A stretch of 64,000 nt of DNA from Thermoanaerobacterium sp. RBIITD (lineage in GTDB: Bacteria > Bacillota > Thermoanaerobacteria > Thermoanaerobacterales > Thermoanaerobacteraceae): NCBI RefSeq assembly GCF_900205865.1, contig NZ_LT906662.1, positions 3,113,411-3,177,410 on the forward strand, given 5' to 3'. The notes beneath the pieces were generated by a model. The model worked only from the letters and a program-made list of their open reading frames with translations, did not search any database and was not told the origin of the DNA. This document shows, piece after piece, positions 1-64,000 of the stretch (position 1 is its first letter; every line of letters begins with the position of its first letter). Made by a program: the position numbers and the translations under genes.

Positions 1-664
1 AGAGAGGGCGTGTATTGTTTGTGAAAAAGAGCATTATCTTTGTAATGCTTGTGCAACCGAAACTGTGATGGCTAAAATTTTTCAAAAGGTACCCGAGATT
101 GATTGCCAAAATCCCTGTGATATTGGAGAAAGACTTTTAATTGAATGTGGCTATGCTGGTAATTCTCCGCATGTTGTTGTTGCAGTAGCTTTTTTGTTGG
201 CTTTAAAGAATTTGAATTTGGTGACGTTTGAAGATGTTTTTGAAGGAATGATGCGGGCTTCTCAAATTCCAGGTGGGTGGTGTGGGTATTACGGCACATG
301 TGGAGCTGCAGTCGGACTGGGTGTTGCTGTTAGTATATTAACAAAAGCTACACCTATGACAGATAAGTCGCGTAGTATGGCAAATGAAGCTACTGCTGAA
401 GGGTTAAAAATGGTGGCATCACAAGGTGGACCAAGGTGCTGTATAGGTTCTGTGCGTGTGGTTTTAGAAGTTGGAGTAAAGTATGTAAAGGATGCGCTCG
501 GGATTGACTTTCCTGCGCGAAGAATAGAAATAAAAAATTGCTGGGCAAGTAGAGTGCAACCGGATTGTAAAAAGGAAAGATGTCTTTTTTGGGAAAAACC
601 AATAAATAAAAATGGGAGGTGTGAAAATGGAGAATGTTGGAGAGATGTTACAGAAGATGATTAA
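1..664 (+). CDS. DUF5714-like Cys-rich protein (5' end outside window)
   Basis: The reading frame is open to the left edge (frame starting at base 2), so the first possible internal starts (GTG 65, ATG 68) are probably not the real start. The residues before them carry a CIVC...CNAC pair of CxxC motifs that looks like a metal-binding finger. Further Cys include a GWCGYYGTCGAA segment, PRCC, and a Cys-rich end. The pattern fits the DUF5714 family, whose function is not known to me. Its stop lies 38 bases inside the next gene (ATG 627), so the two are probably translationally coupled. The neighbours suggest a role with a soft metal or metalloid; that is inference. Confidence 0.6.
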   Translation, partial: ERACIVCEKEHYLCNACATETVMAKIFQKVPEIDCQNPCDIGERLLIECGYAGNSPHVVVAVAFLLALKNLNLVTFEDVFEGMMRASQIPGGWCGYYGTCGAAVGLGVAVSILTKATPMTDKSRSMANEATAEGLKMVASQGGPRCCIGSVRVVLEVGVKYVKDALGIDFPARRIEIKNCWASRVQPDCKKERCLFWEKPINKNGRCENGECWRDVTEDD

Positions 665-1733
665 GAGTGCGTTAAAACATAACAGCAATTTAGACTTAGC
701 AAAAATGGTGGGAAGTGAAGAACATTTTTATTATTTTCCTTTAGAAAGCTTTCAAGGTAAAGAAAAAGTTTTGTTAATGGGATGCAGTGGTATTAAATTT
801 GTGAAAGATATTGTTTTAACGGTAGGGAAGGCGGGTAAAGTTATCATTGTGACAGAAAATCAGGATGAAAAGGTAAGAGTAGAAGAGGATTTAGAAGCAA
901 CTCAAAAGGAAATTGGTTTTTGTAATTCTGAATTTGTTTTAGTAAGTTCATATGATCTGCGGGTGAACCCTGAATATATTGTAAAAGAATTATCGATGTT
1001 TCCTGTGCGTACTTTTAGCGATTACATAAATTTACAAAAAAAGATAGAAAATCAAAAAGAAGCTGAGCCTTTCTTGAACAATGAGAGTGTAGATATTGTT
1101 TATATTGATTTGCTAAATCGTTATACGAAAGAATATGTCAATTTGTTGCTTAGCGAAGCATTTCGAATACTTAAAAGAAAGGGAATACTTTTGATTAAGG
1201 TTTATTTGAGCGATGAACCACTAAAGAGTGCTGACTTAAATGTGTGCAACAATATAAAAATGCATTATATTCCCTTGGAAAATGAGATAGAAGAGGTTTT
1301 GGCATCACATGGATATATAGGAATGCGTTATAAATGGCGTGCAGAAATTCCTCAATTTATCCATAATACTATTGAGATAAGACCTTTTCTAATAGAGGCT
1401 TACAAAGGAGAACAAGGACCTTGTCTTGAAAAGGGGCATGCGGTTTTTTATATTGGTCCTTGGAAAGAAGTGGTTGATGATGATGGGCATAGATTATATC
1501 GTGGTCAACGTATGGCTGTGTGTGAGAAAACATACAAAAATCTCACAAGTTGTATTTATGAGGGACAAATTATTGGTATTCCACCTTACAATGAAGTTTC
1601 AGATGGAGATGTTCGACTTTTCGACTGCGATATTTCTGAAAAAAGAAATCCTAAAGTGACAAAGGGGTTGAAACCACTTTTTGAGGGAGAAAATATAACT
1701 AAAGAGGATATCAATGAGAGTAGCTGTTGTTAA
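627..1733 (+). CDS. ArsM-like class I methyltransferase family protein with CC tail
   Basis: 368 aa. ATG 627 is chosen over ATG 612 because GGGAGGTG at 614-621 sits correctly before it. Residues 40-200 follow a Rossmann methyltransferase layout, and residues 250-310 resemble the C-terminal domain of arsenite methyltransferases: GPCLEKGHAV, then GPWKEVVDDDGH, then RGQRMAVCEKT. Cys occur at 53, 99, 207, 266, 299, 309, 334 and the terminal pair 367-368. SAM motif I is diverged (VLLMGCSGIKFV instead of VLDLGxGxG), so the substrate or even catalysis is uncertain. Family knowledge: ArsM methylates As(III) through bound thiols. The gene overlaps the ends of both neighbours' signals, as in an operon. 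It could be a non-catalytic or differently specific paralogue. Confidence 0.55.
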   Translation: MENVGEMLQKMIKSALKHNSNLDLAKMVGSEEHFYYFPLESFQGKEKVLLMGCSGIKFVKDIVLTVGKAGKVIIVTENQDEKVRVEEDLEATQKEIGFCNSEFVLVSSYDLRVNPEYIVKELSMFPVRTFSDYINLQKKIENQKEAEPFLNNESVDIVYIDLLNRYTKEYVNLLLSEAFRILKRKGILLIKVYLSDEPLKSADLNVCNNIKMHYIPLENEIEEVLASHGYIGMRYKWRAEIPQFIHNTIEIRPFLIEAYKGEQGPCLEKGHAVFYIGPWKEVVDDDGHRLYRGQRMAVCEKTYKNLTSCIYEGQIIGIPPYNEVSDGDVRLFDCDISEKRNPKVTKGLKPLFEGENITKEDINESSCC

Positions 1734-1753
1734 CATGGTTAAGGAGGTTAAGT

Positions 1754-3010
1754 ATGCAAGCTAGTAATTATGTATTGTTTGTTTCCATTAGTAAATATTT
1801 AGATTATTATATCAACCTTGCTCATCGGTTAGGGTACAAAGTTATTCTTTTAAGCAGAAAAATAGATATGGATGCATTGATAATGGTAGATGTTCCTGTA
1901 GAAGTCGAATTAAACGATAAGGAATTAGTTATGCAAAAAGTCAAAGAATTGCGAAACAAGTTCAATATTTGTGCTGCGTTTACAACAAATGAGTATCGTG
2001 TTCCTCTAGCAAAGGAGATTGCTGTGTTGCTTGGTTTGGCACATCCTGTCGACCTCGATGCAGTCTTGAAATGCCGCAATAAGAAACTTACAAGGGAAAA
2101 GTTAGCAGATAAAGGAATTTCACCTGTTAGGTATCAAGTTGCAACTTGTAGTTGTAGTGCAAAAAAGTTTGCGTCGGAAATTGGCTATCCCGTCGTTGTA
2201 AAGCCTTCTAATGATTCTGGAAGTCGTAATGTATTTTGTTGCCGAAATGAGGCTGAACTAATAGAAGCATTTAATATTATTACCAATACTAAAGTAAATC
2301 ATGTAAATGAAGAGCTTGATTCAGATATTCTAGTAGAAGAGTTTTTAAAAGGTCCGGAATTTAGCGTGGAAGCTGGAACTGATGATGAGAAAACGGTTAT
2401 ATATTCGATTACTGCTAAAATGACAACTCCTCTTCCTTATGCTGTAGAGATTGGTCATCTAAGTCCTGCTAGATTAGATCCGCTTATAAAGCAACAAATT
2501 GAGGATCTGGTTAGGCAGGCCATAGATGCTCTAGGTCTTAGAAGATGTGTAACACATACGGAAATCAAACTTACGCCTAATGGGCCCAGGATTGTAGAAG
2601 TCAATGCTCGCCCGGGAGGTGATGAAATACCACGGCTTGTACATATTACTACAGGTTACGATATTCGTCAGATTGCACTTTACTTGGCTTTAGGGTATAG
2701 TCTTGAGGAAATGCCTCGTGATTCCGTTGTGGCAAGATCAGCAGCGATTCGTTTTTTTGTTAGTGAGATGGATGGTGAAGTTATGAAATTTTATCTTAAC
2801 AATATAAAAGATAATAGCCATGTTTTGGAGTTGGAGTTTTATGTTCGCTCTGGTGACTATGTTACGAAAACGGTCGATAATTTCTCGCGTTTAGGTCATA
2901 TTATTTGTTATGACCCAGAGGGTGAGATGGCAGATCAGCTTGTTAATGCTTTAGTTGAACAAGTGCAAATTACTATAAATCCAAAAGAAAGAGGAGGATG
3001 TATATGTTAA
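1754..3010 (+). CDS. ATP-grasp carboxylate-amine ligase-like protein with Cys-rich tail
   Basis: 418 aa, starting at ATG 1754 behind AAGGAGG (1741-1747). The ATP-grasp fold is clear: a VVVKPSNDSGS ATP-lysine segment (about 147-157), VEEFLKGPEFSVE (about 194-206), and a metal-binding EVNARPGGDE (about 282-291). Enzymes of this superfamily join a carboxylate to an amine or thiol through an acyl-phosphate, for example amino-acid ligases. The substrate cannot be read from the sequence. Unusual Cys groups occur at 132/134 (CSC), 162-163 (CC) and the end (GGCIC). It sits between an ArsM-like protein and a CCC-tailed small protein with a 7-base overlap downstream, so it probably acts in the same pathway. 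Confidence 0.7.
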   Translation: MQASNYVLFVSISKYLDYYINLAHRLGYKVILLSRKIDMDALIMVDVPVEVELNDKELVMQKVKELRNKFNICAAFTTNEYRVPLAKEIAVLLGLAHPVDLDAVLKCRNKKLTREKLADKGISPVRYQVATCSCSAKKFASEIGYPVVVKPSNDSGSRNVFCCRNEAELIEAFNIITNTKVNHVNEELDSDILVEEFLKGPEFSVEAGTDDEKTVIYSITAKMTTPLPYAVEIGHLSPARLDPLIKQQIEDLVRQAIDALGLRRCVTHTEIKLTPNGPRIVEVNARPGGDEIPRLVHITTGYDIRQIALYLALGYSLEEMPRDSVVARSAAIRFFVSEMDGEVMKFYLNNIKDNSHVLELEFYVRSGDYVTKTVDNFSRLGHIICYDPEGEMADQLVNALVEQVQITINPKERGGCIC

Positions 3011-3321
3011 ATTTTATCTCTCAATTGGAAAAAAGTTTTGCTGAATTTATTACTGAAGCCTATCAAAACCAAACTCTTTGTAACAAAAGTAAGGCGATAG
3101 TGCTTCTGACATTTGCTCTTTCAGAAGAAAATCCAGAACTTGTAAAAGAGGGTCTTATGAAAGCAAAACAAGAAGGATTGACCAATGAAGAGATTGCACA
3201 AATTGAAGCAATAGTAATTGCATTGAAAGGCCGAAAAATTGTACAGCTTTTGACAACAGGAACTTCCACAAAGCCAGGAAGTAACGAAGGAACGAACAAA
3301 AGTTCATGTTGCTGTCAATAA
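3004..3321 (+). CDS. small carboxymuconolactone-decarboxylase/AhpD-like protein ending in CCCQ
   Basis: 105 aa. Start ATG 3004 is 6 bases after GAGGAGG (2991-2997); ATG 2998 is too close to it. Residues 20-85 are helical and resemble the CMD/AhpD fold (pattern LCNKSKAIVLLTFAL, then GLTNEEIAQIEAIV), but the usual CxxC redox pair is absent; only Cys26 is in the domain. A flexible Thr/Gly/Ser linker leads to a tail of three Cys. AhpD-like proteins accompany some arsenosugar gene sets (family knowledge), which would fit this locus. The tail could bind a metalloid or serve as a carrier site; this is inference. Confidence 0.5.
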   Translation: MLNFISQLEKSFAEFITEAYQNQTLCNKSKAIVLLTFALSEENPELVKEGLMKAKQEGLTNEEIAQIEAIVIALKGRKIVQLLTTGTSTKPGSNEGTNKSSCCCQ

Positions 3322-3523
3322 TGGGGAATAGAGCCACCAGACTACTTCTTAATCAAGATGTTGAAGAGAATGTTACTTATAAATATGCTGTTGTGCAGCG
3401 TTAAATGAAAAAATAAAATATTGAGTGGTTGGTTATTCTCATAAAAAGCATTTAAATGAAGAATGTATTAAGGGATTTGTTGCTGATTTTTTAAGTTAAT
3501 GTTTAAGAAGGGGGAGAAAAAAT
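3322..3523 (+). other. short gap with probable decayed coding remnants
   Basis: Two short open pieces remain: an ATG at about 3324 running 27 codons, and a later piece ending near 3500 that reads like a protein C-terminus (HKKHLNEECIKGFVADFLS, then stop). They are in different frames and I do not recognise a family. A good ribosome site (AAGGGGGAG) precedes the permease at 3524. No terminator is seen, so the permease is probably co-transcribed with the genes upstream. Confidence 0.3.
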
Positions 3524-4795
3524 ATGAGTGTAGCTACTATTTTTTATGAACTACTCAGAATAGGGAAGTTTATTTGGGATTCATTTATGCACATCTGGTG
3601 GCTACTTTTAATTACCATTCCTTTGGCGGTGTGGGTGAATATCAGTGACACTGGAAAGTATGTAAAAAAACTAACAAATTACAATGTTTTTTTGTCAATA
3701 TTTTTTGGTACTGTTATTGGAGCATTTAGCCCATTTTGTTCATGTAGTGTTATACCCGTAATTACTTCTTTTTTAATAGCAGGTGTTCCACTTGCCGCTG
3801 TAATGTCTTTCTGGATTGCTTCGCCATCAATGGATCCAGAAATCTTTTTTCTTAGTGTTGCATCACTTGGTTGGCCGCTTGCTTTTGCAAGATTAGTTGC
3901 TACTTTCTTCTTAAGTCTTGGTGGAGGATTAATCACACACTTTTTTGTTTCAAAAGGATGGATAGGTAAAGACTATCTAAAGCTCAACAGAGAGCCACAG
4001 CATACTATCTTTTCTTTACGAAATCTAAAAGGAAGGATAAAAGCAATTTTGTATAAATTATCCAATGCAAAGAAACAACAAATCTCCAACAGCAAAAATG
4101 CCTGCTGTGAAGAAGCTATACCTAACATAGGCGCTGTAAATGAAGAAATGAATCTTCTTGAGATTAATTTTACAGCAAAACCACAGAAAGATTTTTCACA
4201 GCAAGAAAAAGCAAAAACATCATGCTGTTCGGAAATCAATATGTCGCCTTCTATTATATATTTGGCTTCAGTACAAAAGCAAGAAACTAATTGTTGCTCA
4301 ATCTCAAAAGTACAAGAAGCGGAATCATCTTGTTGTAACAATATTCTTTTAGATGAGAACAACAAAAAATTTACCTGGGAAGACTTTTGGAAAGAACTTA
4401 TGAATGTTTTATGGATGGTGGGGAAATATCTCTTTATTGCCTATTTCTTGGAGGCAGTTATTTCATTTTATGTACCTAAGGAATGGATCCAGAACCTGTT
4501 GGGAGTTCGCAATCCTTTTTCTGTACTATATGCTACAATTCTTGGTGTTCCTCTCTATACCACAAATCTTACAGCGCTGGGTTTGATTGGAGGACTACTT
4601 GCGAAGAATATGAGTGGAGGAGCTGCTCTGGCCTTCTTGATTTCTGGGGCAACCACTACACTTCCTGCCATGTCCGCTGTATATGGAATTGTCTCGAAGC
4701 GTGTCTTTTTACTTTATTTAGGTATTATTGCGGTCGGTGCTATCTTTTTTGGTTATACTTACCAAATAATAGAGATGATTTTGCTAAAGACGTAA
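3524..4795 (+). CDS. ArsP/SO_0444-family permease with Cys-pair-rich cytoplasmic loop
   Basis: 423 aa membrane protein of the DUF318 permease family, which includes ArsP (organoarsenical efflux) and the SO_0444 Cu/Zn-type exporters. Two transmembrane halves (about 20-145 and 290-420) flank a hydrophilic loop. The signature FSPFCSCSVIPV lies at 69-80, and its Cys are those used for metalloid binding in ArsP-type proteins. The loop (about 150-290) carries four CC pairs at 194-195, 234-235, 257-258 and 270-271, spaced like a metal-capturing domain. It is the last gene of the Cys-rich locus and likely exports the locus product or toxicant. Whether the substrate is trivalent organoarsenic, antimony or another soft metal cannot be told. 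Confidence 0.75.
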   Translation: MSVATIFYELLRIGKFIWDSFMHIWWLLLITIPLAVWVNISDTGKYVKKLTNYNVFLSIFFGTVIGAFSPFCSCSVIPVITSFLIAGVPLAAVMSFWIASPSMDPEIFFLSVASLGWPLAFARLVATFFLSLGGGLITHFFVSKGWIGKDYLKLNREPQHTIFSLRNLKGRIKAILYKLSNAKKQQISNSKNACCEEAIPNIGAVNEEMNLLEINFTAKPQKDFSQQEKAKTSCCSEINMSPSIIYLASVQKQETNCCSISKVQEAESSCCNNILLDENNKKFTWEDFWKELMNVLWMVGKYLFIAYFLEAVISFYVPKEWIQNLLGVRNPFSVLYATILGVPLYTTNLTALGLIGGLLAKNMSGGAALAFLISGATTTLPAMSAVYGIVSKRVFLLYLGIIAVGAIFFGYTYQIIEMILLKT

Positions 4796-5038
4796 TCATT
4801 GATCCTATGTATTTTTCGTTTTTTTAGTTTTTTACTCCGAAGATTTTGAAGAAGATGGATTATTTCTTAGAATGAAAGAATTGTAAGCTGGATTTATGTC
4901 AATATAGTAGAAAAAAACTCAATATATATTAACTTGTTTTTACATAGTATAAATGACATGAACTTTTCCGTGATGTACGTTCAATTCAAAGCATGACAAT
5001 ACAAATCATGTTAGAAAAATAAACAGAAAGCAAAAAGA

Positions 5039-5085
5039 AAACCTTCAAGAGGCCCATACCATTGTTCTTCTCTTGAAGGTTTTTA
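5039..5085 (+). terminator. intrinsic terminator after Cys-rich locus
   Basis: A 13-bp stem (5040-5052 with 5071-5083, core ACCTTCAAGAG/CTCTTGAAGGT) with an 18-base loop is followed by T residues. It lies 240 bases after the permease stop. The A-run on the other side would also let it work on the opposite strand. Confidence 0.85.
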
Positions 5086-5256
5086 AATAATATACTAAAA
5101 TCAATATAGAAAGGAACATTTGTTTCTATTTTTTTATTAAAAATTTTTCATGTGAGTTTATTATGGCAATTTATGTAAGTGAATTTTCTAATCTATAGTT
5201 TAAGAAAAAATTTACCTAAAACTACTTGACACAAACTTTATTTTTGCTCACTTTTA

Positions 5257-5279
5257 TATACATACATATGTATAGTATA
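5257..5279. promoter_or_regulatory. near-palindrome before rarA, possible operator
   Basis: A 23-base near-perfect inverted repeat centred on ACATATGT, with only one base pair mismatched, overlaps a candidate promoter (TTTATA 5253-5258, 17 bases, TATAAT 5276-5281). It could be a repressor site or chance symmetry in AT-rich DNA. Confidence 0.3.
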
Positions 5280-5321
5280 ATAATGCTGATGTATGAATAA
5301 AGTTTGTAAAAGGTGAAAATC

Positions 5322-6656
5322 ATGGATATGTTTCAATTTGCACAAAACAATTTTAGAAAAAACAATGCGCCGTTGGCAGATCGCATGAGGCCAACTACTC
5401 TTGATGAGTTTGTTGGTCAAAAGCATATATTAGGGCATGACAAGCTTCTATATAGAGCTATAAAAGCTGACAAAGTCAGATCGTTAATATTTTATGGACC
5501 TCCTGGTACAGGTAAGACAACACTTGCAAATATAATAGCTAATACGACGAAATCTAGTTTCGAAAAATTAAATGCTGTAACATCAGGTGTGGCAGATATA
5601 AAGAAAATAGTGAATGAGTCAAAAGATAGATTGTCTATGTATGGAAAAAGAACCATATTATTTATTGATGAGATACACAGATTTAATAAATCACAACAGG
5701 ATGCATTGCTTCCGTATGTTGAAGATGGAACAATAATTTTGATCGGTGCCACAACTGAAAATCCTTATTTTGAGGTTATCCGCCCTTTAGTATCTAGATC
5801 AATGATATTTGAACTTTATCCTCTTAGTAATGAAGATATAAAAGAAATAGTTTTACGAGCTTTGGATGATGTAGAGCGGGGACTTGGAAATGAAAAGATT
5901 AAGATAACGGATGATGCGTTAAATCATATAATTACATATTCTGATGGTGATGCAAGGACGGCTTTGAATGCTATAGAATTAGCATATCTTACAACTGAAA
6001 AAGATAAAAATGGTATTATAAACATTGATATCGATGTTGCACAGGAATGTATTCAAAAGAAAGTATTAAAATATGACAAAGATGGCGACAATCATTATGA
6101 CACAATTTCCGCATTTATAAAAAGCATGAGAGGATCAGATCCAGATGCAGTATTGTATTGGCTTGCGAAAATGATTTATGCGGGAGAAGATCCTCTATTT
6201 ATAGCGAGGAGAATCGTTATATGTGCATCTGAAGATGTGGGAAATGCTGATCCTAATGCACTTAACATAGCAGTATCTGCTATGCAAGCGGTAAATCAGA
6301 TCGGAATGCCTGAAAGTAGAATAATACTTGCACAAGCGGCAATTTATGTCGCATGTGCACCGAAAAGCAATTCCTCCATAGAAGGTATTGATTCTGCTCT
6401 GAATGATGTTAAAAATTTTAAAACAGGTGCTGTACCAAAACACTTACAGGATGCTCATTATAAAGATGCAGAGAAATTAAAAAGAGGTATTGGATATAAA
6501 TATGCACATGATTTTAAAAATCATTATGTTAAGCAGCAATACCTTCCAAATGAATTATTAGGAAAAACATATTATAAGCCTTCTTTAATGGGTTACGAAA
6601 AGAAAATATCTGAATGGTTAAATTTCTTAAAAAAGAATGATGACACAAAAGGATAA
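5322..6656 (+). CDS. rarA: replication-associated recombination protein RarA/MgsA (AAA+ ATPase)
   Basis: 444 aa, close to the family's usual length. Start ATG 5322 follows AAAGGTGA; the GTG at 5313 lies inside that ribosome site. Walker A GPPGTGKTT is at 59-67, Walker B LFIDEIHRF near 110-117, and the sensor segment ATTENPYFEV follows. The C-terminal tetramerisation and helical region is present. RarA acts at stalled or gapped replication forks, working with SSB and recombination proteins. In clostridia it commonly precedes iscR, as here. Nothing in the protein looks unusual. Confidence 0.93.
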   Translation: MDMFQFAQNNFRKNNAPLADRMRPTTLDEFVGQKHILGHDKLLYRAIKADKVRSLIFYGPPGTGKTTLANIIANTTKSSFEKLNAVTSGVADIKKIVNESKDRLSMYGKRTILFIDEIHRFNKSQQDALLPYVEDGTIILIGATTENPYFEVIRPLVSRSMIFELYPLSNEDIKEIVLRALDDVERGLGNEKIKITDDALNHIITYSDGDARTALNAIELAYLTTEKDKNGIINIDIDVAQECIQKKVLKYDKDGDNHYDTISAFIKSMRGSDPDAVLYWLAKMIYAGEDPLFIARRIVICASEDVGNADPNALNIAVSAMQAVNQIGMPESRIILAQAAIYVACAPKSNSSIEGIDSALNDVKNFKTGAVPKHLQDAHYKDAEKLKRGIGYKYAHDFKNHYVKQQYLPNELLGKTYYKPSLMGYEKKISEWLNFLKKNDDTKG

Positions 6657-6686
6657 TTAGTATTCCTATGGGTAAAATAAAAATTG

Positions 6687-6715
6687 TTGACAAAATAACT
6701 GTATAATGATATCTT
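6687..6715 (+). promoter_or_regulatory. candidate sigma-A promoter for iscR-nifS
   Basis: TTGACA at 6687-6692 with a weak -10 (TATCTT, 6710-6715) 17 bases on. A perfect TATAAT at 6702-6707 is only 9 bases from the -35 and cannot pair with it, so the exact -10 is unsure. Confidence 0.4.
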
Positions 6716-6724
6716 ATTTTTAGA

Positions 6725-6747
6725 AATCCGAGCCAAATAGTCGGTAT
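6725..6747. promoter_or_regulatory. IscR type-1-like operator upstream of iscR
   Basis: On the - strand this reads ATA-CCGACT, an AT-rich centre, then CTCGG-AT. It matches the dyad known for [2Fe-2S]-IscR sites (CCGACT...AGTCGG). It lies just downstream of the promoter and 15 bases before the iscR start, where binding would repress. Autorepression is inferred from family behaviour. Confidence 0.55.
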
Positions 6748-6761
6748 TAAGGAGGGTCTAT

Positions 6762-7211
6762 ATGAAATTATCAACAAAAGGGAGATATGGAGTTCAAGCT
6801 ATGTTTGAGCTTGCTTTGTATTATGGTGAGGGACCAATATCATTAAAGGTTATAGCAGAAAATGAAGGCTTATCAGAACATTATTTAGAACAGCTTATTG
6901 CTGTTTTGAGAAAAGCTGATTTGGTAAAAAGTATACGTGGAGCACAAGGCGGGTATATGTTATCGGCTCCGCCTGATAAGATTACTGTAGGTGACGTTAT
7001 TAGGACGTTGGAAGGATCACTTGCTCCTTCAGACTGTGTAGTAGAAGACATACCATTTGAGTGCAGCAGATCAGGGGGATGTCCAACAAAAGTAGTATTA
7101 GAAAAAATCAGAGATGCTATAAATAAAGTAATTGATTCAATAACGCTACAAGATATGGTTGATGACTACAAAAAAATGATACAGAAAAATTCTTATATGT
7201 ATTATATATAG
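6762..7211 (+). CDS. iscR: Rrf2-family regulator IscR
   Basis: 149 aa with an N-terminal winged helix (MKLSTKGRYGVQAM..., recognition helix about 28-48) and three Cys at 92, 101 and 107. These are the expected ligands for a [2Fe-2S] cluster in IscR-type Rrf2 proteins. The regulator senses Fe-S status and represses cysteine desulfurase genes when it carries a cluster. The start has a good AAGGAGGG site. nifS follows after 9 bases, so the two form an operon, and a matching operator lies upstream. Confidence 0.9.
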   Translation: MKLSTKGRYGVQAMFELALYYGEGPISLKVIAENEGLSEHYLEQLIAVLRKADLVKSIRGAQGGYMLSAPPDKITVGDVIRTLEGSLAPSDCVVEDIPFECSRSGGCPTKVVLEKIRDAINKVIDSITLQDMVDDYKKMIQKNSYMYYI

Positions 7212-7220
7212 GAGGTTTTT

Positions 7221-8402
7221 ATGAATAGGATTTATCTTGACAATGCAGCAACTACACCAATAAGATCGGAAGTTTTAAATTCTATGATGCCATTTTTTGA
7301 TAATCGTTTTGGTAATCCGTCAGCACTATACTCTCATGGACAAGAGGCTAAAAAGGCCATTGAAGAAGCTAGAGATAAGGTGGCGGTTGCGATTGGGGCT
7401 AGTGCTGATGAAATTTTTTTTACAAGTGGAGGCACTGAATCAGATAATTGGGCGCTCATAGGTGCTGCATATGCTCTTAAAAATAAAGGGAACCATATAA
7501 TAACCACTAGCATAGAACATCACGCTGTTTTGCATACGTGCCAATACCTTAAAAAGCAAGGCTTTGAGATAACTTATTTGCCTGTTGATGAGTATGGATT
7601 AGTAGATCCCAACGACTTAAAAGAAGCAATAAAAGATAATACAATACTTGTTTCTGTGATGTTCGCAAATAACGAGATTGGGACAATTGAGCCTATAGAA
7701 GATCTTGTCAAGGTGGTACATGAAAGAGGTGTGATGTTTCATACAGATGCAGTACAAGCAGTTGGCAATGTACCTATTGATTTAAAAAAACTGGATGTCG
7801 ATATGATGTCAATTTCGGCACATAAAATCTATGGTCCCAAAGGTATCGGTGCTCTTTATATTAAAAAAGGAATAAGAATTGATTCGTTAATACATGGTGG
7901 AGCCCAAGAAAGAAATAGAAGGGCAGGAACAGAAAATGTCGCCGGAATTGTTGGATTTGGTACAGCGATAGAACTTATTACTAAAAACATTGATGAACAC
8001 ATAAGGAAACTGACAAGGCTTAGAGATAAGCTTATAGATGGGATACTCAAAATACCATATACCCGCCTAAATGGACATCCAAATAAAAGGCTGCCTGGAA
8101 ATGTCAATGTTTCTTTTGAATTTGTTGATGGCGAATCGCTTATATTAAGTCTTGACATGGAAGGAATTTGCGTATCAAGTGGTTCTGCATGTACCGCAGG
8201 CAGCATTGATCCATCTCATGTATTACTAGCAATTGGCCTACCGCAAGAAATAGCACATGGTTCATTGCGACTAACTATAGGAGAAGAAAACACAGAAGAA
8301 GAAATCGATACGGTAATAAATAAACTGCCTAAAATAGTAGATAGATTGAGGCAGATGTCGCCACTTTTTGAAAGAGTTAAAGAGGAGAAAAAACTTGTAT
8401 AG
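7221..8402 (+). CDS. nifS: cysteine desulfurase (NifS/IscS type)
   Basis: 393 aa PLP enzyme that releases sulfur from L-cysteine, leaving alanine, and hands it as persulfide to Fe-S scaffolds and tRNA-thiolating enzymes. The PLP lysine is K202 in SAHKIYGPKG, the HTDAVQ motif is at about 174-179, and the catalytic Cys is C324 in SSGSACTAGS. The loop around it is long, as in the NifS/IscS (group I) class. It is in an operon with iscR. The usual next genes, nifU and mnmA, are not here; an accessory island follows instead. Confidence 0.95.
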   Translation: MNRIYLDNAATTPIRSEVLNSMMPFFDNRFGNPSALYSHGQEAKKAIEEARDKVAVAIGASADEIFFTSGGTESDNWALIGAAYALKNKGNHIITTSIEHHAVLHTCQYLKKQGFEITYLPVDEYGLVDPNDLKEAIKDNTILVSVMFANNEIGTIEPIEDLVKVVHERGVMFHTDAVQAVGNVPIDLKKLDVDMMSISAHKIYGPKGIGALYIKKGIRIDSLIHGGAQERNRRAGTENVAGIVGFGTAIELITKNIDEHIRKLTRLRDKLIDGILKIPYTRLNGHPNKRLPGNVNVSFEFVDGESLILSLDMEGICVSSGSACTAGSIDPSHVLLAIGLPQEIAHGSLRLTIGEENTEEEIDTVINKLPKIVDRLRQMSPLFERVKEEKKLV

Positions 8403-8409
8403 TCAATAT

Positions 8410-8446
8410 GTGATGGACCATTTCATGAATCCATCACTATATTTTT
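8410..8446 (+). terminator. terminator between convergent nifS and HTH-TPR gene
   Basis: GTGATGGA (8410-8417) pairs with TCCATCAC (8430-8437), followed by TATATTTTTT. The stem spans the stop codon of the convergent regulator (8423-8425), so the two transcription units share this end. Confidence 0.75.
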
Positions 8447-9712
8447 TCTCCCGACTTTATTTATAAGTTGATTAGATTTTGCCTTATAAGAAATATCATT
8501 TGTTATGCAGTATAAATCATCATAAAGCATCAATAAATCGCCATAATAGTATTGTGTTAAAAAATACTTTTCACATTTTTTAAGTAAATTATAAGCATTA
8601 TCAAAGTCATTATGCAAATATTTTATATGGCCCATCATAAATTCATAATTGTGTTTACTCATTTCAGAGAGTTGGTGGACTTCTATCTCACTTGAAATCT
8701 CCATTACTTTGTCATAATTGCCGATATTGAAATATAATATCATTTCCTGAATGAAAAAGCTTAAGTATAGCTTATTATATTTCTTGTATTCATTTTTACA
8801 TCTATTGACTATTTCAAAAGCCTTATCAAAATTACCGCTATATCGTAGGGAATTTATATAGTTTAGATGACATCTTGCCGCATCAAATTCATTTTCATAA
8901 TACTTAAACAACAATATAGCCTTTTTAATATATTTAATAGACTTTTCATAATAACCCATGTTATAGCAAGCTATGTTTAAAGACATATAAATGTGCGGCA
9001 TAGCATTTATATATATTAGATTATCATGGGTATTCACAAAACTTTCCAGCAAGTTTATTACCTTTTGAAATTGATTTGTCTTTAGATAAAGATAAGCTAG
9101 ATTATTATGTATAACAAAACTGATGGAATAGTTTAAAGAGTCAAGTGCGTATAAATATTTCTTAGCAAGTTCTAGATAGTTTATCCCCTTTTCATAATTC
9201 CGATTTTTAAGCATTATTTTAAATAATATGTTTAAAGCATGACAAAAATTATCTATATTCTGCTTTTGAATATCTTCCTTTGATTTAAGAAATAAATTAA
9301 CATATCTTTTTAGATATTTTAAGGCATCATTATATAAACCTATGTTAAAAAAAGACGCACCAGCATAATAATATTTATTGAAATCTTGTGTCTTTGAAAA
9401 TTCATCATGATTGTACTCAATTAATTTTACTATTTCATAATAATTCTGGTTATTAAATAAATCACTGATGATGAATGATGAGCTATCATCATTTTCTATT
9501 AATTCATCGTATTTAATGTCATTAATAAAATAACTTAAAGGCACTTTAAGCTTTTCAGATATGTGAATAAGCTGTTCTAAAGAAGGTAGGGCTTTGTTAT
9601 TCTCAATCCTGCTTAAAACAACTCTGTTCATAAAATTATCGCACAATTGACTTTGAGAAATTTTCTTTTGAAGTCTCAAAGCCTTTATTTTAGTACCTAT
9701 ATAAAGATCCAC
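8423..9712 (-). CDS. XRE-family HTH regulator with TPR domain (RRNPP/Qsr type)
   Basis: 429 aa. I use GTG at 9712 (MDLYIGTKIKAL) because AAGGTGG precedes it; the longer frame up to 9769 would read through an operator-like palindrome. An N-terminal Cro/C1 helix-turn-helix covers about residues 4-65 (GTKIKALRLQKKISQSQL, then VVLSRIENNKALPS). The rest is a series of TPR-like helical pairs rich in Tyr and Asn. This is the layout of RRNPP receptors, which bind a short re-imported peptide in the TPR domain. A divergent gene for a short secreted peptide lies 270 bases away. The gene is more AT-rich than the core genes around it. Confidence 0.8.
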   Translation of the reverse strand: MDLYIGTKIKALRLQKKISQSQLCDNFMNRVVLSRIENNKALPSLEQLIHISEKLKVPLSYFINDIKYDELIENDDSSSFIISDLFNNQNYYEIVKLIEYNHDEFSKTQDFNKYYYAGASFFNIGLYNDALKYLKRYVNLFLKSKEDIQKQNIDNFCHALNILFKIMLKNRNYEKGINYLELAKKYLYALDSLNYSISFVIHNNLAYLYLKTNQFQKVINLLESFVNTHDNLIYINAMPHIYMSLNIACYNMGYYEKSIKYIKKAILLFKYYENEFDAARCHLNYINSLRYSGNFDKAFEIVNRCKNEYKKYNKLYLSFFIQEMILYFNIGNYDKVMEISSEIEVHQLSEMSKHNYEFMMGHIKYLHNDFDNAYNLLKKCEKYFLTQYYYGDLLMLYDDLYCITNDISYKAKSNQLINKVGRKNIVMDS

Positions 9713-9725
9713 CAATAACACCACC

Positions 9726-9744
9726 TTGTAACTATCAGTTACAA
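9726..9744. promoter_or_regulatory. perfect inverted repeat, candidate regulator operator
   Basis: TTGTAACT-ATC-AGTTACAA is a perfect 8-bp inverted repeat with a 3-base centre, just upstream of the regulator's GTG and touching its ribosome site. Its size suits an XRE dimer. It may serve autoregulation, or form a hairpin in the mRNA leader. Confidence 0.55.
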
Positions 9745-9981
9745 TTTTATGTTTTATGATTAATGGCATGTAAAAAAATAAGAAAAAACGTAAGTTAGGG
9801 GAATATATTACATTGGTGAAATATTACAATTATTTTTTAATATTATACTACTTTTACAAAAAAATATAAAGATATTATAATAAAATCTAGAAAAACTAGT
9901 TCACGTACTTTAACAGTATAAATAAAACAACTTCATACTCTGCAAAAACAAATATTATACCAATTTTATGAGGTGGGTAAA

Positions 9982-10140
9982 ATGAGAAAAATATTTCTAA
10001 TTATTTTGACAATGTTAATAATATTAACAAACACATTAATAATTCCTCATAAATATATGGCATTTAAGCAAATTCCACAAAAATATCTGGTAGCTGATGA
10101 AGCAGGACCAGGAGTACTTATTGAAAAAGCATTAGGATAA
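9982..10140 (+). CDS. 52-aa secreted peptide precursor, probable RRNPP signal peptide or RiPP precursor
   Basis: ATG 9982 follows GAGGTGGG (9970-9977). Residues 1-23 are a Lys/Arg start plus a hydrophobic stretch (MRKIFLIILTMLIIL...), like a secretion signal. The hydrophilic end includes YLVADEAGPGVLIEKALG. It has no Cys. Gene order (HTH-TPR regulator divergent, then this, then a radical SAM fragment) supports two readings: a pro-pheromone for the regulator, or the substrate of the radical SAM enzyme. I favour the pheromone because of the hydrophobic leader and lack of Cys. No family name is recognised. Confidence 0.6.
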   Translation: MRKIFLIILTMLIILTNTLIIPHKYMAFKQIPQKYLVADEAGPGVLIEKALG

Positions 10141-10182
10141 ATTGAAATCTAGTTAAATAGAGAGGAAATGAGGTTATAATTT

Positions 10183-10674
10183 ATGAAACCATCAAGATTT
10201 ACAATTGAACTTGATATTGATGGAGGTAAGTATTTATACAATTCGCTAAGTAATGCTTATGCGAAAGTTGATGAAGACCATTATGAAACATATTTAAAAA
10301 TTAAGAATAATAATCCGGATTATGATGAAAAAATGTCGATGGACTTATATAATGGTGGGTTTGTCATTAATGATAATGAAGATGAAATTGGATATATGAA
10401 CTTTTTCGAAAAAGTTATAAGATATGGAAGTAGTTCATTAGGCTTGACTATTGCCCCTATATTGCAATGTAATTTCAGATGCAAATATTGCTATGAAGCA
10501 CATGAAAATTCATTTATGTCTAATGATGTACAAAAATTATTAATTGAATTTGTTACTAAAAATATAAGTAGGTATAAAAATATTTCAGTCTCTTGGTATG
10601 GTGGTGAGCCATTATTAGCCTATCAGACCATTGTAAGCTTGTCTAAAGAATTGATAAATATGCATAGATATTAA
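10183..10674 (+). pseudogene. truncated radical SAM peptide-modifying enzyme
   Basis: 163 aa. Residues 1-75 look like the peptide-binding N-terminal region of SPASM-type peptide maturases. The CNFRCKYC iron-sulfur motif is at 96-103 and GGEP at 140-143. The frame then stops at 10672-10674, whereas full enzymes run past 400 aa with the rest of the barrel and a Cys-rich SPASM domain. I find no continuation in any frame before the next gene, so the 3' part was lost by deletion. It starts 42 bases after the small peptide gene. It is unlikely to be active. Confidence 0.7.
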
Positions 10675-10825
10675 TATCTAAAATAATATCGCATATTGTA
10701 TGGCAACTCAAAGATTAACTATTTTTTCAGGTACTCGAATAAATTCCGTATTTTTTTAAATTAATTTGTATTGAAATATTGATTAATAGTTTTTGAAACT
10801 AAAATTGAATAACGAGGTGAAATAT

Positions 10826-11644
10826 ATGTTTAAAAAACTTAATATTTTAATTTTTTTATACTTTATTTTTGAAATGGCTTTATATTTTTCTAAATTTATA
10901 ATGACATATTTGTTTGAAGGTATATACCATTTTTTTAATCTAAAAGATAATGATCCATTTCTTAGAATAAGTAGTAATTTAATTTATAATTATACTATAC
11001 AAATTCTTATGTTGTTTTTGGCGTTATATTTGCTAAAAAGGTTTAAATATACGAAATATATAAAGATATCTGTAAAGGCAATTATAAAACTAATTGCCTT
11101 TACAATATTACTATTTATATGTACTAAGTATGCACTAAGTATGTTCAGCAATAATTTTTTATGGACTGAGCTTAAATATGCTATTAAAGAATGGAGTAAA
11201 TTAGATTATATTGTCGCAATATTACAAGTAGCCTTATTTATGTTGGTTGCTTTAGCAGAAGAGTATTTATTTAGAATAATACTTTATTTAAAAATTCTTG
11301 AAATATCTAATTTTAAAAATAATACTCTAAAAACAATATTTAGTATAATATTAACAAATATATTATTTTCAATTGGACATCTTTCAATGCAAAATTATGA
11401 TTTTTATATGCTTTTACAAGTATTTATATCCGGTATTTACTTTAGTTATTTATTTTTAAGAACTAACAATATTTACTTAGCTTGCATAATGCATTTTAAT
11501 TACGATTTTCCGATTATGGCAATAGTCGATAAAAAATATTATTTCCAAATAGCTTCTTTAATAATTTCGGTTGTTTTAATAGAAGGATATTTTATCATTA
11601 AATATTATTATTTAAAATTATTTAATAAATGCGAACAGAGTTAA
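10826..11644 (+). CDS. CPBP-family intramembrane metalloprotease (copy 1)
   Basis: 272 aa with about seven or eight membrane segments. Start ATG 10826 follows CGAGGTG. The CPBP (Abi) motifs are present: EEYLFR at 145-150, FSIGH at 181-185 and HFNYD at 223-227. These give the two Glu, His and Asp/Asn needed for metal-dependent cleavage within membranes. CPBP proteins process prenylated or other peptides, and some give immunity to peptide bacteriocins. The next gene is a diverged copy with the same motif order. Beside a secreted-peptide gene, peptide maturation or immunity is the likely role, as an inference. Confidence 0.8.
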   Translation: MFKKLNILIFLYFIFEMALYFSKFIMTYLFEGIYHFFNLKDNDPFLRISSNLIYNYTIQILMLFLALYLLKRFKYTKYIKISVKAIIKLIAFTILLFICTKYALSMFSNNFLWTELKYAIKEWSKLDYIVAILQVALFMLVALAEEYLFRIILYLKILEISNFKNNTLKTIFSIILTNILFSIGHLSMQNYDFYMLLQVFISGIYFSYLFLRTNNIYLACIMHFNYDFPIMAIVDKKYYFQIASLIISVVLIEGYFIIKYYYLKLFNKCEQS

Positions 11645-11669
11645 ATTATTTTTGAACGGAAGATTTGAT

Positions 11670-12482
11670 ATGATAAAAGGAAAAGAATTACTGAAAATAA
11701 TTCTAATTATACTTGCTATTGTACTAGCATTATATCCAATTTTATATGGAATAGAAATTTTTATATTAAAAAGCAATAATCCAAATACAAAAACAATAGT
11801 GAATTATATTATACAGATTACATTATTAATCATTGCGATATATTTGTTAAAAAAATTTAATTTTATGAATTATGTAAAATTATCCTTAAAATCAATTCTT
11901 GAATTAACAGTTTATACCTTGTTATTACTGATATTAACAATACTATTATTAAATGTATTCCGGATAAGATATTATTTTATATGGAATACAGGGAAAAGCT
12001 ATGCAACATTAATTTTTCAAAATTTTTATTTTGTTTTTGTAGGGTTGGGCGAAGAATTATTATTTAGAGTAATTTTGTATTATAAAATTTTAGATACAAT
12101 TATACTAAAAAATAAAAAGCTTAGAATGATGATTGCTGTTATTATTACAAGTTTTTTATTTACAATTGCGCATATACCTGTATTAAGTGTTAAAAATATA
12201 GAAATATTTAGTACTTTAAATATTTTTATATGGGGTATATTTTTCAGTTATCTTTATTTAAGAACGAAGAACATATATATCGCAGCAATTGTACATTTCT
12301 TTACAGATGCTGGAATTATGATAGATTATACTGACGTATATTTTAGCAATATGCATTTAAACGTTGTTTTAACTACATTTATTTATATAATTACATCTGT
12401 TATAATAATTGAAATATACAATATTTGCAAACATTTTTACAATAAAAAAGTCTGCGGGAAAGAAAATTTCAATTTGAAATAA
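11670..12482 (+). CDS. CPBP-family intramembrane metalloprotease (copy 2)
   Basis: 270 aa, start ATG 11670 behind GGAAGA; the longer TTG start at 11652 lacks a ribosome site. Motifs: EELLFR at 128-133, FTIAH at 164-168 and HFFTD at 209-213. It shares hydrophobic layout and short identical pieces (YLRTKNIYIA versus FLRTNNIYLA) with copy 1, 25 bases upstream, so the two probably arose by tandem duplication followed by strong divergence. Likely substrate and role as for copy 1, but nothing fixes them. Confidence 0.78.
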   Translation: MIKGKELLKIILIILAIVLALYPILYGIEIFILKSNNPNTKTIVNYIIQITLLIIAIYLLKKFNFMNYVKLSLKSILELTVYTLLLLILTILLLNVFRIRYYFIWNTGKSYATLIFQNFYFVFVGLGEELLFRVILYYKILDTIILKNKKLRMMIAVIITSFLFTIAHIPVLSVKNIEIFSTLNIFIWGIFFSYLYLRTKNIYIAAIVHFFTDAGIMIDYTDVYFSNMHLNVVLTTFIYIITSVIIIEIYNICKHFYNKKVCGKENFNLK

Positions 12483-12741
12483 TCGCTTTTTGACTTATTA
12501 AAAATTTATTTAAATTATATGAAAGGAAAGACACGTTATTATCCATTATAGTATCTTATGAGGACGTAACATATATATTAATATTGATTATGAATTAGAG
12601 ATAGGTAATGAATTATTAACCAATTTGGCAATTGATACTTAATCTGCATAAAAAAACAAAAACGATACAGTTACAGCTTTAAAGGCATGTTTGACTTTTA
12701 AGATGCGTCAATTGATATAAATACTTACTGGAGGTAAATAG
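12483..12741 (+). other. gap before MFS pseudogene, possible decayed gene
   Basis: 259 AT-rich bases. One short open piece reads NIYINIDYELEIGNELLTNL before a stop at about 12640, which has a protein-like composition but no recognisable family. A good ribosome site (GGAGG) stands before 12742. No terminator is seen. Confidence 0.3.
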
Positions 12742-14029
12742 ATGAATCTCTCTATTTTTAAGAGAAAGAATTTTTTATTTCTTATTACTGGAAAATTTAT
12801 ATCTCTCCTTGGAAGTGAAATGCAAAATTTTGCATTGTCGTTGTACGTTTTAAAAATTACGGGATCTGCAACAAAATTTGCATCAGTATTGGCTATTACT
12901 TTAGTACCTCAAATAATATTTGGCAATATTGCAGGTGTCCTTGCCGACTGGTTTGATAGAAAAAAATTACTTATGATGTTAGATTTACTAAGCGCAGCAA
13001 TTGTTGCAATTTATGCTATCATTTTTAAAATGAATGGCGTTTTAACATTAACTCAAATTTATATTTTATCAGTTTTACTTTCGACTATTTCCTCAATGTT
13101 TAATCCTACAATAGGAGGGAGCAGTTATACCATCCATTGCAGAAGATGATGAATTAGCGGATGTTAATGGTATTAATACGATGTTTATGAATATAGCAAA
13201 TTTGATTTCACCTGTTATAGCTGGTGTTCTATTAGAAGTTTTTAATATATTCATAATATTGACAATTAATGCTATAAGTTTTCTTCTTTCATTTATGTGT
13301 GAGTCTATGTTAGAAATACAGAAAACAAATGATAAACCAGAAAAAATAAACCTAAATTCGTTTTTAAATGACTTCTTAACGGGTATTGATTTTATTAAAA
13401 GTAAAAGGCTAATTTTGAATATATTAATTATAGGAATAATTGTCAATTTCACATCAAATCCTATATTATCTGTAGGATTGACATTTATATCGAAACAAAT
13501 ATTAAAAATTACTGATTATCAATATGGAATTTTGCAATCTACATTTGCAATTTCTATGATCGCATCACCATTCATATCTAGTATAATTGCAAAAAAATAT
13601 AAATTAGGTAAAGTATTATTTTTAGATATATTTTCGGTTTCCATATTATATTTTTTAGTGTCATTTATAATTTCTCCTATCTATTTGCAGGGTTTTTCTT
13701 ACATTCTTAAACCATACATAAGCTTAATGATAATAATATTTTTTGTCGGATTAATTACATCCATTGGGAATATAGCTTTGACTACTATGTTGCAAATAGA
13801 AATACCTTTAAAATTGATGGGGAGAGTAATAGCGACGGTAAGTACTTGTTTAATGATAGTGACCCCATTAGGACAAATGATATTTGGGATTTTATTTGAC
13901 AAAATTCCCAGTTGGATAAATATCATTATATGTGCCTCTATAAATTTTGTTGTAATATTGTTTTTTAAAAATTATTTATTATATGGTGAGCAGGAACACT
14001 TTGTAACTACAAATGATGGAATAGAGTAA
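12742..14029 (+). pseudogene. frameshifted MFS efflux transporter (MFS_3-like)
   Basis: Two frames together encode one about 428-aa major facilitator protein: 12742-13149 (first five membrane segments, including the loop GVLADWFDRKK) and a second frame through 13181-14029. The break is a tandem GGAG-GGAG at 13114-13121; removing one GGAG restores a continuous reading (PTIGAVIPSIAEDDELADVNGINT). The type resembles macrolide or drug efflux proteins. It is either a recent 4-base duplication that killed the gene or a sequencing error. It is in the accessory island downstream of two CPBP genes. Confidence 0.8.
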
Positions 14030-14195
14030 TAAATTTTGTTTTTTGGTTTAGATATTAGATAAAATAAGATATGTTCAAAAGCAAATCATAAAAACGATAA
14101 AAGTGAAATTAAAATCTTTCTGAATATGACAAACTAATAAGGAGAATTCCTGTAATAAAATACAATTTAACAAAAAATATAAATGAGGTGTGTTT

Positions 14196-15437
14196 ATGTC
14201 AATAAAAATAGTAAATAAAATACCAAGATATATTTTACCATATCCAGTTATATATTTTTTCGTCAATTTTATAAATGGACTTACTATACCAATTATAGCA
14301 ATCTACTATAGATATGTGGGTTTGAATCTATTTCAAATAGGACTTGTATCTACAATTTTTGAATTAAGCATTTTTATTTTCGAAATTCCGACTGGATTTA
14401 TTGCAGATAAAATAGGTAGACGATTTTCAATATTATTATCTTTCTTGAGTTTTTCTGTTAGCGGAATTTTATATTTTTCAATTAGAAATATTATTGGCAT
14501 AATGTGTGCTTCAATCATGCAAGGTATTGGGTATACATTTATTTCCGGGTCATTACAGGCATGGGCTATAGACACGTTAAAACAAAATGGAGACGACTCA
14601 TATATAAAAAGTACTATTGTATCGGGAACGCAAAGTAGAAGATTAGGCTCTCTATTAGGTAGTGTTATGGGTGGCTATTTAGGTATAAAGAATATAAATA
14701 TATTATGGTTTTTGTACATATTTTTAGGATTTGCAGCAATGGTATATTCTTATATTTTTGTTAGAGAAAAGAGAGAAAAGTTTCTTGATAATGGGGAAAA
14801 GTTTAACATTAAAAATTTGCTTCATATAGATGAAATTAGTAAGGTATTTATAGAAAAAGATAAGGTTATTTTTATTACAGCTATTCTGTTATTTATTATT
14901 TCTATCATATACGAATTTTCATTGTCACCAGTGGATGAATATTGGACAATATTATTTTCTGAAAAATTGAAAATAAATACTTTTATTATTGGCTTGATTA
15001 CAGCTATTTCTAATATCGTTTTAATAGTATTAGTAACACCAATAGTGAATTATTTAAGCAAAAGATTAAAAGATATAACTGCTTTTTTAGCCGTGACTAT
15101 TTTAATCATATTCTCTTTAGTATTATTAGCATCAGTCAAAATGGTATTAAATTCTATATTAGTATTTATCTTGTTTAGATTATTCACAGGTGTTTATGAA
15201 CCAATCATGGATTATTATCTAAATAGATTACTAAATGATCAATATAGGGCAACTATGTTATCGGTGTATAGTATGGCTGGTTCTATAGGGGAAATATTAA
15301 GTGGCATTTCAATAGGTACTATTGCGGAAAATAGAGGTATTAGTATAGCCTTTTATGCGGGAGCCGTGAGCCTGTTATTTGAATTAATTTTGTTTTTTGC
15401 AATAAATAAGATACGCAAATACGAATATTCTGGTTAA
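14196..15437 (+). CDS. MFS transporter
   Basis: 413 aa, start ATG 14196 after GAGGTGTG. About twelve membrane segments. The MFS loop between segments 2 and 3 is seen as GFIADKIGRRFS (about 70), typical of drug or metabolite exporters. There is no sign of damage, unlike the MFS gene just before it, to which it is only distantly similar. As the last gene of the peptide island it may export a peptide or give resistance, but the substrate cannot be told. Confidence 0.8.
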   Translation: MSIKIVNKIPRYILPYPVIYFFVNFINGLTIPIIAIYYRYVGLNLFQIGLVSTIFELSIFIFEIPTGFIADKIGRRFSILLSFLSFSVSGILYFSIRNIIGIMCASIMQGIGYTFISGSLQAWAIDTLKQNGDDSYIKSTIVSGTQSRRLGSLLGSVMGGYLGIKNINILWFLYIFLGFAAMVYSYIFVREKREKFLDNGEKFNIKNLLHIDEISKVFIEKDKVIFITAILLFIISIIYEFSLSPVDEYWTILFSEKLKINTFIIGLITAISNIVLIVLVTPIVNYLSKRLKDITAFLAVTILIIFSLVLLASVKMVLNSILVFILFRLFTGVYEPIMDYYLNRLLNDQYRATMLSVYSMAGSIGEILSGISIGTIAENRGISIAFYAGAVSLLFELILFFAINKIRKYEYSG

Positions 15438-15474
15438 ATTGGTGGCGGATGTATTGTTTATCAAATAGTACCCC

Positions 15475-15503
15475 AAAATACACTTTATAAAGTGTATTTT
15501 TTT
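15475..15503 (+). terminator. intrinsic terminator closing the accessory island
   Basis: The palindrome AAAATACACTTT-AT-AAAGTGTATTTT (15475-15500) is followed by more T residues. It separates the MFS gene from the PRC-barrel gene. Confidence 0.85.
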
Positions 15504-15555
15504 ATCTTTATAGGGCAAAATTAATACAAGAAAGAAATTTGAAGGGGGTATTATT

Positions 15556-16071
15556 GTGATTTTTGTAAAAGATATTATAGGTATGCCAATAATATCCTCA
15601 GAAGATGATAAGATAATAGGTTCTGCCAAAAATGTGCTATATGGCGACTTAAAAGACAAAATAATAGGTGTACTCATAGAAGAAGGTGGAATACTAAAAT
15701 CGCCAAAGATGGTCGAAAATAAAAATATAATAAGTATAAATAAACAGGTATATATAGATAATAAAGACGCTATAAAAGATTTAGATGTGAAATCTATAAA
15801 TGATGTAGAAAATAGTAGCAACGACATAATAAATAAGGATGTTTACGATAATAAGGGCAACTATTGGGGAAAGATATATGACTTGATATTAGATGAAAAA
15901 AAGCGAATAATACTTTATGCTGAAATTAGCAAGGGATTTTCATCTGACCTATTTAAAGGGCTAAGAATTGTCAACATAGAGTGTATTGAAAAATTTGATG
16001 GAAAAATAATCATCAAAGATGGGGCAACGTTTTTTACGAGAGGTGGACTTAATAATCTGATTAAAGTTTAG
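15556..16071 (+). CDS. PRC-barrel domain protein
   Basis: 171 aa from GTG 15556, behind AAGGGGG. Two PRC-barrel-like repeats are visible: residues about 1-75 (IIGMPIISSEDDKIIGSAKN...) and about 90-165 (DVYDNKGNYWGKIYDLILD...). PRC barrels are small beta domains found in RimM and photosynthetic proteins; in clostridia this type is commonly found before alaS. Its exact role is unknown. The following small gene starts 16 bases downstream, so they are co-transcribed. Confidence 0.75.
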   Translation: MIFVKDIIGMPIISSEDDKIIGSAKNVLYGDLKDKIIGVLIEEGGILKSPKMVENKNIISINKQVYIDNKDAIKDLDVKSINDVENSSNDIINKDVYDNKGNYWGKIYDLILDEKKRIILYAEISKGFSSDLFKGLRIVNIECIEKFDGKIIIKDGATFFTRGGLNNLIKV

Positions 16072-16087
16072 AAATAGGAGGGTTAAA

Positions 16088-16234
16088 ATGGAAGACAAGG
16101 GCAAATATATAAAGGGCTTTTTAGCTGGTGCCGCGTTGACAGCATTTATTATACCGAAAATCAATTCGAAAAAGGCAATGCAAATGATTCAGACGGGTTT
16201 ATCCAAGATTGCTCATAAAGCAAATAAAATGTAA
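16088..16234 (+). CDS. 48-aa small membrane-associated protein
   Basis: ATG 16088 follows AGGAGG. The protein is basic with one hydrophobic stretch (KGFLAGAALTAFIIPKI, about 9-25) and a basic amphipathic end. It resembles the short YtxH-like proteins found between PRC-barrel and AI-2E permease genes, but it is too short to name. Codon use and spacing support a real gene. Its stop lies just inside the terminator hairpin that follows. Confidence 0.6.
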   Translation: MEDKGKYIKGFLAGAALTAFIIPKINSKKAMQMIQTGLSKIAHKANKM

Positions 16235-16257
16235 AAGGGCTTTTAGCCCTTTTATTT
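16233..16257 (+). terminator. intrinsic terminator
   Basis: AAAAGGGCT (16233-16241) pairs with AGCCCTTTT (16245-16253), loop TTT, then ATTT. It may reduce but not stop transcription into the permease gene, which has no clear promoter of its own. Confidence 0.8.
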
Positions 16258-16271
16258 AAAAGGTGTTTTAT

Positions 16272-17303
16272 ATGAGAATAAACAAAAAATATATTACATA
16301 TATCATAGCAATAATTATTGTAACTCTTTTTTTGTATTTTGCATTTAGAAATATAGATAAAATCAAAGAAATATTGTTCCCAATTTTTATTTCTATTTTG
16401 ATTGCATACCTTATAAATCCTTTTGTATCATTTTTTGAAGATAAAGGCATAAAAAGGGTGCAATCGATAGTAATTGTATATTTTTTGTTGTTATGTATTA
16501 TAGCATTAACTGTTTTATTTATATTTCCAATAATAACAAATGAAATGTCAAGTCTTTTTAAAATGCTTCCCGGATATATTAATGATCTAACATATAAAAT
16601 TAATAATATCAAAAATAATTATTTAGCATATCTGCCAAAAGAATTTAGCACTGTATTAGTAAAACGTACTAGTATGTTCAATAAAGAAATTGCATCTATG
16701 ATAGACGTATCAATACAAAGTATTATTTCACTGACGGGTCATATATTAAATTTGATATTAACACCTATCATTACATTTTATCTATTAAAGGATAAGGATA
16801 TATTAAAAAGTGAGATAAAAGAGATAATTCCTGAGAAGATGAGAGGCAGATTTTCAAAGATATTAAAAGATTTAGACAGTGTTATGAGTAAATACATAAG
16901 AGGTCAAATATACATTTCTATTGTTGTAACTATCCTGACATCAATAGGACTTATGATAATAAAAGTAAAATATTCAGTGTTGATAGGTATTTTAGCTGGA
17001 ATTTTAAATATAATACCATATTTTGGACCAATACTGGGATCTATTCCTGCCATTATGATGGGACTTATTGACTCTTTGTACAAAGGTGTTTGGGCATTTA
17101 TCATATTTTTCCTAGTACAGCAAATTGAAAGCGCATTTTTTGCGCCCAAAATCATGAGCGATAGCGTAGATCTGCATCCTATAACTGTAATAGTTGCACT
17201 TTTATTTGGAGAACAATTTTTTGGGATATGGGGGATGCTTTTGTCTGTTCCTGTTGTGGCTATGATAAAAGTTATATTAAAAGACGTTTTTATCGAGGTA
17301 TAA
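16272..17303 (+). CDS. AI-2E-family (UPF0118) transporter
   Basis: 343 aa, start ATG 16272 after AAAAGGTG. About eight membrane segments with the long hydrophilic region (about 95-150) between the third and fourth that marks the AI-2E/TqsA/PerM family. Conserved pieces include GILAGILNIIPYFGPILG near 240-257 and EQFFGIWGMLLSVPV near 318-332. Members have been linked to autoinducer export and Na+/H+ or Na+/Li+ antiport, so the cargo is uncertain. It lies before alaS, a common clostridial order. Confidence 0.85.
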   Translation: MRINKKYITYIIAIIIVTLFLYFAFRNIDKIKEILFPIFISILIAYLINPFVSFFEDKGIKRVQSIVIVYFLLLCIIALTVLFIFPIITNEMSSLFKMLPGYINDLTYKINNIKNNYLAYLPKEFSTVLVKRTSMFNKEIASMIDVSIQSIISLTGHILNLILTPIITFYLLKDKDILKSEIKEIIPEKMRGRFSKILKDLDSVMSKYIRGQIYISIVVTILTSIGLMIIKVKYSVLIGILAGILNIIPYFGPILGSIPAIMMGLIDSLYKGVWAFIIFFLVQQIESAFFAPKIMSDSVDLHPITVIVALLFGEQFFGIWGMLLSVPVVAMIKVILKDVFIEV

Positions 17304-17312
17304 TAGCAATTG

Positions 17313-17341
17313 TTGACTTTAATTAGGCTTTCTTGTAAAAT
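17313..17341 (+). promoter_or_regulatory. sigma-A promoter for alaS
   Basis: TTGACT (17313-17318), 17 bases, TAAAAT (17336-17341). Transcription would start near 17348, giving a leader of about 60 bases. Confidence 0.75.
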
Positions 17342-17366
17342 ATACATAAAAAGAGAAGGTATTTGC

Positions 17367-17388
17367 CGTCCCTTGCGGACGTTTTTTT
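17367..17388 (+). terminator. terminator-like hairpin inside the alaS leader
   Basis: CGTCC (17367-17371) pairs with GGACG (17377-17381), followed by seven T residues. It lies between the promoter and the alaS ribosome site, so it could attenuate alaS. The leader is too short for a T-box. Confidence 0.65.
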
Positions 17389-17409
17389 GTAAACTTAAGG
17401 AGGATATAT

Positions 17410-20049
17410 ATGGAAAAGCTCGGAATGAATGAGATAAGGGAGAAGTATCTAAGTTTTTTTGAAAGTAAAGGACATTTAAGATTGCCAAGTTTTTCACTTG
17501 TGCCAAAAAATGACAAAAGTTTATTGCTGATTAATGCGGGAATGGCGCCTTTAAAACCATATTTTACAGGGAAGGAAATTCCACCAAGAAAAAGAGTTAC
17601 CACATGTCAAAAATGCATTAGAACACCAGATATAGAGAGAGTTGGAAAGACAGCAAGGCATGGGACTTTTTTTGAAATGCTGGGCAATTTTTCTTTTGGT
17701 GATTATTTTAAGAAAGAAGCAATACCATGGGCATGGGAGTTTGTGACGAAAGTCTTAGAATTGCCGGAAGATAGACTATGGGTAACCATATATGAAAACG
17801 ATGATGAAGCATATGATATATGGAATAAAGTTGTAGGACTTCCACCTGAGAGAATCGTTAGGATGGGTAAAGAAGACAATTTTTGGGAGATTGGTACAGG
17901 CCCGTGCGGACCGTGTTCTGAAATATATTTCGACAGAGGCGAAGAAAAGGGATGCGGGAAGCCAACTTGTGGTGTTGGTTGTGATTGTGACAGATTCATA
18001 GAATTTTGGAACCTTGTATTTACTCAGTTTGACAAAGATTCAGAAGGCAATTACAACCCATTGCCAAAACCAAATATAGATACAGGTATGGGGCTTGAAA
18101 GAATGGCGACAATTATGCAGGGTGTTGACAGCATATTCGATGTTGATGTTATACGAGGGATTACTGATTATGTTGGCAAAATGGCAGGTGTGAAGTATGG
18201 AGACGACAAGAAAAACGATGTGTCCTTAAGGGTTATAACTGACCATATAAGAGGGGTTACTTTCATGATTTCTGATGGAATATTGCCGTCAAATGAAGGT
18301 AGAGGATACGTATTAAGAAGGATATTGAGAAGGGCAGCAAGATATGGAAAATTATTAGGACTTGATAAGCCATTCTTACATAATGTCGTTGATGCAGTTG
18401 TAGAGCACTATTCTGGAGCATATCCGGAACTTATAGAAAAAAGAGATTATATAAAAAAAGTAATAAAAAGGGAAGAAGAACGGTTTAAAGAAACAATAGA
18501 TCAGGGGTTAAACATACTTGATGAGTATATAAACGATCTAAAATCCGAGGGAAAAACCGTCCTTGAAGGAATTAAAGCATTTAAATTATACGATACTTAC
18601 GGTTTTCCTATAGAACTTACAAAAGAAATACTTAATGAGTCAGGTATGACGGTAGATGAAGATGAATACCAAAAAGAGTTGGAAAAACAGAGATTAAGAG
18701 CTAGAAACAGCAGGAAAGAAGACAATGCTCTCTGGGAAAAAGATATTTATTCAACACTGAAAGATATAGAAACAAAATTTGTAGGATATGACGTTGCAAA
18801 GTCAGATGCTAAAGTTTTAGCTATTATAAAGGACAATGAACTTGTTGATTCTGCTGAAGCCGGAGAAGAAATAAATGTAATTCTAGATGTGACGCCATTT
18901 TATGCCGAAAGCGGTGGGCAAGTTGGTGATAAAGGAATTATAAAAAATGAAGATGTTTTTATCAATATAAAAGATTGTAAAAAAGCAGGTGGAAACAAGT
19001 TTGTTCATATAGGTACTGTTGAAAGAGGTATTTTAAGCGTAGGTGACACGGTTGAAGCTTTGATAGACAAGAAGAATAGACTTAGTACAGCCAGAAATCA
19101 CACTGCAACACATTTGCTTCATAGCGCATTAAGAAAGTTTATAGGCGATCATGTACATCAGGCAGGATCTCTGGTTACACCAGAAAGGCTCAGATTTGAT
19201 TTTACACATTATCAAGCACTTACTGATGAAGAAATTAAGACAATAGAAAACGAGGTTAACGAGAAAATATACGAAAACATCGATGTTTCGGTTGAAATTA
19301 TGTCTCACGATGAGGCATTGAAAAAAGGCGCTATGGCATTATTTCAAGAAAAGTACGGAGATGTTGTCAGAGTTGTAAATGTATCTGATTATAGCAAAGA
19401 GCTATGCGGAGGAACTCATGTAGATAATACGGGAAATATAGGAGTGTTCAAAATTATTTCAGAAAGTGGTGTTGCTGCAGGTATCAGGAGGATAGAAGCT
19501 GTAACTGGAATAAATGCTGTAAAGTATTTGAATGAAAAAGAGGAAATAATAGCTAATGTTGGTCAAATCCTTAAAGTTAATGAGAAAGACATAGTAAATA
19601 GAGTAATTGGATTGAATCAGACTATAAAAGATTACGAGAAACAGATAGAACAGTTGAAGTCGAAAATTGTTTCGTCTACATCTGAGAGATTAATCAATTC
19701 AGCAGTGGATTTTAATGGGGTGAAATTTATTAGCACTGTGCTAAATGATTTGGATGTGGATGAACTGAAAATGATGGGCGATATACTTAAAGACAAATTA
19801 AAGAGTGCTGTTTTAGTATTTGCCACAATAAGAAATGGGAAAATTAATTTTGTAGGAATGGCTACAAAAGATGCAGTTAAATTTGGTATAAATGTGGGAA
19901 CTATTATAAAGGAAGTATGCCAAATTGCCGGTGGAAAGGGCGGCGGAAGACCTGATATGGCACAAGGTGTCGGAAATAACCTAGATAAAATAAATGATGC
20001 TTTAAATGCATCAAAGATGTTGGTTATGGAGAAGCTTCAAATAAAATAA
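17410..20049 (+). CDS. alaS: alanine--tRNA ligase
   Basis: 879 aa class II synthetase that charges tRNA-Ala. Order: catalytic domain (about 1-240, motif 2 region with [25 protein letters not shown]), tRNA recognition domain (to about 460), editing domain with HTATHLLH (about 566-573) and [10 protein letters not shown] (about 664-673), and C-Ala/DHHA1 domain ending [10 protein letters not shown]. All expected editing ligands are present. Start ATG 17410 has AAGGAGG. A short leader hairpin may regulate it. Confidence 0.97.
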
Positions 20050-20058
20050 AACTTGAGC

Positions 20059-20088
20059 TTGACTCATATTCATCATTTAATATATTAT
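20059..20088 (+). promoter_or_regulatory. sigma-A promoter for ireB-ruvX
   Basis: TTGACT (20059-20064), 18 bases, TATTAT (20083-20088), 46 bases before the ireB start. Confidence 0.6.
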
Positions 20089-20133
20089 AGACGTATAATA
20101 TATTAAATGAAAATCCCATAGAGGTGATATAAA

Positions 20134-20385
20134 ATGACAGATAAAAATGACGAAACCATGAGATTCCATCTCGAGAATGAAGACAACAAAGCAAGGGAGA
20201 TACTAAAATCCGTATATGATGCTTTATTGGAAAAAGGATATAATCCTATTAATCAGATAGTAGGATATATTCTTTCAGGTGACCCTACTTACATAACTAG
20301 TCATAAAAACGCGAGGAATCTTATAAGAAAGATCGAAAGAGATGAATTAGTCGAAGAACTTGTTAAAAATTATCTTGGGAAATAA
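20134..20385 (+). CDS. ireB: IreB-family regulatory phosphoprotein (UPF0297)
   Basis: 83 aa, full length for the family. It carries the conserved pieces [25 protein letters not shown] and [14 protein letters not shown]. In Enterococcus IreB is a substrate of the PASTA kinase IreK and affects cephalosporin resistance; in Bacillus the homologue is YrzL. Its start Thr cluster (MTDKNDET) matches the phosphorylated N-terminus. The order ireB-ruvX-DUF1292 is the standard Firmicute one. Confidence 0.92.
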
Positions 20386-20390
20386 ATTTG

Positions 20391-20412
20391 GCCTCACACA
20401 TAAGTGTGAGGC
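20391..20412 (+). terminator. hairpin between ireB and ruvX
   Basis: GCCTCACAC (20391-20399), loop ATAA, GTGTGAGGC (20404-20412). No proper T-run follows, so it is more likely a processing or stability hairpin, or a weak terminator. Confidence 0.5.
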
Positions 20413-20441
20413 ATATTGTATTTGCTTGAATGGAGAGAATT

Positions 20442-20864
20442 ATGTTGCGTACAATAGGATTAGATGTAGGTGATAAAACAATAGGGGTCGCAGTTAGTGA
20501 TCCATCTGGATTAATAGCACAAGGTATAAAAACACTAAAGAGGACTATAATAGAGGAAGATATAATTGAGATCAAGAAGTTAGTAAATAGCTTTCAAGCA
20601 GAAGAGCTAGTCGTTGGCTTTCCTAAAAATATGAATGGCACAATTGGACCACAAGGACAAAAAGTTATTGAGTTTGTAGAGAATCTAAAAAAGGAAATAA
20701 AATTGCCTATAATTTTATGGGATGAAAGGCTAACGACCGTTGAAGCAAACAGGATGTTAATAGAAAAAGCTGATATGAGACGTGACAAAAGGAAAAAAGT
20801 AATTGATAAATTAGCTGCAACAATAATTCTTCAAGGATTTCTTGATCACAAAAGGAAAATATAA
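20442..20864 (+). CDS. ruvX: Holliday junction resolvase-like RuvX (YqgF)
   Basis: 140 aa. ATG 20442 is chosen because GGAGAG at 20432-20437 serves it; ATG 20430 has no ribosome site and would add four residues beyond the family start. RNase H-like fold: [12 protein letters not shown] (about 7-18), [11 protein letters not shown] (about 60-70) and DERLTTVEA (about 97-105), which hold the acidic metal ligands. The family acts in 16S rRNA 5' pre-processing and perhaps junction resolution. Confidence 0.9.
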
Positions 20865-20870
20865 ATTTAC

Positions 20871-20899
20871 TTGACAGGAAATTTTTTGTATAATACAAT
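20871..20899 (+). promoter_or_regulatory. sigma-A promoter for DUF1292 gene
   Basis: TTGACA (20871-20876), 17 bases, TACAAT (20894-20899). A TATAAT at 20889-20894 is too close to the -35. Confidence 0.6.
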
Positions 20900-20934
20900 G
20901 AGATTATCCGAATAGAAGAATTGAGGTGATTTTT

Positions 20935-21255
20935 TTGGATAATGAAATGGATAATGAAATAATTCATCTTGTTGATGACGAAGGAAATGAAGTCGAATTT
21001 GAACTTATTTCATCTTTTGAACTTGATGATACAAAATATGCTGTCGTTGCACCACTCGATAGTGACAGTGATGATGCATATATATTAAGGGTTGAACAAG
21101 ATGAAAATGGCGAGGACTTATTTGTAGGAATAGAGGACGAAGAAGAATTTAATGATGTCGTCGAGGCATATAATGAATTGATGGATGAAAACAGCTGTGA
21201 ATGCGACGATGACTGTGAATGCGACGATGACTGTGAATGTGAACATGATGAATAA
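20935..21255 (+). CDS. DUF1292 (YrzB-like) acidic protein with Cys-repeat tail
   Basis: 106 aa from TTG 20935, 5 bases after AGGTGA; ATG 20947 is also possible. Residues about 5-85 are the DUF1292 domain (VDDEGNEVEFELISSFELDD, DAYILRVEQDENGEDLFVGIEDEEEF). The end is a tandem Cys/acid repeat, CECDDD-CECDDD-CECEHDE, encoded by near-identical 18-base units from about 21195. The family's function is not known. The tail may bind a metal. Length varies among relatives mostly in this tail (inference). Confidence 0.85.
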   Translation: MDNEMDNEIIHLVDDEGNEVEFELISSFELDDTKYAVVAPLDSDSDDAYILRVEQDENGEDLFVGIEDEEEFNDVVEAYNELMDENSCECDDDCECDDDCECEHDE

Positions 21256-21286
21256 AAGATATACCTTTCTGGTATATCTTTTATTA
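21254..21286 (+). terminator. intrinsic terminator after DUF1292 gene
   Basis: AAAAGATATACC (21254-21265) pairs with GGTATATCTTTT (21271-21282), loop TTTCT, then ATTATT. Confidence 0.85.
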
Positions 21287-21408
21287 TTAAAGATTTTATT
21301 CGAATAATAGTTGTCAACAAATCCATTTTCTTGGCAATTAGTAATATATTCTCTATTAAGAAAATATTACTTGGGAAATATTATAAAAATATTGATTTTA
21401 TTAAATTA

Positions 21409-21437
21409 TTGACAATCAGAAATAATAATTATAAAAT
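21409..21437 (+). promoter_or_regulatory. sigma-A promoter for feoAB
   Basis: TTGACA (21409-21414), 17 bases, TAAAAT (21432-21437). Confidence 0.75.
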
Positions 21438-21439
21438 AT

Positions 21440-21466
21440 AATTGATAATGAATCTCAATATCACAT
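21440..21466. promoter_or_regulatory. Fur-box-like operator at feo promoter
   Basis: The segment ATTGATAATGAATCTCAATA and the following TCAC resembles the Fur 7-1-7 dyad (TGATAATnATTATCA), with a strong left half and a weaker right half. It overlies the transcription start, where Fur-Fe(II) would repress. A fur gene lies 2.4 kb downstream. Confidence 0.55.
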
Positions 21467-21494
21467 TTACATAATATACGAGGGGGTGTTTAAG

Positions 21495-21719
21495 ATGACA
21501 TTAGACCTTGCAAAAATTGGAAGTAATGTCATTATAGAAGAGATTGAAGATGAAAGTGTAAGAATGCAGGCGATTCGCTTTGGCATAATAGGTGGTGCCC
21601 GGGTGAAGTGTATAGAAAAGTTGCCAAAAGGGCCTGTAATTATACAAAACCGCATGCAGGAAATTGCGATTGGAAGAAGACTTGCTGAAAAAATAAAAAT
21701 AAGGCTTGAGGAGGCTTAA
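21495..21719 (+). CDS. feoA: ferrous iron transport protein FeoA
   Basis: 74 aa SH3-like protein; start ATG 21495 after GAGGGGG (the GTG at 21486 lies in that site). Conserved features: MQAIRFGIIGGARVKCIEKLPKGPVIIQ. FeoA assists FeoB, probably by binding its cytoplasmic domain. The stop is one base before the feoB start at 21721, so the two are coupled. Confidence 0.92.
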   Translation: MTLDLAKIGSNVIIEEIEDESVRMQAIRFGIIGGARVKCIEKLPKGPVIIQNRMQEIAIGRRLAEKIKIRLEEA

Positions 21720-21720
21720 G

Positions 21721-23574
21721 ATGAGCAACTGCTGTACAGAATTAAAAATTGATGTACCAAAGGGTGCTAAAAAAATAGTCCTCGTTGGTAATCCGAATGT
21801 TGGTAAATCTGTCTTTTTCAATTCTCTTACAGGAATGTATGTTGATGTGTCAAATTTTCCCGGTACTACTGTTGATATAAGTCATGGTAAGTTTGGTAAT
21901 GATGTAGTAATTGATACACCAGGTGTTTATGGAGTGTCGTCATTTAATGATGAAGAAAGAGTTGCAAGGGATGTTATTCTTGATGCTGATATTGTTCTGA
22001 ATGTAGTTGATGCACTTCACATAGAACGAGATTTATTTCTAACACAACAACTCATAGATATGGGTAAACCTCTAATTATTGCATTAAATATGATGGATGA
22101 GGTTAAAAGAAATGGCATTTCGATTGATGTAAAAAGACTTGAAATGGAATTAGGCGTTACTGTAATACCATGTATAGCGACTAAAAATATGGGCGTAAAA
22201 GAAGTTAAAAACAATATATATAATGCTAAATATGGCAATAGAACGAATGTGGTCAAAAAATATTATAATGAATTTAAATTTGATGTTCCTAACAAATCAG
22301 AGATTCTATTGATTCTTGAAGACGATGAAAATGTTATGAAAAGAAATGGGATCAAAGAGAAAATTGGTCTTAGGGAAATTATATACAATGAAAGACGTAA
22401 AAGGGTTAATGAAATAATAAATAATGTCATAAAAGAAGAGAATAATGGGGCGTCGTTTAACATAAAACTCGGCAGAATGATGTTAAAGCCAATAACAGGT
22501 ATTCCTTTATTGATAATAACTCTTGGTATCATGTATGAAGTCATAGGTGTTATTATAGCTCAAACAGTCGTAGGATTTACTGAGGGCGAGATAATGGATG
22601 GGATATACAAACCTTTTATTGTTAAATTAATTGGAAGTATAATACCAATTAAGTCATTTTTCGGTAGTATATTGATCGGCGAATTTGGTCTACTTACCAT
22701 GACAGTCATATATGTAATTGGATTACTTTTACCGCTTGTAATAGGTTTTTATTTTTTCTTGTCACTTTTAGAAGATTCAGGATATTTACCGAGAATTGCG
22801 GCACTTGTCGATAGAGTGCTTACAGGCCTTGGACTAAATGGAAAAGCTATTATTCCTATGATTCTTGGCCTAGGCTGCGTAACAATGGCTACAATAACAA
22901 CAAGGATTCTTGGATCAAGGCGTGAGAGATTTATTGCAACCATGCTATTAGGACTTGCCATACCTTGTTCTGCACAATTGGCTGTTATTGCAAGCATGAT
23001 TGCACCGCTTGGATTATCATATATATTAGCATATAGTGGTATTTTAATAGTTATATTTTTAGCTATAGGTAAAATATTAAATAAAGTATTACCAGGCAAA
23101 TCATCGGATCTTCTTATAGACCTACCGACATTAAAAATGCCTGAAGCAAAAAATGTAATTAAAAAGACTTTATCAAAAACCAAGATGTTTTTAGAAGATG
23201 CGGTACCTCTTTTTGCTATTGGATCTTTAATAATAGCAATTTTACAGTATACGGGTATTCTCGATATTATACAAAGATTGGCATCGCCATTGACAACAGT
23301 CTGGCTTAAACTTCCAAAACAAGCTGCTAATGCTTTTATAATGGGTTTTGTAAGACGGGATTTCGGCGCTGCAGGTCTTTATTCCTTAAATTTATCGCCA
23401 AAACAGACCCTTGTTGCACTTGTGACTATTACACTTTTTGTACCTTGTATTGCTGCAACGATGGTGATATTTAAAGAAAGAGGCAAAAATGAATCTTTGA
23501 TAATATGGTTTGGCTCAGTTTTTCTCGCGTTCTTGGTTGGAGGAACTCTTGCACAAATAATTAATATAATATAA
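21721..23574 (+). CDS. feoB: ferrous iron transporter FeoB
   Basis: 617 aa, start ATG 21721 behind GAGGAGG. N-terminal G domain: G1 GNPNVGKS (23-30), G2 in NFPGTTVD, G3 DTPG, G4 NMMD. A helical spacer follows to about 240, then two Gate-type membrane regions with about eight to ten segments (GLGCVTMATITTR near 385; GFVRRDFGAAGLY near 544). It takes up Fe(II) in anaerobes. A CC pair sits at residues 4-5. It is somewhat shorter than enterobacterial FeoB because it lacks the FeoC-interacting extension. Confidence 0.95.
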   Translation: MSNCCTELKIDVPKGAKKIVLVGNPNVGKSVFFNSLTGMYVDVSNFPGTTVDISHGKFGNDVVIDTPGVYGVSSFNDEERVARDVILDADIVLNVVDALHIERDLFLTQQLIDMGKPLIIALNMMDEVKRNGISIDVKRLEMELGVTVIPCIATKNMGVKEVKNNIYNAKYGNRTNVVKKYYNEFKFDVPNKSEILLILEDDENVMKRNGIKEKIGLREIIYNERRKRVNEIINNVIKEENNGASFNIKLGRMMLKPITGIPLLIITLGIMYEVIGVIIAQTVVGFTEGEIMDGIYKPFIVKLIGSIIPIKSFFGSILIGEFGLLTMTVIYVIGLLLPLVIGFYFFLSLLEDSGYLPRIAALVDRVLTGLGLNGKAIIPMILGLGCVTMATITTRILGSRRERFIATMLLGLAIPCSAQLAVIASMIAPLGLSYILAYSGILIVIFLAIGKILNKVLPGKSSDLLIDLPTLKMPEAKNVIKKTLSKTKMFLEDAVPLFAIGSLIIAILQYTGILDIIQRLASPLTTVWLKLPKQAANAFIMGFVRRDFGAAGLYSLNLSPKQTLVALVTITLFVPCIAATMVIFKERGKNESLIIWFGSVFLAFLVGGTLAQIINII

Positions 23575-23600
23575 AAATTGAAATCATAAAGGTGATAATA

Positions 23601-23756
23601 ATGAATATATGTCCACAATGCGGATACAATGTAGATGATAAGACTTTAAGATGTCCCCGCTGTAATAAAATATTATTTGAACTACATGGATGCACCGGAA
23701 ATTGCTTGAAATGCAAAAAAAAGTGCAATGTAAATAAAAAATCTATTTTCAATTGA
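23601..23756 (+). CDS. 51-aa Cys-rich zinc-ribbon-like protein in feo operon
   Basis: ATG 23601 follows AAAGGTGAT and lies 26 bases after feoB. The first half is a zinc ribbon (CPQCG...CPRC, Cys 4, 7, 18, 21). The second half has HGCTGNCLKCKKKC (Cys 31, 35, 38, 42). Eight Cys in 51 residues indicate one or two bound metals. Its place and size recall FeoC or other small Feo partners, but it is not a winged helix, so I do not name it feoC. Confidence 0.65.
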   Translation: MNICPQCGYNVDDKTLRCPRCNKILFELHGCTGNCLKCKKKCNVNKKSIFN

Positions 23757-23825
23757 TAATGAAAAGTTGTTGAATCTTATATTGCATTGTATTATAATAA
23801 AGTCAATTTATTTTAATAAAAACTG

Positions 23826-23854
23826 TTGACAATTGAGAATATTGAGCATAAACT
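23826..23854 (+). promoter_or_regulatory. sigma-A promoter for fur
   Basis: TTGACA (23826-23831), 17 bases, TAAACT (23849-23854), 36 bases before the start codon. Confidence 0.6.
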
Positions 23855-23889
23855 GGTATAAACGGATATATATACAAGGTGGTGAAAAA

Positions 23890-24327
23890 ATGAATGAAAT
23901 TGATGATATTAAAGAAAGTTTAAAGCGGAAGGGTTTTAAACTTACTACACAAAGGCGTGCAATTCTAGATGTTATTATAGAAAATAGAGAGAAACATCTA
24001 TCATCAGAGGAAATATATGACCTTGTTAAGGAAAAATATCCTGAAATTGGTCTTGCGACCGTTTATAGAACATTGCAATTATTTGATGATCTAGGGGTTA
24101 TATATAAATTAAATTTTGACGATGGAAGAAGTCGATATGAACTTTATCATAATGAGGATCATCAGCACCACCATTTGATATGTTTAAAATGCGGTAGTGT
24201 TATTGAAATGGAAGGAGATTTACTTGAAAATCTAGAAGAAGCCATTGAAAGCACAAAAAACTTTGAGATCGTTGACCATAATGTAAAATTTTTTGGATAT
24301 TGTAGCAAGTGCAAAGCTAAACATTAA
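23890..24327 (+). CDS. fur: Fur-family metalloregulator
   Basis: 145 aa, start ATG 23890 after AAGGTGGTG; an upstream ATG (23833) lies within the promoter. Winged helix with LTTQRRAILDVI and the recognition stretch GLATVYRTLQLFDDLG. Metal ligands: the His cluster EDHQHHHLIC, a structural CLKC pair and C-terminal CSKC. Beside feoAB and with a Fur-box upstream of them, this is most likely the iron regulator rather than PerR or Zur. Confidence 0.88.
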   Translation: MNEIDDIKESLKRKGFKLTTQRRAILDVIIENREKHLSSEEIYDLVKEKYPEIGLATVYRTLQLFDDLGVIYKLNFDDGRSRYELYHNEDHQHHHLICLKCGSVIEMEGDLLENLEEAIESTKNFEIVDHNVKFFGYCSKCKAKH

Positions 24328-24358
24328 TTAAGCCTGTTAATTTAACAGGCTTAATTTT
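24326..24358 (+). terminator. intrinsic terminator after fur
   Basis: A long stem, AATTAAGCCTGTTAA with TTAACAGGCTTAATTTT, covers the fur stop codon region and ends in a T-run. Confidence 0.85.
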
Positions 24359-24370
24359 AGATAAATGTGC

Positions 24371-24399
24371 TTGAACATATTTTTCAAATAAAGTATAAT
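24371..24399 (+). promoter_or_regulatory. sigma-A promoter for RNase J gene
   Basis: TTGAAC (24371-24376), 17 bases, TATAAT (24394-24399). Confidence 0.7.
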
Positions 24400-24487
24400 T
24401 ACATTAATTAGTGTGATGTACGGGTAATGTTTTAGTATCATTGGATAAAATAATGTTATCCATAATTTAAAGAAAGGAGATATGTAT

Positions 24488-26152
24488 TTGACGAATAAGA
24501 CAAAATTAAAAATCATACCATTGGGCGGACTAAATGAGATCGGGAAAAATATGACCGTTTTTGAATACGGAAATGACATAATAGTTGTTGACTGTGGTCT
24601 CGCTTTTCCCGATGATGAAATGCTCGGAATTGATCTTGTTATACCAGATATTTCATATTTACTTAAAAACAAGGAAAAAGTAAGAGCTATTGTTTTGACC
24701 CATGGACACGAAGATCATATAGGTGCATTACCTTATGTTTTAAAACAATTAAATTTGCCTGTATACGGAACGCGACTAACTCTCGGACTTGTAGAATATA
24801 AATTAAGGGAAAATGGATTATTGAGAGATAACAAGCTTATAATAGTAAAGCCAAGGGAAATTGTAGAAATCGGTCAGTTTAAAGTAGAGTATATAAGGAC
24901 ATCCCACAGTATAGCTGATTCGGCAGCACTTGCGATACACACACCTGTCGGTACTGTGTTTCATTCAGGAGATTTTAAAATAGATTTTACTCCAATTGGG
25001 GGAGAGGTTGCGGATTTTCACAGATTTGCTGAACTTGGAGAGGAAGGCGTTCTTGTGATGCTTTGCGATAGTACCAATGTTGAAAGGCCAGGCTATACGA
25101 TGTCAGAAAAAACTGTCGGTGATACTTTTGATAATATATTTAGGAAAGCGGAACAGAGAATAATAGTCGCAACATTTGCATCAAATATCCACAGAGTTCA
25201 GCAGATAATTGATTCCGCTCATAAGTATGGGCGAAAGGTATCTATATCTGGTAGAAGTATGGTTAATGTAGTGAACGTTGCTAATGAATTGGGGTACTTA
25301 AGCATACCGGAGGGTACATTAGTTGATATAGATGACGCAAATAAATTACCTTATGATAAAGTTGTTATTATTACGACGGGAAGCCAAGGTGAACCAATGT
25401 CAGCCCTGACGAGAATGGCATCATCAGAGCATAAAAAAGTTGAAATAGTACCGGGAGATACAGTGGTAATATCTGCATCTGCAATACCTGGAAATGAAAA
25501 ACTTATATTAAGAGTAATTAATCAACTTTTCAAAAAAGGTGCAGAGGTTATCTATGATGCTTTAGCAGATGTACATGTATCAGGACATGCTTGCCAAGAA
25601 GAAATAAAATTACTCCACACACTAATAAAACCACAATTTTTTATCCCCGTACACGGAGAATATAGACACTTAAAACAGCACGCTAAATTAGCCGAAGACT
25701 TAGGTATGGATCCTAAAAATATATTTATTGCTGATAATGGAACAGTAATTGAGTTTACAAAAAATTCCGGAAGAATTGCAGGTACAGTAACAGCCGGGAA
25801 AGTACTTGTTGACGGACTTGGTGTCGGTGATGTTGGAAATATTGTCCTAAGAGACAGGAAACATCTTTCACAGGATGGTCTCCTAGTAGTTGTTGTTACA
25901 ATTTCTAAGGAAAAAGGTGCCGTTATAGCCGGACCTGATATTATATCAAGAGGATTTGTATATGTCAGAGAATCTGAAGATTTAATGGAAGAAGCTAAAA
26001 ACTTAGTAAAAGAAACGCTGACACAATGCGAAAAGGATGATATAACAGAATGGTCATCAATAAAAACCATGATAAAGGAATGCCTAAGTAGCTTTTTATA
26101 TGAAAAAACTAAGCGAAATCCTATGATATTGCCAATAATAATGGAAATATAG
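24488..26152 (+). CDS. rnj: ribonuclease J
   Basis: 554 aa. I choose TTG 24488 because AAAGGAG (24473-24479) is 8 bases away, while ATG 24482 is only 2 bases away. Metallo-beta-lactamase fold with HGHEDHIG (about 72-79), the second-site HSGDFKID (near 162) and beta-CASP motifs (STNVERPG; GSQGEP near 300; HVSGHA near 365). The C-terminal domain is present. RNase J degrades and matures mRNA and rRNA by 5'-3' exo- and endonuclease action. Confidence 0.95.
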   Translation: MTNKTKLKIIPLGGLNEIGKNMTVFEYGNDIIVVDCGLAFPDDEMLGIDLVIPDISYLLKNKEKVRAIVLTHGHEDHIGALPYVLKQLNLPVYGTRLTLGLVEYKLRENGLLRDNKLIIVKPREIVEIGQFKVEYIRTSHSIADSAALAIHTPVGTVFHSGDFKIDFTPIGGEVADFHRFAELGEEGVLVMLCDSTNVERPGYTMSEKTVGDTFDNIFRKAEQRIIVATFASNIHRVQQIIDSAHKYGRKVSISGRSMVNVVNVANELGYLSIPEGTLVDIDDANKLPYDKVVIITTGSQGEPMSALTRMASSEHKKVEIVPGDTVVISASAIPGNEKLILRVINQLFKKGAEVIYDALADVHVSGHACQEEIKLLHTLIKPQFFIPVHGEYRHLKQHAKLAEDLGMDPKNIFIADNGTVIEFTKNSGRIAGTVTAGKVLVDGLGVGDVGNIVLRDRKHLSQDGLLVVVVTISKEKGAVIAGPDIISRGFVYVRESEDLMEEAKNLVKETLTQCEKDDITEWSSIKTMIKECLSSFLYEKTKRNPMILPIIMEI

Positions 26153-26163
26153 GGGGTATTCGA

Positions 26164-26493
26164 ATGAACGTATATGACAAAGCATATGAGCTTAAAAGAG
26201 CTATTGAGGAATTACCAGAGTACATCGCATTCAAAGAAGCTTATAAAAAGGTTAATTCTAATGAACAAAATAAAAAAATGCTTGAAGATTTTAGAAAAAA
26301 GCAGCTTGAAATTCAGTCAAAAGAATTAACAGGTGAGAAAGTCAGCAAAGAAGATGAAGAAAAATTAAAAAAGTTATATGAAATACTGAGACTTAACCCT
26401 GAACTAAATTCATATCTTACTGCTGAGTATAGCTTCTCTAGAATAATGGATGATATAACGAAAATTATAATGGATGTTGTAAATATTAAATAA
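26164..26493 (+). CDS. YlbF-family regulator
   Basis: 109 aa, all helical. It matches the YlbF/YmcA (com_ylbF) family: AYELKRAIEELPEYIAFKEAYKKV, then LEDFRKKQ, and a hydrophobic C-terminal helix. In Bacillus YlbF, YmcA and YaaT form an Fe-S complex that speeds RNase Y processing and Spo0A phosphorylation; Cys ligands are absent here, so this is a more general member. It sits 11 bases after RNase J, which fits a link with RNA decay. Confidence 0.8.
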   Translation: MNVYDKAYELKRAIEELPEYIAFKEAYKKVNSNEQNKKMLEDFRKKQLEIQSKELTGEKVSKEDEEKLKKLYEILRLNPELNSYLTAEYSFSRIMDDITKIIMDVVNIK

Positions 26494-26502
26494 TTTAAAT
26501 AT

Positions 26503-26531
26503 AACAAGTAAGTTTATGCTTACTTGTTTTT
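26503..26531 (+). terminator. intrinsic terminator
   Basis: AACAAGTAAG (26503-26512) pairs with CTTACTTGTT (26519-26528), followed by T residues. Confidence 0.85.
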
Positions 26532-26596
26532 GTTTTTATATAATTATATAATCATTGTATAAAGTGTCGATTTATTTGTTTTAAGGGGAGAATAAG

Positions 26597-27622
26597 ATGA
26601 TTAGGGCTGAAAACAAGAGAAAAAAAAGCATTATGACTTTTGCTATAGTTATCGTTTTTTTTATATTGTCCACTATTGTATATTATAAAAGTCTTTTTAA
26701 ACCTGTTGATAATAATCCAATACAAAAAATAGTGGTTATTCCGCCAAGATCATCAACAATTAAAATAGCAAAGATATTACATGAAAATAATATTATAAAA
26801 AATGAATTGTTTTTTATAATAAGATCTAGATTGAATGACAGTGAAGTCCAAATGAAGGCAGGAAAGTATCTTTTGAGTTCAAATATGACTACAGACGAAA
26901 TAATTAAAAAGTTAAAAGATGGAAAGTCAATAATAGACTCTGTAAAAGTCACTATACCGGAAGGATTCACAGTAAGCGAAATAGCTGATAGGCTTCAATA
27001 TATGGGGCTTGTTAATAAGGATAAATTTTTAAAAGATGCACAATATGGTGTATTTAATTATGATTTTTTAAAAAATGTTCCCTATAGTCGTCCAGATCGC
27101 CTTGAAGGGTATCTTTTCCCTGACACATATTTAGTAAAAAACGGTGCAAGTGAAGACGATATAATAAATCTTATGCTTTCAAGGTTTGATGAAGTATATA
27201 AAAAATATATAAAAGATAATGAAGGTAAAGTTGGTATGTCTGCAGATAAGATAGTAATTATTGCATCAATGATTGAAAAAGAGGCAAAACTAGACAGTGA
27301 TAGGCCATTAATAGCCGGTGTAATATATAATAGGCTAAATAAAAACATGAAGCTTCAGATTGATGCAACTGTTGAATATGCTTTAAAAAAACATAAAGAT
27401 AAACTGTCATACAATGACCTTAAAATTGAGTCACCATATAACACATATTTAAATGCTGGACTTCCTATAGGTCCTATTAGCAATCCGGGTTTAAAATCCA
27501 TTAAAGCAGCACTAAATCCTGCAAAGCATGATTATTATTATTATGTCGCCAAAAGTGATGGTTCACACATATTCAGCAAAACCTATATAAGCCATATAGA
27601 AGCCCAGAAAAAGATAAATTGA
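26597..27622 (+). CDS. mltG: endolytic transglycosylase MltG
   Basis: 341 aa with one N-terminal membrane anchor (about 13-30) and the YceG domain outside the cell. A LysM-like subdomain (about 45-125, with IPEGFTVSEIADRL) precedes the catalytic part holding the Glu in IASMIEKEAKLDSDR and the end motif GLPIGPISNPG. MltG cuts nascent glycan strands and ends their growth. mltG followed by an O-methyltransferase and a U32 protein matches the Bacillus yrrL-yrrM-yrrN/O order. Confidence 0.95.
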   Translation: MIRAENKRKKSIMTFAIVIVFFILSTIVYYKSLFKPVDNNPIQKIVVIPPRSSTIKIAKILHENNIIKNELFFIIRSRLNDSEVQMKAGKYLLSSNMTTDEIIKKLKDGKSIIDSVKVTIPEGFTVSEIADRLQYMGLVNKDKFLKDAQYGVFNYDFLKNVPYSRPDRLEGYLFPDTYLVKNGASEDDIINLMLSRFDEVYKKYIKDNEGKVGMSADKIVIIASMIEKEAKLDSDRPLIAGVIYNRLNKNMKLQIDATVEYALKKHKDKLSYNDLKIESPYNTYLNAGLPIGPISNPGLKSIKAALNPAKHDYYYYVAKSDGSHIFSKTYISHIEAQKKIN

Positions 27623-27643
27623 ATTACGAAGGTGTAAAAATAT

Positions 27644-28285
27644 ATGATAGATGCTGACATTAAATATATAAGGAATCTCTTTGATGTTAATAAAGGTTTA
27701 TTAAAAGATATAGAAGATTATGCCAATAAAAATTTTATACCTATCGTTAAGCCAGAAGTTGCTAGATTTTTAGAAACTATGGTCAAAATTAAGAAGCCTA
27801 AAAATATTCTTGAAATAGGTACGGCAATTGGCTATTCATCAATTATTATGCTAAATGCTTATAAAGATGCAAAAATAATTACTATAGAAAAGGATTTGGA
27901 AAGAGCCGAAATGGCAAAAGATAATTTTTTGAAGGCACTACTTCTCAATAGAGTTGAACTAATTAAAGGTGATGCCATTGAAGTATTACCAAACCTTAAT
28001 AACAAATATGATATGATATTTATAGATGCTTCAAAAGGTCATTACAAGGAATTTTTCAATGAATGTTTGAGGTTACTAAATGATGATGGTATTCTAATAT
28101 GCGATAATATTCTTTATAAAGGATATGTAGCCAATGAAATAAATGTAAAACATAAAAGAAGAACTATAATATATAGGATGAGAGATTTTATAGATGAAAT
28201 ATTAAATAGAGAAGGTATTGTGACATCTATTATACCAATTGGTGATGGATTGTCTGTTAGTATAAAGGAGGCAAAAAATGATTGA
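27644..28285 (+). CDS. trmR: tRNA 5-hydroxyuridine methyltransferase TrmR (YrrM-like)
   Basis: 213 aa class I SAM methyltransferase of the small O-methyltransferase family (motif I ILEIGTAIGYSS near 58-69; FIDASKGHY near 126; CDNILYKG near 149-156). Its place between mltG and a U32 peptidase identifies it with Bacillus YrrM/TrmR, which methylates 5-hydroxyuridine at tRNA position 34. It ends 8 bases inside the next gene. The name rests on context and family together. Confidence 0.85.
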   Translation: MIDADIKYIRNLFDVNKGLLKDIEDYANKNFIPIVKPEVARFLETMVKIKKPKNILEIGTAIGYSSIIMLNAYKDAKIITIEKDLERAEMAKDNFLKALLLNRVELIKGDAIEVLPNLNNKYDMIFIDASKGHYKEFFNECLRLLNDDGILICDNILYKGYVANEINVKHKRRTIIYRMRDFIDEILNREGIVTSIIPIGDGLSVSIKEAKND

Positions 28286-29489
28286 GCTTTTATCACCTGC
28301 TGGTGATATTGAGAGGGTTAAGATAGCGATAAATTATGGTGCAGATGCCGTATACTTTGGAGGAAATCACTATGGATTAAGAGCAGCTGTAGGGTTAAGC
28401 CTCGATGAAATCAAATATGCTAATGAATATATTAAAAAGCATAATAAAAAAGCATATTTGACTGTAAATATATTTCCACATGATGAAGACTTAGATGGCT
28501 TACCAGAATATATTGATGAAATAAGCAAAATAGGAATAGATGCTGTCATCTTATCAGATCCGGGCGTTTTTTCTATTGTCAAAGAAGTAGCACCAAAAAT
28601 GGAAATCCATATTAGCACACAAGCAAACAATGTAAACTATAAAAGCGCAATATTTTGGTATAAGCTTGGTGCAAAAAGAATTGTTTTAGCAAGAGAATTA
28701 TCTTTAAATGAAATAAAGTCCATAAGAAAAAAAACACCGATTGACCTTGAACTTGAAGCATTTGTTCATGGTGCAATGTGTATTTCATACTCTGGAAGAT
28801 GTCAGCTAAGCAATTACCTAACAGGAAGGGATGCAAATAAGGGTGAATGTACACATCCGTGCAGGTGGAAATATTATCTAGTTGAAGAAAAAAGACCTGG
28901 ACAGTACATGAAGATAGAAGAAGACGAAAGAGGAACATATATAATGAATTCAAAGGATCTTTGCATGATTAAATATGTTCCGGATATTATAAAATCAGGT
29001 GTAACAAGTCTGAAAATTGAAGGCAGAAATAAAAGTTCTTATTATGTTGCTGTTGTTACAAAAGCATACAGGAAAGCAATTGACGATTATCTCGAATTTG
29101 GTGATAAATATGTTTTTGACGAAAGTCTTTTAGAAGAAGTTGAAAAAGCTAGCAATCGCGGTTTTACTACGGGATTTTATTTCGGAAAGCCAGGTGCGGA
29201 GTCACATAATTATGAAACATCAGCATATATTAGAAACTATAATATTATAGGTATGGTACTTGACTATGACGATAAAAATAAAATGGCAATAGTTGAGCAA
29301 AGGAATAGGTTCTTTAAAAATGATATCATTGAAGTTATGGGACCTAAAGACCTTTTTACACAAACTGTCGATAAAATAATTGATATAGATGGAAATGAAA
29401 TAGATGTAGCACCACATCCACAGATGATAATAAAAATACCAATGCAAAAACCAGTTGAGAAATATTACATTCTAAGGAAAAAGGTTTAA
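28278..29489 (+). CDS. trhP: U32-family tRNA hydroxylation protein TrhP
   Basis: 403 aa. The U32 signature is seen as EAFVHGAMCISYSGRCQLSNYL (about 157-178), followed by two further Cys (GECTHPCRWKY), four Cys in all that may hold an Fe-S cluster. TrhP uses prephenate-derived chemistry to hydroxylate U34 of tRNA, giving the substrate for TrmR encoded just upstream. Bacillus has two such proteins (YrrN and YrrO); here there is one, of the YrrO length class. Confidence 0.88.
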   Translation: MIELLSPAGDIERVKIAINYGADAVYFGGNHYGLRAAVGLSLDEIKYANEYIKKHNKKAYLTVNIFPHDEDLDGLPEYIDEISKIGIDAVILSDPGVFSIVKEVAPKMEIHISTQANNVNYKSAIFWYKLGAKRIVLARELSLNEIKSIRKKTPIDLELEAFVHGAMCISYSGRCQLSNYLTGRDANKGECTHPCRWKYYLVEEKRPGQYMKIEEDERGTYIMNSKDLCMIKYVPDIIKSGVTSLKIEGRNKSSYYVAVVTKAYRKAIDDYLEFGDKYVFDESLLEEVEKASNRGFTTGFYFGKPGAESHNYETSAYIRNYNIIGMVLDYDDKNKMAIVEQRNRFFKNDIIEVMGPKDLFTQTVDKIIDIDGNEIDVAPHPQMIIKIPMQKPVEKYYILRKKV

Positions 29490-29504
29490 ATATACGTATT
29501 TAAT

Positions 29505-29546
29505 AACTCCTTGCAGGGAATAATATTTACATCCCTGAAAGGAGTT
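29505..29546 (+). promoter_or_regulatory. hairpin sequestering the PBP ribosome binding site
   Basis: AACTCCTT (29505-29512) pairs with AAGGAGTT (29539-29546), extended by CAGGGA/TCCCTG beyond one G-A mismatch; loop 12 bases. The 3' arm contains the Shine-Dalgarno sequence of the PBP gene (ATG 29552). It may act as translation control or, with the TTCTTT after it, as a weak terminator. Confidence 0.6.
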
Positions 29547-29551
29547 TCTTT

Positions 29552-31156
29552 ATGTGCAATAAAATTACGAGATTAGTGATTTTGGCTATTTCTTTAACAT
29601 TACTTACAATTGGATTAATGGCAAGGCTATTTTACATACAAGTTATTAAAGGTGAATCATATGCCAAGATTGCAGTTGAACAAAAGATAAAAAGTCTAAA
29701 TTTGGGGCAAAAAAGAGGAGAAATATATGATAGAAACTTGATACCATTTACAGATAGAACTTCGACAGAGTATATTTATGCAGTACCTGGAATGATAATA
29801 GACAAAGAATTGGCATCGACTATATTAAGCAAGATAACTGAGAATCCTAAAGAAAAAATTTTTAATGATTTAAATTCGAAAAGTGATTTCTTAAAATATA
29901 AATGTTTAAATACATACAATAGCAAACTTCCTATTGGCATTTTTAAATTAGACGTGCCCGAAAGATATGATACCAACACACTAGCAAGACATATTATCGG
30001 TTATTATGGAAGCATTAGTTCCGGCCTTGAACATACATTTGATAGAGCATTGAGGTCTTATGGAAATGAATCTATAGCGATTTTTAAAGATAACTATAAT
30101 GATTATTTAAAAGGACTTGGTGTAAAAGTTAGAAGTACATCGGATAATGTTTTTTCTATTGAAACAACCCTAGACTACCATATACAAAAGGCTGTAGAAA
30201 ATATACTCGATAAAAATAATATAAATGGTGCAGCAGTTGTTTTAGATGTAAAAAATGGTGATATCCTTGCTATGGCGTCAAGACCAAACTATGATCAGAA
30301 TAAAATCAGCAGCTACCTTGATAGCACTAATGAAGAACTAATGAATAAAGCTTTAATGGCATATCCACCTGGATCAATATTTAAGATAATAGTGGCATCG
30401 GCTGCTTTGGAAAATGGAAAAGTTAATATATATGATAATTTTATTGATGAACCATATATTAATATAAACAGTGTTGTATTTCATAATTTTATGGATGAAG
30501 CTAACGGGATAATAAATATAGATAAGGCCTTTGAAGTTTCATCAAATACGACGTTTATAAAAATAGGTCAAAATACCGGTGGAGATAAAATAATAAATAT
30601 GGCTAAAAAATTTGGAATAACTATAGATGACAATTTACCCATAGAAGAGGAAATTGGTACATTGCCATCAATAAAAAATACATATGGTGCGGGCATTGGT
30701 AATCTTTCTATAGGACAAGGCGATGTTTCTATAACACCGCTTCAAGCCGCTGACATCGCCGCAACAATTGCTAATAATGGTATAAGGCATGTACCAAATC
30801 TTCTTAAGTCTATTGTTGACGAAAATGGTAAAGAAATAGAAAATCTTCATAAAAATGATTCATATAGAGTAGTAAGCGAAAATACAGCCATAATAGTAAA
30901 AAAGATGATGAGGGATGTTGTTACAAACGGAACAGGTAAAAATGCAGAAACAGAATACGGTTCTGCTGGCAAAACTGGTTCTGCAGAAGTAAATAAAGAA
31001 CTAAATATATATCATGCATGGTTTACCGGATTTGTTCCATATGATAAGCCTAAGTATGCCATATCAATATTTGTAAAAAATGGTGATATCGGGGGAATAA
31101 AAGCGGCACCAATTTTTAAAGATATTGCTGGTGAAATAATGAAATATTATAGATAA
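29552..31156 (+). CDS. class B penicillin-binding transpeptidase (PbpI/PBP2-like)
   Basis: 534 aa. One N-terminal membrane helix (about 7-28), a dimerisation/pedestal region starting at about 45 (KRGEIYDRN), and a transpeptidase domain with SIFK (S275), SSN (330-332) and KTG (474-476). All catalytic residues are present. In Bacillus the equivalent place is held by pbpI (yrrR), a sporulation PBP, and sigK follows here, so a role in the spore wall is likely but inferred. Translation may be limited by a hairpin over its ribosome site. Confidence 0.88.
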   Translation: MCNKITRLVILAISLTLLTIGLMARLFYIQVIKGESYAKIAVEQKIKSLNLGQKRGEIYDRNLIPFTDRTSTEYIYAVPGMIIDKELASTILSKITENPKEKIFNDLNSKSDFLKYKCLNTYNSKLPIGIFKLDVPERYDTNTLARHIIGYYGSISSGLEHTFDRALRSYGNESIAIFKDNYNDYLKGLGVKVRSTSDNVFSIETTLDYHIQKAVENILDKNNINGAAVVLDVKNGDILAMASRPNYDQNKISSYLDSTNEELMNKALMAYPPGSIFKIIVASAALENGKVNIYDNFIDEPYININSVVFHNFMDEANGIINIDKAFEVSSNTTFIKIGQNTGGDKIINMAKKFGITIDDNLPIEEEIGTLPSIKNTYGAGIGNLSIGQGDVSITPLQAADIAATIANNGIRHVPNLLKSIVDENGKEIENLHKNDSYRVVSENTAIIVKKMMRDVVTNGTGKNAETEYGSAGKTGSAEVNKELNIYHAWFTGFVPYDKPKYAISIFVKNGDIGGIKAAPIFKDIAGEIMKYYR

Positions 31157-31223
31157 GACTTGCACCTAAAATTAATAATAAGCATATATTTTATATGTGA
31201 CACTAAAAATGGAGGTGGCAATA

Positions 31224-31919
31224 ATGTGGGCGGCACTTATTGCACTTGTAGCTTCGATAGTCAAAGAGATTATTAATTTTGGGTATTTAACAAATGCCAG
31301 TTCATTTCCTCAACCTTTAACATTGGAAGAAGAAAAGAAGTACTTTGAAGCATACAAAAATGGTGATGAAGATGCAAAAAACATACTAATTGAAAGAAAC
31401 TTAAGACTTGTAGCACATGTCGTTAAAAAATATAGCAATACAGGTAAAGATATTGATGATTTAATATCGATAGGAACAATAGGTCTTATAAAAGCAATTC
31501 GCACATATGATTCATCAAAGGGGACCCATCTTGCAACATATGCAGCTCGATGTATAGAAAATGAAATATTGATGTCACTAAGGTCGGAAAAGAAAATAAA
31601 ATCAGAAGTATCACTGCAGGATCCTATCGGTGTTGACAAAGAAGGCAATGAAATTTCTTTAATAGATATACTGGGAACCGAAACAGATGAAGTAAGCGAT
31701 CAAGTAGAACTAAGAATGCAGGTAAAGAAACTTTATAATAAGATAAATAGCGTTCTTAAGAATAGGGAAAAACTAATAATAGAATTAAGATACGGACTTA
31801 GAAATGGCGGTGCAAAGACTCAGAGAGAAATAGCAAAAATGCTTGGTATATCAAGGTCATATGTTTCAAGAATAGAAAAAAAAGCGCTGAATAAATTATT
31901 TAAAGAGATGACTATGTAA
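31224..31919 (+). CDS. sigK: sporulation sigma factor SigK (pro-sigma-K), uninterrupted
   Basis: 231 aa from ATG 31224 behind GGAGGTG. The start includes a hydrophobic pro-sequence (MWAALIALVASIVKEI) and the typical SSFPQPLTLEEEKKYF. Region 2 (NLRLVAHVVKKY...DLISIGTIGLIKAI, TYAARCIENEIL) and region 4 (QREIAKMLGISRSYVSRIEK) are intact. SigK drives late mother-cell genes. Unlike in Bacillus and C. difficile, no skin element splits it, and the pro-sequence suggests activation by proteolysis. Confidence 0.95.
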   Translation: MWAALIALVASIVKEIINFGYLTNASSFPQPLTLEEEKKYFEAYKNGDEDAKNILIERNLRLVAHVVKKYSNTGKDIDDLISIGTIGLIKAIRTYDSSKGTHLATYAARCIENEILMSLRSEKKIKSEVSLQDPIGVDKEGNEISLIDILGTETDEVSDQVELRMQVKKLYNKINSVLKNREKLIIELRYGLRNGGAKTQREIAKMLGISRSYVSRIEKKALNKLFKEMTM

Positions 31920-31946
31920 CTGTCTATATTGACAGTTTGTTTTTTT
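31918..31946 (+). terminator. intrinsic terminator after sigK
   Basis: AACTGTC (31918-31924) pairs with GACAGTT (31931-31937), followed by a T-run at 31940-31946. The stem includes the last base of the sigK stop codon. Confidence 0.85.
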
Positions 31947-31958
31947 ATAAAGTATAAT
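31929..31958 (+). promoter_or_regulatory. sigma-A promoter for yqeG-aroE
   Basis: TTGACA (31929-31934), 18 bases, TATAAT (31953-31958). The -35 lies within the sigK terminator stem. Confidence 0.6.
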
Positions 31959-31984
31959 TAAAAAGTGAATTTGAGGTGAATGTA

Positions 31985-32470
31985 TTGTACCAAAAATTAA
32001 TTCCAGATATGTATGTAAAAACTATATACGACATAGACTTTGAAAAATTAAAAGAGAAGGGTATACATTGTTTAGTTGTTGATATAGACAATACACTTGT
32101 ACCGCAAAAAGTCAGATATGCGGATCGAAATGTGATTAGGCTATTTAAATATCTGAAATCAAAGGATTTTAGAGTATGCTTGATTTCAAATAACACAAAT
32201 AAGAGGGTAGACGAATTTAGAGAAAAAATAGAGGTTCCCGGTATAGCATGGGCAATAAAGCCAAGAAGGGGTGCATTTAATAAGGCACTAAAGATTTTAG
32301 ATGCAAAACCTGAGGAAACAGCTATTATTGGTGACCAGATTTTCACAGATATACTTGGTGGACATAGAGCAGGACTTTATACAATATTGGTGACACCCAT
32401 ATCAAAAGAAGAATTCGGTTGGACAAAGCTTATGAGAAGACTTGAAAGACAAGTATTAAAAAGGTTGTGA
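31985..32470 (+). CDS. YqeG-family HAD IIIA phosphatase
   Basis: 161 aa from TTG 31985, 5 bases after AGGTGA; a GTG at 31976 lies within that ribosome site. HAD motifs: VVDIDNTLV (near 28-36), SNNT (near 68) and the GDQIFTDILGG motif (near 122-132). Related to mitochondrial GEP4-type phosphatidylglycerophosphate phosphatases, so a lipid-phosphate substrate is possible. It is followed by aroE with a small overlap, as in many clostridia. Confidence 0.85.
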   Translation: MYQKLIPDMYVKTIYDIDFEKLKEKGIHCLVVDIDNTLVPQKVRYADRNVIRLFKYLKSKDFRVCLISNNTNKRVDEFREKIEVPGIAWAIKPRRGAFNKALKILDAKPEETAIIGDQIFTDILGGHRAGLYTILVTPISKEEFGWTKLMRRLERQVLKRL

Positions 32471-32475
32471 TATTA

Positions 32476-33327
32476 GTGAATATTGACTCAAAGACGAAGA
32501 TATATGGATTAATAGGGCATCCTGTTGGTCATAGTTTATCACCACTGATACATAATACTGCATTTTTAGATCAAAAATTAAATTGCATATACGATTGCTT
32601 CGATGTTTTGCCTGAAAATATTAAAGATGCTGTATTTGGTATAAAAGCTCTTGGTATAATGGGTGTTAATGTGACTGTACCATACAAAGAAATGGTTATT
32701 CCATATCTCGATTTTATATCAGATGAGGCGAAATTAATAGGTGCTGTAAATACTATAAAAAATAATGATGGAAGATTAGAAGGATATAATACCGATGCGT
32801 CTGGTTTTATCGAATCCCTTTTAGAACAAGGTGTAGAAATAAGGGGGAAAAATGTAGTTATATTAGGCGCTGGTGGTGCTGCTAGAGCTATAGCAGTAGC
32901 TTTTTCGCTTAATGATGTAAATTCCATTACAATAGCAAATAGAACTGAAGGAAAAGCGTATAATCTTTATAAATACATAAAAGAAAAATTTAGAACCGAA
33001 TGCAAATACACTTCATTGGATGAATTAATTGACTTTGATAATATCGATATACTAATAAATGCAACAAGTGTTGGAATGTTTCCAAATGTAAATGCCACAC
33101 CTGTTGATGAAAAGATTATAAGAAAGGCTAAATTTATTTATGACCTTATATATAATCCTAAAGAAACCTTATTTTTAAGGTATGCTAAAAAATACGGAAT
33201 AAAAAATTCAAATGGCTTGAATATGTTAATAAATCAGGCTAATAATTCCTTTAAAATCTGGTTTGGGAAAAATTTTAACAAAAATTTAATTGTAAATGTC
33301 CTAAGAAAGAAGGAATTTATCAAATAA
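32476..33327 (+). CDS. aroE: shikimate dehydrogenase
   Basis: 283 aa from GTG 32476; GTG 32467 is also possible but is too close to the AAGG site. Catalyses NADPH-dependent reduction of 3-dehydroshikimate to shikimate. Substrate site VGHSLSPLIHN (about 14-24), catalytic Lys in VTVPYKE (near 68-74), NADP motif LGAGGAARAI (near 131-140), and NGLNMLINQA at the end. aroK and aroQ lie further downstream, so three steps of the pathway flank the pilus genes. Confidence 0.93.
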   Translation: MNIDSKTKIYGLIGHPVGHSLSPLIHNTAFLDQKLNCIYDCFDVLPENIKDAVFGIKALGIMGVNVTVPYKEMVIPYLDFISDEAKLIGAVNTIKNNDGRLEGYNTDASGFIESLLEQGVEIRGKNVVILGAGGAARAIAVAFSLNDVNSITIANRTEGKAYNLYKYIKEKFRTECKYTSLDELIDFDNIDILINATSVGMFPNVNATPVDEKIIRKAKFIYDLIYNPKETLFLRYAKKYGIKNSNGLNMLINQANNSFKIWFGKNFNKNLIVNVLRKKEFIK

Positions 33328-33357
33328 TGTAGAATATATATAAATACACTGATATTT

Positions 33358-33382
33358 ATGACAATAAAAGAATTTATTGTCA
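33358..33382 (+). terminator. hairpin after aroE, possible terminator
   Basis: ATGACAATAAA (33358-33368) pairs with TTTATTGTCAT (33372-33382). The T-run (GTATTTTTAT) begins some 10 bases later, so termination is uncertain. Confidence 0.45.
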
Positions 33383-33430
33383 TATGAAAGGTATTTTTAT
33401 ATAATTATTATGAATATTAGATTATATGAC

Positions 33431-33497
33431 GTGAGTATATATTTGGGCGCCTTATGACTCACTGATATAGTGGCGCAACCGGCTTTATGTCGGCTTT
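33431..33497 (+). promoter_or_regulatory. structured leader upstream of pilB, possible riboswitch (class unassigned)
   Basis: GTGAGT (33431-33436) pairs with ACTCAC (33457-33462), and GCGCC in that loop (33447-33451) can pair with GGCGC (33472-33476), giving a pseudoknot. A last hairpin CCGGC/GTCGG (33479-33483 with 33489-33493) ends in CTTTATTTATTT right before the pilB ribosome site. Its GC content stands out from the surroundings. I could not match it to a known riboswitch class. Confidence 0.45.
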
Positions 33498-33519
33498 ATT
33501 TATTTGGAGGAAGAATTTA

Positions 33520-35208
33520 ATGGTCAAAAAAAGATTGGGAGACCTTCTTGTTGAGGTCGGACTCATTGATAAATCTCAGCTTGATAATGCTATAATGTTA
33601 CAAAAAAAAACGGGTGAAAAACTCGGGAAAATACTTGTTAAGGAAGGCTATCTTACAGAAGAGCAAATAATAGAAGCATTAGAATTTCAGCTTGGTATAC
33701 CACATATTGATATTAAAAAAGTTTTTATAGATCCCAATGTAGCAAAGTTAATACCTGAATCCATTGCAAAAAGACATATAGTAATACCAATAAAAAAAGA
33801 CCATGATGGGTTACAGGTTGCAATGGCAGACCCCCTCAATATATTTGCCATAGATGATATAAAGCTTATAACAAAAATGAATGTAAAACCATTGATTGCT
33901 TCAGAAGATGGAATATTAAAAGCTATCGACAGAGTATTTGGGAAAGAAGAAGCCGAAAAAGCAGTACAGGATTTCAAAAAAGAACTTAATCAGCATGGTA
34001 TAGATATTGAAAATAATACTATTGAAAGCCTTTCAGAAGAGGAAATAAATAACGCACCTGCTGTAAGACTTGTAAATTCTATCATTGAGCAGGCTGTTAA
34101 AGGAAGGGCTTCTGATGTACATATAGAGCCAACAGAGAAAGATTTGAGAATAAGGTATAGAGTTGATGGTGAGCTTCATGAGGCAATGAGGGTTATAAAA
34201 AACACCCAAGGGCCCGTAATAACAAGGATAAAAATAATGGCAAATATGAATATAGCTGAGAGAAGAATACCACAAGATGGGAAGATAGAGACAAATATAG
34301 ATGGTAGAAGTATTGACATAAGGGTATCATCACTACCTACCATTTATGGAGAAAAGATTGTTTTAAGGATACTTGATAAAAGCGGATTTATAATAACAAA
34401 AGATAAACTTGGATTAAGCGAAGAGGAAATGAATTTATTTGATAGTTTAATAAGCCATCCAAATGGTATTATCCTTCTTACAGGGCCTACAGGAAGCGGT
34501 AAAACAACGACACTCTATGCAATGCTGAAGGAGCTAAACAAACCTGATATAAATATTATAACGGTTGAAGACCCTGTAGAATACACGCTAGAAGGTATTA
34601 ATCAAGTTCAAGTAAATGAAAAAGCTGGGCTTACTTTTGCAACTGCTTTAAGGTCGATATTGAGGCAGGATCCAGATATCATCATGATAGGTGAGATAAG
34701 GGATAGGGAAACAGCAGAAATAGCAATACGTTCTTCCATAACTGGTCATCTTGTTTTATCGACACTGCATACAAATGATGCTGCAGGTGCTATAACAAGG
34801 CTAATTGATATGGGCATTGAGCCATATCTTGTTTCATCGTCAATAGTAGGTGTTATAGCGCAAAGGCTTGCGCGAAAAATTTGCAATAATTGCAAGGTAG
34901 AATACGAAGCATCAAATAGAGAAAAGGCAATACTCGGAATAGATATACATGAGAATTTAAAACTTTATCGTGGGAAAGGGTGTGCTGTTTGCAATAAAAC
35001 AGGCTATAGAGGTAGAACACCTATATATGAAATAATGATGATGACGCCAAAAATAAAAGAGCTAACAAACGAAAAAGCATCGTCGGATATAATAACAAAT
35101 GAGGCAATAACAAATGGTATGCATGTATTGAGGGAAAGTGCAAAAAGGCTTGTTCTTGAAGGCATTACAACGATCGATGAAATGCTAAGACTAACATATG
35201 AGGATTGA
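33520..35208 (+). CDS. pilB: type IV pilus assembly ATPase PilB
   Basis: 562 aa, ATG 33520 behind GGAGG. N-terminal MshEN-type region (about 1-150; pattern RLGDLLVEVGLI...), a domain that in some relatives binds c-di-GMP. Walker A GPTGSGKTTT lies near 328, followed by Asp box and Walker B (DPDIIMIGEIRD) and His box (HLVLSTLHTND). A tetracysteine zinc motif CNNC...CAVC is near 462-495. It powers pilus extension and, in competent cells, DNA uptake. First gene of the pil cluster, with a structured leader. Confidence 0.95.
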   Translation: MVKKRLGDLLVEVGLIDKSQLDNAIMLQKKTGEKLGKILVKEGYLTEEQIIEALEFQLGIPHIDIKKVFIDPNVAKLIPESIAKRHIVIPIKKDHDGLQVAMADPLNIFAIDDIKLITKMNVKPLIASEDGILKAIDRVFGKEEAEKAVQDFKKELNQHGIDIENNTIESLSEEEINNAPAVRLVNSIIEQAVKGRASDVHIEPTEKDLRIRYRVDGELHEAMRVIKNTQGPVITRIKIMANMNIAERRIPQDGKIETNIDGRSIDIRVSSLPTIYGEKIVLRILDKSGFIITKDKLGLSEEEMNLFDSLISHPNGIILLTGPTGSGKTTTLYAMLKELNKPDINIITVEDPVEYTLEGINQVQVNEKAGLTFATALRSILRQDPDIIMIGEIRDRETAEIAIRSSITGHLVLSTLHTNDAAGAITRLIDMGIEPYLVSSSIVGVIAQRLARKICNNCKVEYEASNREKAILGIDIHENLKLYRGKGCAVCNKTGYRGRTPIYEIMMMTPKIKELTNEKASSDIITNEAITNGMHVLRESAKRLVLEGITTIDEMLRLTYED

Positions 35209-35343
35209 TTTTTTATATTTTTCATTGAACACAGCGAAGAAGAATCACAAATTATAAAGAATTAATTTAAGGGTATTGATTAAAGTAGGGGCTTAATTTA
35301 ATAAGCTTAATAGAGGAATCTCAATAAAAAAGGTGATAAACAA

Positions 35344-36393
35344 ATGAAAGCAAATGATTTACTAAAACTTGTAGTTGAGAAAGGTGCATCTGATTTACAT
35401 ATAACGGTTGGAATCCCACCAGTATTGAGAATAAATGGCTATCTTGAAAAGCTTGATTTACCTCCACTTACACCACAGGACACGGAAGACATGACGCGAG
35501 ATCTGCTTAAAAGTGACGAGCTCAATAAGCTTGATGAAACTGGTGACATAGACCTTTCATATTCTGTAAAAGGTCTTGGAAGATTTAGAATAAATGCATA
35601 TAAGCAAAGAGGTACATATAGTCTTGCAATAAGGTCTGTATCTTTAAGAATACCCACCTTAGAAGAATTGGGGCTTCCAAGTGTTACAAGAGAACTTGCT
35701 TTAAAGACGAGAGGTCTTATACTTGTGACAGGACCAACAGGCAGTGGCAAATCAACGACATTGGCTTCCATGATTGACCTTATAAATAACGAACGTAACT
35801 GTCATATATTGACACTTGAAGATCCTATAGAATATTTACATAAGCACAAAAGAAGTATAGTAAATCAGAGAGAAATAGGTCATGACTCTATATCATATGC
35901 AAATGCATTAAGAGCTGCTATGAGAGAGGACCCTGATGTGATACTTGTAGGTGAGATGAGGGATTTGGAAACTATTCAGATTGCTATAACAGCGGCCGAG
36001 ACTGGACATCTTGTTCTATCTACACTACATACAATAGGTGCTGCAAAGACTATTGATAGAATCATTGATGTTTTTCCGCCGCACCAACAACAGCAGATAA
36101 AAGTACAGCTCTCAAATGTATTAGAAGGCATCATATCACAACAGCTACTTCCTAAAATAGATAATTCTGGCCGTGTTGTTGCAGTTGAGGTAATGATTGC
36201 AACACCTGCTATAAGGAATCTTATACGGGAAGGTAAATCATTCCAAATACAATCGATGATACAGACAGGCAATAAATTTGGGATGATAACAATGGATATG
36301 TCTATATCACAGCTTTTAAAGAGGAATTTGATATCTATGGACGATGCACTGACATATTGCGTTGATAGAGAAAATTTCTCAAGAATGATATAA
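35344..36393 (+). CDS. pilT: pilus retraction ATPase PilT
   Basis: 349 aa, start behind AAAGGTGAT. Walker A GPTGSGKST near 131-139, Walker B DPDVILVGEMRD, His box HLVLSTLHTIG, and the PilT signature AIRNLIREGK near 287-296. It depolymerises pili, pulling cells or DNA. It lacks the zinc Cys motif and N-terminal domain of PilB, as expected. It lies 135 bases after pilB, with degenerate repeat-like sequence between. Confidence 0.95.
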   Translation: MKANDLLKLVVEKGASDLHITVGIPPVLRINGYLEKLDLPPLTPQDTEDMTRDLLKSDELNKLDETGDIDLSYSVKGLGRFRINAYKQRGTYSLAIRSVSLRIPTLEELGLPSVTRELALKTRGLILVTGPTGSGKSTTLASMIDLINNERNCHILTLEDPIEYLHKHKRSIVNQREIGHDSISYANALRAAMREDPDVILVGEMRDLETIQIAITAAETGHLVLSTLHTIGAAKTIDRIIDVFPPHQQQQIKVQLSNVLEGIISQQLLPKIDNSGRVVAVEVMIATPAIRNLIREGKSFQIQSMIQTGNKFGMITMDMSISQLLKRNLISMDDALTYCVDRENFSRMI

Positions 36394-36465
36394 AAAATCC
36401 AATGTAGAAGCTTAATTTATTAAAACCATCTAAGAAATCTTTGATTCATGAAGAATATAACTTAT

Positions 36466-36515
36466 GTCATTCTGGGGGTCGCGAAGAATCGCAGACCCGT
36501 TAGGAATACTAAGAT
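36466..36515 (+). repeat. degenerate dispersed repeat (copy between pilT and pilC)
   Basis: Contains GCGAAGAATCGCAGACCCGT and then TAGGAATACTAAGAT, matching the two units at 39021-39107 (consensus GCGAAGAATCTCA-ACCTTTGAGGAAT). Likely a non-autonomous interspersed repeat. Confidence 0.5.
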
Positions 36516-36558
36516 ATTATTTCCAACAAATCCTAATCATGTGAAAGGAAGGCATAAT

Positions 36559-37773
36559 ATGCCAGTATATAGTTATAAAGTCAAGGATAGTGATGGCAAT
36601 CTTATAACAGGAACACTTGAACTTGAGTCAAAAACTGTATGCATAGATAATCTAAAACAAAAGAATTATTACATATTGGACATTAAAGAAAAAGAAGAGA
36701 AAAAAGATATATTTGAAAGCATCAATTCATCTCGAAAAGTCAAAGTCAAAGACATAGCGGTATTTTGCAGACAATTTGCAACACTTATAAATGCAGGACT
36801 TCCAATAGTGACATCACTTGCTACAATGGTGGAACAGGTTGAAAATAAAAAGCTTAAAGGGGCATTATCAGAGGTTTATGAGGACGTACAAAAAGGAAAA
36901 GGACTTTCAGAATCCATGAGAAAACATCCAGATGTATTTCCAATGCTTTTATTTAACATGATAGAAGCCGGTGAAGTGAGTGGTACACTTGATAATGTCT
37001 TAAATGAGATGGCGGACCATTTTGAGAAGGAAAATAATCTAAGCCAAAAAGTAAAATCAGCTTTGGCATATCCAATGGTTGTTTCAATAGTTGCCATATG
37101 TGTCGTAATATTTTTGGTGACAAATGTCCTTCCAACATTCGTAGGTATGTTTAAAAATGCAGGCGCGCAGCTTCCGCTTCCTACAATGATACTTCTTGGC
37201 TTGAGTGATTCCATTTCACATTACTGGTATGTATACATAGCAGATATTGCTTTAACAGTATTTCTGATTATGAAAGCATTGAAAACAGAAAATGGCAGAA
37301 GGCTTTATGATAGTCTTGCACTTAAAGTACCGATATTTGGGCCATTGAATAAAAAAGTAATAACATCGAGGTTTACAAGAACACTTGCTACATTGATAAG
37401 CTCTGGCATACCTTTAATAGAAGCAATGACAGTTATTGAAAAGGTAGTAGGTAATACAATCGTTGCAGATGGTTTAAAAAAGGTGGAAGAAGAAATAAAA
37501 AGGGGAAAGGGTCTTGCAGAGCCTTTAAAAAAGATGGGTATATTTCCGCCAATGGTCATTCAAATGATCAACGTGGGAGAAGATTCAGGCTCCCTTGATA
37601 GTATACTAAAAAAGACAGCAGATTTTTATGACAGCGAAGTAGATGCAGCAGTATCACAGATGACCACGTTGATAGAGCCCTTGATAATAGTAGTATTAGC
37701 GTCGGTAGTTGGATTTATAGTGATATCTATTGTTATGCCGATGTTCCAGATGTACAACTTCGTAGGGCAGTAA
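36559..37773 (+). CDS. pilC: type IV pilus inner-membrane platform protein PilC
   Basis: 404 aa. ATG 36559 follows AAAGGAAGG; an ATG at 36448 would add 37 residues translated from a repeat sequence and is rejected. Begins MPVYSYKVKDSDGNLITG, the usual PilC/GspF start, with two T2SSF domains (about 65-190 and 270-395) and three membrane helices (about 165-190, 215-235, 370-395). It couples the ATPases to pilin assembly. Confidence 0.95.
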   Translation: MPVYSYKVKDSDGNLITGTLELESKTVCIDNLKQKNYYILDIKEKEEKKDIFESINSSRKVKVKDIAVFCRQFATLINAGLPIVTSLATMVEQVENKKLKGALSEVYEDVQKGKGLSESMRKHPDVFPMLLFNMIEAGEVSGTLDNVLNEMADHFEKENNLSQKVKSALAYPMVVSIVAICVVIFLVTNVLPTFVGMFKNAGAQLPLPTMILLGLSDSISHYWYVYIADIALTVFLIMKALKTENGRRLYDSLALKVPIFGPLNKKVITSRFTRTLATLISSGIPLIEAMTVIEKVVGNTIVADGLKKVEEEIKRGKGLAEPLKKMGIFPPMVIQMINVGEDSGSLDSILKKTADFYDSEVDAAVSQMTTLIEPLIIVVLASVVGFIVISIVMPMFQMYNFVGQ

Positions 37774-37809
37774 AACAACAAATGGGGAAAGAGAAAGGGG
37801 GTGAAAAAC

Positions 37810-38184
37810 ATGGCATGGTTCGTAAAGACATTAAATAAAGATGAAAAAGGTTTTACATTGGTGGAATTAATAGTAGTAATAGCAATACTTGGTATTTTGG
37901 CAGCTATTGCAGTACCAAGGATTACAGGTTCAATTTCCACCGCAAGAAAAAATGCTGATATAGCAAATGCCCAAATTATAGGACAGGCAGCCGAGAGATA
38001 TATGGCAGAAAAGGGAGTTAATGAAGTTCCAAATAATAATATAAATCAATTAGTAGTAGATGGGTATTTAAATAAAGTTCCTAAAACATCAGCAAATGGA
38101 GACTTTACACTCATTACATCTAATGGACAAGCAACTGTTAAAATTGGTGAGACGGAGTATTATCCAACACCGCCATCTAATTAA
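37810..38184 (+). CDS. pilA: major type IV pilin
   Basis: 124 aa, ATG 37810 after AAAGGGGG (the GTG at 37801 is inside that site). Leader MAWFVKTLNKDEKG is followed by FTLVELIVVIAILGILAAIAVP, the class III/type IVa pilin signature with Glu5 of the mature protein. PilD cleaves after the Gly. The mature part is short (about 110 aa) with no Cys pair. A stem-loop after the gene may let the pilin be made in excess over the genes behind. Confidence 0.93.
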   Translation: MAWFVKTLNKDEKGFTLVELIVVIAILGILAAIAVPRITGSISTARKNADIANAQIIGQAAERYMAEKGVNEVPNNNINQLVVDGYLNKVPKTSANGDFTLITSNGQATVKIGETEYYPTPPSN

Positions 38185-38194
38185 CAATTTAACT

Positions 38195-38228
38195 GGGATG
38201 GCACATTAGTGCCCTCCCTGACCTTTTT
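38195..38228 (+). terminator. stem-loop between pilA and prepilin peptidase, leaky terminator
   Basis: GGGA (38195-38198) and GGCAC (38200-38204) pair with GTGCC (38209-38213) and TCCC (38215-38218); T-run CTTTTT at 38223-38228 just before the next ribosome site. Likely a partial terminator or mRNA stabiliser. Confidence 0.6.
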
Positions 38229-38243
38229 ACGTAGGAGGCTATC

Positions 38244-38999
38244 ATGTATTTACAATACATACTCGTATTTATATTCGGCACAATAATCGGCAGTTTCTTG
38301 AATGTGGTCATATACCGTATACCACGTAAAGAATCCATAGTTTATCCTCCATCACATTGTACAAAGTGCGGGCATAAGTTAAAACCTGTTGATTTATTTC
38401 CTGTTTTAAGTTATATTTTACTTAAAGGAAGATGTAGGCACTGCGGCGAAAAAATATCAATTCGGTATCCTGCTGTAGAATTTTTAACCGGATTCATATT
38501 TTTTATTATATTTTATCATTTCGGTCTTAGCATAAAAGCGTTGTCATATATATTTTTATCGGCTGTTTTAGTTGCAATAACCTTTATTGATATAGAGCAT
38601 AAAATAATACCGAATAAGATAATTTTAACAGGGCTTATTGGTGGTATTATATTTAGAGTTTTATTGTACAATTATGGTATATTAGACTACGTCATTGGTT
38701 TTGCACTCGGTGGAGGCATACTTCTCCTTATATCTATTATTTCTGGCGGTGGTATGGGTGGTGGTGATATAAAGCTTATGGCTTTGATCGGTCTATTTGT
38801 AGGTTGGAAACTCACACTAACAACATTATTTATAGCCGTACTTTTAGGTGCAATAGGCGGAATTATCTTAATTATCCTTAAGGTTAAGACACGTAAGGAC
38901 TATATACCGTTTGGACCATATATAAGTATGGCATGTCTTATATCAATATTATATGGATATGATTTATTGAATCTATACATAGGATACATTAGAGGGTAA
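38244..38999 (+). CDS. pilD: prepilin peptidase/N-methyltransferase PilD
   Basis: 251 aa membrane protein with about seven segments. The N-terminal methylase part has the zinc tetracysteine CTKC...CRHC (about 39-75) and the starting IGSFLNVVIYRIP. Aspartyl peptidase Asp residues are in FIDIEHKIIPN (near 115-125) and GGGDIKLMA (near 174-182). It removes pilin leaders and methylates the new N-terminus. ATG 38244 has GTAGGAGG. Confidence 0.95.
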   Translation: MYLQYILVFIFGTIIGSFLNVVIYRIPRKESIVYPPSHCTKCGHKLKPVDLFPVLSYILLKGRCRHCGEKISIRYPAVEFLTGFIFFIIFYHFGLSIKALSYIFLSAVLVAITFIDIEHKIIPNKIILTGLIGGIIFRVLLYNYGILDYVIGFALGGGILLLISIISGGGMGGGDIKLMALIGLFVGWKLTLTTLFIAVLLGAIGGIILIILKVKTRKDYIPFGPYISMACLISILYGYDLLNLYIGYIRG

Positions 39000-39020
39000 T
39001 TCCATTATGTATCATCCAAT

Positions 39021-39107
39021 CGCTACGAAAAATCTCAGACTCTTGAATAATATGATAGATGTCACCAGAGGGCTGCGAAGAATCTCATACCTTTGAGGAA
39101 TGCAAAA
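39021..39107 (+). repeat. two tandem units of the dispersed repeat
   Basis: Unit 1 starts GCTACGAAAAATCTCAGAC (39021-39056) and unit 2 GCTGCGAAGAATCTCATAC (39073-39107), each followed by CTTTGAGGAAT-like sequence. They match the copy at 36466-36515. Confidence 0.5.
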
Positions 39108-39135
39108 GAAAATATGTTATAACCACGGAGGATTT

Positions 39136-39591
39136 ATGAGAACTAATGATAAAGGATTAACATTAATCGAGTTAATCACGGTATTATCCATATTAGCAGT
39201 GACTGTACTAATAACATTGCCAACAACAAATTTTTTTAAGGCAAAGATATCTCACTTTAGACTTAATATGATTGCAAATGAATTAATAAATGACATAAGG
39301 TATGTACAACAAAAAAACATATATGAGAATGAGAAGCTATATTTATCAATACAGACTGACCATAGTGGCTATTACATAAACAAACCAGGAACTATGAGTA
39401 AAAGGATAAAAACTAAAATTTTACCGGATGGTATTACAATTTATAGCAATAATTCTATGGATATATCATTTTCCGACCAAGGTGCTCCAATATCCGGTGG
39501 ATGCACAATTTATTTATATAATTCGAATAAAAAGATAGAGATAACCATATTACCAGCTACAGGCAGAGTCATGATTAAAGGGAATTATTGA
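39136..39591 (+). CDS. GspH/FimT-like minor pilin
   Basis: 151 aa, ATG 39136 after GGAGG; an earlier ATG at 39100 lies in repeat sequence. Prepilin leader MRTNDKG then LTLIELITVLSILAVTVLI. The rest is beta-rich with the GspH-like pattern (IRYVQQKNIYENEKLYLSI; GCTIYLYNSNKKIEITILPATGRV). Probably part of the initiating tip complex with the next three genes. Confidence 0.85.
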   Translation: MRTNDKGLTLIELITVLSILAVTVLITLPTTNFFKAKISHFRLNMIANELINDIRYVQQKNIYENEKLYLSIQTDHSGYYINKPGTMSKRIKTKILPDGITIYSNNSMDISFSDQGAPISGGCTIYLYNSNKKIEITILPATGRVMIKGNY

Positions 39592-39601
39592 GGTGAGAGG
39601 A

Positions 39602-40327
39602 ATGAAATATCTAAAAAATACACAAGGCATGACATTAATAGAAGTTTTAGTCGCAATAGCATTATTTGCAATAGCAGCGGTACCATTGTTGGGGGTATTT
39701 CATCAATCTGTTATAACAAATGCAGATTCAAAAATTAGAACACAAGAAGCTACTATTGCACAAAGTATTGCGGAAGATATTAAAGCGCAACAATTAACAG
39801 GCGATGCATTAGCGAATTTTATAAGCCAATTGATAGAAAATAAAAATAAAGAATTATTAAATAAAGGTTTAATTATTAATAAATTAAATACTAATGATGA
39901 TACAATTGGAAATTTAAGAAAATACATTATACAAGTATCGAAAATAAATTCAAATATAAATTATACTTTAACATTTTTAGGTCCTATGACAAATATAAAT
40001 TGGACCGTTCCTAATATTGATTTTAATAATGTGCCACCAATAGATTATGATAAAATAACGGATCTTGCAAAAATTGTTTGGTGGGGTTTTCTTTTTGCAG
40101 TATTTGTGGCTGTATGGAAAATTGGCCTATTAGATGCATTTAAAATAATTTTTTCAACTATATTTTATGATTGGTTCAATGGATTGAAAGATCTTTATTC
40201 TATAGCAGAAGATACAATCGTAAAAATAAAAGCTGAAAAGGGAATAGAGCTAAAAATACCTAAAGCATTACAATTCTGGGATCCTAATTATGAGTGGTGG
40301 TGGTTTTTTATACCATGGAATTGGTGA
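39602..40327 (+). CDS. unusual minor pilin with second hydrophobic segment and Trp-rich tail
   Basis: 241 aa, ATG 39602 behind GAGGTGA. Leader MKYLKNTQG is followed by MTLIEVLVAIALFAIAAVPLL, a PilV-like prepilin start. After the soluble part (about 35-150) comes a second strongly hydrophobic helix (159-177, WWGFLFAVFVAVWKIGLL) and a tail with six Trp among the last 16 residues (226, 232-234, 239, 241). Minor pilins normally have one hydrophobic helix, so this is odd. The stop overlaps the next start (GTGA). Confidence 0.75.
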   Translation: MKYLKNTQGMTLIEVLVAIALFAIAAVPLLGVFHQSVITNADSKIRTQEATIAQSIAEDIKAQQLTGDALANFISQLIENKNKELLNKGLIINKLNTNDDTIGNLRKYIIQVSKINSNINYTLTFLGPMTNINWTVPNIDFNNVPPIDYDKITDLAKIVWWGFLFAVFVAVWKIGLLDAFKIIFSTIFYDWFNGLKDLYSIAEDTIVKIKAEKGIELKIPKALQFWDPNYEWWWFFIPWNW

Positions 40328-40803
40328 AAATCAATAAAGGATATACATTAATAGAGTTATTAGTCACATTAGCAATAATTGGTATTGTTTTATCAATTTA
40401 TTCAACATTATATTATTCAAGCTATAAATCATATGTCAGCACACAAAAAAATATCGACATTGAACAAAATGTTAGATATGCTATGACATATATAACGAAT
40501 CAGATCAATCAAAATAGTAATGGCATTATATTGAGTAATTTTGATAATAATATTGCCCATTCAATTACCGTTATTAATGAGGACGGCAATATAAAGTTTT
40601 CTTTTAATAATAATATAATCTATCGTGAAAAAAATGGTATTAAAAATCAATTAGCAATAGATATATATATATTTAATATTAAAGTAATAACTGATAAGAT
40701 GATCAATATAGAGATAGGTGGCAAAAAAGATGATGGAACAGGAGAATTTACTTTATCAACAGATATTTTTTTAAGAAAGGGTAATATAAATGTACAACAA
40801 TAA
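40324..40803 (+). CDS. PilW-like minor pilin
   Basis: 159 aa. GTG 40324 overlaps the previous stop as GTGA, which suggests translational coupling, and gives the short leader MKINKG before YTLIELLVTLAIIGIVLSI. ATG 40315 is possible but has no ribosome site. The remainder resembles PilW/GspJ (YAMTYITNQINQNSNGI; NNNIIYREKNGIKNQL). It overlaps the next gene by 14 bases. Confidence 0.8.
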   Translation: MKINKGYTLIELLVTLAIIGIVLSIYSTLYYSSYKSYVSTQKNIDIEQNVRYAMTYITNQINQNSNGIILSNFDNNIAHSITVINEDGNIKFSFNNNIIYREKNGIKNQLAIDIYIFNIKVITDKMINIEIGGKKDDGTGEFTLSTDIFLRKGNINVQQ

Positions 40804-41389
40804 AGGATCTGCACTTATATTTACATTAATGGTATTATTAGTATTGTCTGTTTTAGGAGTAACAGTTTTAGAGATATCATTATATGAGTATAAAGCATCA
40901 TATGCATATGGCAATAATATTTCAGTTAATTATTCAGCTGAAGCGGGTCTTGATATTGCAAAAGGCATTTTTAGCCAGCAAATGATGACAGATTTAAATA
41001 ATTTAATGAATAGTGTAGCTAAAACTATTATAGCTACATATAAACAAGTAAATAAAAATGTAGATCCTAATGTATTATATCAAGGTATTTATCAAGCTGT
41101 AAAGAGCTACCTTGAGCAAACTGTTTTTCCTCAATATATAAAGTTATATACACTTAATGGTAATAATATGACAGCAAAGATTAACAGTATAACTATCATA
41201 CCGCCATATTATCAATATAAAGATAATGAACCATCATATCCTTATTTCTACATCAAAGTGGAATCTACGGGTACCTACGGTAAACTTACAAGATACGGCC
41301 ATGCCACTTTAATTCTTGACTTAAATAAATCTGGCAACCCATTGTCAATTCAAAGTTGGACAATTGACAATATACCACCATCAAATTAA
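40790..41389 (+). CDS. PilX-like minor pilus protein
   Basis: 199 aa. Starts MYNNKGSALIFTLMVLLVLSVLG, a prepilin-like leader without Glu5, as in PilX/GspK-type proteins that cap the pilus. A SAEAGLDIAKG segment (near 47-57) is typical of this type. The rest has no named domain. It is the last of four minor pilins in a row. Confidence 0.75.
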   Translation: MYNNKGSALIFTLMVLLVLSVLGVTVLEISLYEYKASYAYGNNISVNYSAEAGLDIAKGIFSQQMMTDLNNLMNSVAKTIIATYKQVNKNVDPNVLYQGIYQAVKSYLEQTVFPQYIKLYTLNGNNMTAKINSITIIPPYYQYKDNEPSYPYFYIKVESTGTYGKLTRYGHATLILDLNKSGNPLSIQSWTIDNIPPSN

Positions 41390-41403
41390 AGGAGAGAAGA
41401 TAT

Positions 41404-41679
41404 ATGGAATTAAAAAATTATATGGAAGAAGCGGTAAAGGATATTATTGACAATGTATTAAAGGATCTGGATGTGTGTAAATGTGAAAAGTGCAAACTTG
41501 ATATAATGGCATTGACACTTAACAGTTTGCCATCCAAATATTATGTAACAGAAAAAGGTGAATTATATAATAAAGTTAATGAGCTAAAACAGCAATTTGA
41601 AGTGGACATTATAAGCAAGATTACAAAGGCAGCATATTTTGTGAATGAACACAAGCGTCATGGAGAGGATCAAATATGA
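41404..41679 (+). CDS. comFB: ComFB-family protein
   Basis: 91 aa, ATG 41404 after GGAGAGAAG. Matches late competence protein ComFB: NYMEEAVKDIIDNVL, then Cys-rich CKCEKCKLDIMALTLNSLPSKY (CKCEKC near 32-37), which can bind zinc. Recent work describes ComFB proteins as cyclic-dinucleotide receptors affecting pili and competence. Its place inside the pil operon, overlapping pilM by four bases (ATGA), supports a regulatory part in pilus function. Confidence 0.88.
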   Translation: MELKNYMEEAVKDIIDNVLKDLDVCKCEKCKLDIMALTLNSLPSKYYVTEKGELYNKVNELKQQFEVDIISKITKAAYFVNEHKRHGEDQI

Positions 41680-42635
41680 TCGGATTTGACATAGGCAGCT
41701 TTTACACCAAGATAGGTAGTTTTGATAAAAAAAATACAAAATTAAATAATATGATTATCGAAAGGACGCCTCATAATTGTATTGAAAATGGATATATAAA
41801 AGATATTAATCTACTTTTTCAATTTTTAAATGAAATTTTGAAGAAGAATTTTCTTAAAGAAAAGAAGTTATTTTTTTGTGTTTCAAGTACGGATATCATA
41901 ATAAGAGAAATTATAATGCCGATGATGAAAGATGATGAATTAAAAAGCGCTTTAAAATATGAAATTGATCAGTATATACCCAATTCAGATGAATACATTA
42001 TCGATTATAAGCAAATTGATAATGATGAAGATAGTAAAAAAACAAAAGTCATGATTGTGGCAGCGCCCAAAAATATGATATCTGAATATGTGAAGTTGAC
42101 AGATATGTTGAAAATGCGTATAGAAGTAATAGATGTATACAGCAACTGTATTTATAAGTCAGTAAATAAATTATGTAAACTTAAAGGCAGTGTTTCGATT
42201 GTGAATATAGGTGCTGCGTACACAGATATTACGTTACTAAATGAAGGAAAGTATGCTTTCAGCAGGATAGTACAATTTGGTGGCAATGATATAACTGAGA
42301 TAATTGCAAATATGTACAATATAGATTTTAGTTCTGCAGAAGAGTATAAAAGGACAAAACCTTTTTTAATAGATGATGAACAGTATAGCGATTTAAAAGA
42401 ACATGTTAAGGAGCATTTAAATAGCAAGCTAAATGAGATATCAAGGATTTTTGATTTTTTTGAATCATCATATCATAAAAGCTTAAATGGGATACAATTA
42501 ATAGGCGGAACTTCAAAACTTATTGGACTCGGCAAATATATTGAAAATTATTTTAAAGTACCTGTTATAACATATGATAGTGATGACTATGTTTATTTTT
42601 TGCCTGTTCTTGGCTCTTTGATTAGAGGTGAATAA
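41676..42635 (+). CDS. pilM: type IV pilus protein PilM
   Basis: 319 aa actin-like ATPase. IGFDIGSFYTKIG at the start is the phosphate-1 motif, VSIVNIGAAYTDIT (near 170-183) the phosphate-2 motif and IQLIGGTSKLIGLG (near 274-287) the adenosine motif. It forms the cytoplasmic ring that binds the N-terminus of PilN. Starts in an ATGA overlap with comFB. Confidence 0.92.
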   Translation: MIGFDIGSFYTKIGSFDKKNTKLNNMIIERTPHNCIENGYIKDINLLFQFLNEILKKNFLKEKKLFFCVSSTDIIIREIIMPMMKDDELKSALKYEIDQYIPNSDEYIIDYKQIDNDEDSKKTKVMIVAAPKNMISEYVKLTDMLKMRIEVIDVYSNCIYKSVNKLCKLKGSVSIVNIGAAYTDITLLNEGKYAFSRIVQFGGNDITEIIANMYNIDFSSAEEYKRTKPFLIDDEQYSDLKEHVKEHLNSKLNEISRIFDFFESSYHKSLNGIQLIGGTSKLIGLGKYIENYFKVPVITYDSDDYVYFLPVLGSLIRGE

Positions 42636-42636
42636 A

Positions 42637-43167
42637 ATGAAGGATATAAATCTTATACCAGAAGAAATCAAAACGAGGGAATACAATAAAAAGAAGAAAA
42701 TAAGGAATCTTGTAAATGGTGTCATAATATTATGTATTTTTTCAGCAATTATTTTTTTGCCGCAAATTTACATACAGAAACTTAATCACGATAAATCAGT
42801 TTTTAATAATAAACTTAGTCAGTTAAAAGAAAAAACTGATATTGAGTTAAAAGTACAAAACCGTATAAAATATTTAGCCGATAAGGAAGCACTTATAAAG
42901 GTTCTTAACAAAAATAAATTTGACATGACAAAAATATTGGATGACATATCAGTAAATATTCCTGATAAAGTTTCTATTACTGATTTGAAATTTAGCAACA
43001 ATGTAATTGAAATAACCGGCAATACATATATGAATAAATTTTTATCAGATTTTATGCAAAATTTAAGAAAACTTAATTATGTTGATGACATAAACTTAGT
43101 ATCGGCAAAAAAATCTGATAACGGGCTTATAAAATATACTTTGCAGATTAAACTTAAGGTGGTATAA
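42637..43167 (+). CDS. pilN: type IV pilus protein PilN
   Basis: 176 aa, ATG 42637 behind AGAGGTGA. Begins MKDINLIPEEIK, the peptide that binds PilM, then one membrane helix (about 24-44), a coiled coil (about 48-85) and a ferredoxin-like fold (SVNIPDKVSITDLKFSNNVIEITG). It is the bitopic alignment-complex partner of PilO. Confidence 0.9.
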   Translation: MKDINLIPEEIKTREYNKKKKIRNLVNGVIILCIFSAIIFLPQIYIQKLNHDKSVFNNKLSQLKEKTDIELKVQNRIKYLADKEALIKVLNKNKFDMTKILDDISVNIPDKVSITDLKFSNNVIEITGNTYMNKFLSDFMQNLRKLNYVDDINLVSAKKSDNGLIKYTLQIKLKVV

Positions 43168-43171
43168 TATT

Positions 43172-43999
43172 ATGAAATTGACAAATAGGGAAAGGGTACT
43201 TATATTACTTGCTCTTGTAATAGGCATAATAGCTTTATATTATCAGTTTGTTTTGTCAAGCCAGCTTTCTAATATCAGTAAGCTTAAAAATGAAGTTACA
43301 AGCCTAAAAACGGAGTCAAATAAATATGATATGTTAAATTTAAAGAATTTGAATGAAAGTTTAACGAAAGTTGAGCAAAAGATAAATACTACGAATGAAG
43401 AATTGCCTGATTATGAGAATATTGAAGAATTTATTGTCTCTTTGGATAATATCATTGCATCGACTGGTGTAAATTTTAAAGAAATAAATTTCCAGAATAA
43501 TGGAAATCAAGGACAAAACCAAAATCCACCTCAACAAAATTTGCAACAGCAAAATGGTGGAAATAGTAAATCACAGAAAAAATATGTTGAAATACCAGTC
43601 AATATTAGCGTTACAGGTAATTATAATAATATATCTGCGTTTATAAGTGAAATTCAAAAGTTAAAAAGAATTAACGATATAAAATCTTTAGAGATTTTAA
43701 ATGACAAAGAATCTGATTCATTAACACTAAATATGAGCTTAGTGATATATTCTATGAATCAAAAAGGTGGTAGCTATCTCAAACCTTCATCAACAACTGG
43801 TAGGAGCAATCCATTTAAACCATTGGAAGAGGTTCAACAAAATATGCAAAATCAAGGAAATAAGCAAAATAACCAACAAACAATACCGAGTATTGATGTA
43901 AATAAGATTATAACAGATACTTTAAATAATGCACTTAAAGTGATACCGCCACAAAATAATACTCTAAATAATAATGGGAAAACAACCGGAGGAAATTAG
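43172..43999 (+). CDS. pilO: type IV pilus protein PilO, Gln/Asn-rich
   Basis: 275 aa. One membrane helix (about 8-27), coiled coil (about 30-75), then a PilO-type fold (about 80-215). A low-complexity Asn/Gln/Gly insert at about 109-136 and a second Gln/Asn-rich tail from about 225 make it longer than the usual about 200 aa. It follows pilN by four bases. Name rests on order and layout. No PilP or secretin follows, as expected for a single-membrane cell. Confidence 0.85.
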
Positions 44000-44004
44000 T
44001 ACCG

Positions 44005-44520
44005 ATGAAAAACATTGCTTTAACAGGTTTTATGGCAACTGGTAAAACTACAGTTGGAAAAAATGTTGCTAATATATTAAGTTTCGGCTTTATTGATACC
44101 GATAGCTTGATTGAAAAAATTTGCGGTATAAGTGTGCCGCAAATTTTTGATAAATACGGTGAAAAATACTTTAGAGGTATCGAAAAAACTGCAGTAAGAA
44201 GAGCATCGAGATTAAAAAATTATGTTGTTTCTACAGGAGGTGGGGTTGTATTAAACCCATCAAATATAGTACAATTAAGAAAAAATGGCGTTGTAATATG
44301 TTTAAAAGCAAGGCCTGAAATCATTGTAAGGAATATGGGTGAAAACAAAGATAGACCTTTACTGATGTGTAATGATACACTTGAAAGAGTACAAAAGCTA
44401 CTAAATGAAAGGGAACATTATTATAAATTTGCAGATTATACAATTGATGTTTCTGACATGACTATAAATGATGCAGCTTTAGCGGTTATTGAGGCATATT
44501 CAAAACTAAAGAACAAATGA
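44005..44520 (+). CDS. aroK: shikimate kinase
   Basis: 171 aa. P-loop [12 protein letters not shown] (about 6-17), shikimate-binding DTDSLIE (near 31-37) and [13 protein letters not shown] at about 77-79 (STGGGVV) and the lid Arg in KDRPLL (near 110). It phosphorylates shikimate at the 3-hydroxyl. Placed directly behind pilO and before proBA. Confidence 0.95.
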
Positions 44521-44545
44521 AACCCAGGACGAGGATGGATATTTT

Positions 44546-45643
44546 ATGAAAATAGTTGTTAAAGTTGGTACGAGTACCTTGACATATGAAAATGGTCAGC
44601 TAAATCTAGAGATGATGGAAAAATTGTCGAGGCAGATATCAAATTTGCAAAATAGAGGCGATAAAGTTATACTTGTTACATCAGGTGCAATCGGTGCAGG
44701 AATGGGAAAGCTTAATATAAAACAAAAGCCTAAAACACTGCCGGAAAAGCAATCACTTGCTGCAGTAGGACAAGGATTACTAATTGAACTTTACGAGAAA
44801 TTTTTCAATGAGTATGGAAAGGTAACTGCACAGCTTTTGCTAACAAAAGACGATTTTTCTATAAGGGATAGATACTTAAATATAAGTTATACAATATCAA
44901 ACCTATTAAACTATGGTGTAGTGCCAATAATAAATGAAAATGATACGGTTACTGTTGATGAAATAAAAATAGGCGATAATGATACACTTTCAGCACTTGT
45001 AGCAAGTCTTATTGAAGCAGACATTTTGATAATATTAACAGATATTGACGGGCTTTACAACAAAAATCCTTCGATTAACAATGACGCCATTTTGATCGAT
45101 ATCGTAGAGGAATTTTCAGATAAACTTTTTGATATTGCTGGCGGTGCCGGTACAAAATTTGGTACAGGTGGAATGTACACTAAGATGCAGGCAGCAAAGA
45201 TATGCTATAATTCAGGTGTAAAAATGATTATAGCAAATGGAAAACTTGACAATGTTTTAAATAGGATTGCAAATGGTGAGAAAATAGGCACTACATTTAT
45301 ACCAATGCAAAATCCAATTTCCAGTAGAAAGGTATGGATTGCCTTCAATGCAAGTGTATTAGGTAAATTAGTCATAGATGACGGTGCTAAAAATGCCATA
45401 TTAAATAAAGGAAAAAGCCTTTTGCCAGGTGGTATAAAATATACAGATGGTGAATATTCTGTAGGTGATTGTGTTTCTATAGTTGATACTAATGACAAAG
45501 AAATTGCAAGAGGATTAATTAATTATACATCATCTGAAGTTGATAAAATAAAGGGGTATAAATCTGGTGACATAGAGAAAATATTGGGATATAAAAACTA
45601 TGATGAGGTTATCCATAGAGATAATTTAGTTATTATAAGCTGA
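44546..45643 (+). CDS. proB: glutamate 5-kinase
   Basis: 365 aa. Amino-acid kinase domain with VKVGTSTLT (4-12), SGAIGAGMGKL (near 49-59), NENDTVTVDE and GTGGMYTKMQAA (near 214-225), then a C-terminal PUA domain (about 275-360). First step of proline synthesis; usually feedback inhibited by proline through this kinase domain. Followed by proA. Confidence 0.96.
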   Translation: MKIVVKVGTSTLTYENGQLNLEMMEKLSRQISNLQNRGDKVILVTSGAIGAGMGKLNIKQKPKTLPEKQSLAAVGQGLLIELYEKFFNEYGKVTAQLLLTKDDFSIRDRYLNISYTISNLLNYGVVPIINENDTVTVDEIKIGDNDTLSALVASLIEADILIILTDIDGLYNKNPSINNDAILIDIVEEFSDKLFDIAGGAGTKFGTGGMYTKMQAAKICYNSGVKMIIANGKLDNVLNRIANGEKIGTTFIPMQNPISSRKVWIAFNASVLGKLVIDDGAKNAILNKGKSLLPGGIKYTDGEYSVGDCVSIVDTNDKEIARGLINYTSSEVDKIKGYKSGDIEKILGYKNYDEVIHRDNLVIIS

Positions 45644-45687
45644 TTTATGTTTAATATTATTGTATAATGTTAAAGGAGGTTAAAAAA

Positions 45688-46932
45688 ATGGAGATTGAAA
45701 TAAAAGCAGATAAGGCTAAAATAGCATCCAGAAAATTAGCATTGATTGATGAAAATGTTAAAAACAAAGCTCTTAAAAATATGGCTGATATGCTCATCAA
45801 TAATAGAGGTATTATTATTGAAGCAAATAAACGTGATGTGTTGTATGCTGAGAAAAAAGGTGTTAAAGCAGCTTTAATTGATAGGTTAAGGCTTAATGAA
45901 AAGCGTATTGAAGGAATGGCTAAGGGTCTACTCGAAATTTCAGCTCTTCCCGACCCTGTTGGCAATATAGAAGAGATGTGGAAAAGGCCAAATGGTCTTC
46001 AAATAGGCAAGATGAGATGCCCTATAGGCGTTATAGGGATAATATTTGAATCAAGGCCAAATGTTACAGCCGATGCAGCAGGACTTTGTCTTAAATCGGG
46101 AAATGCGGTAATATTAAGAGGTGGCAGTGATGCCATAAATTCAAATATAGCTATTGTTGAAACAATCTCTAAAGCGGCAATTGAGTCTGGTATTCCTGAT
46201 GGTGCAATACAGCTTATAGAAAATACTGACAGAGAAGAAGTAAACCGCATGATGAAATTAAACGGCAAAATTGACCTATTAATACCGAGAGGTGGTGCCG
46301 GGTTAATACAAAATGTTATAAAAAATTCTACAATACCGGTAATAGAAACAGGTGTTGGCAATTGCCACGTGTATGTTGATTCATATGCTGATTTAGATAT
46401 GGCACATAAAATAATCGTAAATGCGAAGACACAGAGGCCAGGGGTTTGCAATGCGATAGAGACAGTTCTAATACATAAAGATATTGCCAAGAACTTTTTA
46501 CCGACTATGATAGAAAAATTGACATCCTTAGGGGTTGAAATAAGAGGGTGTGACATAACAAAATCTATATGCAGTGATGTAAAAGAGGCAAGTGAAGAAG
46601 ATTGGAGAACTGAGTACCTTGACTTGATACTTGCGGTCAAAGTTGTTGATAGCATAGATGATGCTATAGAACACATTACAAAATATTCGTCAGGCCATTC
46701 AGAGAGTATAGTAACAGAAAATTATACTAACGCCATGAAGTTTTTAAAAGCTATTGACTCTGCTGCTGTATATGTCAATGCATCTACAAGATTTACGGAT
46801 GGCGGTGAATTCGGCTTTGGCGCTGAGATAGGTATAAGTACACAAAAAATGCATGCAAGGGGTCCTATGGGTCTTAAAGAATTAACAACATATAAATATA
46901 TAATTCTCGGAAATGGACAGATAAGAGAATAA
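45688..46932 (+). CDS. proA: gamma-glutamyl phosphate reductase
   Basis: 414 aa, ATG 45688 behind AAAGGAGG (the ATG at 45667 lies before that site). NADPH-dependent aldehyde dehydrogenase fold: IFESRPNVTADAAGLCLKSGNAVILRGG (about 114-141), catalytic Cys in QRPGVCNAIETVLIH, and FGFGAEIGIS near the end. Second proline step, acting on the unstable ProB product, so a ProB-ProA complex is usual. Confidence 0.96.
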   Translation: MEIEIKADKAKIASRKLALIDENVKNKALKNMADMLINNRGIIIEANKRDVLYAEKKGVKAALIDRLRLNEKRIEGMAKGLLEISALPDPVGNIEEMWKRPNGLQIGKMRCPIGVIGIIFESRPNVTADAAGLCLKSGNAVILRGGSDAINSNIAIVETISKAAIESGIPDGAIQLIENTDREEVNRMMKLNGKIDLLIPRGGAGLIQNVIKNSTIPVIETGVGNCHVYVDSYADLDMAHKIIVNAKTQRPGVCNAIETVLIHKDIAKNFLPTMIEKLTSLGVEIRGCDITKSICSDVKEASEEDWRTEYLDLILAVKVVDSIDDAIEHITKYSSGHSESIVTENYTNAMKFLKAIDSAAVYVNASTRFTDGGEFGFGAEIGISTQKMHARGPMGLKELTTYKYIILGNGQIRE

Positions 46933-46956
46933 AATTTTTAAAGTGAGGTATTTATT

Positions 46957-47403
46957 ATGAAAAGAGTACTTATTATACACGGTCCAAATTTGAATTTGAC
47001 CGGAAGCAGAGAGACAAATATTTATGGTAATGTAAGTTTTGAAGAGATTAATAATATAATAAAGAGGGAAGCATCGAAACTTGATTTAGCCGTAAAAATT
47101 CAGCAATCAAACAGCGAAGGAGAGATTATAGATTTTATCCACTCTGCAAAGAATAATTTTGATGCGATTATAATAAATCCAGGTGCATATTCACATTATA
47201 GCTATGCTATAATGGATGCAATTGGTGCCATAGATATACCTGTTATAGAAGTTCATCTATCAAATATTCAAAAGCGTGAAGATTTCAGGCATACATCTGT
47301 GACAGCGACAAGATGCTTAGGGCAAATTTCCGGTTTTGGACCATATAGTTATGTACTTGCTTTAAACGCTGTAAAATTATTAGAAGACTCGTTGGAGGAG
47401 TGA
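46957..47403 (+). CDS. aroQ: 3-dehydroquinate dehydratase, type II
   Basis: 148 aa. Type II signature [14 protein letters not shown] near 5-18, where a Tyr-containing loop follows (NIYG, catalytic Tyr24), [26 protein letters not shown] and EVHLSN. Dehydrates 3-dehydroquinate to 3-dehydroshikimate. It is the third shikimate-pathway gene in this stretch. Confidence 0.95.
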
Positions 47404-47407
47404 TAAT

Positions 47408-48472
47408 TTGTATAGTAGATTAAATGCTTCTAAAAATTTATTGAATGAAAAGGGCTTAGATGGTTTTATTATCTTTAAACCTGTTAATGTTACATATGTG
47501 ACAGGCTTTACTGGCGATGATAGTGTAGCCATAATAAGCAAAAAAGATTCTTATTTTATAACAGATTCAAGATATACTGAACAGGCATTACATGAAGTGA
47601 AGGATTTTAATATTATAGAACATAAAACCGGGATTATGGACGCAATTAAAGAGTATGTAGATATGCTACATATTAAAAAACTAGGTTTTGAGGAAGATTA
47701 TCTTACATATGGACAATATAGCGAATTAAAGGACAAATTAAATGTAGAGCTTATACCGGAAAAAAGCTTTATAGAGGGATTAAGAGAAATAAAAGATGAA
47801 ACCGAAATAGAAAATATAAAAAAAGCGCAATATATAACAGAAAATACATTTGAATATTTCCTTAAGTTTATAAAAGTTGGAATGAAAGAAAGAGATATCG
47901 CTTTAGAAATGGAATACCACATGAAAAAGCTTGGTGCTGAAGATAAATCATTTGATTTTATAGTTGCATCAGGAAAGAGATCATCAATGCCACATGGAAA
48001 AGCTTCTGATAAGATTATAGAAAATGGAGATTTTGTGACATTTGATTATGGATGCAAAGTAAATGGTTATTGTTCAGACATGACAAGGACAGTTGTTGTA
48101 GGAAAGGCAAATGACAGACAAAAAGAAATTTACAATACAGTTTTAGAAGCGCAGATGAATGCAATCAACAATCTAAAAGCAGGAATGATAGAAAATGAAG
48201 GAGATAATCTAGCAAGAAGGGTAATTGATGAAAAAGGGTATGGAAATTATTTTGGACATTCATTAGGACATGGTGTTGGTCTTGAAATACATGAAAGACC
48301 CGTATTGAGCCCAAGAGGAAATAATGTATTAAAAGCAGGCATGATTGTGACAATCGAACCTGGAATATATATTCCCGATTTTGGTGGCGTTAGAATAGAA
48401 GATATGGTATTATTAAAAGAGGATGGCGTTATTGATTTAACAAATTCGCCCAAAGTATTAATAGAAGTATAA
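47408..48472 (+). CDS. Xaa-Pro aminopeptidase family M24 protein
   Basis: 354 aa from TTG 47408, with GGAGGAG upstream. N-terminal creatinase-like domain (about 1-125) and the pita-bread peptidase domain with metal ligands in FDYGCKVNGYCSDMTR, HGVGLEIHE, TIEPGIY and GGVRIEDMV. Likely removes N-terminal residues before proline. The pair with efp just downstream is widely conserved. Confidence 0.92.
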   Translation: MYSRLNASKNLLNEKGLDGFIIFKPVNVTYVTGFTGDDSVAIISKKDSYFITDSRYTEQALHEVKDFNIIEHKTGIMDAIKEYVDMLHIKKLGFEEDYLTYGQYSELKDKLNVELIPEKSFIEGLREIKDETEIENIKKAQYITENTFEYFLKFIKVGMKERDIALEMEYHMKKLGAEDKSFDFIVASGKRSSMPHGKASDKIIENGDFVTFDYGCKVNGYCSDMTRTVVVGKANDRQKEIYNTVLEAQMNAINNLKAGMIENEGDNLARRVIDEKGYGNYFGHSLGHGVGLEIHERPVLSPRGNNVLKAGMIVTIEPGIYIPDFGGVRIEDMVLLKEDGVIDLTNSPKVLIEV

Positions 48473-48493
48473 CTAATGATGGAGGGATATTAA

Positions 48494-49051
48494 TTGGTAT
48501 CAGCAGGAGAATTCAGAAAAGGAATGACAATCGACATTGATGGTCAGGTATTTACAGTAGTAGACTTTCAACACGTAAAACCGGGGAAAGGTGCAGCTTT
48601 TGTAAGAACAAGGTTAAAAAATGTAATTACAGGAGCAGTTGTTGAAAGAACTTTTAACCCTACTGAAAAAGTTGAAGAAGCAGTTATAGAAAGAAAGGAT
48701 ATGCAGTATCTATATAATGACGGCAATTTATATTATTTTATGGATACTGAAACATTCGAGCAGATTCCTTTAAACTACGAAAAAGTTGAAGACGCAATGA
48801 AGTTCTTAAAAGAAAACATGACGGCAACAATAAAGTTTTATAAGGGTGAAGCTTTTTCAGTTGAGCCACCAACATTTGTTGAACTTGAAGTAGTTGAAAC
48901 TGAGCCTGGTTTTAAAGGTGATACAGCAACAGGTGGCTCAAAGCCGGCAAAAGTTGAAACAGGTGCAATAATTCAAGTGCCATTGTTTGTAAATCAAGGT
49001 GACATTATAAAAATTGATACAAGGACTTCAGAATACTTGGAAAGAGTATAG
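48494..49051 (+). CDS. efp: elongation factor P
   Basis: 185 aa from TTG 48494 after GGAGGG. Three OB-like domains; the tip loop of domain I is VKPGKGAAF (near 29-37) with Lys as the modifiable residue. EF-P relieves stalling at polyproline stretches. C-terminal ends [17 protein letters not shown] as is typical. Confidence 0.97.
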
Positions 49052-49096
49052 TTTATTACCCTTTTAAAAATAATAATAAAAAAGGAGGTATTGTGA

Positions 49097-49498
49097 ATGG
49101 AGTATTTAAATGAAAGAGTTTCATATCTAAGAGGCCTCGTAGATGGTCTTGAGATTGATGAAACTACAAAGGAAGGCAAAGTTTTGCTTGCTATTATCGA
49201 TGCACTTGAAGATTTTGCAGATGCAATAAATGACATAGAAGAATCTCAATCAGAGCTCGATGATTATGTAGGTGCAATTGATGAAGATTTGTCGGACGTT
49301 GAAGATGAAGTTTATGACGATGAATATGATGACGATGAATATGTTGAGGTAGAATGTCCTCATTGCCATATGTTAATGAGCGTTGAAGAGGACCTTCTTG
49401 ACGACGGTGACACAGAGCTTGTATGTCCTCATTGTAATGAAACAGTTAATATAAATGATGTTATTGTTTGTGAAGATGATAATGACGATAAGGAATAA
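49097..49498 (+). CDS. CD1247-type acidic zinc-ribbon protein
   Basis: 133 aa. N-terminal helical domain (about 1-60; YLNERVSYLRGLVDGLEIDETTKEGKVL) of the CD1247 family, a highly acidic middle (DDEYDDDEYVEVE) and a C-terminal zinc ribbon CPHC...CPHC (about 92-120). Found in many clostridia between efp and spoIIIAA. Function unknown; the ribbon suggests a nucleic-acid or protein contact. Confidence 0.85.
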   Translation: MEYLNERVSYLRGLVDGLEIDETTKEGKVLLAIIDALEDFADAINDIEESQSELDDYVGAIDEDLSDVEDEVYDDEYDDDEYVEVECPHCHMLMSVEEDLLDDGDTELVCPHCNETVNINDVIVCEDDNDDKE

Positions 49499-49518
49499 CA
49501 TTAATTAATGATTAGTTA

Positions 49519-49553
49519 AAAATACTCACTATTTTATAGTGGGTATTTTTTTT
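49519..49553 (+). terminator. intrinsic terminator before spoIIIA operon
   Basis: AAATACTCACTAT (49520-49532) pairs with ATAGTGGGTATTT (49536-49548), one T-G wobble; T-run to 49553. Confidence 0.88.
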
Positions 49554-49607
49554 ATTCATAAATATTTACATTAGTAAATATAATTTTTGTAGAGAGGAGG
49601 ACATGTT

Positions 49608-50603
49608 ATGATAAACGAAAGTAAAAATTATAATGAACTACTTAACTCTTTGCCATTTAATGTAAGAAATATAATTATAAAGATACCCAAAAATATAAAG
49701 GCAAAAATGGAGGAGATAAGACTGAGAATTAATAAACCCTTAATGATTCATATAGATAACCAAGAACGATTTATATCAAGTGAAGGTAGAATAGTAGATT
49801 TAGCTGATTTTGCTTACAGAGTTACGAATGATGATTGTGAAAAAGCATTGCAGTTAATCTCTAAGTCTTCTATCTATGCTTTTGAAGATGAGATTAAAAA
49901 TGGATATATAACATTAAAAGGTGGATATAGAGTTGGAATATGTGGAAAGTGTGTTCTCGAGAATGGAATGATAAAGACTATTATAAATGTATCTGGATTT
50001 AATTACAGAATAATGAGAGAATGTATCGGTGTCTCTGATGAAATCATGCGTTATATTTTAAAACAATCAGATACTATATATAACACATTGATAATTTCTC
50101 CCCCTCAATGTGGGAAAACTACTTTATTAAGGGATATAGCGAGAAATATAAGCAATGGAATGAAGACACTTGACTTTAAAGGCGATAATATCTCGATAAT
50201 AGACGAAAGGTCTGAAATTGCAGCATGTTACAAAGGTGATCCACAAAATGATGTTGGATACCGTACTGATATACTTGATTCATGTCCAAAGCATTTAGGA
50301 ATATTGATGATGATAAGATCAATGTCACCACGTGTTATAATCACAGATGAAATAGGCAAAATCGAAGATATTACAGCAATACATGAAGCAGTAAATGCAG
50401 GTGTTAATATCATTACAACTGTGCACGGAAATGACATAAGTGACATTATAAGAAAAGAATATCTTAATGAACTTATAAGTGGAAAGGAATTTGAAAGATA
50501 TATTATTTTAAGCAAAAGAAAAGGCGCTGGAACTATTGAATCTATCCTTGATAGAGATCTCAAAACTATTTTCAAAGGTCCTTATAGAAAGGATGTAGAT
50601 TAA
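49608..50603 (+). CDS. spoIIIAA: stage III sporulation ATPase SpoIIIAA
   Basis: 331 aa secretion-type ATPase. Walker A SPPQCGKTTLLRD (about 160-172), Walker B region MSPRVIITDEIG and VHGND. It powers the SpoIIIA-SpoIIQ channel between mother cell and forespore. The N-terminal part (ILRLRINKPL-like EEIRLRINKPL) is typical. Operons of this type are under sigma-E (family knowledge); I see no clear sigma-E promoter here. Start behind GAGAGGAGG. Confidence 0.95.
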   Translation: MINESKNYNELLNSLPFNVRNIIIKIPKNIKAKMEEIRLRINKPLMIHIDNQERFISSEGRIVDLADFAYRVTNDDCEKALQLISKSSIYAFEDEIKNGYITLKGGYRVGICGKCVLENGMIKTIINVSGFNYRIMRECIGVSDEIMRYILKQSDTIYNTLIISPPQCGKTTLLRDIARNISNGMKTLDFKGDNISIIDERSEIAACYKGDPQNDVGYRTDILDSCPKHLGILMMIRSMSPRVIITDEIGKIEDITAIHEAVNAGVNIITTVHGNDISDIIRKEYLNELISGKEFERYIILSKRKGAGTIESILDRDLKTIFKGPYRKDVD

Positions 50604-50604
50604 T

Positions 50605-51120
50605 ATGATAAAAATAATTGGTATGACAATGGTTTTAGCTTCATCGACATTAATTGGATACATTCTCTCATTAAAATATTCTTTAAGATGGCGCACATTA
50701 AGATCATTAATTTCAAGTTTAAACATTTTAATGACAGAGATTACATACGGCAAGATTACTTTATCAGAAGCCTTTATGAAAGTATCAAAAATTTCTAATT
50801 TGAGTGTTAAACAATTATTTATATCAACTTCTGAAATATTAAACTCTAACAAAGGATATACGGCTGGCGAAGCATGGGAAATAGCGATTAAAAAGATGAA
50901 AGATATAAATTTAAATGAGGAAGATATTGAGATATTAAAATCTTTTGGTAACGGACTTGGAAATTCAGACATTTACAATCAGGAAAATAATTATAAATTA
51001 ACGGTAGAATTGCTTAAAAAACAACTTATTGATGCAGAAGAATCGAGCAAAAAAAATGAAAAAATGTATAAAAACCTTGGGCTTTTAGTGGGAATCGCGA
51101 TAATCATCATATTTATATAA
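50605..51120 (+). CDS. spoIIIAB: stage III sporulation protein SpoIIIAB
   Basis: 171 aa. Hydrophobic helix at the start, helical GspF-like middle (RTLRSLISSLNILMTEITYGKITL, then EILKSFGNGLGNSD) and a C-terminal helix (about 150-171). Acts as the platform protein of the channel. One base after spoIIIAA. Confidence 0.93.
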   Translation: MIKIIGMTMVLASSTLIGYILSLKYSLRWRTLRSLISSLNILMTEITYGKITLSEAFMKVSKISNLSVKQLFISTSEILNSNKGYTAGEAWEIAIKKMKDINLNEEDIEILKSFGNGLGNSDIYNQENNYKLTVELLKKQLIDAEESSKKNEKMYKNLGLLVGIAIIIIFI

Positions 51121-51133
51121 GGGGGAAATAAAT

Positions 51134-51331
51134 TTGAGCATTGATATAATTTTTAAGATAGCCGCAATTGGAATTCTTGTAACAGTACTTAATCAAATCT
51201 TAATTAGATCTGGTAGGGAAGAGCAGGCAATGATGGTGACATTAGCAGGTGTTGTCGTAGTATTAATGATGGTGATAACAATGATAAATAACTTATTTAC
51301 TGCAGTTAAAACTATATTTCAATTGTATTAG
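51134..51331 (+). CDS. spoIIIAC: stage III sporulation protein SpoIIIAC
   Basis: 65 aa from TTG 51134 behind AAGGGGG. Two membrane helices with the conserved IAAIGILVTVLNQIL and GREEQAMMVTLAG between them. Small membrane part of the channel, related in sequence to SpoIIIAD. Confidence 0.92.
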   Translation: MSIDIIFKIAAIGILVTVLNQILIRSGREEQAMMVTLAGVVVVLMMVITMINNLFTAVKTIFQLY

Positions 51332-51374
51332 CGATTTAAATGAAGGATAAAACTTACTGAAAGGAACTGTTTTT

Positions 51375-51761
51375 ATGGAGATTATACAAATAGTAGTTAT
51401 AGGTATAATTTGCGTGCTTATTTTAACGATACTAAGGGAGACAAATCCTGATATTGCCATAATAATAAGTCTAATAGCTGGAATAATCATATTCTTCATT
51501 GTAATTCCCAAGATAAGCAATATTATTTCAGTCTTAAATACGCTTGCGGATAAAAGCGGTATCAACAATGTTTATGTCGTCACAGTTTTTAAAATTATTG
51601 GTATTGCATATATTGCAGAATTTGGATCACAGCTTTCTATAGATGCGAATGAAAAGAATATAGCCTCAAAAATAGAGTTAGCAGGAAAGATTATAATTGT
51701 ATTTCTATCATTACCGATAATAATAGCTCTTGTTGATGCAATAGTCTCCATAATGCCGTGA
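51375..51761 (+). CDS. spoIIIAD: stage III sporulation protein SpoIIIAD
   Basis: 128 aa, about four membrane helices. Begins EIIQIVVIGIICVLILTILRETNPDIAIIISL and holds FKIIGIAYIAEFGSQLSIDANEKNIASKIELAGK, the family's main signature. Part of the basal membrane complex with SpoIIIAC. Confidence 0.93.
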   Translation: MEIIQIVVIGIICVLILTILRETNPDIAIIISLIAGIIIFFIVIPKISNIISVLNTLADKSGINNVYVVTVFKIIGIAYIAEFGSQLSIDANEKNIASKIELAGKIIIVFLSLPIIIALVDAIVSIMP

Positions 51762-51771
51762 GGTGAAAAAC

Positions 51772-52938
51772 ATGAGAAAAAGTATATTAGTATTATTGGC
51801 CATAATCGTTATAATCATGATACCTATAAAGCCTGTATATGCTGATGATAAGTCAGATATTTATACACAGATACAAGGTGTTGATACTAGCGAAGTTGAC
51901 TCTTTAATAAAGGGAATTAATGATAAATATGGTAATATAATGCCTCTCACTGATGTCAAGACGTACATAATGAATGTGTTAAAAGGTAAAGAGACATTTA
52001 ATGCTAAAGATATATTTAATAACATATTGAAAATCTTATTTAAGGAGTTAATGACATCATCAGGTTTATTGATGCAGCTTATATTATTGGCAATATTAAG
52101 CGCTGTTTTGACTAATTTAGAAAGTTCCTTTGAAAGAGAGGGTATAAGTCAGATTGCACATTTAGCAGTTTACGCAGTTTTAATCATAGTTGCAATAAAA
52201 AGCTTTATGGGAGTACTTAATATTGGCAGAGATGCGATAAATAGTATGGTTGATTTTATGCAGGCAATACTGCCGGTTTTAATAACAATGTTAGTATCAG
52301 TAGGAGCTTATGTTTCAGCTTCATTTTTTCAACCAGCTATTATAATGGCTGTGGAATTTACAGCACAGGTAATTAGAGATTTTATATTTCCAGCTATTCT
52401 TTTTATGACTGTTATTAAAATAGTAAGTCGTATTTCTGATAAGTTTAGCTTAAATAAGCTAAGTGATTTTACTAAAACGGTATGTACAGCATCAATATCA
52501 ATCCTTTTAAGCATATTTATCGGTATTATTACTATTCAAGGTATAACATCCTCAATTGCAGATGGTGTCATATCAAGAACTACGAAATATGCAGTAGGCA
52601 CTTTTTTACCTATTGTGGGTAGTATTTTATCTGACAGTATAGATGCAATAATGGGGGCTTCTTTCTTAATTAAGGGTGCTATAAGTACATTCGGTTTAAT
52701 TGCAATAATTTTAATATCAATTATGCCTATTATTAAGATATTAACACTTATGATTATATATAAGCTTTCTGCGGCGGTTATCGAACCAATAGCGGATAAG
52801 AGGATAGTTGATTTTATATCAGATATTGCAACATCTATAGCATATATTTTTGCGGCATTAGTTTCAGTTACAATTATGATGTTTTTATCGATAACAGCGG
52901 TAATAAATGCGGCCAGTGTAAGTGTTATGATGAGATAA
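51772..52938 (+). CDS. spoIIIAE: stage III sporulation protein SpoIIIAE
   Basis: 388 aa, ATG 51772 behind GAGGTG (GTG 51763 is part of that site). A cleavable-looking signal (about 4-26, ending VYADD), a short outside region and about eight membrane helices. The polytopic core of the channel export apparatus; conserved VDFMQAILPVLITMLVSVG and SSIADGVISRTTKYAVGTFLPIVG. Confidence 0.94.
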   Translation: MRKSILVLLAIIVIIMIPIKPVYADDKSDIYTQIQGVDTSEVDSLIKGINDKYGNIMPLTDVKTYIMNVLKGKETFNAKDIFNNILKILFKELMTSSGLLMQLILLAILSAVLTNLESSFEREGISQIAHLAVYAVLIIVAIKSFMGVLNIGRDAINSMVDFMQAILPVLITMLVSVGAYVSASFFQPAIIMAVEFTAQVIRDFIFPAILFMTVIKIVSRISDKFSLNKLSDFTKTVCTASISILLSIFIGIITIQGITSSIADGVISRTTKYAVGTFLPIVGSILSDSIDAIMGASFLIKGAISTFGLIAIILISIMPIIKILTLMIIYKLSAAVIEPIADKRIVDFISDIATSIAYIFAALVSVTIMMFLSITAVINAASVSVMMR

Positions 52939-52965
52939 ACGTAAAATGAAGGGAATGTAAAAAAC

Positions 52966-53553
52966 ATGGAGATGATAAAAAATTGGATATTACAAATAGC
53001 ATATATATCAATTTTAGCGGTAATATTTGAATTTATGGTTCCATCTTCAAGTATAAAAAAATATGTTAAAGTCGTCATAGGTTTAATTATTATGATGACT
53101 ATAATTAACCCTATATTAACTTTCTTAAAGGGTGGAATTGATATAAACAGTGCCGTTTTAAAAAATGAATATGGCTATAACGATATTGATATTAATTCCG
53201 TATCAAAGCAAGCTGAAGTAGAGAGAAATAAACTCATAGTTGATGAGTACAAAAGAAGATTGAATGAACAAATCAAAGAAAGAATACTGACAAAAGTTGA
53301 TGCTGCCAATGTTCAAGTTGATGCTAAAATAGATAATGATATCAATGATAAATATTTTGGTAAAATAGAAAGTCTTGATATAAAAATATCTAATGTAACT
53401 AATGAAAAACCAAATACTAAGGGAAATGTCGACAAGGTTGTAATAAATATAAATCAATCAAATGATAAAAAAAATAATATTGATGATATTAAAAATGATA
53501 TAAGTACATTCTATAATGTACCGTTAAAGAATATAACTATAGAAGAAAAATAA
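52966..53553 (+). CDS. spoIIIAF: stage III sporulation protein SpoIIIAF
   Basis: 195 aa. Two membrane helices (about 7-25 and 32-52) and a soluble ring-building domain (about 70-195) with charged coiled region NKLIVDEYKRRLNEQIKERI. Structural part of the channel. Confidence 0.9.
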   Translation: MEMIKNWILQIAYISILAVIFEFMVPSSSIKKYVKVVIGLIIMMTIINPILTFLKGGIDINSAVLKNEYGYNDIDINSVSKQAEVERNKLIVDEYKRRLNEQIKERILTKVDAANVQVDAKIDNDINDKYFGKIESLDIKISNVTNEKPNTKGNVDKVVININQSNDKKNNIDDIKNDISTFYNVPLKNITIEEK

Positions 53554-53575
53554 TTAAATGAAAGGGGGATAAAAT

Positions 53576-54151
53576 GTGGATTTCAATAAACTAAAGGAAA
53601 AATTATTAAAAACCGATAGTAAAACTATACAAGATTTAGCAGTAATATTAATAATTGGATTAATCCTTTTGATTGGGGCCAGTATTTTTATTAAGCCCAA
53701 ACCTACAAATAAAAACTCGGATAAGCAGATGGTCGTAAAGCAAATGACCGAAGAGGATTATGCTAATGGACTTGAGATAGAACTGAAAAACATTCTATCC
53801 AAGATTCACGGAGTAGGCAATGTAGATGTTTTGGTGACATTGGATTCCAATGATGAGGTAGTTGCGGCAATGGATATAGTACAATCTCAGACAACAACAA
53901 ATGAAAAAGACAATAATGGTGGTATGAGGACGACTGTACAAACAGAGTCAAATAATAAAATTGTTACATCCCAAAATACAGGCGGTCAAAACCAGCCAAT
54001 AGTTTTAAAAAAGGTAATGCCGGAAGTTAGAGGCGTAGTTATTGTTGCTGATGGTGCAAAAGATCCCAATGTAGCATATGAATTAATGACATCTGTTCAG
54101 ACGGCCTTAGGTATACCGGCATATAAAGTAAAAGTTGTTTCATCAAAATAA
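53576..54151 (+). CDS. spoIIIAG: stage III sporulation protein SpoIIIAG
   Basis: 191 aa from GTG 53576 behind AAGGGGG. One membrane helix (about 20-40), then a ring-building motif domain with KIHGVGNVDVLVTLDS (near 75-90) and RGVVIVADGAKDPNVAYELMTSVQTALG near the end. It forms the large ring between the two spore membranes. A flexible Thr/Asn/Gly insert lies at about 105-145. Confidence 0.93.
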   Translation: MDFNKLKEKLLKTDSKTIQDLAVILIIGLILLIGASIFIKPKPTNKNSDKQMVVKQMTEEDYANGLEIELKNILSKIHGVGNVDVLVTLDSNDEVVAAMDIVQSQTTTNEKDNNGGMRTTVQTESNNKIVTSQNTGGQNQPIVLKKVMPEVRGVVIVADGAKDPNVAYELMTSVQTALGIPAYKVKVVSSK

Positions 54152-54171
54152 TAATTTTAGGAGGTTTTACT

Positions 54172-54732
54172 ATGATGTATTTAAAGAAAAAATCAATAGC
54201 AATAGTTTCTCTTGTTTTGCTTATTGCGATAGCTTTCGTAATAAATTACAGCTATCAAAATGGAATTAATAAAAATGCATCTGGAAAGACGGAGGACTTA
54301 AATACACAACTTACTGATAAAAATCAGACACTCAATACAACATCATCCAAAGATGCGTCGAAAGCAGCTACTGCAGTAGCTTCGGGTTTATTTTCTTCCT
54401 ATAGGCAAGATAGGGATGTAAATAGAAGTCGCAGTCTTGAAGCATTGCAAGAAATTGTCAATAATAAAAATACGAGCCAGACAACAAGAGATGAAGCCCA
54501 AAAGCAGATTATAAAATTGACAGAGACAAATCAAAAAGAATTAATACTTGAAAATTTGATAAAAGCAAAAGGATTTCAAGATGCAGTTGTTTTAATAGAC
54601 AACAATACTGCAAATGTAATTGTTCAGGCAGATAAATTGTCTGAACAGGAAGTGGCAAAAATACAAGATGTAGTATTACAACAGACTGGATTCTCCCTTG
54701 ATAATATAAAAATCATGAATAGAATGAATTAG
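54172..54732 (+). CDS. spoIIIAH: stage III sporulation protein SpoIIIAH
   Basis: 186 aa. One membrane helix (about 7-25) and a YscJ-like domain in the intermembrane space that binds SpoIIQ (SRSLEALQEIVNNKNTSQTTR, then KAKGFQDAVVLIDNNTANVIV). Last gene of the operon, with the order AA-AH complete and without gaps. Confidence 0.94.
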   Translation: MMYLKKKSIAIVSLVLLIAIAFVINYSYQNGINKNASGKTEDLNTQLTDKNQTLNTTSSKDASKAATAVASGLFSSYRQDRDVNRSRSLEALQEIVNNKNTSQTTRDEAQKQIIKLTETNQKELILENLIKAKGFQDAVVLIDNNTANVIVQADKLSEQEVAKIQDVVLQQTGFSLDNIKIMNRMN

Positions 54733-54789
54733 TTATAATTGTAAAATAAATGTTTATTTGCTATAATATTTATGAAAGGAAGTGTTACA

Positions 54790-55185
54790 ATGGAAGAAAA
54801 TATAAGTCAGGAATTAGAGTTTGGCACAATTAAAATTTCTGATGATGTTGTTGCTGTAATAGCGGGTTTAGCTGCTACTGAGGTTCCTGGTGTTGCGGGA
54901 ATGAGCGGCGGTGTTGTCAATGGAATTACAGAAATGCTTGGCCGAAAGAATCTCTCAAAAGGTGTTAAAGTCCAGGTTGGAGAAAAAGAAGCAGCTGTTG
55001 ATTTATATATTATTGTTGATTATGGTGTAAGAATTTCTGAAGTTGCCTGGAATGTTCAAGAAAGTGTGAAAAAAGCGATTGAGACAATGACAGGGCTTAA
55101 AGCAGTTGAAGTGAACATTCATGTGCAAGGAGTAAATATGGAGAAGGAGCAAAAAGCAAAAGTAACACCAAAAGAGAATAAATAG
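54790..55185 (+). CDS. Asp23/Gls24 family protein
   Basis: 131 aa, ATG 54790 behind GAAAGGAAGTG (ATG 54772 lies before it). DUF322/Asp23 domain: GTIKISDDVVAVIAGLAATEVPGVAGMSGG, DYGVRISEVAWNVQESVKKAIETMTGL and EVNIHVQGV. Members affect envelope stress or lipid metabolism; the Bacillus homologue YqhY sits in the same place before nusB. Confidence 0.92.
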   Translation: MEENISQELEFGTIKISDDVVAVIAGLAATEVPGVAGMSGGVVNGITEMLGRKNLSKGVKVQVGEKEAAVDLYIIVDYGVRISEVAWNVQESVKKAIETMTGLKAVEVNIHVQGVNMEKEQKAKVTPKENK

Positions 55186-55192
55186 TATTGTA

Positions 55193-55221
55193 AACCCTCT
55201 GAATTTGCGGAGGGTTAATTT
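55193..55221 (+). terminator. weak terminator before nusB
   Basis: AACCCTC (55193-55199) pairs with GAGGGTT (55210-55216), with a short AATTTT after it. Confidence 0.6.
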
Positions 55222-55242
55222 TAGTATTTAGGAGCGATTCAA

Positions 55243-55644
55243 ATGAACAGAACTCAAGCGAGAGAATGGGTAGTAAAAATGATATACCAGTTCGATGTAT
55301 CAAAATTAGATCCTGAAAATATACTGAATAAATTTTATGAGGAAAATAATCCTGGAGATGAAAAAGATTATATAGTAAAAACTTTTTATGGTATTATTGA
55401 AAATCTAGATGACATTGACAATAACATAAAAAAATATTTAAAAAATTGGGAGATAGGAAGGATTGCAAAAATAGATTTAGCTATACTTAGGTGTAGTTTT
55501 TATGAAATCTTATATAGATGCGATATTCCCCATAGCGTTTCTATAAATGAAGCGGTTGAAATGGCTAAAAAATATAGTACGGAAAAATCTCCTTCTTTTA
55601 TCAATGGTATTTTAGGCAGCTTTGTAAAGGAAATTAGTAAGTGA
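55243..55644 (+). CDS. nusB: transcription antitermination factor NusB
   Basis: 133 aa helical protein: [18 protein letters not shown] at the start, [22 protein letters not shown] and [27 protein letters not shown]. With NusE it binds boxA RNA in rRNA transcription. First of the nusB-folD-xseA-xseB-ispA group that carries OLE RNA in related species. Confidence 0.95.
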
Positions 55645-55656
55645 TGGTGAACATTT

Positions 55657-56505
55657 ATGGTTATTGATGGTAAAAGTATAGCAAAGGAAATTAGAGATAA
55701 GATAAAATCTGAAATAATGCAAAATAATTATAAGCCGCACCTTGCAATAGTTATGGCAGGCAATGATGAAGCTTCAAAGATATATGCAAACACAAAAGTA
55801 AAGGCATGTAAAAGTGTTGGAATTGATGCAAATGTTTTTTATTTTGATGAAGATGAAGAGAAAAAATATATAGCAAAATTAGAGGAATTAAACAATGATA
55901 CCAATGTACATGGTATAATGGTTGAGATGCCACTACCACTTTCTTTTAATAAGCAAAGAACGTATGACATTATAGACCCATATAAAGATGTTGATTGTAT
56001 ATCGACGTATAATATGGGGAGGTTATTTGCAGGTAATCCACTTTATATACCTTGCACACCAAATGCAATTTTGTACATATTAAAAAATTTAAATATAGAT
56101 TTCACAGGGAAACATGCTGTTGTTGTTGGTAGAAGCGATATTTTAGGCAAACCAGTAGCAAAGTTAATGCTGGATCTTAACATGACAGTTACTCAATGTC
56201 ATTCAAAAACAATAGATTTAGAAAAATATACAAGACAGGCAGATGTCCTTATATTAGCAGTAGGCAAAAGAAATCTTGTTAATGGTGATATGATAAAAGA
56301 TGGAGTTATTTTAGTTGATGCTGGAATTACTGAATACGACGGCAAAATTTTCGGTGATTGTGATTTTGATAGTGTTGAAAGGCACTGCCATTATATAACA
56401 CCCGTTCCAGGTGGTGTGGGTCCGGTTACAACGTCAATGGTACTATTAAATACGCTGGAGGCATACAAAAATGCTATTAAAAACACTTACCGTGAGAGAA
56501 GTTAA
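55657..56505 (+). CDS. folD: bifunctional methylenetetrahydrofolate dehydrogenase/cyclohydrolase FolD
   Basis: 282 aa. Motifs YANTKVKACKSVGI (catalytic Lys near 48), HGIMVEMPLPLSF, DVDCISTYNMGRL and VVGRSDILGKPVAKLML (NADP site). The last stretch is TPVPGGVGPVTTSMVL. Interconverts 5,10-methylene- and 10-formyl-THF. Its 3' end overlaps xseA by 35 bases. Confidence 0.95.
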   Translation: MVIDGKSIAKEIRDKIKSEIMQNNYKPHLAIVMAGNDEASKIYANTKVKACKSVGIDANVFYFDEDEEKKYIAKLEELNNDTNVHGIMVEMPLPLSFNKQRTYDIIDPYKDVDCISTYNMGRLFAGNPLYIPCTPNAILYILKNLNIDFTGKHAVVVGRSDILGKPVAKLMLDLNMTVTQCHSKTIDLEKYTRQADVLILAVGKRNLVNGDMIKDGVILVDAGITEYDGKIFGDCDFDSVERHCHYITPVPGGVGPVTTSMVLLNTLEAYKNAIKNTYRERS

Positions 56506-57679
56506 TGAATATATAAAAAAACTTTTGAGCGGGGATATAATATTAAAAAATATAATGATAAAGGGTGAAATATCAAATTTAAAGTTCCATTCGCAAGCAT
56601 TGTATTTTACACTTGTTGATGAATATGCTTCATTAAAATGTATAATGTTTAATGAGTATTTAGAAAAAATTGATTTAAAACTTGAAAATGGAATGTCTGT
56701 TATTGCAACAGGTAGAATATCTGTATATGAAAAAAGCGGCACTTTTGAATTTTATGTTACGAAAATTGAAGTTGAGGGTTCTGGTGCACTTTATGTATCT
56801 TTTGAAAAACTTAAACAAAGATTAAAAAACGAAGGATTATTTGACAGTGATAAAAAGATACCCATTCCTAAAAATCCAAAAAAGATCGGAGTTATAACAT
56901 CACCGACAGGTGCTGCAATACATGATATAATTAAGATTTTAAGAAGAAGAAAACCCTCTATTGATATTCTTGTCGTTCCAATCTTAGTTCAAGGCAATAT
57001 GGCGGCACTAGAAATCGAGGAAGCTATTAACACCTTAAATAAAAGAAGAGATATCGACCTTATTATACTTGGAAGAGGCGGAGGGTCATTTGAGGACCTT
57101 TATCCATTTAGCGAAGAAAAAGTAGCAAGAGCAATTTACAAATCAAAAATACCTGTTATATCTGCTGTTGGTCATGAAACAGATTTTACGATTGCTGATT
57201 TCGTTGCAGATTTAAGAGCACCTACACCATCTGCAGCTGCTGAATTAGCCGTAACTGATATATCTGTTTATAATGATATGATAAATAATTATAAAAAGAG
57301 TTTGTACCATTCTATCATGGCAATAATTAATAATGAAAGGCAACATTTAAATGGCTTGAAGAATACTATTCTTAGTAAAAATCCAATAAGAGAGAACGAA
57401 CAGTTAAAAATAAAATTAAAGAGCTTGAATAGGATAATGGAAAATAGTATTATTAGTATAATAAATAATAAAAAGTTTAAATATATTAGCTTGGTAGACA
57501 AATTAAATACCTTAAGCCCATTAAATGTTTTAAAACGTGGTTATACTGTTACAATGGATAGAAATAATTTAAAACCAATCACATTAGCAAAAAATCTAAT
57601 GGTTGATGATATTGTATATATTTTGTTTAATGATGGCAAGGCAAGATGTACGGTTAATGAGGTGGAAAAAAATGAATGA
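56471..57679 (+). CDS. xseA: exodeoxyribonuclease VII large subunit
   Basis: 402 aa, ATG 56471 behind GGAGG inside folD. N-terminal OB fold (about 5-100; KGEISNLKFHSQALYFTLVDEYASLKC), catalytic core with GVITSPTGAAIHDI, IILGRGGGSFEDL and HETDFTIADFVAD, then a long coiled region. With XseB it degrades single-stranded DNA in both directions. Confidence 0.95.
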   Translation: MLLKTLTVREVNEYIKKLLSGDIILKNIMIKGEISNLKFHSQALYFTLVDEYASLKCIMFNEYLEKIDLKLENGMSVIATGRISVYEKSGTFEFYVTKIEVEGSGALYVSFEKLKQRLKNEGLFDSDKKIPIPKNPKKIGVITSPTGAAIHDIIKILRRRKPSIDILVVPILVQGNMAALEIEEAINTLNKRRDIDLIILGRGGGSFEDLYPFSEEKVARAIYKSKIPVISAVGHETDFTIADFVADLRAPTPSAAAELAVTDISVYNDMINNYKKSLYHSIMAIINNERQHLNGLKNTILSKNPIRENEQLKIKLKSLNRIMENSIISIINNKKFKYISLVDKLNTLSPLNVLKRGYTVTMDRNNLKPITLAKNLMVDDIVYILFNDGKARCTVNEVEKNE

Positions 57680-57902
57680 TGATATGGACTTTGAGAAAAA
57701 TATGGACAAACTTGAAGATATAGTAAAAAAGCTCGAAAAAGGGAATTTACCATTGGAAGAATCTTTTAAACTTTTTAAAGAAGGACTACAGCTGTCTCAA
57801 AAATTAAACGAATTATTAAATAATATTGAAGGAAAAATAACAATGCTTGTCAATGGTGATGATAAGGTTCCCTTTAAAATTGAGGAGGACAAAGATGTTT
57901 GA
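57672..57902 (+). CDS. xseB: exodeoxyribonuclease VII small subunit
   Basis: 76 aa, ATG 57672 after GAGGTGG, overlapping xseA by 8 bases. FEKNMDKLEDIVKKLEKGNLPLEESFKLFKEG is the family signature, followed by a helical end. Several copies bind one XseA. The last 8 bases overlap ispA. Confidence 0.93.
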   Translation: MNDDMDFEKNMDKLEDIVKKLEKGNLPLEESFKLFKEGLQLSQKLNELLNNIEGKITMLVNGDDKVPFKIEEDKDV

Positions 57903-58776
57903 AGATGTACTAAAGGAAAAAATAGAATATGTTAATGAAGGATTAAAGAAATATCTTGATACAGATGAAAAGCCTGAAGTACTATATGATGCCATGAGGT
58001 ATAGCGTATTTGCCGGTGGGAAAAGAATTCGCCCCATTTTATGTCTATCAGCATGTGAACTTATGGGTGGTAATAGAGAAGATGCTTTGCCTATAGCATG
58101 TGCGATTGAATTTATTCATACATATTCACTTATTCATGATGACTTACCAGCTATGGATAATGATGATTTAAGGCGTGGAAAACCTACAAACCATAAGGTA
58201 TATGGTGAAGCAATTGCAATACTTGCAGGTGATGCCCTTTTAAATTATGGATTTGAAGTTTTAATACAATACGCTTTAAACTCGAACTTATATACTAAAA
58301 TTTTAAAAGCAACAAATGAGATAGCTAAAGCTGCTGGTTGTCACGGAATGGTAGGTGGTCAAGTTATTGATCTTCTTTCAGAAAACAAAACAATAAGTAA
58401 AGACGAACTTAAATTTATGCATGATTATAAAACAGGCGCCTTAATAAAAGCAGCTGTTTGTTCAGGCGCTATTGTTGGTGGCGCTGACGATAAAACAGTA
58501 GAAAAATTAAGAAAATATGCTGATTATTTGGGTCTCGCTTTTCAAATCAAAGACGACCTTCTAGATGTTTTAGGTGATGAAAAAAAGCTTGGAAAAAATA
58601 TAAAAAGCGATGTGGAAAATGGAAAATCAACATTTGTTAGTATATTTGGCATAGAGCGTTCAACTGCTCTTGTCAGCGAATTGACTGAAAGTGCTAATGA
58701 GATATTAAACGAATTCGGAAGTAGAGGAGAATTTTTAAAAAGCCTCACAAATTATTTGGCAGAACGAGAAAACTAA
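57895..58776 (+). CDS. ispA: farnesyl/geranylgeranyl diphosphate synthase (polyprenyl synthetase)
   Basis: 293 aa, ATG 57895 behind GAGGAGG. Aspartate motifs: HDDLPAMDNDDLRRGKPT (first Asp-rich motif, near 82-99) and IKDDLLDVLGD (second, near 217-227). Adds isopentenyl diphosphate to allylic primers, giving C15 or C20 chains for quinones and wall carriers. Sits before OLE RNA, oapA and dxs, as in other OLE-bearing clostridia. Confidence 0.94.
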   Translation: MFEDVLKEKIEYVNEGLKKYLDTDEKPEVLYDAMRYSVFAGGKRIRPILCLSACELMGGNREDALPIACAIEFIHTYSLIHDDLPAMDNDDLRRGKPTNHKVYGEAIAILAGDALLNYGFEVLIQYALNSNLYTKILKATNEIAKAAGCHGMVGGQVIDLLSENKTISKDELKFMHDYKTGALIKAAVCSGAIVGGADDKTVEKLRKYADYLGLAFQIKDDLLDVLGDEKKLGKNIKSDVENGKSTFVSIFGIERSTALVSELTESANEILNEFGSRGEFLKSLTNYLAEREN

Positions 58777-58869
58777 AGCTTAATTAAGCATACATTTAAT
58801 TATATTATATAGCTTATTTTTTTATGATTTATATAATCAATTAAAAACATAAGTTAATAAATAGCGTAT

Positions 58870-58898
58870 TTGATAGTATTATTTAAAAATGTTATAAT
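58870..58898 (+). promoter_or_regulatory. sigma-A promoter for OLE RNA
   Basis: TTGATA (58870-58875), 17 bases, TATAAT (58893-58898). Transcription would begin near 58905, where the structured RNA starts. Confidence 0.65.
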
Positions 58899-58904
58899 CA
58901 ATAT

Positions 58905-59480
58905 CAATACGAAGTGGTGCAGTATCCTAGTCAGGACTGGTAATTCTGAAGACGGGCCTAAAAATCCGTTAAAGGCATATCGATGAAGTTCCTGGTGCAG
59001 GCTTTCGATGCCCAATCGAGGGCTTGTGCTGGGAGTTAAGAAAAGAGGGGCGATCTACAATGGCATGTAGGCGTTGACCCCCTTTTCGTGGAGACCTATT
59101 CCCGTGGCATTATGCTACGGCATAGGGTGAACCTACCTTGCGGTAATAAAGCTGTGGGTAGTGTAGCCTGCCTTGAGTGATTTAGGTGGTTATCAGACTA
59201 AACTTTAACTTAATGAGCTCTTAAGTTAAAGCTATTGCTGATGAAACCTTGATTGCAAAAGAGGATAGGAATTAGCAGACTGTCGAGGAAAGCTCCTAGG
59301 CTGTTCGATAGAGGCATATTGAGGATTACAGTGTGGACTAAGTGGTAATCCAGTCATACTATTGGCGACAAGGTAAATTCAGGTTTAAAGGGAAACCGCC
59401 GAATGGCGACATTCGGTGCCTGAATGGGAAACCCTGCTGGACCTAAGCCACAAAATTTACTCAATATGCTGCCACTTCTC
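58905..59480 (+). ncRNA. ole: OLE RNA (Ornate, Large, Extremophilic)
   Basis: About 575 bases with no convincing protein frame, clearly richer in G and C than the flanks, with many local hairpins, for example CGTGGCA/TGCTACG (59103-59109 with 59113-59119) and TCGAT/ATCGA (59005-59009 with 59015-59019). Place and partner identify it: it follows ispA and is followed directly by an oapA-like gene and dxs, the known OLE neighbourhood. OLE forms a membrane-bound RNP with OapA and is linked to cold, alcohol, Mg2+ and energy stress in Bacillus halodurans. Ends are approximate. Confidence 0.85.
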
Positions 59481-59501
59481 TACATAGGAGGACCCTTTTT
59501 G

Positions 59502-60080
59502 ATGAAATCAAGGAGTTTAAATATTAATTATAAATGGCTTGTTAATGCTTCTATTTTTAGCTTCATATTAGCTGTTGTTTTAAATTTTTCATCAGATATA
59601 TTATTAAAAAAAAGCAATATTATAATTGCTTTTTTTGTGTTATTATTAATAGTATTTACTGGTATATTATTTGATATAATTGGTATAGCTGTAGCGACTG
59701 GAAACGAAGAACCTTTTCATTCGATGGCAGCTAATAAAGTTCTAGGTGCGAAACAATCAATAAGACTTATTAGAAATGCCAATATTGTGACTAATTTTTG
59801 TAACGATATTGTTGGTGATATATGTGGAATAGTATCTGGTGCTGCTCTTACAAGTATAATTTTAAAATTATCAATAACAGGTACTAAAAGTACTATATAT
59901 ACAACAATTTTTGGTGGAATATTATCAGCAATAACGATTGGTGGCAAAGCAATTGGGAAAAGTTTTGGAATTTATAAAAGCCAGTCAATAGTGTATTGGG
60001 TTGGCATATTTCTTGCTTGGATAGAAAAAAATATCGGTATAAACATATTTCCAGACAGAAGGAATAAAAATAGAAAGTGA
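59502..60080 (+). CDS. oapA: OLE-associated membrane protein OapA
   Basis: 192 aa. ATG 59502 follows AGGAGG (59486-59491); an ATG at 59424 lies in the OLE RNA and is rejected. About four membrane helices with a conserved centre near 62-105 (FDIIGIAVATGNEEPFHSMA and KVLGAKQSIRLIRNANIVTN), basic segments that contact RNA in this family. The protein anchors OLE RNA at the membrane. Ends just before dxs. Confidence 0.88.
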   Translation: MKSRSLNINYKWLVNASIFSFILAVVLNFSSDILLKKSNIIIAFFVLLLIVFTGILFDIIGIAVATGNEEPFHSMAANKVLGAKQSIRLIRNANIVTNFCNDIVGDICGIVSGAALTSIILKLSITGTKSTIYTTIFGGILSAITIGGKAIGKSFGIYKSQSIVYWVGIFLAWIEKNIGINIFPDRRNKNRK

Positions 60081-60089
60081 GTGGGCTAC

Positions 60090-61955
60090 ATGCTCGAAAA
60101 AATTAATTCACCTTACGACATAAAAAAATTAAATACTAATGAACTTGAATTGTTATCAGAGGAGATTCGTTCATTTTTAATAAATCATATTTCAAAAACA
60201 GGAGGACATCTTGCGTCAAATCTCGGTGTCGTTGAACTTACCATCGCTTTACATTATGTTTTTAATTCACCTATTGACAAGATCATTTGGGATGTGGGCC
60301 ATCAAAGTTACGTACATAAGATTTTAACAGGGCGTCGCGATTTGTTTGATAAACTCAGAAAATTTAATGGACTATCCGGATTTCCCAAGAGAAAAGAAAG
60401 TGTTCATGATATATTTGAAACTGGTCATAGTAGTACATCAATATCAGCTGCATTGGGCATTGCAAAGGCGAGAGATTTAAATAATGAAAAATATTCAGTT
60501 ATATCCGTCATTGGTGATGGTGCACTTACAGGTGGAATGGCATTTGAAGCTTTAAATGATGCAGGAAGATCAAAAACAAATTTAATTGTTATACTTAATC
60601 ATAATGAAATGTCAATATCAAAAAATGTAGGAAGCCTTTCATTATACTTAAGTAAATTAAGGACAGACCCTGGATATTTTAGACTAAAAAAGGATTTAGA
60701 AAATGTTTTAAATATAATACCGCCAATTGGGAAAAGTATCTACAAATCTATAGAAAAAATCAAAGATTCTATTAAGCAGTTAATTGTTCCTGGAATGATA
60801 TTTGAAGAAATGGGATTTAAATATCTTGGCCCAATTGACGGACATGATATAGATTCATTAATCGATGTATTTACGAGAGCAAAGAAAATTACCGGTCCGA
60901 TATTTATCCACATCATAACAAAAAAAGGAAAAGGGTATAAATACGCTGAAAATAATCCTGATAAATTTCATTCGGCGTCACCGTTTAATATTGCGACAGG
61001 CGAATTTAAAAAAAACGGACGTGATACTTATTCGGATGTGTTTGGGAAAACTCTTACAGACCTAGCCTTGAAAGACCCTAAAATTGTTGCCATAACAGCA
61101 GCAATGCCTGATGGTACAGGATTAAATCATTTTGCGGAAAAGATACCTGAGCGATTTTATGATGTAGGAATAGCCGAACAGCATGCAGTAACATTTGCAG
61201 CCGGGATGGCAGTTAACGGATATAAACCATATTTTGCAGTATATTCAACATTCTTACAAAGGGCTTTTGACCAAGTAATACATGATATATGTATACAAAA
61301 TCTACCAGTAGTTTTAGGTATTGATAGAGCAGGCATTGTTGGTGAAGATGGTGAAACACATCAAGGAATATTTGATATATCTTATTTAAGAATGATACCA
61401 AACATGATAATTATGGCACCTAAGGATGCAAATGAGCTTGTAGAAATGATTAAATTATCTACCAAGATTAAAGGACCATGTGCAATAAGATACCCGAAAG
61501 GAAAAGTCGACGAATACGATAGAAATAGAAGTTGTAACTTTGATATTGGTAATGCTGAAGTTTTAAGTGAGGGCAATAATGTAGTTATTTTTGCACTTGG
61601 CAGGATGGTTAATACAGCAATGAAAGCAAAGTATGAGCTTGAAAAGTATTCAATTTTTCCTTATGTTATTAATTTGAGATTTGCAAAACCACTAGACATT
61701 AATTTGATACTTGATATTTCAAGAAAAGTAGACTATATATTTACAATCGAAGATAATGTTATTTCAGGTGGCATAGGTAGCGGCATTTTAGAATTGCTAA
61801 ATGAAAATGGAATATATAAAAAGGTAGTAAGAATAGGCTTTCCAGATAAATTCATTGAACACGGTGATGTAGATTCCTTATTTAAAAAGTACAAACTTGA
61901 TAGCAATTCCTTGGTTAAATATGTAATAGAAGTATGTGGTGATGCTAAATCATGA
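60090..61955 (+). CDS. dxs: 1-deoxy-D-xylulose-5-phosphate synthase
   Basis: 621 aa from ATG 60090 (an upstream GTG at 60081 has no better site). Thiamine-diphosphate enzyme: GDGALTGGMAFEALNDAG (near 149-166) and NHNEMSIS, the second domain with DVGIAEQHAVTFAAGMA (near 364) and DRAGIVGEDGETHQGIFD (near 412). First step of the MEP pathway, whose products feed IspA upstream. Confidence 0.96.
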   Translation: MLEKINSPYDIKKLNTNELELLSEEIRSFLINHISKTGGHLASNLGVVELTIALHYVFNSPIDKIIWDVGHQSYVHKILTGRRDLFDKLRKFNGLSGFPKRKESVHDIFETGHSSTSISAALGIAKARDLNNEKYSVISVIGDGALTGGMAFEALNDAGRSKTNLIVILNHNEMSISKNVGSLSLYLSKLRTDPGYFRLKKDLENVLNIIPPIGKSIYKSIEKIKDSIKQLIVPGMIFEEMGFKYLGPIDGHDIDSLIDVFTRAKKITGPIFIHIITKKGKGYKYAENNPDKFHSASPFNIATGEFKKNGRDTYSDVFGKTLTDLALKDPKIVAITAAMPDGTGLNHFAEKIPERFYDVGIAEQHAVTFAAGMAVNGYKPYFAVYSTFLQRAFDQVIHDICIQNLPVVLGIDRAGIVGEDGETHQGIFDISYLRMIPNMIIMAPKDANELVEMIKLSTKIKGPCAIRYPKGKVDEYDRNRSCNFDIGNAEVLSEGNNVVIFALGRMVNTAMKAKYELEKYSIFPYVINLRFAKPLDINLILDISRKVDYIFTIEDNVISGGIGSGILELLNENGIYKKVVRIGFPDKFIEHGDVDSLFKKYKLDSNSLVKYVIEVCGDAKS

Positions 61956-62746
61956 AAGACAAAGAAAGAATAGACGTTTTATTAGTTAAAAGGGGATTAT
62001 TTACATCAAGAGAAAAGGCAAAGGCGTCTATAATGGCGGGTGAAGTATATGCAAATGGAAGAAGAGTCGATAAAGCCGGAGATATGTTAGACATCAAATC
62101 AAATATAGAAATTAAAGGCAAAACAAATCCATATGTAAGTAGAGGCGGTTTGAAGTTAGAAAAGGCTTTAAAATATTTTAATATAGATGTGAATGGTAAA
62201 ATAGCAATGGATGTTGGCGCATCGACGGGTGGTTTTACTGATTGCCTTTTAAAAAATGGTGCCAAAAAAGTTTATTCTATTGATGTAGGATATGGACAGC
62301 TTGATTGGAGCTTAAGAAATGATAAGAGAGTTATTAATATGGAGAGAATAAATGTAAGATATCTTAATGATATACCCGATATTGTCGATATTGTTACTAT
62401 AGATGTGTCTTTCATTTCACTATCTATTGTTATTCCAGCAATTAAAAAATTTATAAAAGGAGATGGAGAGTTAATATCCTTAATAAAACCACAATTTGAA
62501 GCAGGTAGAGAAAAAGTTGGTAAAAAGGGTGTCGTTAAGGATAAAAATGTCCATATAGAAGTTATAGAGAAAGTTGTGAATATATTAAAGAACTTATCTT
62601 TTTCTATTAAAGGGCTTACTTATTCTCCTATAAAGGGGCCGGAAGGTAATATTGAGTATTTAATATATGCAAAAAATAATGAATATGAAAATAATGAAAT
62701 AGATATTGTTAATATAGTAGAAAAATCACACAGTGAACTTGAATAA
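61952..62746 (+). CDS. tlyA: TlyA-family rRNA methyltransferase/hemolysin
   Basis: 264 aa, ATGA overlap with dxs. N-terminal S4 RNA-binding domain (about 5-65: RIDVLLVKRGLFTSREKAKASI) and an FtsJ-like SAM domain (MDVGASTGGFTDCLL near 85-99; catalytic Lys and Asp in the KDKE pattern). Members 2'-O-methylate cytidines in rRNA, which in mycobacteria affects capreomycin sensitivity. The order dxs-tlyA-nadK-argR is common in Firmicutes. Confidence 0.93.
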   Translation: MKDKERIDVLLVKRGLFTSREKAKASIMAGEVYANGRRVDKAGDMLDIKSNIEIKGKTNPYVSRGGLKLEKALKYFNIDVNGKIAMDVGASTGGFTDCLLKNGAKKVYSIDVGYGQLDWSLRNDKRVINMERINVRYLNDIPDIVDIVTIDVSFISLSIVIPAIKKFIKGDGELISLIKPQFEAGREKVGKKGVVKDKNVHIEVIEKVVNILKNLSFSIKGLTYSPIKGPEGNIEYLIYAKNNEYENNEIDIVNIVEKSHSELE

Positions 62747-62830
62747 TTAATAAAAATTTTGTATAAAAAAGAAGGATATTTAAATCTTATGTAGAATTAA
62801 GAATAAATGTATATAAAATGTGGTGATTAA

Positions 62831-63694
62831 ATGAAGAAAATAGGGGTTATTCCGAATATACATAAGGATAAAGATTTGGAAACAACAAAGAAGTTAGTTA
62901 AATGGATATTAGATCATGAAAGCATTCCGTATTTAAATGAGATAATAGCATCTAAGATTGGTTATACAGAATATGGCAAGAGTTCTTCAGAAATATATAG
63001 GGAATGCGACTTTATTATAGTGTTGGGTGGAGATGGTACAATATTAAACGTTGCCAGGCAGTGTGCACCATATTCTACACCTATACTAGGTGTCAATCTT
63101 GGTCATTTGGGATTTTTGGCAGAAGTCGATAATGGTGATATTTTTGATGCCATAGAAAAAATATATATTGGTGAGTATACAATAGATAAGAGAATGATGA
63201 TTGAAGCCAGCGTGGTAAAAAATGATATGGAGATTGTAAATTTTATCGCACTTAATGATATTGTCGTTACAAGAGGAGCTTTTTCAAGGATGGTTCAATT
63301 AAAAGCTTTTGTCAATGAGCAGTATCTTGATACATATTTGGCAGATGGAATAATTATTTCAAGTCCTACAGGTTCTACTGCATATTCATTATCAGCAGGT
63401 GGACCTATTGTTTATCCAAATGTTGAATTACTCGTCATAACACCTATTTGTCCACATACCCTACATTCTCGATCTATTATTGTTTCAGAAAAAGATAGGG
63501 TAAAACTTATAATTGATGAAGGCAATCAGGATGTTATGATAACGACGGATGGGCAACAAGGTTATAAATTAAGCAGTAGTGATACAATTTATATAAATAA
63601 AAGTAATAAATATACCAATTTAATTAGGCTTAAAAATACAAACTTTTTTGATTTACTGAGAAACAAGCTATCTGAAAGAAACATTAACATATGA
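62831..63694 (+). CDS. nadK: NAD kinase
   Basis: 287 aa. [13 protein letters not shown] (near 67-79) is the catalytic GGDGT motif; the NE-like motif appears as [10 protein letters not shown] (near 140-149), and [17 protein letters not shown] (near 180-196) follows. Makes NADP from NAD. A gap of 84 bases precedes it, without a terminator. Confidence 0.95.
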
Positions 63695-63710
63695 TGAGGA
63701 GTGTAGAATG

Positions 63711-64000
63711 ATGAAATTGGCTCGACATGCAAAAATACTTGAAATTATCAATAAGAACGAAATTGAAACACAGGAAGAATTAGCAGATGCTCTTCTAAAA
63801 GAAGGAATAAGAGTTACACAAGCAACAGTATCCCGCGATATTAAAGAATTAAGACTAATAAAGGTATTAAGCGATGATGGCAAAAAATATAAATATGCGA
63901 CAATAAAAAATACTGATAATAAAGTAAAAGATAAACTTGTTGCACTATTATCAGGTATTGTAAGCATAGATTATGCTGGAAACACTATAGTCATAAAGAC
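63711..64000 (+). CDS. argR: arginine repressor ArgR (3' end outside window)
   Basis: Partial: 96 codons are present. ATG 63711, or ATG 63708 one codon earlier, follows GAGGA. Winged-helix domain with [25 protein letters not shown] and the recognition stretch [18 protein letters not shown]. The C-terminal arginine-binding oligomerisation domain is cut off after its start. Represses arginine synthesis genes and usually precedes recN. Confidence 0.93.

Follow-up and report, generated by a model that had tools for sequence, protein, structure and literature searches.

PlcR/PapR of the Bacillus cereus group combines an HTH-TPR receptor, for which the PlcR box has the consensus TATGNAWWWWTNCATA, with a pro-peptide of about 50 aa (PapR), similar in length to the pro-peptide described here. 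More generally, five criteria for systems of the RRNPP type are set out in the accessible text of PMC10075063: a pro-peptide of 10–100 aa, its secretion by Sec, a receptor of 250–500 aa, TPRs in that receptor, and the position of the two genes as direct neighbours. Qsr/Qsp of Clostridium acetobutylicum has HTH-TPR receptors beside pro-peptides of 39–50 aa, with qspB located downstream of qsrB and with a Pro and a Trp that the Qsp peptides share close to their C-terminus, according to the available part of PMC7376267. RRNPP control of RiPP clusters is already known, as far as the accessible parts of the streptococcal reports go: TprA/PhrA and TprA2/PhrA2 of Streptococcus pneumoniae place an RRNPP regulator on the strand opposite a small pro-peptide gene, with RiPP (lantibiotic) genes after it and with signalling between strains shown (PMC5436883), while Rgg/SHP quorum sensing precedes radical-SAM RiPP (RaS-RiPP) operons (PMC13361665), the SHPs being short hydrophobic peptides exported by PptAB (PMC10075063). 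Receptor-only "eavesdroppers" have already been proposed as well, in the part of PMC9765709 available to us. Our literature search found no RRNPP report for Thermoanaerobacter(ium), although three papers bring Thermoanaerobacter together with radical SAM and RiPP, and the families given in the accessible main text for 196 RRNPP-linked gene clusters contain none of a Thermoanaerobacter type (PMC10075063).

We analysed a 64,000-nucleotide stretch of DNA from Thermoanaerobacterium sp. RBIITD (referred to as the window), in which a predicted receptor gene (8423..9715, minus strand) and a small pro-peptide gene (9982..10140, plus strand) are divergent direct neighbours, 266 nt apart when counted from the receptor start at 9715. 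Set against the five RRNPP criteria, the pro-peptide has 52 aa, the receptor has 430 or 448 aa depending on the start codon used and carries TPR_14, and the two genes are divergent neighbours here as well as at loci L056 and L058; for Sec secretion, the pro-peptide is leader-like by hydropathy and basic start only. Sequence comparison demonstrates the pairing, a shared operator-promoter module, the homology of the peptides and the decay of the genes that follow. With a probability that we put at roughly 0.7, it points to an RRNPP-type quorum-sensing pair in which the peptide-bound receptor would activate the peptide promoter via a palindrome, and of which the ancestral RiPP target has decayed.

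The original prediction of an HTH-TPR receptor divergent from a short gene was borne out, as the receptor contains HTH_3 (E 9e-10) and TPR_14, both above the Pfam cut-off (other TPR models fall below their own), and the small ORF is exactly 52 aa long. Its further proposal of an RRNPP receptor/pro-peptide pair agrees with the homologous pairs at L056 and L058 in genome G012, where receptors of the same family (55% and 62% identity, respectively) stand divergent to a small homologous gene that encodes a leader, and the palindrome lies between the two; at L058 the outer bases of the palindrome are changed and the receptor itself is broken. The start codon had been placed at ATG 9769 (ORF 8423-9769, minus strand, 448 aa). 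TTG 9715, giving 430 aa, appears to be the likelier start because AAGGTGG lies just 5' of it, no ribosome site precedes ATG 9769, and relatives from the g3 group of genomes (our guess is a Thermoanaerobacter-like genus) start at the matching residue; the N-terminus from TTG 9715 is common to all five aligned receptors. A profile of five receptor relatives, searched against solved structures, had PlcR (2qfc, E 3.8e-8, residues 5-156) as its best RRNPP regulator, in a match covering mostly the HTH and the first TPRs, and the HTH of ComR and generic TPR proteins were also among the matches. The single-sequence structure model was weak (pLDDT 60.7, <50 in the HTH part), and mostly generic TPR proteins came up in the Foldseek and VIA-align lists obtained with it; RapF, RapI and a phage Rap ranked further down, and PlcR was absent. 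A mobile-element origin of the receptor was considered and dropped, no relative having been found at the thresholds used in viral contigs, phages or plasmids, where near relatives may be missing; a receptor profile search of genome contigs gave no confirmed relative. The receptor gene is preceded in the window by a cysteine desulfurase gene (7221-8402, plus strand).

The pro-peptide gene has a ribosome-binding-site-like GAGGTGG (9970..9976, plus strand) five bases 5' of its ATG, and its product carries a leader and the core YLVADE near the C-terminal part, with neither tryptophan nor Cys. As to the secretion-type leader that had been proposed for it, the product begins with basic residues and contains a stretch of strong hydrophobicity, a combination seen in this one alone among the 162 ATG-initiated ORFs of 30–80 aa in the window, by a leader criterion (hydropathy plus basic start) of our own. 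The pro-peptide has no Pfam or NCBIfam match, and congeners carry the operator without the small ORF, as might be expected of a chance frame without a product. Such a frame is nevertheless most improbable, given the recurrent linkage of operator and peptide and the match obtained with a profile from which the window peptide was left out. Built from nine g3 pro-peptides (several near-identical, found beside the palindrome or by the two-row family profile A3), this profile ranked the window pro-peptide first among 822 six-frame segments of the window, with an E-value of 2.3e-5 against 0.053 for the second. With most of the leader removed, the window peptide tail outscored all 5000 shuffles against 6/9 relatives; for the other three, 3, 5 and 13 of 5000 shuffles reached its score. 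With profile A3, the window peptide was not recovered at E<=10. A search of 61 genomes with the window peptide gave G013, G036, G017, G003 and G018 as the best five non-self genomes. Reciprocal matches identify the peptides of G013, G017 and G018 as belonging to the family; the G036 match, located inside a long frame, and the G003 match do not belong to it. Six aligned pro-peptides have in common a hydrophobic leader and the core Y-[LMF]-[VLI]-A-[DEN]-E with V following; one g3 relative (L226) reads MRRIIVLLIIVISLLGTLAYVNIVPAYMKDKKVVRQYLVAEEREPRVHGDINNPWGG.

Between the two genes lies a perfect 19-bp palindrome, TTGTAACTATCAGTTACAA (9726..9744), a putative receptor operator. By itself it is not remarkable and could be due to chance: in simulations, ~21% of intergenic sequences with the same composition contain an 8-bp inverted repeat that is perfect and has a loop of 0–8, and the window contains five 8+3+8 repeats against 2.6 expected. 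What is remarkable is its recurrence, the motif TTGTAACNNNNNGTTACAA being present at 25 sites in 14/24 genomes of the order and the reversed control at 0 in 24. A family pro-peptide is found near 15 of the 21 g3 palindromes (14 at E<1e-4, one at 0.0037), mostly starting 172–180 nt away, and the six other g3 sites are without a clear peptide; the 21 include 20 exact copies and one altered copy with changed outer bases that was added by hand (L058 8375), and the linkage is partly circular because the count takes in training loci and recent copies. The exact palindrome occurs once in the window genome, and its relaxed forms are not enriched there (27 vs 49 in the control), so the idea of a wider regulon in this genome was dropped. 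At L219:7464-7649 and at L220 (G014, G017) the palindrome is fused to a pro-peptide frame with the leader start missing; these are probably decayed copies.

The inverted repeat had been described as sitting at the receptor start. It is exact and lies ~10 bases upstream of that start, but the spacing that is kept constant is the one to the peptide promoter. Palindrome and receptor start are separated by differing distances (~10 nt in the window, 199 at L056, 114 at L058), whereas a TTTTAC box follows after a gap of 107 nt at all five sites of the window genus (sites that owe their similarity to common ancestry) and after one of 108 nt at 11 g3 sites, out of the 15 among 21 that have a peptide match <0.01; of the rest, one has a gap of 117, one has the box at 30 in a fused copy, and two have no box. 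This constancy ties the palindrome to the peptide promoter. In the window, the region's best promoter-like site starts with this box; it reads TTTACA-17-TATAAT (9853..9881, plus strand) and is a putative peptide-operon promoter with 11/12 consensus matches, such a match being weak alone (14 promoter-like sites found vs 10.2 in shuffles).

A site >100 nt upstream would suit activation from a distance more than occlusion. The same pair could still work with the opposite sign, with the free receptor repressing the peptide operon at the palindrome until the peptide releases it, as in the pneumococcal systems: TprA2/PhrA2 is likewise encoded on opposite strands ahead of a lantibiotic cluster, with PhrA2 relieving the inhibition exerted by TprA, according to the accessible text of PMC5436883. 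The palindrome in our case lies upstream of the promoter box, not over it, and we regard repression as possible, with the balance tilting against it. We prefer activation from upstream because the 107–108 nt gap between palindrome and promoter box is fixed in two genera.

The first reading of the locus overlooked its RiPP-cluster context. The pro-peptide gene ends 42 nt upstream of the stump of a Clo7bot-like radical SAM/SPASM maturase (10183..10674, plus strand, 163 aa), which matches TIGR04334 positions 3-165 of 440 with 119 bits and does not reach the curated cut-off of 600 bits. The stump is 89% identical to an enzyme of G005 (L257), 37–40% to full-length g3 homologues and 37% to the start of the 441-aa enzyme of L224. 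In the latter locus (G018) the palindrome and the peptide are followed by this radical SAM/SPASM enzyme (TIGR04334 is its best match, at 393 bits, below the 600-bit cut-off), a small Cys-rich ORF and S41-type proteases; at L257 the radical SAM enzyme is broken in two frames, and a Cys-rich small ORF and CPBP genes come after it. Compared with L257, the window DNA is 94% identical up to ~10624 and 73% from ~10660 into the CPBP gene, and the simplest reading is that a deletion carried away the precursor together with the remainder of the maturase; the window now lacks any Cys-rich precursor. The stump is followed on the plus strand by genes for two CPBP (Rce1-like) intramembrane proteases (10793..11644, PF02517 E 2.9e-14, and 11652..12482, E 1.4e-17), by a gene assigned through Pfam to an MFS exporter and split in two frames (12742..14029, as 12742-13149 and 13181-14029) of which G001, G003 and G007 have intact 427-aa copies, and by a second MFS gene beyond it. 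For the CPBP proteases, a role in processing the peptide or in immunity to the lost product is conceivable.

A position next to a radical SAM stump, and in g3 upstream of its full-length homologues, would also suit a 52-aa peptide that is itself the RiPP precursor, that is, the substrate of the adjoining enzyme and not a signal. We consider this very unlikely: the peptide has no Cys, only a stump of the maturase is left in the window, and at L056 the peptide family is found before a different, unrelated radical SAM enzyme that has a Cys-containing small ORF of its own, and at L058 beside a receptor. Separate Cys-rich small ORFs accompany the maturases, and the precursor reading was set behind that of a signal because of such Cys-containing ORFs in relatives; the Cys-rich ORFs tested gave no Pfam or NCBIfam match. 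Two short Cys-containing ORFs of G012, L056:16417-16506 and L057:2282-2398, lie directly upstream of radical SAM genes, are without Pfam or NCBIfam match and are likely RiPP precursors. In G005, a 47-aa leader-bearing ORF with a good ribosome site (L257:7378-7521, minus strand) occupies the pro-peptide's place upstream of the radical SAM gene; its sequence is unrelated to the window pro-peptide, no palindrome stands before it, and it perhaps represents another signal family.

Signal and receptor are unevenly distributed among relatives. Within the window genus the family peptide was found in 1/9 genomes, namely the window genome, the next-best match (E 0.02) being inside a longer frame. In G001, G003, G004 and G007 the conserved operator-to-promoter stretch runs straight into the first CPBP gene, with an identical junction and no peptide; G005, also taken into this alignment, did not align over the stretch and has no palindrome. 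An intact receptor is present in G000, G001, G003 and G007; G004 and G005 have broken ones, G002 and G006 only remnants, and the receptor of G008 falls below threshold. The dN/dS of the receptor is 0.15–0.16 between the window and G001, G003 and G007, and 0.11–0.18 among those three, indicating, insofar as the common junction can show it, that the receptor stayed constrained after peptide loss. Of the 10 g3 genomes, 8 contain peptides at E<1e-10, but full-length open receptors are confined to G012 and G015. The dS between the window and G007 is 0.069 for the first CPBP gene, against 0.49 for the receptor and 0.77 for NifS, which points to between-species exchange of the downstream block; G003 carries a 58% version of this CPBP protein. 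In G004, transposase-like genes (L059:11188-13412 and 15401-16660) interrupt the second CPBP gene and the MFS gene of the same block.

Congeners that keep the operator together with the receptor or its remains, and no peptide, suggest that the receptor may work without the peptide. It could then control the CPBP/MFS genes as an HTH-TPR regulator of the ordinary kind, the small gene of the window being a relic that is no longer needed, a reading that would fit the congeners with constrained receptor, operator and CPBP/MFS genes as well as the decayed product genes of the window. We think this unlikely, given that the frame, start and ribosome site of the window pro-peptide are intact and the family core is kept.

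For the signalling pair that we favour, we infer the steps of export, processing, import, binding and activation as follows. The 52-aa pro-peptide would be exported via its leader, trimmed to a short peptide from about the last 18 residues (the YLVADEAGPGVLIEKALG region), and re-imported by an oligopeptide permease, the window genome having five SBP_bac_5 matches (predicted oligopeptide-binding proteins). The TPR part of the receptor would bind the peptide and the receptor would act at palindrome 9726-9744, so that the peptide-bound form activates the peptide promoter from upstream in a PlcR-like positive feedback; the palindrome, being beside the receptor start, may also limit receptor synthesis. 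The ancestral target was probably a Clo7bot-like radical-SAM RiPP cluster located after the peptide. Reduction of the maturase to a stump and absence of a Cys-rich precursor suggest that the genes now driven by the switch may be those for the peptide, both CPBP proteases and the damaged exporter.

A tentative and rather doubtful extension is that the conversation has been split, with g3 keeping the signal, operator and RiPP cassettes largely without full-length receptors and the window genus keeping a constrained receptor and operator without the signal. If so, signal-less strains would listen for a peptide made by others and respond by turning on an exporter and proteases of an immunity-like kind in place of making a product, and the window would represent a rare strain that still talks and listens, with the product dropped. 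Receptor-only, signal-only and complete genomes coexist, making listening without talking testable in natural strains. The module of palindrome, 107–108 nt and TTTTAC box is readable and linked to radical-SAM RiPP clusters, and offers a direct test for inducing silent peptide clusters.

Among the systems described, the pair in the window departs from PlcR/PapR, with which it shares an HTH-TPR receptor, in lying in a RiPP context, and the palindrome TTGTAACTNNNAGTTACAA, compared by eye with the PlcR-box consensus, does not match it. The Qsr/Qsp-type likeness that had been suggested was not upheld: the pro-peptide gene of the window is divergent, and the peptide, being without Trp, is not a Qsp member by the features given in the available part of PMC7376267. 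In common with Rgg/SHP there is probable RRNPP quorum sensing before radical-SAM RiPP genes, but our family has a pro-peptide of 52–58 aa, a Sec-like leader and a Clo7bot-like maturase. TprA/PhrA is the nearest arrangement found; as described in the accessible text, it differs in acting by relief of repression and in its lanthipeptide genes, whereas the window family has an operator 107–108 nt upstream and clusters of the radical-SAM type. What is new here, as judged from the genomes compared, is the receptor/pro-peptide family itself, whose operator-promoter module is clear and in which signal and receptor have been lost in a patchy way.

Follow-up and report, generated by a model that had tools for sequence, protein, structure and literature searches.

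OLE is among the largest structured RNAs of bacteria, and its biochemical activity is unknown. An earlier note claimed that a 64,000-nucleotide stretch of the genome of Thermoanaerobacterium sp. RBIITD (the window) carries a complete OLE RNA, followed by the gene for the protein OapA, and that this RNA has a promoter of its own. Is this OLE intact, and is it transcribed on its own or along with the operon upstream? The locus includes these features:

57895..58776, + strand: ispA (farnesyl diphosphate synthase), upstream of OLE; PF00348, E = 1.6e-64; NCBIfam NF045485, 381 bits vs. a cut-off of 275
58870..58898, + strand: OLE promoter, with -35 TTGATA at 58870-58875, a 17-nt spacer, TG at 58890-58891, and TATAAT at 58893-58898; identified by an 11/12 match to consensus and by conservation
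58905..58907, + strand: predicted transcription start, from promoter geometry (7-9 nt past the -10)
58898..59491, + strand: OLE RNA, full-length type (Rfam RF01071); model positions 1-616 of 616, not truncated
59486..59491, + strand: Shine-Dalgarno sequence of oapA (AGGAGG), covering the last nucleotides of the OLE match; from sequence
59502..60080, + strand: oapA, encoding the 192-aa membrane protein OapA; homologous to the ORFs that immediately follow OLE at the loci checked
60093..61955, + strand: dxs, downstream of oapA; TIGR00204, 854 bits vs. a cut-off of 466

The RNA is complete, as claimed. A covariance search, which the note had suggested as a check, matched RF01071 from end to end and far above the gathering score (536.6 bits vs. 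50, E = 3.2e-155). This was the sole Rfam match at the gathering score when the whole 64-kb window was scanned, and OLE is single-copy in the genome (3.40 Mb, in a single contig). At 46% G+C, it stands out from the window (31%). All regions of the model were aligned, including the 3' hairpin with its GGCGAC loop. P7-P9 and P13 are kept, which indicates the full-length class rather than variant 1 or 2; this assignment follows the alignment to the model rather than a stem-by-stem numbering on the published diagram. We found no structural features in this RNA that lie outside the range of the family. In other words, it is an ordinary, complete member of a known family.

OLE is also widespread among the relatives of this bacterium. 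It is present in 19 of 20 genomes from the same taxonomic family (the one without it is a fragmented assembly); across the same phylum, 289 of the 398 sampled genomes have it. No OLE signature was found in viral contigs.

The promoter is harder to establish. By itself, a plain scan of this AT-rich DNA for consensus promoters gives no significant result (6 found vs. 6.4 expected). Because a bare scan cannot beat chance in such DNA, we tested conservation. An alignment of eight loci from the genus shows an invariant -35 block and a nearly invariant extended -10 (TG-T-TATAAT, 58890-58898), while the spacer and the sequence upstream vary. Beyond the family, we analyzed 66 OLE loci sampled from the phylum, leaving out the class Bacilli; a perfect TGnTATAAT lies no more than 90 nt ahead of the conserved RNA start, GUGGUGCAGUAU, in 48 of them (shuffled sequences: mean 0.79, maximum 4), and the full pattern TTGN3-N16-18-TGnTATAAT lies just upstream in 44 (shuffled: mean 0.05, maximum 1). 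Removing ten near-duplicate loci leaves 38/56 and 34/56, respectively. The motif is also concentrated near the RNA: the adjacent 70 nt contain the -10 motif in 66 of 85 loci, vs. 4 of 425 blocks from further upstream. These counts show selection on the OLE promoter in families that are far apart. The claim of a good sigma-A promoter after ispA held up by conservation, and most of the relatives checked share the promoter.

In the window, GUGGUGCAGUAU begins at 58914, and the 5' end that the note had predicted near 58905 is consistent with the position of the -10. Across loci, the conserved RNA start lies anywhere from 13 to 76 nt past the -10. The OLE leader thus has no fixed length, and this variability suggests that it may be dispensable. 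A promoter of this type also precedes rnpB in the genome (TTGACA-17-TATAAT, with a TG-extended -10). We consider it likely that OLE and oapA (with dxs) form a transcription unit, that a near-consensus, TG-extended sigma-A promoter 13 to 76 nt away is general to OLE loci across the phylum, that the leader lies outside the functional RNA, and that the OLE unit, like rnpB, is built for high constitutive output.

The window contains just three promoters of the OLE type (TTGN3-N16-18-TGnTATAAT). Of the other two, at 54739-54767 and 43141, the former directly precedes the ORF at 54772, with which the operon that leads toward nusB and ispA probably begins.

A promoter does not rule out transcription from upstream. 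The note's suggestion that OLE is transcribed independently of the nusB-ispA operon was only partly borne out: OLE has its own promoter, but no standard terminator separates it from ispA. On the plus strand of the ispA-OLE gap, we found neither a standard terminator nor a convincing hairpin, and the gap folds barely better than shuffled sequences (z = -1.4). According to PMC9723947 (which cites Ko and Altman 2007), the OLE gene of Halalkalibacterium halodurans is embedded in a large operon and also has its own promoter. Given the promoter, the lack of a terminator, and this double mode in H. halodurans, independence from the upstream operon is only partly shown, and both modes may be active in the window. 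The missing terminator, the weak folding, and the large operon of H. halodurans would all fit an alternative, that OLE derives mainly from read-through of asp23-nusB-folD-xseAB-ispA and is excised by processing, with a local promoter that is weak or silent. We think this is improbable, because the local promoter is near-consensus, is conserved in the genus, and recurs in distant families.

Downstream of OLE, the note's identification of OapA was correct, as were the coordinates it gave for the locus. The start codon of oapA lies 10 nt past the AGGAGG, and the ORF in tandem with OLE (59502-60080) is homologous to 37 proteins that are encoded directly after OLE elsewhere. We could orient 86 OLE loci, and in 85 of them the RNA is directly followed by an ORF of at least 120 aa; the remaining locus (L071) has one as well, with a frame that extends beyond the DNA that was examined. 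The 37 OLE-linked proteins are 33-77% identical to the window's OapA (33-70% for homologs outside the genus), and the alignment of all 38 proteins has 13 invariant columns. The closest named relatives are from T. butyriciformans and T. saccharolyticum (78-79% identity).

By itself, the window's OapA has no significant match in Pfam or NCBIfam, and no curated model covers it. Like known OapA proteins, it is encoded after OLE, has about 190 amino acids and several hydrophobic helices, and shares the invariant residues of the OLE-linked homologs; the weak similarity to the CNNM transmembrane domain (PF01595) is a property of the family, as it was detected for 26 of the 38 aligned members (best E = 1.8e-6) and not for the window's protein. 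This agrees with the published relationship between OapA and MpfA (PMC11332333): many OapA proteins remotely resemble the transmembrane domain of MpfA/CorC-type CNNM transporters, although OapA is too short to contain the CBS and HlyC/CorC domains of MpfA. For the window's OapA, AlphaFold gave an unusable model (mean pLDDT of 44) when run on an alignment of four sequences.

Across OLE loci, a TTG codon with a good ribosome-binding site was often picked as the start of oapA, and in the window, a TTG directly precedes the ATG (59499-59504). Frequent TTG starts could keep the output of OapA low.

Could OLE mainly be a 5' leader that regulates oapA and dxs, instead of a free-standing RNA? The ribosome-binding site of oapA coincides with the 3' end of the OLE match, and oapA is followed by dxs in 80 of the 86 loci, as this idea would have it. 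But the OLE of H. halodurans accumulates as a discrete RNA of about 630 nt that ranks with the most abundant transcripts and has OapA, OapB, and OapC as binding partners (PMC9723947), and the size and conservation of OLE go beyond what a leader would need. We consider a mainly regulatory leader very unlikely.

The plus strand of the OLE-oapA gap contains no standard terminator, and just 6 candidate terminators were found in this gap among the 54 other loci with a measurable gap. Because there is no recognized terminator between OLE and oapA, the mature 3' end of OLE is expected to be made by processing.

The note also suggested searching the rest of the genome for oapB and oapC, and both were found:

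L030 6425-6703: OapB candidate, 92 aa, between map and infA; matches the solved OapB 7k9b over residues 8-89 (E = 2.6e-12)
L031 3042-3287: OapC/YbxF, an 81-aa L7Ae-like protein, between rpoC and rpsL; matches 3v7e and YbxF 4lck (E = 3e-13)

The OapB candidate was located via synteny and then confirmed by comparison to 7k9b; the KOW model from Pfam does not match it. The best matches of the OapC/YbxF candidate in the PDB are the bacterial L7Ae-like protein 3v7e and YbxF itself. A second L7Ae protein, adjoining nusA, resembles YlxQ. The genome also encodes bS21, which has been proposed as a further partner in the OLE ribonucleoprotein (PMC12054373). No CNNM protein (PF01595) was found in this genome, while 12 of 14 control genomes have one. 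This absence is expected from the reported anticorrelation of MpfA and OLE (PMC11332333). The locus thus comes with the full set of known OLE partners, in a moderate thermophile without a detected CNNM transporter. That this OLE is a degraded or non-functional copy is extremely unlikely: nothing favors it except that a few pairs in the alignment to the model are non-standard, and against it are the high full-length score, the intact promoter and oapA, the encoded partner proteins, and the retention of OLE in every genome of the genus except for one fragmented assembly.

We are confident that the window contains a canonical full-length OLE gene, read from a strong sigma-A-type promoter of its own whose -10 is extended, and probably also by read-through from the ispA operon. 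In H. halodurans, OLE dimerizes, associates with the membrane via OapA, and switches shape when OapC binds, and the ribonucleoprotein helps the cell maintain metal homeostasis and adapt to cold, alcohol, Mg2+, and poor carbon sources (PMC12265935, PMC10898510, PMC9723947). Nothing in this locus contradicts this mechanism. The transcript of the window's OLE would continue into oapA, and probably into dxs, past no recognized terminator, and OLE would then be cut free (as reported for H. halodurans). The RNA would dimerize and join OapA at the membrane, together with the further partners OapB and OapC/YbxF, and the complex would tune the homeostasis of divalent metals and the stress or energy state of the cell. 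The metal and stress function is carried over from the genetics of a single model species, H. halodurans, which is alkaliphilic and is grown at 37 °C.

The OLE-oapA locus is already-known biology and not a new kind of system. The window's OLE resembles the full-length OLE of H. halodurans in its full match to the covariance model, its tandem oapA, its isoprenoid-gene neighbors (ispA and dxs), its own promoter, and having OapB and OapC encoded elsewhere. Set against H. halodurans, the window's OLE is predicted to have a leader of just about 8 nt ahead of GUGGUGCAGUAU, and its host is a thermophilic anaerobe. The modest new element is that the promoter of OLE recurs across the phylum at a variable distance from the RNA's start. 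In the available literature, we found no statement of this recurrence; an OLE promoter was known for H. halodurans.

As the note had supposed, the setting is thermophilic. Thermoanaerobacterium makes alcohols, so the published role of OLE in alcohol tolerance could be tested there. Strain RBIITD was isolated at 55 °C and has a genome of 3.4 Mbp (PMC5764936). The OLE of a thermophile may lend itself to structural studies of the unresolved second domain.

A few loci have unusual arrangements downstream of OLE. On the reverse strand of L099 (genome G379), OapA and Dxs form a single uninterrupted frame of 835 residues. This fusion is absent from the four other genomes of the same family, and a single-base indel at a tight or overlapping junction would suffice to create it, so an error in sequencing or assembly is possible. 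An unclassified genome from the Clostridia has a lower-scoring OLE (L004 2402-2984, 335 bits), with an adjoining OapA that is 45-49% identical to the window's, and the ORF after that oapA is not dxs. At six loci (L040, L051, L052, L055, L059, and L095), oapA is present and the downstream DNA that was examined has no dxs motif; these may be alternative neighborhoods for OLE.
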